Positions 1-23,958 of a DNA stretch of 23,958 nucleotides are shown one piece after another. How positions within the stretch are numbered: the first letter of the stretch is position 1; each line of letters starts with the position of its first letter. The notes below the pieces were generated by a model. It worked only from the letters and a program-made list of their open reading frames with translations. It did no database searches and had not been told where the DNA came from. The stretch covers positions 1-23,958 of IMG/VR virus record IMGVR_UViG_3300017593_000448. One strand, 5' to 3'. A program made the translations under genes and the position numbers. This DNA comes from a virus.

Positions 1-1
1 G

Positions 2-406
2 GAACGAGGTTGGAAGTGGATTCCATATTTATCCAAGAACTCTGAAGGCGGAACAAGTATAGGAACTTACCGAGTTGGCAAGTTGCTCGTGTTCCATGGG
101 ATTTATATGAACAAGTATCATGCTTCCAAAACCGTTGGAATGTTCTCCAGAAGTGTTGTCTACGGACACACTCACGATATTCAGGTTTTTACCGAAACCC
201 ATGTTGACGATCCACGAAGTTACCATACTGGACAAGCTATTGGTTGTCTGTGTAAAAAGTCTCCTGATTATTTGAGGGGGCTGGCAAATCGTTGGACTAA
301 TGCATTTGGCATAGTATATGTCAGAGATAACGGAGATTACAATCTCTATGTCCCTGTCATTATAAGGGGAAAGTTCGTTTTTGCGAACAAGGTGTTCGGA
401 GAATAA
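2..406 (+). CDS. Calcineurin-like metallophosphoesterase, C-terminal part (partial)
   Basis: The frame is open from the first bases of the window, so the 5' end of the gene lies outside it. The visible 134 residues contain the closing part of a metallophosphoesterase fold: a V-x-H-G segment, then N-K-Y-H, then S-V-V-Y-G-H-T-H-D. The GHTHD motif is the conserved metal-binding G-H-x-H of the family. Phage members of this family are usually small stand-alone phosphodiesterases or nucleases of unknown substrate; no substrate can be read here. A TTG at 83 could be taken as a start, but it would remove most of the fold, and the upstream codons (WKWIPYLS, TYRVGK) read as real protein. The last codons and stop lie in a tandem 21-bp duplication (398-439). 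Confidence 0.8.
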   Translation, partial: ERGWKWIPYLSKNSEGGTSIGTYRVGKLLVFHGIYMNKYHASKTVGMFSRSVVYGHTHDIQVFTETHVDDPRSYHTGQAIGCLCKKSPDYLRGLANRWTNAFGIVYVRDNGDYNLYVPVIIRGKFVFANKVFGE

Positions 407-439
407 TCGTATCAATTTGGAGAATAATCGTATCAAATT
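398..439 (+). repeat. Tandem 21-bp repeat covering a gene end
   Basis: Two head-to-tail copies (398-418 and 419-439) are identical except for one base. Each begins GGA GAA TAA, so the last two codons and the stop of the metallophosphoesterase are present twice in the same frame. The second copy leads directly into the ribosome binding site of the next gene. Confidence 0.9.
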
Positions 440-460
440 GATATGATAAAGGAGGACATA

Positions 461-706
461 ATGTCCAAACCACGCAAGTTTAAGAGGCGATTGAAGCGAA
501 AGCGGAAGAAGAAGCAATTACCGAAGGGGGTGATTACGAAGCATCATCTCATACCTAAATCACGGGGAGGGCTGACTAATTCGAAAAACCTCCTTCGGTT
601 AGACCTTCAAAAGCATATCTGTTGGCACAAGTTGTTTGGCAATAGAACCTTAGATGAGGTGATTGCTGAACTCCAACGAGTAAAAAGAATAAAGGAAAAA
701 TTATGA
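461..706 (+). CDS. Small HNH-like protein
   Basis: 81 residues. The start at 461 is chosen over an in-frame ATG at 443 because AAAGGAGG (448-455) sits five bases before 461. The first 20 residues are almost all Arg/Lys, suiting nucleic-acid contact. Residues 28-37 read HHLIPKSRGG, the ββα-metal core signature of HNH nucleases, followed by N-x-x-N-L-L and K-H-x-x-W-H-x-L-F-G-N around 51-61. The Cys pairs that brace many HNH domains are absent, so this is the minimal version. It may be a nicking nuclease or a catalytically weak relative; no partner is evident. Its stop overlaps the next start (ATGA at 703-706). Confidence 0.65.
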   Translation: MSKPRKFKRRLKRKRKKKQLPKGVITKHHLIPKSRGGLTNSKNLLRLDLQKHICWHKLFGNRTLDEVIAELQRVKRIKEKL

Positions 707-912
707 AACTCAAATGTGCGGTTACGCAAGAGGAGTGGACAATAAATTATATTTCCCCGCCAGCGTGGGTATCGCTACTAAATAAACACATTGGCAGAGA
801 GTGGAAATGTGCCGTTTGTGGAAACGACCTATATGTTAGAACAGAAGGAGATGATGAAATAGTAACAGAAGTCTATTGTCCATATTGCCACCAGATTTTC
901 AAACCAATGTAG
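703..912 (+). CDS. Small zinc-ribbon protein
   Basis: 69 residues, unknown function. Two Cys pairs, C36-x2-C39 and C59-x2-C62 (CAVC and CPYC), form a likely structural zinc ribbon. The start overlaps the stop of the preceding gene by four bases (ATGA); only a weak AAGGA lies upstream, so translational coupling is likely. It belongs to a run of tiny genes that each follow within a few bases of the last. Confidence 0.7.
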   Translation: MKLKCAVTQEEWTINYISPPAWVSLLNKHIGREWKCAVCGNDLYVRTEGDDEIVTEVYCPYCHQIFKPM

Positions 913-921
913 GAGGTGAAG

Positions 922-1062
922 ATGAAGATTGATTTACTTGGACCAGCAAGATTGGCATTCCTGATATTGTTCCTTTTGGGGACGCACGGAACACCCTTCT
1001 TCTGGCTCGCTTTATATCTTATACTAAGGGAGGTGAAGGCGTGGATAATACTAAGAAAGTAA
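922..1062 (+). CDS. 46-residue membrane protein
   Basis: A strong AGGAGGTGA (911-919) precedes the ATG. The product starts MKIDLLGPARL and is mostly hydrophobic, with one or two membrane-spanning stretches (about residues 10-22 and 26-36) and a basic end (RK). The 3' end overlaps the next gene by 22 bases, in another frame. Unknown function. Confidence 0.6.
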   Translation: MKIDLLGPARLAFLILFLLGTHGTPFFWLALYLILREVKAWIILRK

Positions 1063-1262
1063 TCGATATTCTCGGATATGCTATTGAGCTCTTAAAGAAA
1101 GAACCAATTGAGCTTAAGGAAAGCTCTCCCATTGGATATGCTATTATCCATTTAGAACCAGACCACATTCTGTGCGAGTGCGGAACAGAGCTAAATGAGA
1201 TTGGCAAAAACCGATGGAAGTGTCCTAAGTGTGGAAATGAGTACTTTATAGGAGGTGAATAA
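1041..1262 (+). CDS. Small zinc-ribbon protein, GTG start
   Basis: 73 residues starting at GTG, supported by GGGAGGTGA at 1028-1036. The N-terminal half is helical (V-I-D-I-L-G-Y-A-I-E-L-L). The C-terminal half holds C45-x-C47 and C61-x2-C64 (CECG, CPKCG), a probable zinc ribbon. Its TAA shares one base with the next ATG (taATG). Function unknown. Confidence 0.7.
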   Translation: MDNTKKVIDILGYAIELLKKEPIELKESSPIGYAIIHLEPDHILCECGTELNEIGKNRWKCPKCGNEYFIGGE

Positions 1263-1375
1263 TGAAACCGATAGTAAGAATGATACTCGGATATCTCGTG
1301 TTGACGCTGATATTCCTGACGGTTAAGGATTCAGCCTTGTATTGGATGTCATTCTACCAAATGACAAAAGAGTAA
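1262..1375 (+). CDS. 37-residue membrane peptide
   Basis: The ATG overlaps the stop of the previous gene by one base and has GGAGGTGA at 1251-1258. Residues 7-21 (MILGYLVLTLIFLTV) form one membrane span, followed by a short polar tail ending MTKE. The start signal is as strong as those of its neighbours, which is the main reason for calling it. Function unknown. Confidence 0.6.
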   Translation: MKPIVRMILGYLVLTLIFLTVKDSALYWMSFYQMTKE

Positions 1376-1405
1376 GCTCATTCCAAACTAAACAGGAGGT
1401 GAATG

Positions 1406-1618
1406 ATGCCTAACAAGTGTATCAAGTGCGGAGAACCGCTGGAACGGATAAGATATAAATTTGCTTATCTGCCTGGTCAATACTGCCAGAAGTGTGCCTA
1501 TGAACTCTACCGAGAGTTGGGTCTAAGCTACTTCTGCGTAGACGCAGACGATGATTACTCTGAGCGAGTCGAAAAACACGGAGAAGCACTGAGAAAAGCG
1601 TTGTCCGATGATGACTAA
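1406..1618 (+). CDS. Small double-CxxC zinc protein
   Basis: 70 residues. Two adjacent ATGs occur (1403, 1406); 1406 gives better spacing to AGGAGG (1394-1399). C5-x2-C8 and C27-x2-C30 form a zinc ribbon, followed by an acidic tail rich in Asp (FCVDADDDYSE) that ends SDDD. This is the last gene before a terminator, so it closes the SD-led left block. Function unknown; a nucleic-acid or protein adaptor is possible. Confidence 0.7.
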   Translation: MPNKCIKCGEPLERIRYKFAYLPGQYCQKCAYELYRELGLSYFCVDADDDYSERVEKHGEALRKALSDDD

Positions 1619-1626
1619 AATAAACA

Positions 1627-1675
1627 GGAAACCAGTTGTTCGGAGTTTCCGAATATCTGGTTTCCACTCTTTTTA
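1627..1675 (+). terminator. Rho-independent terminator
   Basis: GGAAACCAG (1627-1635) pairs perfectly with CTGGTTTCC (1657-1665), enclosing a second small hairpin (CGGA/TCCG), and is followed by ACTCTTTTTAT. It ends the left gene block. Confidence 0.85.
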
Positions 1676-1696
1676 TAGTTCTGCTCTGTGCTGTTC

Positions 1697-1824
1697 ATCT
1701 GTTTAGGCGAGCAACAGATTGCGAGGTGGGATTAGCCGTCCACCCCAAGAATAACCACGGGTTGAGAGCCCCGCTCGGATTGCTGACAACTTTGGCGAAA
1801 CAGCCGTTCGGTTTAAAAACCGAA
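1697..1824 (+). other. Hairpin-rich non-coding stretch (candidate structured RNA)
   Basis: Between the terminator and the gene at 1893 no convincing ORF is seen, yet the DNA is more GC-rich than its surroundings and holds consecutive inverted repeats: ATCTGTT/AACAGAT (1697-1703/1713-1719), GGTGG/CCACC (1725-1729/1740-1744), CGGG/CCCG (1758-1761/1770-1773), GCTG/CAGC (1782-1785/1801-1804) and TTCGGTTT/AAACCGAA (1807-1814/1817-1824). No match to a riboswitch, tRNA, RNase P or ribozyme motif that I know. It may be a leader of the 1893 gene or an independent RNA. Confidence 0.35.
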
Positions 1825-1892
1825 GAAGTCCGAAAAAACCAGAGATGTGCGAGTCGTCTCCAGCACAGAGTAGAGTTATTAAAATAAAAATT

Positions 1893-2429
1893 ATGACAAT
1901 AAAACAAAAAGTTAGTAGGGCGAGAAATATTGCCGTTGGAATAATAAACAGCGGAATGAGGTTTTTACAGAGAACTGCGGACATAAATCCAAGGGTATAT
2001 ACAATGAGGCAGGTGATAGACTTTATGGAAACTCAAGAGTTAAAGAGCTATTCTCTTGCCGACCAAAATTATAATGTAGAAAAATGGAGCAAACTACGAG
2101 AAATCATAGCAAACGATTGGACAGATGCTCATAAGTATTATAAGGATAAATATGACTGCGAGAATTTCGCCGCAACATTTGCCAGCAGAATGCCAGAATA
2201 CTATGGATTAAATGGAATGGGATTAGCTTTTGGGGCAGTTTATGATAAGAATGGAAAGAAGAAGTGGGGACACGGATTTAATCTAATCCTCGCTCGCAAT
2301 GACAACGACGAATTACAACTATATTTATTTGAACCACAAACTGATGCTTGGACAGAATATAAACCGGGCAAGAAGTTATGGATAGACAGAATGGGGGAAT
2401 ATAGAATTAACTGGGCGATGTATTACTAA
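1893..2429 (+). CDS. Transglutaminase/papain-like cysteine-peptidase-like protein
   Basis: 178 residues from ATG 1893, chosen over an in-frame ATG at 1845 because it has the AT-rich 'aaaaattATG' leader seen before most later genes and because the upstream extension lies in the hairpin region. A Cys-His-acid arrangement is visible: Y-D-C89-E-N-F-A, W-G-H127-G-F-N, and L-F-E147-P-Q-T. This order and spacing fit a transglutaminase/papain-type fold like that of phage proteins with D-C-D-D-F-A...H-A-F-N...E-P-Q. No signal peptide. Possible roles are peptidase/amidase activity on a cell-wall or host protein; the holin-like gene at 2717 lies in the same terminator-bounded unit. The family assignment is from remembered motif shape, so moderate confidence. 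Confidence 0.5.
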   Translation: MTIKQKVSRARNIAVGIINSGMRFLQRTADINPRVYTMRQVIDFMETQELKSYSLADQNYNVEKWSKLREIIANDWTDAHKYYKDKYDCENFAATFASRMPEYYGLNGMGLAFGAVYDKNGKKKWGHGFNLILARNDNDELQLYLFEPQTDAWTEYKPGKKLWIDRMGEYRINWAMYY

Positions 2430-2463
2430 TAGACGCTCCCAGACGCACTGAGAGTCCCTGAGA

Positions 2464-2490
2464 GCCTCGTACAGGCGTTCTAAATCAAAA
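2464..2490 (+). repeat. Dispersed repeat, copy A
   Basis: This intergenic segment, containing TACAGGCGTTCTAAATCAA, recurs in the terminase upstream region: a forward relative at 14044-14068 (TACAGGC, two changes, TCTAAATCAA) and an inverted copy at 14096-14114 (18 of 19 bases match 2464-2482). Confidence 0.55.
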
Positions 2491-2491
2491 G

Positions 2492-2707
2492 ATGGACATT
2501 ATACCAACTTTCAATAACATACTCCAGCACGAGGCAGTTTCCACTTTAATTGCCTTTGAAGTCGCCGTTTGTGGTGAAGGATTAAAACCCAAGAAGATAG
2601 AAAGACTATTTAACAAGTTAGTAGATAAAAACGACTATTCTAAAAAAGACAAGGAGAGCATTATAAGAGAAGTAATAAAGGTCGCAGAGCAACCAAAAGA
2701 TAATTAA
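2492..2707 (+). CDS. Small hypothetical helical protein
   Basis: 71 residues, no recognised domain. The sequence alternates hydrophobic and charged residues as expected for a small helical bundle; the second half is Lys/Asp/Glu-rich (DKNDYSKKDKESI). It sits nine bases before the holin-like gene and after the peptidase-like gene, in the same transcription unit, which ends at the terminator near 2951. Function unknown. Confidence 0.65.
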   Translation: MDIIPTFNNILQHEAVSTLIAFEVAVCGEGLKPKKIERLFNKLVDKNDYSKKDKESIIREVIKVAEQPKDN

Positions 2708-2716
2708 CACAAAACT

Positions 2717-2881
2717 ATGTTATCAGGATATAAAACATATATAGTGGGTTCATTGGGTGTCATTTGGGCATTACTTGGGCTTATATTTGGTTGGGTTGAA
2801 TCAACTCAAGCAATAAATATAATCCTTGCTTCATTGGGGGCAATGGGATTACGAGCCGGCATAAAAACGATAGCCGAATAA
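2717..2881 (+). CDS. Putative holin-like small membrane protein
   Basis: 54 residues with two membrane segments: about residues 8-24 (YIVGSLGVIWALLGLIF) and 33-46 (INIILASLGAMGLR), joined by a short polar loop and ended by a basic turn (RAGIKTIAE). The start Y-K-T-Y-I-V-G and the end A-L/S-L-G-A-M-G-L-R-x-G-I-K resemble small phage proteins annotated as holins or holin-like. Such proteins form membrane lesions that release endolysin. No endolysin of a classical family follows; the peptidase-like gene at 1893 or the 3D-domain protein at 7185 are the candidates. Function is inferred from size and topology. Confidence 0.5.
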   Translation: MLSGYKTYIVGSLGVIWALLGLIFGWVESTQAINIILASLGAMGLRAGIKTIAE

Positions 2882-2898
2882 AATTAAATTATAAAACC

Positions 2899-2943
2899 AT
2901 GATTTACGAAGAAGAAGAAGAACAAGCTGTTCCCGTAGGATAA
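2899..2943 (+). CDS. 14-codon ORF (possible micropeptide)
   Basis: ATG preceded by 'ataaaacc', the leader type used by neighbouring genes, encoding MIYEEEEEQAVPVG and stopping eight bases before a terminator. Too short to be sure; kept because leader and position match real genes here. Confidence 0.25.
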   Translation: MIYEEEEEQAVPVG

Positions 2944-2950
2944 GAGCAAT

Positions 2951-2982
2951 CAAACGCCCCCGCTAAGGGGGCTTGATTTTTA
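2951..2982 (+). terminator. Rho-independent terminator
   Basis: GCCCCC / GGGGGC stem with loop GCTAA, extended by CAA/TTG outside a small bulge, followed by ATTTTT. It separates the holin-like unit from the promoter at 2990. Confidence 0.85.
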
Positions 2983-2989
2983 GAAAACC

Positions 2990-3017
2990 TTGACAATTTT
3001 TTTAAGAGGAGTATAAT
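2990..3017 (+). promoter_or_regulatory. Sigma-70-type promoter
   Basis: TTGACA (2990-2995), 16-bp spacer, TATAAT (3012-3017); both boxes perfect. It lies directly after a terminator and likely drives the long plus-strand operon from 3056. The transcript start would fall close to the AAAGGTCG motif at 3023-3030. Confidence 0.85.
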
Positions 3018-3055
3018 GTGGGAAAGGTCGATAATTAAAACCCGTCCATAAAATT

Positions 3056-3403
3056 ATGTCTAATATAACTAATGATACTATAAAAGAATACTTAAATGAA
3101 TTTGTAGAAGAATATCTTGATGACGCTGTTGTTTTACAAAGAAAAGTATTCCAAAAAATAAAAGATAACGATTTAGAAGGAGCAATAGATTCAATATCAA
3201 AAAGCGTTCACCTAAACGATATTAGCTGGGAGATGAAACATAGAGATATTAAGGGAAATGCCCCGTCCACAGAATTTGAAATAGATAAACCAGAAGGTTT
3301 TAAAGAAGAAGATAAAGAAGGAGATTTTTACGCCGAACAGGCAGAAACAGACAAATTAAAGGAATGGGAGAGGTCAAGAGGAGTTAAAACAACAAGATTA
3401 TGA
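3056..3403 (+). CDS. Hypothetical acidic protein
   Basis: 115 residues, first gene after the strong promoter, with leader 'cataaaattATG' and no Shine-Dalgarno. The first 60 residues are predicted helical (IKEYLNEFVEEYLDDAVVLQR); the rest is highly charged and probably flexible, ending ERSRGVKTTRL. No domain recognised. Its TGA overlaps the next ATG (ATGA). First position in the operon suggests an early-expressed protein. Confidence 0.7.
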   Translation: MSNITNDTIKEYLNEFVEEYLDDAVVLQRKVFQKIKDNDLEGAIDSISKSVHLNDISWEMKHRDIKGNAPSTEFEIDKPEGFKEEDKEGDFYAEQAETDKLKEWERSRGVKTTRL

Positions 3404-3726
3404 GAACAATAAAATTTAGAGTATGGGATAAGGGCGATAAAAAGATTTATTATCCAGCTCGTATATTTCCAGATGGATTTACATTAGGCTTTCCCTCAGA
3501 AACCAAGGCTGGCATCCTCATGCAATTTACAGGATTAAAAGACAGAAACGGAAAAGAAATTTACGAGGGAGACATACTCCGTATTGGCGGTAGCTCACGA
3601 GTTGTAGAGTGGAAAGAGGTGTGCGACGACAAGCTATGTTATGTCGGCTTTCCTTTTTACTATTTAGATACCGAGAGAATGTCTGTAATCGGTAACATTT
3701 ACGAAAACCCTGAATTATTAAAATAA
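3400..3726 (+). CDS. YopX family protein
   Basis: 108 residues. The family signature is clear: an opening T-I-K-F-R-V-W-D (residues 3-10), L-M-Q-F-T-G-L-K-D-R-N-G-K-E-I-Y-E-G-D in the middle, and V-I-G-N-I-Y-E-N-P-E-L-L near the C-terminus. YopX proteins are common in phages of low-GC bacteria and form small β-rich oligomers of unknown role. Length matches the shorter family members. Translationally coupled to the previous gene by ATGA; the next gene begins five bases after its stop. Confidence 0.85.
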   Translation: MRTIKFRVWDKGDKKIYYPARIFPDGFTLGFPSETKAGILMQFTGLKDRNGKEIYEGDILRIGGSSRVVEWKEVCDDKLCYVGFPFYYLDTERMSVIGNIYENPELLK

Positions 3727-3730
3727 GACT

Positions 3731-4462
3731 ATGAAAGTATATTATTGTCAACATTGTGGTAAGTGGAGAGGAAACAATAAAATATGTCCAGAGTGCGGGG
3801 ATACTTGTATAGCAAGAGACTTGGGAAAATCAAGAGGAGATAAGTATTTTATAGATGGAGTTGATATCCCGTTAGCAAGAGTTACCAAGATATTGGGTGC
3901 GTCTAACAAGGAAGCCTTAAACTACTGGGTGACCAAACAAGCGGTTGTGGCAGCATTAGAAAACCCCTTATTGAGCGTGAGCGAGGCAATGGCAGCAAGA
4001 TATTTAAAAAGAGATGCTGCTGCCTCAAGAGGAACAAATGTCCACCACATTATAGAGAGTTTGGGAGACAAAAACCCGACCGAAGAACAGCTTAAGATAC
4101 CACAAATACAAGCGTTTGTCAAGTTTAAGAAAGATATACCATACAAGTTGTTAGAAAGCGAGAAAACGGTTTATTCCTTGAAATATAAATACGCAGGCAC
4201 ATTAGACGGCGTGATAGAAGTAGGAGATAGAAAAATGATAATAGATTGGAAGACATCAAAATCCGTCCATGATAGCTACGCCCTACAAATAACTGCCTAT
4301 AAGCACGCTTTAGCAGAATTAGAAAAAGATAAAAGCATTCTTAAATATGGTATGGCAATAGTTCACCTAAGAGATAACGGCAACTATTCCTTCATAGAAA
4401 TGGAAGACAAGTGGGATGTTTTCTTAGCCCACCTGACAATTTACAACTGGATGAACAATTAA
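3731..4462 (+). CDS. PD-(D/E)XK nuclease with N-terminal zinc ribbon (RecB/Cas4-like)
   Basis: 243 residues. An N-terminal zinc ribbon (C6-x2-C9, C19-x2-C22) precedes a RecB-type exonuclease domain: G-T-x-x-H-H around 101-106, G-T-L-D159-G, I-D172-W-K174-T-S and Q186-I-T-A-Y. These are motifs II, III and the QxxxY-like motif of the PD-(D/E)XK superfamily, so the active-site residues are all present. In phages such enzymes act in recombination, replication or end resection, often beside a ssDNA-binding protein; the OB-fold-like protein at 4751 may be its partner. Its last codon and stop are copied at 4713-4718 as part of a 21-bp direct repeat flanking the next gene. Confidence 0.85.
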   Translation: MKVYYCQHCGKWRGNNKICPECGDTCIARDLGKSRGDKYFIDGVDIPLARVTKILGASNKEALNYWVTKQAVVAALENPLLSVSEAMAARYLKRDAAASRGTNVHHIIESLGDKNPTEEQLKIPQIQAFVKFKKDIPYKLLESEKTVYSLKYKYAGTLDGVIEVGDRKMIIDWKTSKSVHDSYALQITAYKHALAELEKDKSILKYGMAIVHLRDNGNYSFIEMEDKWDVFLAHLTIYNWMNN

Positions 4463-4477
4463 GGGTCGTATTATAAA
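4457..4477 (+). repeat. Direct repeat, left copy, flanking the 4493 gene
   Basis: 21 bp starting with the last codon and stop (AAT TAA) of the nuclease gene and running through GGGTCGTATTATAAA. The right copy is 4713-4733, with one mismatch (20/21). Confidence 0.85.
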
Positions 4478-4492
4478 TTAACCAACAAAATT

Positions 4493-4714
4493 ATGTTTAA
4501 TAAAACAGACAAAGAGATAATGATAGAGACAATAGAGTTTGTGGGTGGGGCGTTATTGATTATCTTTATGTTTATCTCGGTTCCCCTTTATTATTCTTCT
4601 TGTAGGAGTGCTAAGATATATAATGATAAATATGGAACAGAATATACTTGTGGAGATTTTTTATGGGCAAAAGACCAAATAAATAGTCAAACGCAAACAA
4701 TCAATTTAGAATAA
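4493..4714 (+). CDS. Small phage membrane protein
   Basis: 73 residues with one membrane segment at about 16-34 (FVGGALLIIFMFISVPLYY), then S-C-R-S-A-K-I-Y-N-D-K-Y-G-T-E-Y-T-C-G-D-F-L-W-A. The A-x-x-Y/F-N-x-x-x-G-T-x-Y-T-C-x-D-F-x-W-A signature is shared by small proteins of many unrelated phages; the role is unknown. The two Cys residues face the same side of the membrane. The gene lies between the 21-bp direct repeats 4457-4477 and 4713-4733. Confidence 0.75.
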   Translation: MFNKTDKEIMIETIEFVGGALLIIFMFISVPLYYSSCRSAKIYNDKYGTEYTCGDFLWAKDQINSQTQTINLE

Positions 4715-4733
4715 TTAAAGGTCGTATTATAAA
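4713..4733 (+). repeat. Direct repeat, right copy
   Basis: Matches 4457-4477 at 20 of 21 bases. It begins inside the stop codon of the 4493 gene and contains AAAGGTCGTATTATAAA, so the two genes at 4493 and 4751 have nearly the same leader. Confidence 0.85.
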
Positions 4734-4750
4734 CCAATATACAAAAAATT

Positions 4751-5092
4751 ATGAATAATACTAGCAATTGGATAAAAATCGTCCCAGAATTAACAGACTT
4801 ATGGGACTTCGATAAGAATAATGTATTAGAAGGTGTTTTTATTGAGAAAAAAACTGACGTTGGTCCGAATAATTCCAATATATATGTGATTAAAACAGAC
4901 GAAGGCAAGTTTTCTGTCTGGGGGAACACTGTTTTAGACAGCAGATTAGACGGATTTGTCAAAGGAGAAGAGATTAAAATAGAATACAAAGGAATGACGC
5001 CTAGTCAAAGAACTGGAAAGGAATACAAAGATTATGATATTTACCACAGACCGCTGGAAAAGGTAGATGATGTTATAGATATAGACGAATAA
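4751..5092 (+). CDS. Small OB-fold-like protein, possible ssDNA-binding partner
   Basis: 113 residues. A β-rich core (LEGVFIEKKTDVG, NIYVIKTDEGKFSVWG, VKGEEIKIEYKGM, KDYDIYHR) looks like an OB fold of the type found in small phage single-strand-binding-like proteins, with T-x-L-D-S-R-L in the middle. It follows a RecB-like nuclease by one gene, fitting a recombination/replication pair. The acidic tail (VDDVIDIDE) is typical of SSB-like proteins that recruit partners. No direct evidence for DNA binding. Confidence 0.5.
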   Translation: MNNTSNWIKIVPELTDLWDFDKNNVLEGVFIEKKTDVGPNNSNIYVIKTDEGKFSVWGNTVLDSRLDGFVKGEEIKIEYKGMTPSQRTGKEYKDYDIYHRPLEKVDDVIDIDE

Positions 5093-5099
5093 TTTATGC

Positions 5100-5125
5100 G
5101 GGCGTGGGACGAAAATCCTACGCCC
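5100..5125 (+). other. Strong 10-bp hairpin with CGAAAA loop
   Basis: GGGCGTGGGA (5100-5109) pairs along its full length with TCCTACGCCC (5116-5125), with one G-U pair, around loop CGAAAA. No T-run follows. It lies between the stop at 5092 and the ATG at 5132. Confidence 0.8.
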
Positions 5126-5131
5126 ATAATA

Positions 5132-5458
5132 ATGGTTAAAACACCTATCAGCCAAGTAATAAACTACTATTTTAAATTAAAAGGTTGGGATTACAAAGAA
5201 AAAGAATTCTATATTAAAAGAAAGATAATTTACGCAAGATTTACCCGCCCAGCCAAAGATTTGCTAAAAATGTGCGACCAAAATGTTGAATTAGCTAAAA
5301 TCAAATTAGATAAAATAAGCAAATGGGCAAACGAAAAAGGACTGGAATGGGGAATAGAAACTGCTATTAAAAGGTGGTTTGATAAAGAAGAAAAAGATGA
5401 AGCCATAGATGCTTTCGAAAAGAAGGTTCAAATAAACAAACAAAGATATGGATTCTAA
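5132..5458 (+). CDS. Hypothetical protein (conserved-looking phage type)
   Basis: 108 residues from ATG 5132. An in-frame ATG at 5096 would add 12 residues, but those codons form the arm of a strong hairpin (5100-5125), so the later start is preferred; either is possible. The sequence is helical and basic: V-I-N-Y-Y-F-K-L-K-G-W, I-I-Y-A-R-F-T-R-P-A-K-D-L-L, W-A-x-E-K-G-L-E-W-G-I-E-T-A. The pattern is familiar from phage accessory regions but no function is known to me. The last six codons are repeated after the next gene (see 5438-5456 / 6131-6149). Confidence 0.7.
   Translation: MVKTPISQVINYYFKLKGWDYKEKEFYIKRKIIYARFTRPAKDLLKMCDQNVELAKIKLDKISKWANEKGLEWGIETAIKRWFDKEEKDEAIDAFEKKVQINKQRYGF
5438..5456 (+). 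repeat. Gene-tail direct repeat, left copy (adenine/N4-type MTase cassette)
   Basis: 19 bp at the end of the 5132 gene covering codons for Q-R-Y-G-F and the first base of its TAA. The copy at 6131-6149 differs at one base and lies just after the methyltransferase gene. Confidence 0.85.
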
Positions 5459-5469
5459 TATATAATTTT

Positions 5470-6132
5470 ATGACCAAGCAAAAAACAAACTGGGAAGAGT
5501 CTCGAGAGGGACGAACCAAACATTATAAATCTGTTTTTGAAAATGAACAGGAGTTATTAAAAGCAATTATTAATATTCATTTGGGCGGAAAGAAAATTGA
5601 ATTAGACCCAATGTATTTTAAGGGAAATTTTTATAAAGATGGAATAGAAAGACCAGATTATTATTATGATATAAATTGGGAAATATGTGGGTTGGCGGAA
5701 GATGGTGAAATAGACAAACCAACAGAGGGGGATGCTACCAATTTGTCTTGGTTCAAGGATGGAAAGTTTAATAATATGATTTTAGACCCACCATTTATGT
5801 TTGGTGGACACGGAAAGCAAGATAAGTATTATAGTTCAATTACCCATGGATTTATGAGCTGGGAAGAATTAGAAAAACTTTATAAGGCAATTTTGAAAGA
5901 GGCATATCGATTACTTAAAAAGAAAGGAATTTTAATCTTTAAGTGCCAAGACTATACAGATAGCAAGACAACGATGACTCATAGCTTAGTTTATAACTGG
6001 GCGACAGAATTAGGATTTTACGCAAAAGATATGGCAATACTTGTTAAGCCGAATAAAATTTATAATCCTAACACCACGCAAAGACATTTAAGAAAAATAC
6101 ACACTTATTTTTGGGTGTTTGAGAAAAAATAA
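5470..6132 (+). CDS. DNA methyltransferase, DPPF type (N6-adenine or N4-cytosine)
   Basis: 220 residues. The catalytic motif IV is L-D106-P-P-F109. A second conserved segment, I-E-L-D46-P-M-Y-F-K-G-N-F-Y, is typical of small phage and prophage SAM-dependent methyltransferases of this class; E-A-Y-R-L-L-K-K-K-G-I-L-I-F-K (145-158) is the helix and strand after motif IV. The C-terminal R-H-L-R-K-I-H-T-Y-F-W-V-F is also characteristic. It would modify DNA bases, probably phage DNA against host restriction. No restriction enzyme partner is adjacent. The gene lies in a 693-bp segment between duplicated tails of the upstream gene, suggesting an acquired cassette. Confidence 0.8.
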   Translation: MTKQKTNWEESREGRTKHYKSVFENEQELLKAIINIHLGGKKIELDPMYFKGNFYKDGIERPDYYYDINWEICGLAEDGEIDKPTEGDATNLSWFKDGKFNNMILDPPFMFGGHGKQDKYYSSITHGFMSWEELEKLYKAILKEAYRLLKKKGILIFKCQDYTDSKTTMTHSLVYNWATELGFYAKDMAILVKPNKIYNPNTTQRHLRKIHTYFWVFEKK

Positions 6133-6149
6133 ACAAAGATATGGATTTT
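6131..6149 (+). repeat. Gene-tail direct repeat, right copy
   Basis: Matches 5438-5456 at 18/19 bases. Read in the frame of the upstream gene it gives CAA AGA TAT GGA TTT TGA (QRYGF-stop), where the left copy has TTC TAA: same peptide, different codon and stop. Confidence 0.85.
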
Positions 6150-6299
6150 GATAACTAACAAAACCACTGAACGATAACTAACGCAATTTCCCCGTCCAAG
6201 ACAAACCCTTTATTATAAAGAAGAATTCAAAAACTAATGTTAAGTAAGAAGACAGCAGAAAAAAAGTAAGACATAATCTATACAAAAACCATTAAAACT

Positions 6300-6476
6300 A
6301 TGAAAGAAAAAACAATTAAACAATTAGAAGAAGAAGTCAAAAAATTAGAATTAGAAAAAAGAAAGTTAGAATTAAAAAAAGAAATTGAGAGGTTGAAAAA
6401 CCCAGTTTATGCCACTTTTAGCTGGACCTCTGGTTCCGATAACACTACTCCCCCTTTTACTGTTAGTTCTAAATAA
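6300..6476 (+). CDS. 58-residue coiled-coil protein
   Basis: Leader 'attaaaactATG', no SD. Residues 1-35 are a highly charged Lys/Glu/Leu helix with heptad-like spacing (QLEEEVKKLELEKRKLELKK), followed by NPVYATF and a Ser/Thr/Pro tail (SWTSGSDNTTPPF). Looks like a real protein of two parts, an oligomerising helix and a short C-terminal strand. About 150 bases without a gene lie before it. Function unknown. Confidence 0.6.
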   Translation: MKEKTIKQLEEEVKKLELEKRKLELKKEIERLKNPVYATFSWTSGSDNTTPPFTVSSK

Positions 6477-6481
6477 AACCT

Positions 6482-6655
6482 ATGGATAAAAACAAAGAAC
6501 AAGAAGAATTAAAAAATAGATGGATTAAGCTTCTACGACAAAAAGCTTACTACGAACATCAAGCAAGAGGGAACGGAGAAACTGTTACAAGTCCCGATAT
6601 CGATGATATCTGTAACGAGATAGAGGCATTTTTTGTAGGAATTCTTAGTCGATAA
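6482..6655 (+). CDS. 57-residue hypothetical protein
   Basis: ATG five bases after the previous stop, with leader 'aaaacct' identical to that of the gene at 7185. Product is helical and charged (MDKNKEQEELKNRWIKLLRQ, then DIDDICNEIEAFFVGIL). No domain recognised; size and packing fit a phage early protein. Confidence 0.6.
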   Translation: MDKNKEQEELKNRWIKLLRQKAYYEHQARGNGETVTSPDIDDICNEIEAFFVGILSR

Positions 6656-6663
6656 AACTATAT

Positions 6664-7179
6664 ATGAATATTAAATTAGCAAAACAACTTAAGGACGCAG
6701 GATTTCCTTATGATGATAAATACGGGAACAAAAGGACTAATTGTTGGTATGATTTAGATAATCCGAATAATTCAGTAGAATTTCCTACTCTTTCCGAGCT
6801 TATATTTGCGTGTGGGGAAGGAACATTCCACATAACTAACAATGAATATGTTAAAAATAGTTGGTATGCCCAATTGTCAAGAGGTGAAAAAGTTTGGCAA
6901 ACAGGCGTAGACTCTTATACCCCAGAAGAAGCAGTAGCTAAATTATGGTTAAAATTAGCTAATAGAACCATGAAAGAAGAAAAGAAAATTGAATATACAA
7001 TAGAAGAAATTGAAAGTATTGCCGATGCATGGAGTTGGAAAAATCCTCAGAATAGAAGAGACTATCCCATAATTATTGATTTTTTATGTGAGATAGACCC
7101 AAGGATACAAGAAGGGTATAAATTTGACCCTTACGCAAAATTAAGCATTCCTTCCTTTAAGAAAATTAAGAAAGAATAA
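6664..7179 (+). CDS. Hypothetical phage protein
   Basis: 171 residues. The first 105 residues have a pattern often seen in phage accessory proteins: L-K-D-A-G-F-P near the start, then P-T-L-S-E-L-I-F-A-C-G, W-Y-A-Q-L-S-R-G, and T-P-E-E-A-V-A-K-L-W-L-K-L ending the unit. The remaining 65 residues (T-I-E-E-I-E-S-I-A-D-A-W-S-W) look like a second helical segment. No enzymatic motif. It may be a fusion of two small phage modules. Leader is 'actatatATG' without SD. Confidence 0.7.
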   Translation: MNIKLAKQLKDAGFPYDDKYGNKRTNCWYDLDNPNNSVEFPTLSELIFACGEGTFHITNNEYVKNSWYAQLSRGEKVWQTGVDSYTPEEAVAKLWLKLANRTMKEEKKIEYTIEEIESIADAWSWKNPQNRRDYPIIIDFLCEIDPRIQEGYKFDPYAKLSIPSFKKIKKE

Positions 7180-7184
7180 AACCT

Positions 7185-7649
7185 ATGAACAATGACACAG
7201 AACCGCCACTTATAACAATTTTAGTTTGGATAGTCGTTCTGATTATGATTGCGTTGGAATTCTTTATAGTGTTCCACCCGAGAAAAACCGAACCTTACGA
7301 GGAAATTCCAGATAGCTATGTCTATTCACCCAACATTAGTTATTACCCGCAGATAAAGTATAGAATTTTAGCCAGCGTATCGGGATATTCTAAAAAAGAA
7401 ACCTGTCCTTACGGAGAATGCATAACAGCAAGCGGACAAATTGCGAGCAAACATTTAATAGCCTGTCCCTACTGGATACCGCTTGGAAGTAGAGTAGAGA
7501 TAGAAGGAGTAGGAAACTTTACTTGTGGAGATAGGACTGCGAAGTATATCCAAGAACGGTTTGGTCCGACATTTGATATTTGGTTTTATGAATACGAAGA
7601 CGCTATTAAGTTTGGTCGACAACAAAAATTAGTAATAGTTAAAATATGA
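7185..7649 (+). CDS. Membrane-anchored 3D-domain protein
   Basis: 154 residues. One membrane segment at about 9-30 (LITILVWIVVLIMIALEFFIVF) places the rest outside the cytoplasm. Residues 63-150 form a 3D (double-ψ β-barrel) domain: A-S-V-S-G-Y, T-A-S-G-Q-I-A, I-P-L-G-S-R-V-E-I-E-G-V-G, C-G-D116-R-T, F-D131-I-W-F, and A-I-K-F-G-R. The conserved aspartates include D116 and D131. The domain is shared with MltA-type and resuscitation/sporulation-related lytic transglycosylase-like proteins that act on peptidoglycan. The role here may be in lysis or cell-wall remodelling. Its 3' end overlaps the next gene (ATGA) and is duplicated after that gene. Confidence 0.75.
   Translation: MNNDTEPPLITILVWIVVLIMIALEFFIVFHPRKTEPYEEIPDSYVYSPNISYYPQIKYRILASVSGYSKKETCPYGECITASGQIASKHLIACPYWIPLGSRVEIEGVGNFTCGDRTAKYIQERFGPTFDIWFYEYEDAIKFGRQQKLVIVKI
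7627..7647 (+). repeat. Gene-tail direct repeat, left copy (C5-MTase cassette)
   Basis: 21 bp at the 3' end of the 3D-domain gene, identical to 8256-8276. It encodes L-V-I-V-K-I and runs into the stop, while also including the first two bases of the methyltransferase ATG. Confidence 0.9.
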
Positions 7650-8257
7650 TTAAAGTATTAAACCTATATGCTGGAATAGGTGGGAACAGAAAGCTATGGA
7701 AAAATGTTGATGTTGTTGCGGTTGAAAATAATGAGCAGATAGTTAAGATTTATCGGGACTTTTTCCCAGATGACAAAGTAATTATAGCAGATGCACATCA
7801 GTATTTATTAGAACATTACAAGGAGTTTGATTTTATATGGAGTAGTCCGCCCTGCCAGAGTCATTCAAGCTTTAGACAAAACATAGGAGTTAGGTATAGA
7901 GGGGTTAATCCTGTTTATCCAGATATGAAACTTTATCAGGAAATTATATTTTTACAACATAATTTTAATGGTGATTGGGTAATTGAGAATGTAAAGCCAT
8001 ATTATAAACCGCTTATTGACCCAACATTTATTATTCAAAGACATTATTTTTGGAGTAATGTAATTGTTCCAGAAAAAGAGTTTAAAACTGATTTAATTAG
8101 AAAGGCACAAATTCCACAGTTACAGAAAAAGTATGGATTTGATTTGTCTGGGTATAAAATTAAAAACAAAAGGCAGGTTTTAAGAAACTGCGTAGAGCCA
8201 GAGCTCGGACTTTATATTTTTACAGAAGCACACAGAGAACATAAATCTTTGATTTAA
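7646..8257 (+). CDS. Small C5-cytosine DNA methyltransferase-like protein
   Basis: 203 residues, much shorter than typical 5-methylcytosine enzymes (over 300). SAM-binding motif I is N-L-Y-A-G-I-G-G-N (6-14); motif IV has the catalytic Cys in S-P-P-C70-Q; motif VI is E114-N-V. The last conserved part, R-Q-V-L-R-N-C-V-E-P-E-L-G (176-188), corresponds to the motif X region that closes the SAM fold. The target-recognition domain is therefore nearly absent. It should transfer a methyl group to cytosine, or modify by a partner protein. The ATG overlaps the upstream stop, and the gene sits in a 629-bp segment between identical 21-bp repeats. Confidence 0.8.
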   Translation: MIKVLNLYAGIGGNRKLWKNVDVVAVENNEQIVKIYRDFFPDDKVIIADAHQYLLEHYKEFDFIWSSPPCQSHSSFRQNIGVRYRGVNPVYPDMKLYQEIIFLQHNFNGDWVIENVKPYYKPLIDPTFIIQRHYFWSNVIVPEKEFKTDLIRKAQIPQLQKKYGFDLSGYKIKNKRQVLRNCVEPELGLYIFTEAHREHKSLI

Positions 8258-8276
8258 TTAGTAATAGTTAAAATAT
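8256..8276 (+). repeat. Gene-tail direct repeat, right copy
   Basis: Identical to 7627-7647 over 21 bp. In the frame of the 3D-domain gene it reads TTA GTA ATA GTT AAA ATA TAA, i.e. the same C-terminal residues with a clean stop. Confidence 0.9.
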
Positions 8277-8293
8277 AAAGGCTACAAAGAAAG

Positions 8294-8638
8294 ATGACAA
8301 GCAAACAAATATTAAAAAAAGCAATAGAAAAAGCAGTAAAGAATGGGTGGAAGATGGCAAGGAAAAGGGTCGATTATAATACTTTGGGCTGGAAAATAGA
8401 TATTAAGGATAAGGGATATTATGTTATTATTTTCTCTAATGATTTCGCTAAAGCATTTTGGGGAGAGGGAGAATTGTTAAGGGAAGTAGTTTATCCAGAG
8501 GTCAAAATCGTAACAGAAACCGCATCTGCTACCCATGGTTGGTACACCTTGCTATTACCTGAAGTGGCGTGGGAATATCATCTTCAGCGAATGATATTAG
8601 AGGAAAAGCCCTTAAAATATATAGAAAAGTTTTTATAA
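8294..8638 (+). CDS. Hypothetical protein
   Basis: 114 residues, helical N-terminus (ILKKAIEKAVKNGWKM), then a β-rich part (YYVIIFSNDFAKAFWGEGE) and a C-terminal helix with W-E-Y-H-L-Q-R-M-I-L-E-E-K-P-L-K-Y. The K-A-I-x-K-A-x-x-N-G-W...W-x-Y-H-L-Q-x-M pattern is frequent in small phage proteins of unknown role. 'aagaaag' seven bases ahead is a weak start signal. Follows the right repeat of the C5-methyltransferase cassette. Confidence 0.65.
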   Translation: MTSKQILKKAIEKAVKNGWKMARKRVDYNTLGWKIDIKDKGYYVIIFSNDFAKAFWGEGELLREVVYPEVKIVTETASATHGWYTLLLPEVAWEYHLQRMILEEKPLKYIEKFL

Positions 8639-8648
8639 TAAGCATTAA

Positions 8649-8744
8649 AATATAACATTCCTTCCTTAAAGGCAGGGCTGGAGGGAGTAATCCCTGTCTC
8701 GGTATAAGGCTGAAGCCAGCTCTGCTCTTAGGGAAAGAATATAA
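8649..8744 (+). mobile_element. MITE-like palindromic element / structured RNA
   Basis: A non-coding 82-bp core (8656-8737) between two AATATAA copies (8649-8655, 8738-8744). The ends are inverted repeats: 8657-8675 pairs with 8722-8740 at 17 of 19 positions (two G-U), and 8672-8681 continues into an unbroken 10-bp stem with 8716-8725. Inside are two hairpins, AGGGA-gtaa-TCCCT (8682-8695) and TCGG/CTGA (8699-8713), giving a three-way junction. The core is more GC-rich than its surroundings. An uninterrupted relative of the flank (TTAAAATATAAAGGCT) lies at 8269-8284. Confidence 0.55.
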
Positions 8745-8761
8745 AAGCTTAAAAAACAATT

Positions 8762-9328
8762 ATGAAACAAGAAACAAGAAAGCAAATATATCAAGCAATG
8801 GATAGTTTTTTAACAGAAACAGTTGACCAGAATGATAAGCAAATTATAAGAAGCACGGAACAGCTTAATAAAGATAGACATCTTTTTGTGGAGAAAATGG
8901 AAAAGATTTTTGATACTCAAAAGAAAGAACTATTAGAAGGGTTAATAAAAGAATTTGAATATGGTGGAAAACAATATTATGGAGGGTCAACAACAAGGTT
9001 GCCCATAATTTTAGAAGTCAGAGATTTCCTTGAAAAGAGATTACACCAAAAACCTCCTACCAAGCCAGCAGATATCGATGAGAAAGAATGGATGTTTGAT
9101 GTGGTAGAGGAAGCCATATTAAATGAAGACTTTATCAAGAAATATCCTAATATGGTCGGCGGTAGGATAGAGATACTTCATAAGGATAAGCAATATGATG
9201 TTGACGAGATAAGATTTATGTTACCAGAAGAGATTTATATTCCTTTTAGAGATGCGTTAGATTTAAAGGAATGTGATTATTTCCAGCTGGGACAAGTTCG
9301 TTCTGAAGATTTAAAAGAAAAATTATGA
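8762..9328 (+). CDS. Hypothetical protein
   Basis: 188 residues, no recognised domain. The first 65 residues are a charged helical region likely to form a coiled coil (QNDKQIIRSTEQLNKDRHLF). Residues around 70-80 (Y-G-G-K-Q-Y-Y-G-G-S) and the C-terminal half, with E-E-A-I-L-N-E-D-F-I-K-K-Y-P and F-M-L-P-E-E-I-Y-I-P-F-R, look globular. Leader is 'aaacaattATG'; the TGA overlaps the next ATG. Function unknown. Confidence 0.7.
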   Translation: MKQETRKQIYQAMDSFLTETVDQNDKQIIRSTEQLNKDRHLFVEKMEKIFDTQKKELLEGLIKEFEYGGKQYYGGSTTRLPIILEVRDFLEKRLHQKPPTKPADIDEKEWMFDVVEEAILNEDFIKKYPNMVGGRIEILHKDKQYDVDEIRFMLPEEIYIPFRDALDLKECDYFQLGQVRSEDLKEKL

Positions 9329-9522
9329 AAAAATGTCCAAAGTGCGGGTCAAAAAATATAATAGCAATGGAATATGGTTACCCCAGCAAGGAACAATATG
9401 ACGGAATATCTGAATATAGGTGTCTTAATTGTGGATATAGACAAGGAAGATGGAGCGGTCAAAAGTTAAAAGATGGTTATATCGAAAGCGTGTTTAACAA
9501 AAGGGGAATGGTAAAAGAATAA
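9325..9522 (+). CDS. Small zinc-ribbon protein
   Basis: 65 residues with C4-x2-C7 (CPKCG) and a second C-x2-C (CLNCG) about 26 residues later, a standard zinc ribbon, then a basic Gly-rich turn (RQGRWSGQ). Coupled to the preceding gene through ATGA. Might bind nucleic acid; no partner evident. Confidence 0.75.
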   Translation: MKKCPKCGSKNIIAMEYGYPSKEQYDGISEYRCLNCGYRQGRWSGQKLKDGYIESVFNKRGMVKE

Positions 9523-9526
9523 TACT

Positions 9527-9829
9527 ATGGTGAATATAACAAAGAAAAACTTTATAAAATATATAAAAGAAATAGTATCGTTAAAGAGAGATGCTGAAAA
9601 ATTAAACGATGTTCTCAAAAACATTGACCCAGACTTTGGTGGTCTTTATCTGACGAGGCACGAAACATTGTTGGTAGAGATTTTACAAGATGCGATGAAC
9701 GATGAAAACGACTGGATTGGCTATTTTTTATATGAGATGAATTGTAAGTTTTCCAAAAAACCCGTTGGTAAAGAGAATAAAAAGAATTTATACATCAAAA
9801 ACTATAACGATTTATACAAAAACTTATGA
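9527..9829 (+). CDS. Hypothetical phage protein
   Basis: 100 residues. The stretch E-T-L-L-V-E-I-L-Q-D-A-M-N-D-E-N-D-W-I-G-Y-F-L-Y-E is a pattern (L-x-x-L-x-x-A-M-x-D-x-x-x-W-I-x-Y-x-x-Y-E) that I associate with small conserved phage proteins of unknown role. The C-terminal tail holds an imperfect in-frame repeat, N-L-Y-I-K-N and D-L-Y-K-N-L. The TGA overlaps the next ATG. Confidence 0.7.
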   Translation: MVNITKKNFIKYIKEIVSLKRDAEKLNDVLKNIDPDFGGLYLTRHETLLVEILQDAMNDENDWIGYFLYEMNCKFSKKPVGKENKKNLYIKNYNDLYKNL

Positions 9830-10008
9830 GAATAATAATAAAAGTAGATACACCAGACAAGGAAACCGATATGGAATTTACAGACGAGATGTTAGATAAC
9901 GATAACTTCATTGATATGGTTGTCGGTGGAGAAGAATATACTATTTCGAGAGACGATTTAGAAACCATTGTTTGTGCGTTTCACAAAAGAGCCGAGATGT
10001 TAGAATAA
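9826..10008 (+). CDS. Small acidic protein
   Basis: 60 residues, strongly acidic (F-T-D-E-M-L-D-N-D-N-F-I-D-M-V-V), starting with a short β-strand (MRIIIKVDTP). Likely a small α/β protein; no family recognised. Coupled to the preceding gene by ATGA. Confidence 0.6.
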   Translation: MRIIIKVDTPDKETDMEFTDEMLDNDNFIDMVVGGEEYTISRDDLETIVCAFHKRAEMLE

Positions 10009-10020
10009 ATAAACCCGATT

Positions 10021-10422
10021 ATGGAAAAGACAAACACCCAAAAGAAAAAAAAGAGACTTGCCAAAGAGTGCGGTAATTTATGGAAATATGCTTGCCATAA
10101 AAAGTGGGGTGGTGAGTGCATAATCTGTGGACATTCTGACCAGACGACATTTCACCATTATATTCCTAAAAGCAGAAGTCTATCTTTGCGATATGACATA
10201 ATGAATGGTGTCCCGTTGTGTAATATGAAGTGTCATTACAAGATACATCATTCTGGAACTCCCGATGAAGTTAGAGAGATTTGCGATACAATACGAAAAA
10301 AGCGTGGCAAAGAATGGTGCGAATATATCGATAATGCTAAAAAACAAGATAACACAGGACTAAACACAATTGCTTGGTTAGAAGAACAAAAAGCCAAACT
10401 TAATGACTACTTAGAAGAATGA
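10021..10422 (+). CDS. HNH nuclease, NinG/Rap-like
   Basis: 133 residues. A basic N-terminus is followed by a zinc-braced HNH core: C33-x2-C36 (CIICG), H45-H46-Y-I-P-K-S-R, L-C67-x3-C71-H72, and H76-H77. The order CxxC, HH, CxxxCH, HH and the following helix (D-E-V-R-E-I-C-D-T-I-R-K-K) resemble the lambda NinG (Rap) family, structure-selective enzymes that cut branched recombination intermediates, though a generic HNH is also possible. It fits a recombination-related early region with the RecB-like nuclease at 3731. The final TGA overlaps the next ATG. Confidence 0.65.
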   Translation: MEKTNTQKKKKRLAKECGNLWKYACHKKWGGECIICGHSDQTTFHHYIPKSRSLSLRYDIMNGVPLCNMKCHYKIHHSGTPDEVREICDTIRKKRGKEWCEYIDNAKKQDNTGLNTIAWLEEQKAKLNDYLEE

Positions 10423-10679
10423 TAGCCTGCTACCCTGACAAAATAAGAAAACTACCGCAGTTTGATGACTTTTTGGAAGACATCGAAAGCGTTGGTAGAC
10501 TAAGAAAAGAATTGTTCATCAGTTTTTATTCCGCTGAAAGGTTAAGGAATTTTGTTGCTAAAAAGTATGGTATAAGCCGAACACCGATGATTTGTAGCGA
10601 AAAATGCCCTTACTATAAGCTATGTGAAGCTCAAAACAAAAAAACCCGTGATAGAATAAAACAATACTTATCAATTTAA
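10419..10679 (+). CDS. Small Cys-containing hypothetical protein
   Basis: 86 residues. Helical, with a C-terminal cysteine cluster I-C-S-E-K-C-P-Y-Y-K-L-C (C-x3-C-x5-C) suggestive of a metal site with one further ligand (possibly C4). Overlaps the previous gene by ATGA. Last gene of the long plus-strand operon; the next genes run the other way. Function unknown. Confidence 0.65.
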   Translation: MIACYPDKIRKLPQFDDFLEDIESVGRLRKELFISFYSAERLRNFVAKKYGISRTPMICSEKCPYYKLCEAQNKKTRDRIKQYLSI

Positions 10680-10800
10680 AAACCCCGCTCATAAAGTTTA
10701 ATCCCTGCCGTGTTTAATAATATTGACAGATGCTTCGAACGAGGTTTTTTTATTCGGGCTTTTTTCCTCCCATTACGGTTGCCCGTCCAGTTATTTAATT
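10680..10800. terminator. Convergent-transcription zone with probable terminators
   Basis: Plus- and minus-strand operons end here head-on. On the plus strand AACCCCGCTC (10681-10690) can pair imperfectly with GAACGAGGTT (10737-10746), directly before a T-run (10745-10751). Further on, CGGGC/GCCCG (10755-10759/10781-10785) forms a second stem. The stems are weak, so exact termination points are uncertain. Confidence 0.45.
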
Positions 10801-11118
10801 TTAATATAATCTTTCATCTTTAATGAGATGTTCTCCTACGATTTTTCCTTTTAAGCGTTTAATTAGTACCCTTTCTCCACAAATTGGGCAGATGACATAG
10901 TAATCAGAAACCTTTATTTCTTTTGCTATTGCAGTATAAACCTTGTATGGTGCCTTGTCGCAAGAGTATGTCCACTTGGGAGAAAAGAAGCTGGGTTCTT
11001 CGTTTATTGTTTTTGTTTCAATGATTGTCTCTTCGGGATTATAAGAAAATGTATGTGTATTATGTCCCGAGTTAAAATTGTGTGATATTTGCATTGTTTT
11101 ATTGTCTTTTTTGGTCAT
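10801..11118 (-). CDS. Hypothetical protein with C-terminal zinc-binding motif
   Basis: 105 residues. The N-terminal part is polar and Asn/Thr/His-rich (HNFNSGHNTHTFSYN); the C-terminal part has a strand-rich region and one C-P-I-C-G pair, with another Cys at about residue 53 (S-C-D-K). A partial zinc ribbon is possible. Last gene of the minus-strand operon. No function can be given. Confidence 0.6.
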   Translation of the reverse strand: MTKKDNKTMQISHNFNSGHNTHTFSYNPEETIIETKTINEEPSFFSPKWTYSCDKAPYKVYTAIAKEIKVSDYYVICPICGERVLIKRLKGKIVGEHLIKDERLY

Positions 11119-11123
11119 AGTTT

Positions 11124-11348
11124 TTATTTTGCGTGAATAATTAAGTCATCAAGCTTGCTCTTTTGTTCGCTTGTTAGTGCCTGATAGTGTTTTTCGCCGT
11201 CCAATATGCTCCAAGATATCTTGTCCTGAAAGCCTTTTTCTTCATAGTGTGTTATTCTGCTGACAACTATCTCGTTTCCGTTCTTTAACCCGATGGTTAG
11301 CTCGTCTATTTGGGTTTTGCTGATTGTGTTTTGATTTGTTATTTTCAT
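11124..11348 (-). CDS. Small hypothetical protein
   Basis: 74 residues: β-rich first part (L-T-I-G-L-K-N-G-N-E-I-V-V-S-R-I-T-H-Y) and an acidic C-terminal helix (EQKSKLDDLIIHA). Looks like a small β-sandwich or SH3-like module, unidentified. Five bases separate it from the downstream gene. Confidence 0.6.
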   Translation of the reverse strand: MKITNQNTISKTQIDELTIGLKNGNEIVVSRITHYEEKGFQDKISWSILDGEKHYQALTSEQKSKLDDLIIHAK

Positions 11349-11354
11349 AGTTTT

Positions 11355-11534
11355 TTATTTAATTTTACATTGTTCAATCTGCCAATCCTCCCAGTAGAAG
11401 TTTTCAAACTCTTTTTCTTGTGCCTGCCATCGCCTGCATTCTAACTTCTCCTGCCTGGCGAATCCCGCGTCCATAATTTTAATAAAAGCAATAAAGCAAG
11501 CAAGTAAGATAAGCGTTTTATAAAGTAGTTTCAT
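11355..11534 (-). CDS. Small membrane-anchored protein
   Basis: 59 residues from the ATG at 11534, preferred to an upstream TTG at 11558 because of its 'aaaatATG' leader. One N-terminal membrane span (LLYKTLILLACFIAFIKIM) is followed by a charged, Trp/Glu-rich domain (CRRWQAQEKEFENFYWEDW). It sits downstream of a possible pseudoknot. Function unknown; orientation of the tail is probably cytoplasmic or external depending on export. Confidence 0.55.
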   Translation of the reverse strand: MKLLYKTLILLACFIAFIKIMDAGFARQEKLECRRWQAQEKEFENFYWEDWQIEQCKIK

Positions 11535-11545
11535 ATTTTCTTCAA

Positions 11546-11603
11546 ATGATAGAGCCAAAGGATTAAGTTGCCCCTAAACTTTGACCCTATCATCTACAAC
11601 TTA
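11546..11603 (-). promoter_or_regulatory. Possible H-type pseudoknot in 5' leader
   Basis: Two interlocked 7-bp inverted repeats: 11546-11552 with 11587-11593 (ATGATAG/CTATCAT) and 11564-11570 with 11597-11603 (TAAGTTG/CAACTTA). Order A-B-A'-B' is that of an H-type pseudoknot in the minus-strand RNA; the last stem ends 11 bases before the ATG at 11534. Confidence 0.35.
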
Positions 11604-11618
11604 GTTTTTAACGACCTT

Positions 11619-11780
11619 TTATTTCTCGACCTTTTGTTTGTCTTGTTCGCTTATTTTATAACAGTCAATTTCTCTATTGATTATTAAATCGCAAATTTTA
11701 TCTGCTTCGTCTATGTTATCTGTGTTAAGGTAAATCTCAATAGGATTTTCTCTGTCATAATTTAATATATATTTTAACAT
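11619..11780 (-). CDS. 53-residue hypothetical protein
   Basis: First gene of the minus-strand operon, leader 'ataaaaatATG'. The product is MLKYILNYDRENPIEIYLNT followed by a helix (DEADKICDLIINREI) and a charged tail. Looks like a small α/β protein. Just downstream of the AAAGGTCG-type leader and of two candidate promoters. Confidence 0.55.
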   Translation of the reverse strand: MLKYILNYDRENPIEIYLNTDNIDEADKICDLIINREIDCYKISEQDKQKVEK

Positions 11781-11822
11781 ATTTTTATACTAATTTAATT
11801 ATTTATTTCCGACCTTTATTAT

Positions 11823-11850
11823 AGGATATATCTTTGCCCATAATTGTCAA
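11823..11850 (-). promoter_or_regulatory. Candidate minus-strand promoter (proximal)
   Basis: On the minus strand TTGACA (11850-11845), 16-bp spacer, TATCCT (11828-11823). A TATAAT lies five bases further (11823-11818) but would need a 21-bp spacer. The RNA would begin near the AAAGGTCG motif. Confidence 0.5.
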
Positions 11851-11918
11851 GCCCTCTCGCAAATAAAGCTATCAACAGCTTTAACCCTTATAAACATTGA
11901 TATTCCTCTTATGTCCTT

Positions 11919-11946
11919 ATTATAGCATTTTATAAAACAAATACAA
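11919..11946 (-). promoter_or_regulatory. Candidate minus-strand promoter (distal)
   Basis: On the minus strand TTGTAT (11946-11941), 16-bp spacer, perfect TATAAT (11924-11919). Would also drive the four minus-strand genes. Confidence 0.45.
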
Positions 11947-11974
11947 TAAAAGTTATCAACACCCCCCTAACTAC

Positions 11975-12003
11975 TTGACAAACAGGTAAATGTGTGCTAT
12001 ACT
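11975..12003 (+). promoter_or_regulatory. Sigma-70-type promoter
   Basis: TTGACA (11975-11980), 17-bp spacer, TATACT (11998-12003), with a second TTGACA immediately downstream (12005-12010) that could be an operator-like half or chance. It drives the gene at 12030 and is divergent from the minus-strand promoters. Confidence 0.8.
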
Positions 12004-12029
12004 GTTGACAATAGAATTAAAGAAAAACC

Positions 12030-12383
12030 GTGCCAAAAAGAGAAATACAAAAGAAAGCCGACATAAACAGCAAGCCAATAAAATACCTTAATCATAGAAT
12101 AGCGGGCAATAGCAAAAAGAAGTCTGAAGAGTTGGCGGGATATAAAAGCCATAACCACTCCAGTAGGATAGAAGAAACTAAAACATATAAGGCGGGATTA
12201 CAAGAGTATTTATTGAAGACCGTTGATGTGGCTAAAGAGCATAACAAAAACATCGTCCAAGATAAAGACAAAGGAGCCAAAAATAAAGCGATAGATATGT
12301 ATTATAAGTTGACTAAGGCATATCCTAAAGACGATACCAACCTTGACTTTGGAGACTTAAGCATAACTATCAAAAAGAATTAG
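12030..12383 (+). CDS. Basic DNA-binding-like protein, possible terminase small subunit
   Basis: 117 residues from GTG 12030, about 27 bases after a strong -10 box. The N-terminus is basic and polar (PKREIQKKADINSKPIKYLN). The C-terminal half (K-A-I-D-M-Y-Y-K-L-T-K-A-Y-P, then D-F-G-D-L-S-I-T-I-K-K) resembles the end of phage small terminase subunits, where a helix with Y-K-L-x-x-x-Y precedes a β-strand. It is two kilobases upstream of the large terminase gene, with repeat-rich DNA between them. The call rests on that resemblance and position; a transcription regulator is the main alternative. Confidence 0.4.
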   Translation: MPKREIQKKADINSKPIKYLNHRIAGNSKKKSEELAGYKSHNHSSRIEETKTYKAGLQEYLLKTVDVAKEHNKNIVQDKDKGAKNKAIDMYYKLTKAYPKDDTNLDFGDLSITIKKN

Positions 12384-12871
12384 CCCTTTTCAGCGCCCAG
12401 AGGTATAATAACTAAACTAAGAGAGTAAAGACCCTGTGGGAGCGTCTGAGAGCGTCATTTAAAGCCAAGATTGCTTAGAATTGCCTTATTTTAGCGAGAT
12501 TGCGCTTGTCTACCCACTTCGCCGCGCCCAAGGATTTACTTATAAGGAATTAATAACAATAGGATAGTAGAGGATAACATAACATAGAGAGAAGAAACAA
12601 ACAAAGCTTATTAACACTGTTTTCACTATAATCAAGTCATCGTTTACACTATATATCAAGCCACATCTCACCAAATAACCTTAGCAACATATCATCAAGC
12701 AACCATCAGCGGTTAGCCAGTTATCAAGAAGCTATCAGGCAGTTAGGCAAGCAACCATCAGCTATCAGCAAGGAGCAAAGGTGCCCGGGGGAGGGGTAGT
12801 CTAGGCCGACTGGAGAGGTTGGTATATTATATAGTCCCACCACATATACTAAATATTTGACTTTATATCCT
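12384..12871. other. Non-coding region with ATCA-rich repeats
   Basis: 488 bases without a convincing gene. The segment 12632-12780 contains about eight ATCAAG/ATCAGC-type motifs, including an exact 15-bp direct repeat CAAGCAACCATCAGC at 12696-12710 and 12748-12762. It is followed by a G-rich tract (CCCGGGGGAGGGG, 12783-12795). Possible replication origin, packaging or regulatory DNA. Confidence 0.55.
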
Positions 12872-13489
12872 ATGACAGAAGAAAGAAGGTTAAAATGGAA
12901 CAAATATCAATTAAAAAGATATCATCAATCAGAAAGATACATAGTCATATTGATTAGGCGAATGGCACAAGAGAAACACAGAAAGAGGATGTTAGAAATA
13001 AAAAAGGCGGATATCCGTCGGAGAAAAGCAGAAAGACACCAAAAAGCCATTGAGAACAAAAGAAAACGGGAAAAACATTATAGAGAAAGTGGTTTAAAGG
13101 CCATGTGGGACAAAAATCCAAAGAGATTGGCAAAAAAACGAGAATACAACCAAAGGCCAGACATAAAAATAAAAAGACGAGAATATAGAAGGGCATGGAG
13201 AAAAAAACATCCCGAAAAACGAAGAAGCGGAAATGGTGGAATAAAAAAGGAAGCATTTGATAAAATGAGAAAAGAGTATAACTATACTTGTCCAATGTGT
13301 GGGAGAAAAGAACCATTTTTGGACCAGTATTGGCCGTATCTAGTCCAAGACCATATTATTCCTCGTAGTAAGGGAGGCAAAAAAAGAAGCATAGATAACA
13401 TCCAACCACTCTGTTGGGATTGTAATAACAAGAAGGGCGATAAAATTATCAACCCAATAATCAACCCAAAAACACTACAAAACGCATGA
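12872..13489 (+). CDS. HNH endonuclease with long basic N-terminal region
   Basis: 205 residues from ATG 12872; a TTG at 12857 is less likely. Residues 1-125 are extremely Lys/Arg-rich with predicted long helices (repeats such as R-R-K-A-E-R-H-Q-K-A and K-K-R-E-Y), perhaps a DNA-contacting arm. The C-terminal HNH domain reads C-P-M-C-G, V-Q-D-H-I-I-P-R-S-K-G-G, N-I-Q-P-L-C-W-D-C-N-N-K-K, with both zinc Cys pairs and the catalytic His present. An HNH gene beside the terminase is common in HK97-type phages, where it can help cut concatemers at packaging. A homing nuclease is the alternative. Confidence 0.8.
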   Translation: MTEERRLKWNKYQLKRYHQSERYIVILIRRMAQEKHRKRMLEIKKADIRRRKAERHQKAIENKRKREKHYRESGLKAMWDKNPKRLAKKREYNQRPDIKIKRREYRRAWRKKHPEKRRSGNGGIKKEAFDKMRKEYNYTCPMCGRKEPFLDQYWPYLVQDHIIPRSKGGKKRSIDNIQPLCWDCNNKKGDKIINPIINPKTLQNA

Positions 13490-13575
13490 CAAAAAAGGAA
13501 AAAGACGAAGAAACTACGAAAAAGATATATTTAGAGATATTAGAAGAAATAGATAAAATGTTAGCAGAAGATTAA
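13486..13575 (+). CDS. 29-residue peptide gene
   Basis: ATG overlaps the stop of the HNH gene (ATGA). The product, MTKKEKDEETTKKIYLEILE and nine more residues, is one charged helix. Short, but the four-base overlap and the next start 11 bases after its stop make translation plausible. Confidence 0.4.
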   Translation: MTKKEKDEETTKKIYLEILEEIDKMLAED

Positions 13576-13586
13576 TTAAAAATATT

Positions 13587-13823
13587 ATGATAAAAGAAAA
13601 AATATATTTATATAATACAAGATTTGTGATTGGTTATGACCCAGAAAATTTTGAAAAAAGAATTGAGGCAAAATTAGACACGTTTAATGAGAATGAAGAG
13701 CTAATAGATATAAAATTATCGGGGAATGGAGAACAATATTCGGCATTAATAATTTCTAAGGTTATAGAAGAACCAGATTTAGAAGAGCCGACTGACAATA
13801 GAACAAAATTCTATCAGGCATAA
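13587..13823 (+). CDS. Small β-rich protein, Cse60-like
   Basis: 78 residues. The middle part, I-D-I-K-L-S-G-N-G-E-Q-Y-S-A-L-I-I, resembles the short sporulation protein Cse60 (DUF2758) and its phage homologues, where a helix of E-K-x-I-E-A-K-L precedes I-D-I-K-x-S...S-A-x-I-I-Y. Function of the family is unknown. The C-terminal tail is acidic and Pro-containing (EEPDLEEPTDN). Confidence 0.5.
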   Translation: MIKEKIYLYNTRFVIGYDPENFEKRIEAKLDTFNENEELIDIKLSGNGEQYSALIISKVIEEPDLEEPTDNRTKFYQA

Positions 13824-13832
13824 AGAGAAATC

Positions 13833-13924
13833 ACTATCACTACTATCATTACTATCTAAAACTGAAATCAAAAGCCTATAAGAGAGTAATATGGATATTG
13901 GATAGTTTTGATAGTTCCGATAGT
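13833..13924. repeat. Inverted array of six ACTATC sites at 9-bp period
   Basis: ACTATC occurs at 13833, 13842 and 13851; its complement GATAGT occurs at 13901, 13910 and 13919. Spacing is exactly nine bases in both clusters, and the two 24-bp arms are inverted around a 44-bp centre. The layout is that of protein-binding iterons or of a packaging/regulatory site ahead of the terminase gene. Confidence 0.85.
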
Positions 13925-13987
13925 TTTTGACAAAGAAAACAGCAGGAATTGAACAAATTGGACTATAAAACAGCTAAATAGTCCAGC

Positions 13988-14038
13988 ATGCCACAATATG
14001 CCACAGTATGCTACGATAAACTGTACAAAAGTGTACAG
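13988..14038. repeat. Triple 10-bp repeat and CTGTACA palindrome
   Basis: ATGCCACA at 13988 and 13998 and the related ATGCTACG at 14008 are spaced by ten bases, one helical turn. Immediately after, CTGTACA (14021-14027) and TGTACAG (14032-14038) form a perfect 7-bp inverted repeat separated by four bases, an operator-like dyad. Confidence 0.75.
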
Positions 14039-14043
14039 AACTC

Positions 14044-14114
14044 CTCAATACAGGCTGTCTAAATCAATAGTTGAACAATGGACCACATAGACCAGTAGAA
14101 CGCCTGTACGGGGC
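14044..14114. repeat. Inverted repeat, copies B and C of the dispersed repeat
   Basis: TACAGGC-x2-TCTA (14049-14061) is inverted as TAGA-x2-GCCTGTA (14096-14108), 34-base loop. Both arms match the intergenic repeat at 2464-2490. Located 40 to 110 bases before the terminase start. Confidence 0.6.
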
Positions 14115-14155
14115 ATTTAAATGCGTTACAGGGGGTATTAAACAATATAGTTACA

Positions 14156-15589
14156 ATGGAACAATTGGAAAGATTTAAAAGCCAAATGGAAAGACTAGGT
14201 CAATTATGGAAGGAAGGCTACTTAATAACAGAATATAACCTTGGTGATAAGAAGATAAAACTCTTAGATAGCCAGATAGAGTTTATAAACAGCAAAGATA
14301 AATTTGTATTAGAAGTTGGTGGATATGGCAGTGGTAAAACATTAGCCTTAGCAATTAAGCTCATTTTAATGTCATTGTGTTTCCCTGATAACAATATATT
14401 ATTGGGCAGGAAGCATCTTGGACTAATAGAAAAAGGATTATGGCCAGATATACAAAAGCTAATGAATCCCAATTGGTATCATTATCGGGTCAAAGATGGA
14501 ATAGTCAGGTTCTTTAATGGCTCTGATATTCTCTTTTATGGATTAGATGCTCTTCAATCTGGTGGACTGGCAGATATCAAGAAAGCTCAGCAGAAGATAA
14601 AGGGTCTTAATTTAGGAGCATTCTTTATAGACCAGTTAGAAGAGGTTGATTATGGAACATTTGATGCTCTTAGAGGTAGATTAAGAAGGAAGAATGTCCC
14701 ATGGTTGCAGGCAAATATGACATCAAATCCTGCTACTTACTGGGCGTATGATTTTTTTAAAGCTAATCCCCAGAAAGGAACTAAGTTAATTCAATCTTCA
14801 ATGATGGAGAATGAGGCGAACTTACCAGCGGATTATTTAGAAGACCAATTAAACCACGATAAAAGATATGTTGATAGATATGTTCGTGGGATATGGACAC
14901 CAAGCGTTTTAACAGATAAGTTAGTTTTTGCCGAAGAATACATTCTTAAATTTAAACCTAAGAAGTTTCACAAAGAAGAGGGGTGCGAAATATATCGGGA
15001 TTATAATAATTGTAAATATCAGATAGGAGTTGACCCGTCAGAAGGAGTGGTTGACCCGTCATCAATATCAGTTGTTTCAGAGTATGGTGAAAAGGTTGCC
15101 AAGTTTAATGGCAAGATACCGATATTTGCGTTAGGAGGAAAGGTTAAATTCCTCTATGAGAAATACCATAAACCACTGATAATACCAGAGGTCAATGCGG
15201 CAGGACAGGCATTACTACTACAGATAAGGGATTTAAACATATTCAAGAGAACTGTTTATGATGAGAAATATGACAAACAGCAAGAGAAACTGGGTTGGAA
15301 GACCAGCTATCAGACAAAACAAGCTTTAATTAGCAACTTCCAAGAGCTTTTAAGGCAGGATTTTCCCAAGATTTGGGACGAAGGGACAATCAATGAATTA
15401 CAAGCGTTTGAATGGACAGATGTTGCCAAGCAAAAGGGTGCTGGAGCATCACCAACATTCCACGATGATGATGTAATGTCAACGATGTTAGCTTATTGGG
15501 GAATGTCGCCTGATAAAATTAAGAAAAAACGAATACTACAAGAATACAGAAGGTCGTTAAGAAAACATAAAATGTTTCAATATATTTAA
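14156..15589 (+). CDS. terL: Terminase large subunit
   Basis: 477 residues, the usual length. The ATPase half has Walker A G-G-Y-G-S-G-K-T (55-62) and Walker B-like F-F-I-D159-Q-L-E-E-V. The nuclease half has acidic residues D293 (G-V-D-P-S-E-G), E345 (P-E-V-N-A-A-G) and D437-D439 (H-D-D-D-V-M-S). It powers DNA packaging through the portal and cuts the concatemer. The start at 14156 lacks an SD site, as do most genes here; upstream lies a 332-base non-coding block with repeat arrays. Portal follows after one 50-residue ORF. Confidence 0.93.
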   Translation: MEQLERFKSQMERLGQLWKEGYLITEYNLGDKKIKLLDSQIEFINSKDKFVLEVGGYGSGKTLALAIKLILMSLCFPDNNILLGRKHLGLIEKGLWPDIQKLMNPNWYHYRVKDGIVRFFNGSDILFYGLDALQSGGLADIKKAQQKIKGLNLGAFFIDQLEEVDYGTFDALRGRLRRKNVPWLQANMTSNPATYWAYDFFKANPQKGTKLIQSSMMENEANLPADYLEDQLNHDKRYVDRYVRGIWTPSVLTDKLVFAEEYILKFKPKKFHKEEGCEIYRDYNNCKYQIGVDPSEGVVDPSSISVVSEYGEKVAKFNGKIPIFALGGKVKFLYEKYHKPLIIPEVNAAGQALLLQIRDLNIFKRTVYDEKYDKQQEKLGWKTSYQTKQALISNFQELLRQDFPKIWDEGTINELQAFEWTDVAKQKGAGASPTFHDDDVMSTMLAYWGMSPDKIKKKRILQEYRRSLRKHKMFQYI

Positions 15590-15598
15590 TGCCGAATT

Positions 15599-15751
15599 AT
15601 GCCATATAAACTACTAAAACGCAAGGGGAAGTTCTGCATGACAAACAAGCAAACAGGTAAAACTTATTGTTATAAAACAGCTGTCGCCCGCAAAAAAGGA
15701 ATGAGAATACACGAAGCATACGCTCATGGATTTAAGCAAACAAAAAAATGA
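15599..15751 (+). CDS. 50-residue basic protein
   Basis: Leader 'gccgaattATG', ten bases after the terminase stop; the TGA overlaps the portal ATG (ATGA). The product is strongly basic: MPYKLLKRKGKFC, N-K-Q-T-G-K-T-Y-C-Y, and A-V-A-R-K-K-G. The pattern K-x-x-G-K-x-C/Y-x-x-N-K-x-T-G-K is common in small phage proteins of unknown role. Two Cys residues; possibly DNA-binding. Confidence 0.65.
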   Translation: MPYKLLKRKGKFCMTNKQTGKTYCYKTAVARKKGMRIHEAYAHGFKQTKK

Positions 15752-17487
15752 TATTAGACACAATTAGAAAAGAAATAGATGATTTTAACACACAATCCAT
15801 AGAGGTTGTCAAGGGTTATAGCTTTAATCAGAAAGAAACTCTTAATAAAATTTATCTTTATTACAACTCAAAATATGCTTCTGGTGAATTTGATGACCAA
15901 GGAGATAAGAAGTATTTTGATAACATATCAAGAAACCCTTGTAATGTTGCCACAAAAGCGATAGATTTCGATACAAAAGATATTAAGGTTTTAACCGCCC
16001 CTGGTGGAAGACCAGAAAAGACTTGGTTTTTTGAAAGGGATTTGAAGTTTTGGATGAAAGACCAAAACTTTGGTAAAACCCTTAACAGGATTTTTCACGA
16101 ACTCCCAATTTATGGCTCGGTTGTTTTAAAAGAGATTAAGAATAAGTTATACTTTGTTGACCTTAGAAACTTCATTGTAGAGCAATCAGCAGATAGTCTT
16201 GATAAGTCGGGGTATATTATAGAACAACATCCTTATACGCCAATGGAATTTAGAAAAATCGGTGATAAGAATGGTTGGGATAATGTTGACAAAACAATAG
16301 AAGCATTTAGGAAAACAAAAGACCCATATATTAAGGTTTTAGAAAGATATGGCGAAGTAGAAGAAAAAGGTAAATATGTTTACAAAAAGACTATCATAGC
16401 AGATGTTGGTAAAGACATTATGGAAGACGGAATTGTTTTACCACATCCAGGGTTTTTATTAGAAGAAAAAGAAATTAAAACACATCCTTATCACGAGATA
16501 CACTTTGAAAAGATGCCTGGTAGATGGTTGGGTATAGGTAGGGTAGAAATAATCTTTGACCCACAGGTAAGGGTTAATGAGATATCAAACCAACAAGCTA
16601 AGTCATCCTATTGGTCAACGCTACGATTATGGCAAACACGAGATGAGGGGCTCGGTAGCAATTTGCTAACAGATGTTGACAATGGAGATGTTCTAATTGT
16701 AGAAGACCCATTAACGCAAGTAGATATGGCTGATAGGAACTTAGCTTATTACAACCAAGAGCTACAGCGTTGGATGCAGAATAGAGATGAAATGACATTC
16801 TCTTATGATGTCAACAGAGGAGAAAGAATGCCAGCAGGAACACCATTAGGCTCTGCTCAATTGGCAGCAGGAATGGTTGGTTCATACTTTGACCAGATTA
16901 GAGAGAATGTATCAATGGAAATTAAAGAATTGCTTTATAATGTGATAATCCCTGGATTTAAGAACTCATCAACAACCGAACATATTCTAAGAATAGCAGG
17001 CAAGGATTTAGATGAACTGAATAATCTAATTATATCGATAGAAACAGAGAAACGCCTTATCGAATATGTAAGCGATAATAACTCTTTCCCGACAGAAGGG
17101 GAATACGAGCTATTGAAAAAGGTTGTCACGGAAAAAGCCAAGAAAGCCAATGAAAGAATGATAACTATTCCAACAGGATTTTACGATGATGTCAAGTATA
17201 AGATAGACATAATTATAACAGGAGAAGCAATGGATACGAGGGTCAAGGCAGCCAATACACTAATGGCGATACAAGCGATACAGAGCGACCCAACTATGCT
17301 AACGGACCCAACCAAGAAAGCATTATTCTTTGGATTGTTGGAACAGGCAGGAATAAACCCTTATGATTTCGTTAAGAGTGGACAGCCAGAACAGCAGTTA
17401 GAACAGCCAAGAGTTGGCGGCGGGGGAGTATCAAAACCAGCTATGCCTAATAACGCAGTTGCTGGCACACAACAAAGCACAATATAA
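15748..17487 (+). CDS. Portal protein
   Basis: 579 residues. Follows terminase and precedes scaffold and capsid, the canonical portal position. Consistent features: I-S-R-N-P-C-N-V-A-T-K-A-I-D-F (wing region), Y-G-S-V-V-L-K-E-I (about 126-134), an acidic/basic stem helix, R-G-E-R-M-P-A-G-T-P-L-G-S-A (crown-side loop) and a long helical C-terminus, ending in a Gly/Pro/Gln-rich tail (Q-P-E-Q-Q-L-E-Q-P-R-V-G-G-G-G). The dodecameric ring forms the vertex for packaging and tail joining. Assignment relies on position plus portal-like sequence, not on a diagnostic motif. Confidence 0.85.
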   Translation: MILDTIRKEIDDFNTQSIEVVKGYSFNQKETLNKIYLYYNSKYASGEFDDQGDKKYFDNISRNPCNVATKAIDFDTKDIKVLTAPGGRPEKTWFFERDLKFWMKDQNFGKTLNRIFHELPIYGSVVLKEIKNKLYFVDLRNFIVEQSADSLDKSGYIIEQHPYTPMEFRKIGDKNGWDNVDKTIEAFRKTKDPYIKVLERYGEVEEKGKYVYKKTIIADVGKDIMEDGIVLPHPGFLLEEKEIKTHPYHEIHFEKMPGRWLGIGRVEIIFDPQVRVNEISNQQAKSSYWSTLRLWQTRDEGLGSNLLTDVDNGDVLIVEDPLTQVDMADRNLAYYNQELQRWMQNRDEMTFSYDVNRGERMPAGTPLGSAQLAAGMVGSYFDQIRENVSMEIKELLYNVIIPGFKNSSTTEHILRIAGKDLDELNNLIISIETEKRLIEYVSDNNSFPTEGEYELLKKVVTEKAKKANERMITIPTGFYDDVKYKIDIIITGEAMDTRVKAANTLMAIQAIQSDPTMLTDPTKKALFFGLLEQAGINPYDFVKSGQPEQQLEQPRVGGGGVSKPAMPNNAVAGTQQSTI

Positions 17488-17732
17488 TGGACAAAGAACA
17501 AAGGATTAAACTATTAAAAGGACTTGCCCGTTCCAGCGAGGGAATGGCATTAAAAGAACACTTTCAAGAACTAATACGAGAACTAACTAATGGAAAGAAT
17601 TTTAAGAGCGATGATTTCGAAATGGACGGAAAGGCGTCCATAAAGGCAAGTATTGTCTTAGAAAAGGTAATCAGAGACTTGAACTCGTTGGGAAAAGACA
17701 AAGATAAGAGAAAGATTAACAATTATATTTAA
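17487..17732 (+). CDS. Small helical protein in head module
   Basis: 81 residues. The ATG shares one base with the portal TAA (taATG). Helical with E-x-x-x-L-I-R-E-L and K-A-S-I-V-L-E-K-V-I-R-D-L. No motif. Position after portal suggests an accessory head or assembly role. Confidence 0.65.
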   Translation: MDKEQRIKLLKGLARSSEGMALKEHFQELIRELTNGKNFKSDDFEMDGKASIKASIVLEKVIRDLNSLGKDKDKRKINNYI

Positions 17733-17798
17733 ATGGGAAGCGATAACCCATTAAAACACTTAAAGGTCGATGTTTATTCATTTAACGAAACAAAATAA
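17733..17798 (+). CDS. 21-residue ORF filling the gap
   Basis: ATG directly follows the previous stop with no intervening base, and its own TAA is directly followed by the scaffold ATG. The peptide is MGSDNPLKHLKVDVYSFNET plus one residue. The DNA contains AAAGGTCG. Could be a micropeptide or merely spacer. Confidence 0.35.
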   Translation: MGSDNPLKHLKVDVYSFNETK

Positions 17799-18386
17799 AT
17801 GGAAACTGAGGAAACCAACGACAACCAAGAGGAAGAGGAAACCTCTGACGATATCGATGATATCAATGAAGAACCTTTAGAAGAAGGGTTAGAAGACAAA
17901 AAACCTTCTATCAAAACTTCGACAAAGACTTATTCGGAAACAGAGAAAAGATTATATGCCAGAATGAAAAAGGCAGAAGCTGAGGCAAAAGCATTAAAAG
18001 ATTCGCTTGGTAAAAAAGAAGGCATTAAGGAGGGGACTCCCGCCAGCCAAGGGAACGATGTTTTTGACTTAGCTAAAACTATTTCTTCATTAAAGGAATA
18101 TACTCCAGAGGAATTAGATTTTATTCAGATAATTTCTAAGTCTAAGGAGATTTCTCCGCAAGAAGCTGCTAAAACCGAAGAAGCAAAAATATACATCGCA
18201 GCAAAAAGAGAAAAGGTCGAGGAAGAGAGTAAAAAACTCGAACCCTCAACTAAACAATCTCTTGCCGAGAAGTCGGTTAGCGATGTAACCTCGCAAGACT
18301 TAAAGAATATGTCTATTTCTGAGAAAGAGGCATTTCTTGAAAAACTTGGCTGGGGGAGCAAGACTTATAATAAGAGAAAAGATTAG
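17799..18386 (+). CDS. Scaffold-like protein
   Basis: 195 residues between portal and capsid genes. The composition is that of a scaffold: acidic N-terminus (E-E-T-N-D-N-Q-E-E-E-E), Lys/Glu/Ala-rich predicted coiled coil (R-M-K-K-A-E-A-E-A-K-A-L-K) at about 50-70, and a basic C-terminus (W-G-S-K-T-Y-N-K-R-K-D) which commonly binds the coat protein. Scaffold proteins direct capsid assembly and leave before DNA entry. No protease domain is seen. Confidence 0.75.
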   Translation: METEETNDNQEEEETSDDIDDINEEPLEEGLEDKKPSIKTSTKTYSETEKRLYARMKKAEAEAKALKDSLGKKEGIKEGTPASQGNDVFDLAKTISSLKEYTPEELDFIQIISKSKEISPQEAAKTEEAKIYIAAKREKVEEESKKLEPSTKQSLAEKSVSDVTSQDLKNMSISEKEAFLEKLGWGSKTYNKRKD

Positions 18387-18405
18387 GAGGGGAACGAGAT
18401 AGATT

Positions 18406-19284
18406 ATGGCAACAGGAAGTAGCTGGGATGCGTTGAACGAAGAAATTTGGTCAGCTAAAATGCAGGTTAATCTTAGAAAGACCTTAGTGGCATTTGATAT
18501 AGCCAGAACCGAGCTCAGAGATGAGTTAAAGACGGGAGACGTTATTCACAGAACCTATGTTTCAAATGTTGGAACCGCAGCTTATGTGCCTGGGACTGAT
18601 GTAGTTATCACTGGTGCGACAGCAACAGATGACTCTATCACGGTTGACCAGAAGTATATTAGCGCATTCTACATTGACGACATAGAAATGCTACAGGCAA
18701 GCGTTGACTATTCTGCAGAATTAGCAAGTGATGCTTCATATCAATTAAGTAATCTTATTGATACAGCAGTATTAGCTAACACCGATACTATTGGTGTGTC
18801 TGCGCTAGGAACATCTGGTGCGAGTACCGGAACGTTTGTAACTGGAACAACTGCTAATGTTTCTGCTATTACAGCAACAAGTGCTACTATTATTAATGTT
18901 TTCAACTCTGCAACGAAATATTTGCGAGAAGGAAATGTTGAACAAGATGGTAGCTGGGTAGCTGTTATTAGTCCAGCAGTAGCTGGGGTTATCGAATTGA
19001 CAGCCATTGATAAAGGATTCAATATAGCCGATTCTTCTATAAGAAACGGTTATGCGGGAGACTTTTTAGGATTTCATATTTACATTTCTAATAACTTGCC
19101 TGCAAGCAGGTGTTATATCGGAAAGAGTAAATGCATTGATTTAATCATGCAAAGAGCTCCTAAGATGGATATCAAGGACGAACCAAAGAAACTTGGTAAG
19201 AACTTTATCGCTTCAACAGTTTGGGGTGATGGCGTGTTACACAATAACATGGCAAGGTTCTTAAACGCTATGCTCACAGCGTAG
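18406..19284 (+). CDS. Major capsid protein
   Basis: 292 residues, a size and position typical of the HK97-fold coat protein (directly after scaffold). Sequence is Ala/Thr/Ser-rich with an initial helical N-arm, V-I-H-R-T-Y-V-S-N-V, a Ser/Thr-rich central domain (S-A-L-G-T-S-G-A-S-T-G-T-F-V-T) and a core of β-strands. P22-coat-like similarity is possible. AGGAGGGG lies unusually far (about 15 bases) from the ATG. The Ser/Thr-rich centre could be a target for the sugar enzymes encoded just downstream; that is inference. Confidence 0.85.
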   Translation: MATGSSWDALNEEIWSAKMQVNLRKTLVAFDIARTELRDELKTGDVIHRTYVSNVGTAAYVPGTDVVITGATATDDSITVDQKYISAFYIDDIEMLQASVDYSAELASDASYQLSNLIDTAVLANTDTIGVSALGTSGASTGTFVTGTTANVSAITATSATIINVFNSATKYLREGNVEQDGSWVAVISPAVAGVIELTAIDKGFNIADSSIRNGYAGDFLGFHIYISNNLPASRCYIGKSKCIDLIMQRAPKMDIKDEPKKLGKNFIASTVWGDGVLHNNMARFLNAMLTA

Positions 19285-19299
19285 TAAATATTTCTCTAT

Positions 19300-19315
19300 G
19301 GGGGGGGGACCCCCC
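19300..19315 (+). other. G9/C6 homopolymer hairpin after the capsid gene
   Basis: Nine G (19300-19308), A, then six C (19310-19315) form a very stable stem-loop 15 bases after the capsid stop. No T-tail. GGAGG (19318-19322) follows it and may serve the next gene. Confidence 0.8.
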
Positions 19316-19334
19316 TTGGAGGAACAACAATTTT

Positions 19335-19517
19335 ATGAATACTAAAAAGAAAATACTAAAAGAAAAAAGGGGGGACTTAGAGCGATACAGGGTTATAGAA
19401 GAATATTTGAGCTATTGTATTTCTAACGGAGACAAGGGCAAGGAAGACGAGTTAAAGCAAATTCAGATGAATATTGATGAGTTAGATAATATAATTAAAT
19501 TTTTAGAACAAAAATGA
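19335..19517 (+). CDS. 60-residue coiled-coil protein
   Basis: ATG with a GGAGG about 12 bases upstream. Charged helical protein: K-K-I-L-K-E-K-R-G-D-L-E-R-Y-R, then E-L-K-Q-I-Q-M-N-I-D-E-L-D-N-I-I. The TGA overlaps the glycosyltransferase ATG. Probably an accessory capsid or assembly protein by position; no function proven. Confidence 0.6.
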   Translation: MNTKKKILKEKRGDLERYRVIEEYLSYCISNGDKGKEDELKQIQMNIDELDNIIKFLEQK

Positions 19518-20584
19518 AGATTTCTTACGCACTTATCTCGCCGTATGATTTTAAGGGCGGATGCTGGTTTTACAGAGTAATGATGCCAGCAGAAGCATTA
19601 AGAGCGAGAGGACACGAAGTTAAGTTCTTTGTGGCGGGGAATGATATTGATAAGGAATTCTTTGAATTCCCAGATGTGGTTGTTTATCGTGGGACATATC
19701 CATTTGACCCGATAAAACAGATAGAAGAATTCAAAAAGAGAGATGTCAGAGTTATCTATGATACAGATGATGACTATTTAACAGTGAACCCTGGAAACCC
19801 TTTTCATGAGGATGTTAAAAAGGTAACAGAACAATATGTTTCGCTATTAAAAGCGACAGATGTTGTAACCGTTACGACAGACATTCTTAAAAAGAGAGTT
19901 AAAAGATTTAATAAAAATGTAGTTGTTGTCCCGAATGCGTTAAACTTTGCCAGATTTCAGGAAAGAATGGGTAGCAATGACAAACTTAAAATAGGATATA
20001 GCGGTGCGTCTTCTCATTGGGAAGACATTGGAATTGTTTTAGATGTAGTAGCCGACCTTCAAAAGAAATATGACTTTGAGTTCTTTATTCAGGGAATGTG
20101 CGGAGGACCGCTAATAGGAGAGATTTACAATTATAAATATATTGACAGGGAAAACCTAGAGCCAGCAAAGAGGAATTATTATCGTTCTGCTCTTAAAATG
20201 TATGACAAACTTAAAAAGATTAAGTATATCCATATTCCATTTTATCCACCAGAGTTATTCCCAGAGGTATTAAGAAACCTAAACTTTGATATAACCATAG
20301 CCCCGCTCAAAAGTAATGCTTTTAATGAGGCAAAGAGTTGTATTAAGTTTTATGAGTCGGTTTCTGTCGGAAGCACTTGTTTGACATCTGATGTTCTACC
20401 TTATAAGGGAGTTTCAAACTATACCGCCAAAAACACATATAAAGATTGGAAAAAGAAGTTAGAAAAACTAATAAAAGATAAGAAGTTCAGAGAGAAGTTA
20501 TCAGACAAACAATGGAACATTGTTCGTCAAAGAGCAGACCTGACAAAGGTTGTGAAGAGCTGGGAAAGAGCATTTACAAAATAA
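19514..20584 (+). CDS. Glycosyltransferase, GT-B fold (GT4-like)
   Basis: 356 residues. Begins as typical GT-B enzymes do (M-K-I-S-Y-A-L-I-S-P), with P-A-E-A-L-R-A-R-G-H-E-V at 25-36. V-I-Y-D-T-D-D-D-Y-L around 80-89 and V-V-V-P-N-A-L-N in the middle mark the donor/acceptor domains. The C-terminal domain has N-E-A-K-S-C-I-K-F-Y-E-S, the E-x7-E-like donor-phosphate motif. It would transfer a sugar from a nucleotide donor. First of four sugar genes in the head module; overlaps neighbours closely. The substrate is unknown. The last codons (F-T-K, stop) are duplicated just after. Confidence 0.85.
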   Translation: MKISYALISPYDFKGGCWFYRVMMPAEALRARGHEVKFFVAGNDIDKEFFEFPDVVVYRGTYPFDPIKQIEEFKKRDVRVIYDTDDDYLTVNPGNPFHEDVKKVTEQYVSLLKATDVVTVTTDILKKRVKRFNKNVVVVPNALNFARFQERMGSNDKLKIGYSGASSHWEDIGIVLDVVADLQKKYDFEFFIQGMCGGPLIGEIYNYKYIDRENLEPAKRNYYRSALKMYDKLKKIKYIHIPFYPPELFPEVLRNLNFDITIAPLKSNAFNEAKSCIKFYESVSVGSTCLTSDVLPYKGVSNYTAKNTYKDWKKKLEKLIKDKKFREKLSDKQWNIVRQRADLTKVVKSWERAFTK

Positions 20585-20596
20585 TTTACAGAATAA
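20573..20596 (+). repeat. Tandem 12-bp gene-tail duplication
   Basis: TTTACAAAATAA (20573-20584) is followed by TTTACAGAATAA (20585-20596); 11 of 12 bases match. The first encodes F-T-K-stop, the second F-T-E-stop in the same frame. The last A is the first base of the next ATG. Confidence 0.85.
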
Positions 20597-21261
20597 TGGT
20601 TATCTATCCAAAAGTAAGCATACTTTTGACCTCGTATAACAACGAAATGGTTCGGGATGCGATTAAGGGTGTTTTAGCACAGACTTATAAGAATTGGGAG
20701 TTAATTATTCTTGATGATAATTCAAACCAGAAAATACTTGATATTTACAAAGAATTTGACGATGAATTCAGCCACCAGAGAATAAAATTTTATAACTCGC
20801 ACATTAGAGAAAAAGACAGATTGAAAGTGTGTCCATACGCCAGACAGATAAATGTTGGACTAAAAATGGCAACAGGAAAGATAGTAATGTATTTAACAGA
20901 CGACACTGTTTACAAGCCCAATAAGCTTAAAGAGGTCGTAAGATATTTTAGGTGGCATCCAAGAGTGAGGGTTGTATATAACAGACAAGAACAGCGTAAG
21001 GGCAAATTATCAAAAGTGTTATCGCCCGATAGGGTGCTTAAAAGAGCATTTTGTAGAGTTGACCATAGTTCTGTAAGCCATTATATGAGTTGCGTCAAAG
21101 AGGTTGGCGATTGGGACACAAAGAGTTTTGGCATGGCAGACGCATATTATTGGAACAAACTTAATTCAAAATATTTATTCTATCCAATAAAAAAGATATT
21201 AGAGACAAACTATATCCACAAGAATAGTTTCTCTCACTTAGTAGTTAAAAAAAACCTATGA
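20596..21261 (+). CDS. Glycosyltransferase family 2 (GT-A fold)
   Basis: 221 residues from ATG 20596; an upstream in-frame ATG at 20512 lies inside the previous gene and is less likely. Opens P-K-V-S-I-L-L-T-S-Y-N-N, then A-I-K-G-V-L-A-Q-T-Y-K-N-W-E-L-I-I-L-D40-D41. The metal-binding DXD-like motif is T-D-D (101-103). These are GT2 hallmarks. It transfers a sugar from a nucleotide donor, by inversion. The length is short, missing C-terminal elements of processive enzymes. Its TGA overlaps the next ATG. Confidence 0.85.
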   Translation: MVIYPKVSILLTSYNNEMVRDAIKGVLAQTYKNWELIILDDNSNQKILDIYKEFDDEFSHQRIKFYNSHIREKDRLKVCPYARQINVGLKMATGKIVMYLTDDTVYKPNKLKEVVRYFRWHPRVRVVYNRQEQRKGKLSKVLSPDRVLKRAFCRVDHSSVSHYMSCVKEVGDWDTKSFGMADAYYWNKLNSKYLFYPIKKILETNYIHKNSFSHLVVKKNL

Positions 21262-22388
21262 ATAAAATCCAATACGGGGGTGTTGTCTTCGAAAAAGAGG
21301 AAAAGACAGCGATACAAAGAGTTTTAGATAGAAATTGGTGGTTATTAGCAGAAGAGGGAGAGGCGTTTGAAAAAGAACTTGCTGAATACTTAGGAGTAAA
21401 ACACGCAATATTTGTTAATTCTGGAAGCTCCGCCCTTTTGTTGACATTTTTAGCATTAGCAAGAGAAAGGAATTATAGAAATGAAATAATAGTTCCAGCA
21501 ACCTGTTTCCCGACAGATATTAGTGCAATGGTTTATGCTGGATTTAAGCCAGTATTAGTAGATGTTGAGTTAGATACATTTTTAATAGACCCAATAGAAG
21601 CAGAAAAAGCAATAACAGATAAAACATTTGGTATATTGGCAGTCCATGTAGCAGGTAACATCTGTAACATGGGAGCATTAAATAAGATTGCCTTTGACCA
21701 TGGGATAAGAATAATAGAAGATAATTGTGATGGATTAGGTGGAAATTGGAATAGTTTTAAGATAGGTTCTGAAAACATATCGGTAGCATCGTTCCACGCT
21801 GCCCATATTATATCAACTGGACAAGGTGGAGCAATATTTACAAATAACGATAAAGAAGCAAATAAGATAAAAGAATTGCGTGATTGGGGCAGGAAGATTG
21901 ATTTTAATGACGACGAAGAAAGCCAACCACCCTTACCCAAGGACTATATGCAGAGATATAACTACACAGAGCTTGGATTTAATTTAGGACCGCTGGAATT
22001 ACAGGCGGCAATGGGAAGAGAACAACTCAAGAAAATAGAGGACTTCAAAAAAGCACGCAAACACAATTTTGAATACCTTAAGAAGGGGTTGACAAGGGCA
22101 GGTTATTCTGTTGTCAATAATTACGAAGAAGCAGACCCTTGTTGGTTTACTTGCCCGTTCTTAGTGCCAAAAGAAGTAAAGCGTGAAACCGTATTTAAGA
22201 AGTTAAAAGAAGCAAACATAGAGTTTAGAAATGTTTTAGCTTCTAATATAAAACTACACCCAGCGTTTAGATGGTTATTCGGACTATATCCAAACGCCGA
22301 CCAAATAGCAAGAAGGGGATTGTGGATACCAGTTCACCCATTGGTAACACAAGAAAACTTAGAATACATGATTAACATACTAAAATGA
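21258..22388 (+). CDS. DegT-fold sugar enzyme with His in place of PLP lysine (3-dehydrase-like)
   Basis: 376 residues. PLP-enzyme fold of the DegT/DnrJ/EryC1 family: S-G-S-S-A-L (55-60), E-D-N-C-D-G-L-G-G (154-162), A-S-F-H-A-A-H-I-I-S-T-G-Q-G-G. At the position that carries the Schiff-base lysine in aminotransferases stands H183. This replacement is known in the C-3 dehydrases E1 (DdhC/AscC, RfbH) and ColD, which remove the 3-hydroxyl of NDP-4-keto-6-deoxyhexoses. L-R-D-W-G-R following it is also E1-like, but the cysteines for the iron-sulfur cluster of E1 are absent. It likely takes the product of the RmlB-like dehydratase downstream. The TGA overlaps the next ATG. Exact substrate and product unknown. 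Confidence 0.8.
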   Translation: MNKIQYGGVVFEKEEKTAIQRVLDRNWWLLAEEGEAFEKELAEYLGVKHAIFVNSGSSALLLTFLALARERNYRNEIIVPATCFPTDISAMVYAGFKPVLVDVELDTFLIDPIEAEKAITDKTFGILAVHVAGNICNMGALNKIAFDHGIRIIEDNCDGLGGNWNSFKIGSENISVASFHAAHIISTGQGGAIFTNNDKEANKIKELRDWGRKIDFNDDEESQPPLPKDYMQRYNYTELGFNLGPLELQAAMGREQLKKIEDFKKARKHNFEYLKKGLTRAGYSVVNNYEEADPCWFTCPFLVPKEVKRETVFKKLKEANIEFRNVLASNIKLHPAFRWLFGLYPNADQIARRGLWIPVHPLVTQENLEYMINILK

Positions 22389-23401
22389 AAAAACTACTTT
22401 TAACGGGGGGGGCAGGATTTATAGGTTCACATTTTGTAGAACATTTTCTCAAGGAAACCGATTGGGATATCATAGTATTAGATAGATTAAGCTATGCCGC
22501 TTCAGGGTTTGATAGGTTAAGAGATATAAATTGTTTTGACGACAAAAGGGTAAAGATATTTACCGTTGACCTTAATGAATCACTTAGCGTTGGGGTTAGA
22601 AAAGAAATAGGAGAAATTGATTATATTCTAAACCTCGCAAGCGAGAGCCATGTAGATAATTCAATAGCAAAACCAGTTGGATTTATTAAAAATAATATTA
22701 ATTTAGTTCTTAATTTATTAGAATGGGCAAGAACTCTTAAGGGTCTTAAAAAGTTTATTCAATTTTCAACAGACGAAGTATATGGAACTGCTCCAGAAGG
22801 TGTAGACTATAAAGAGGGAGATAGATTTAATCCTGGAAATCCCTATTCGGCAAGTAAGTGTGCCCAAGAAGATATTGCCAGAGCATATAGCAATACTTAT
22901 GGACTTCCAATAGTGATAACCAACACCATGAATGTTGTGGGGGAAAGGCAACACCCAGAGAAGTTTGTTCCTCTTTGTATTAGAAAAACATTAAAAGGAG
23001 AAACAATTCCAATTCACTCTAATAAAGACAAAACAAAAGCGGGAACAAGATTTTATATCCACGCCAGAAATATAGCTAAAGCAATTCACTTTATTTTAAC
23101 AGAAACTGATGAGTTCTTAGATAAGATAGACGCCAGTAGCGGAAAGTTTAACCTTGTCGGAGAAAGAGAGATTGATAATCTGGAATTAGCCAAAATGATA
23201 GCCAAACACTTGGGTAAAGAGTTGAAATATGAAATGGTAGACTTCCATAGTAGTAGAAAAGGTCATGACCTGCGTTATAGTTTGTCCGGAGATAAACTAA
23301 TAAATATGGGATTTCAATACCCAAAGAACCTAGAAGAAAGTTTAATCAAAACAATAGATTGGTATTTGGAAGACAAAAACAAACATTGGCTTGAGGTATG
23401 A
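22385..23401 (+). CDS. rmlB-like: NDP-glucose 4,6-dehydratase, RmlB-like
   Basis: 338 residues, extended short-chain dehydrogenase. G-G-A-G-F-I-G (8-14) binds NAD; A-S-E-S-H-V-D (85-91), S-T-D-E-V-Y-G (128-134) and Y154-x3-K158 form the active site, with the Asp-Glu pair of the 4,6-dehydratases. G-H-D-L-R-Y-S near the C-terminus is the conserved nucleotide-sugar motif of RmlB. It oxidises, dehydrates and reduces NDP-glucose to the 4-keto-6-deoxy sugar, the substrate of the upstream DegT-fold enzyme. No nucleotidyltransferase is in the window, so the donor comes from the host or from genes outside. Confidence 0.85.
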   Translation: MKKLLLTGGAGFIGSHFVEHFLKETDWDIIVLDRLSYAASGFDRLRDINCFDDKRVKIFTVDLNESLSVGVRKEIGEIDYILNLASESHVDNSIAKPVGFIKNNINLVLNLLEWARTLKGLKKFIQFSTDEVYGTAPEGVDYKEGDRFNPGNPYSASKCAQEDIARAYSNTYGLPIVITNTMNVVGERQHPEKFVPLCIRKTLKGETIPIHSNKDKTKAGTRFYIHARNIAKAIHFILTETDEFLDKIDASSGKFNLVGEREIDNLELAKMIAKHLGKELKYEMVDFHSSRKGHDLRYSLSGDKLINMGFQYPKNLEESLIKTIDWYLEDKNKHWLEV

Positions 23402-23419
23402 AACTAATTAAATAAACAT

Positions 23420-23958
23420 ATGAAACTAAATGATACGAGTTCAAAATCCGGAATTATCCAAGAGTTAGAAACGCTTTTAGGAATGTCTGATGGCGATATC
23501 AGCGGAGACGACACGCTATTAAAGGTCTTTACAAGAATGATAAACGCTGAATATAGAAGAGTAAATACTTGGATATGGGAAGCATCTGGAACGTGGGAAT
23601 ACGATGACAGCAACGCTACAGATTTACCAATAGCGACTACTGATTTGGTAGACGAGCAACAAGACTACGAAATCCCGTCCACGGCTCAAAAGATTGATAG
23701 AGTTGAGGTTTTAGATAAAAGTAGCAACTACCAAAAGCTTATACCGATTGATAAATCACAGATAGCCAGTGCAACATCAGAGTTTATGGAAGAGCCCAAT
23801 ATGCCACGATACTACGACTTATTGGGACGTTCTATAATGTTATATCCAAAGCCGGGGGCGAGCTATGTTACCACTACTAAAGGATTGAAGCTTTACTTTA
23901 CGAGAGATATCTCTGAATTCGTTTCGACCGATACAACAAAAGAACCTGGATTTGTTAA
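23420..23958 (+). CDS. Head-tail connector/neck-like protein (partial)
   Basis: At least 179 codons, still open at the window end. Helical start (I-I-Q-E-L-E-T-L-L-G), then R-R-V-N-T-W-I-W-E-A-S-G-T-W-E, V-D-E-Q-Q-D-Y-E-I-P, I-D-R-V-E-V-L, M-P-R-Y-Y-D-L-L-G-R-S-I-M-L-Y-P-K-P. The D-x-P-x-x-x-x-x-L-V-x-x-Q-x-x-Y-x-I-P-x-x...P-x-Y-Y-D-L-x-G-x-x-I-x-L-Y-P-x-P pattern is frequent in phage head-completion/neck proteins, though no function is certain. Position after the sugar cassette means the structural module resumes here. Its start has the leader 'aataaacatATG'. Confidence 0.65.
   Translation, partial: MKLNDTSSKSGIIQELETLLGMSDGDISGDDTLLKVFTRMINAEYRRVNTWIWEASGTWEYDDSNATDLPIATTDLVDEQQDYEIPSTAQKIDRVEVLDKSSNYQKLIPIDKSQIASATSEFMEEPNMPRYYDLLGRSIMLYPKPGASYVTTTKGLKLYFTRDISEFVSTDTTKEPGFV

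Follow-up and report, generated by a model that had tools for sequence, protein, structure and literature searches.

How a single gene comes to enter between two intact phage neighbours is usually argued by comparing relatives, and to our knowledge most mosaic joints show no visible boundary sequence. The locus described here raises the question of how a putative C5-cytosine methyltransferase gene came to lie between two identical copies of the end of the gene in front of it. The window, by which the whole stretch of DNA that was analysed is meant, is an entire IMG/VR virus record of 23,958 bp, which possibly represents a genome fragment; a terminase is encoded in it.

A repeated gene end on both sides of a putative methyltransferase gene

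The gene upstream of the methyltransferase, here called X (7185-7649, plus strand), encodes a membrane-anchored 3D-domain-like protein of 154 amino acids (phrog_22529), for which no Pfam match was obtained at an E-value of 0.05. The 3' end of X is the duplicated sequence: AATTAGTAATAGTTAAAATAT is found at 7627-7647 and at 8256-8276, both on the plus strand, as exact 21-bp copies that are 629 bp apart and whose identity ends immediately on either side. An earlier sequence-only reading of this DNA had named both positions exactly. No other exact repeat of the window is as long as this pair, and the longest repeat in 300 simulated sequences of matched composition (Markov orders 1 to 3, 100 sequences each) was 18 bp; an exact repeat of 21 bp is far beyond chance and counts in favour of the recombination origin preferred below.

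In the frame of X, the left copy encodes L-V-I-V-K-I, followed by a TGA that overlaps the methyltransferase ATG at 7646, within which the copy ends. X could be aligned with a homologue in another viral locus (L137) through to the C-terminus (...LVIVKI against ...RVKVLDF), and the left copy is therefore the native C-terminus of X. The right copy encodes the same residues in the same frame and is followed by TAA. It sits behind the methyltransferase stop codon (TAA, 8255-8257), the final two bases of which it shares, and has no gene body in front of it. Thus, the frame relations described by the first reading are correct, but its view that the insertion restores the 3' end of the upstream gene has to be abandoned, since a tail without a body restores no gene. 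The next gene downstream, Y (8294-8638, plus strand), belongs to a small phage protein family, whose members (in the window and in L081-L087 and L127-L163) have ends that hardly vary, MTNEQILKKAIEKAVKNGW ... YHLQQMVLEE-PLKYIEKFL, whereas the middle is variable.

The insert (7646-8257, plus strand) contains a single, complete gene for a protein of 203 amino acids (PF00145, phrog_363), and the absence of a recombinase from it had been recognized correctly before. The protein scores 41.8 bits against a Pfam cut-off of 22 and possesses the PPC catalytic and ENV motifs; SSPPC and ENV are invariant across nine relatives, its C-terminus is normal, and the nearest solved chains are of the Dnmt2 type. 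By family score and motifs, the product is a putative C5-cytosine methyltransferase. Searches for RNA families and tRNAs found none, and neither terminal inverted repeats at the edges of the insert nor a terminator-like site were found.

Relatives of the methyltransferase were present in 80 viral loci, which have almost no other gene in common with the window. In phages of Vibrio breoganii, a homologue (approximately 52% identical) is present or absent at one slot, which also accepts other methyltransferases. The occurrence in otherwise unrelated phages and the polymorphic slot mark the family as mobile cargo, and the gene in the window looks like an acquired, mobile gene. At the slot, however, the overlap at entry of the homologue is merely 4-8 bp, which counts against the preferred explanation and implies that this family can insert without a long tail copy. 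Long flanking repeats were also absent around family members encoded by a V. breoganii phage and by a Flavobacterium phage; the repeat is therefore not inherent to the methyltransferase gene. The slot itself (L089, L115-L122) is located behind a helicase gene and a small gene. It is either vacant or occupied by C5-methyltransferase genes, a short one or full-length ones, or by a different methyltransferase-like gene. The right edge invariably coincides with the stop codon of the insert, ahead of a GCCC...GGGC hairpin-like sequence.

Two further flanked reading frames in the window

Two more reading frames of the window, both on the plus strand, are flanked in a comparable way. The gene at 5096-5458, of which L131 contains a relative, ends with KQRYGF-stop, and this tail is duplicated: the 17-bp sequence AAACAAAGATATGGATT occurs exactly at 5438-5454 and at 6131-6147, where it overlaps the stop codon of the insert, an N6/N4 DNA methyltransferase gene (5470-6132; PF01555, phrog_24333). 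In the third case, both the end and the leader are duplicated. The upstream gene (3731-4462) encodes a PD-(D/E)XK exonuclease (phrog_298, PF12705), and the insert (4493-4714) is an ORF of 73 codons with a hydrophobic stretch, for which no family match was found. The left copy (4453-4490; 38 nt) is 82% identical to the right copy (4709-4746), with 14 nt exact, and the right copy extends to the leader of the gene starting at 4751. In L131, the gene immediately behind a relative of the nuclease gene occupies the place of the 4751 gene, with no ORF like that at 4493 between them; homology of this L131 gene to the 4751 gene could not be demonstrated.

When all junction pairs were scored, the three flanked cases ranked as the top three, and all of them are formed by neighbouring junctions, a pattern which arises in about 0.09% of shuffles of the junction order (permutation p about 0.0009). 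The GC content of the three inserts is 0.30-0.32, compared with 0.33-0.39 for the preceding genes, a weak hint only.

The three repeat pairs (21, 17 and about 38 bp) are unrelated in sequence to each other, which bears on the proposal that the methyltransferase was inserted in a manner similar to integration into tRNA ends. That proposal stands in so far as the gene looks acquired and the end of X is found on both sides of it; the analogy with site-specific integration does not, given that there is no recombinase, no terminal inverted repeat and no likeness among the three pairs. Direct repeats around a discrete insert that keeps the upstream gene end would also be left by transposon-like target-site duplication or by integration between attachment-site repeats. 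However, the insert encodes neither transposase nor integrase, its edges lack terminal inverted repeats, and the lengths and sequences of the repeats reveal no fixed target-duplication length. Since the pairs are unlike each other, there is no common attachment site or core. Such an origin is disfavoured and highly improbable. Candidate element classes were rejected on the same features: a site-specific integrative element for want of a recombinase gene and a shared attachment core, a transposon for want of terminal inverted repeats, a transposase and a fixed-length target duplication, and a free-standing homing endonuclease gene because the insert encodes no nuclease.

Other short repeats also occur in the window. 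A similar A-rich start context, AAACCTATG, precedes three genes (6472-6500, 7175-7203 and 21248-21276) and resembles a start-associated sequence, and the 18-bp sequence GGAGAATAATCGTATCAA is tandemly repeated at 398-436 with a spacing of 21 bp.

Junction similarity in other viral loci

Gene junctions were compared in 82 non-redundant viral loci, nearly all of which had been fetched via the methyltransferase, and in a second set of 30 loci fetched via gene Y, using a simple ORF caller and a single score threshold (at least 18), which was fixed after the window had been seen. In the first set, 2.4% of neighbouring junctions reached this score, compared with 1.1% at distance two, 0.34% at distance three, 0.25% at distance four and 0.17% at distance five or more. 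This corresponds to 25 neighbour pairs, where order shuffles predicted 6.3 and gave a maximum of 13; the second set contained 10 pairs where 3.0 were expected, a number reached in none of 2000 shuffles. Neighbouring junctions are thus alike three to four times above order shuffles in both sets, with the caveat that a few repeats come from similar neighbours, for example in L051 and L073. A methyltransferase motif was present in 9 of the 25 flanked genes, compared with 68 of 1058 genes overall (Fisher p about 1e-5), although some of the nine lie in one cluster and are hence not independent.

Many of the neighbour-junction repeats are of the leader type, containing a ribosome binding site and a start codon, rather than of the tail type. 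It is therefore to be considered whether a signal for translation or transcription of the next gene lies in the end of X, so that an insertion must leave a copy in front of both genes and selection keeps them similar. The repeat of the third case, which continues through the leader to the next ATG, fits such a function, as do the leader-type repeats of other phages. Start-associated sequences are also known from cluster K mycobacteriophages, in which one motif is repeated before many genes (PMC3203893). The window shares with these genomes the presence of short repeats at gene boundaries within one phage genome; however, each window pair is specific to one insert, and the lack of a motif common to the three pairs is unlike a general signal. 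Moreover, in the C5-methyltransferase case the left copy ends at the start codon, whereas 17 bp separate the right copy from the next one, and the spacing between repeat and start is thus not kept. We regard selection for functional leaders as quite unlikely at this locus.

Clear tail-type cases were found in L074 (72 bp, 96%), in L026 (57 bp) and at an HNH gene in L085. In the latter (5505-6813), a NUMOD3/HNH endonuclease gene (6094-6813) ends with a copy of the end of the preceding gene, which is 101 bp long, about 70% identical and in the same reading frame; judged by this arrangement, it is probably the same scar in a homing-type nuclease gene. A second clear tail-duplicating insert, in L119 (98-715), is likewise an HNH gene, and the window encodes HNH proteins itself (10021-10422 and 12857-13489). 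For these reasons, an HNH nuclease might act in trans: encoded elsewhere in the phage or by a co-infecting one, it would cut the end of X, and faulty repair from a donor would duplicate the tail, with the methyltransferase as a passenger. None of the three inserts of the window contains or adjoins a nuclease gene, however, and several cases elsewhere are also free of nucleases, so that help from a homing endonuclease seems unlikely. Scars of this kind seem to occur fairly often in other phages.

Two side observations were made in these loci. L074 contains a cassette-like array (9686-11366) around a methyltransferase gene and an MmcB-like gene, both of which end in QGVLGI, and within this array a 37-bp exact leader and the 72-bp tail are each repeated. 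Many of the methyltransferase C-termini in L026, L038, L046, L051, L074 and L131 are Q-x-x-L-like (e.g., QTELF, QETLEF, QKLLI, QGVLGI and QQILL), a candidate resemblance to a sliding-clamp binding motif.

Empty sites in this phage and in others

Scans of IMG/VR with the terminase as query, and with X and Y each both as a single sequence and in an alignment (for X, with a homologue), found no close relative of the window phage. Blastn against cultured phages returned matches to methyltransferases only, and a search of genome contigs with Y gave merely two distant matches. For the flanked genes in L038 and L074, no usable empty-site relative was found, since the upstream sequence of L094 has diverged too far and L113 does not differ from L074.

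Single-copy relatives are known for two other phages. Gene 68 of the mycobacteriophage Island3 and the preceding gene 67 end in the same 3' sequence, of which Brujita has a single copy (Pope et al. 2011, PMC3029335). This case could be reproduced: the copies in Island3 align over 58 bp with about 91% identity, and Brujita contains one copy. As in the window, one ORF was added after a gene and the upstream 3' end is copied directly behind it; the Island3 copy, however, is in frame with the end of the inserted ORF, whereas the 21-bp copy of the window is 100% identical and lies outside the ORF, behind its stop codon. In the V. breoganii phage 1.133.O, an HNH gene is flanked by a 16-bp copy of the upstream tail, and this gene is absent from the site in four relatives. 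A base-by-base comparison with two of these relatives showed that their single copy matches the right copy of 1.133.O exactly, whereas the left copy has mismatches to it at two of the 16 positions; this fits two copies derived from two parents. Among the indels of the V. breoganii phages, about 20 distinct ones (grouped by hand) were compared; around twelve of them are bordered by repeats of 10 bp or more, compared with 1 of 200 simulated insertions, and several of these repeats are terminators or leaders, not tails.

Origin of the duplicated tail

In our judgement, the methyltransferase gene was probably gained by out-of-register recombination between phage genomes at a gene boundary. Two genomes would have joined slightly out of register, one parent contributing X including its tail and the methyltransferase gene, and the other everything from within its own X tail onward. 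The recombinant would possess X, the new gene and Y, all intact, as well as a short, useless second tail of X. In the corresponding empty version, X would be joined to Y through one tail copy, behind which TAAAGGCTAC would come next. Positions of the edges at stop and start codons would reflect selection for viable genomes and not a dedicated enzyme. Because no close relative was found, we infer both the direction at this locus (gain and not pending loss) and the route; a two-copy repeat, once formed, would also permit clean deletion of the gene by homologous recombination.

Both the length and the sequence of the right copies vary from case to case, as is expected of sloppy joins. In the window, the copies cannot be assigned to different parents because both are identical. 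Two further observations count against out-of-register joining: the left copy of Island3, not the right one, is nearer to the empty site of Brujita, and in two of the three window cases the edge of the insert is about two bases from the stop codon, which is tidier than random joins need.

Phage annealing and exonuclease systems are able to use short homologies, and the phrog_298 exonuclease at 3731-4462 might provide such an activity for another route. The geometry, with two direct copies around one gene, would allow the copies to recombine, yielding a circle with one tail, which could re-enter other genomes at the tail by homologous recombination, thereby moving the gene within the phage population. 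However, neither a circle nor an empty molecule was observed, repeats of 21 and 17 bp offer little length for an efficient single crossover, and the copies of the third case have diverged. A circular cassette is therefore clearly improbable, and out-of-register recombination is retained as the preferred origin.

Short conserved boundary sequences have been proposed as guides of phage mosaicism (cited in PMC3029335). As that model is cited there, recombination at short similar gene-end sequences would build such joins; in contrast to it, the similar sequences found here flank one gene within one genome, and the unrelatedness of the three window pairs means that a common boundary sequence was not found. 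The insert is also reminiscent of morons, as a single ORF is added between two neighbouring genes. Morons, however, usually come with a promoter and a terminator of their own (PMC3029335), whereas the mark of the window insert is its duplicated tail.

Implications for phage genome evolution

The kind of scar described here is already known from the open-access literature, to which the search was confined, and the breadth of its occurrence is the less expected part. It might be that duplicated tails are a recurrent and widespread mark of the acquisition of single genes by phages, with a bias towards DNA methyltransferase and HNH nuclease genes, and that one particular repair or recombination pathway produces them; recent gains could then be read from a single genome without relatives. 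This broader view is tentative and rather doubtful. Judged by the survey, the scar may be frequent enough for practical use once tail-type and leader-type repeats have been separated. A scar within a genome that marks recent single-gene gains would allow such gains to be counted without relatives, and it would make the distinction between illegitimate and boundary-guided recombination testable.
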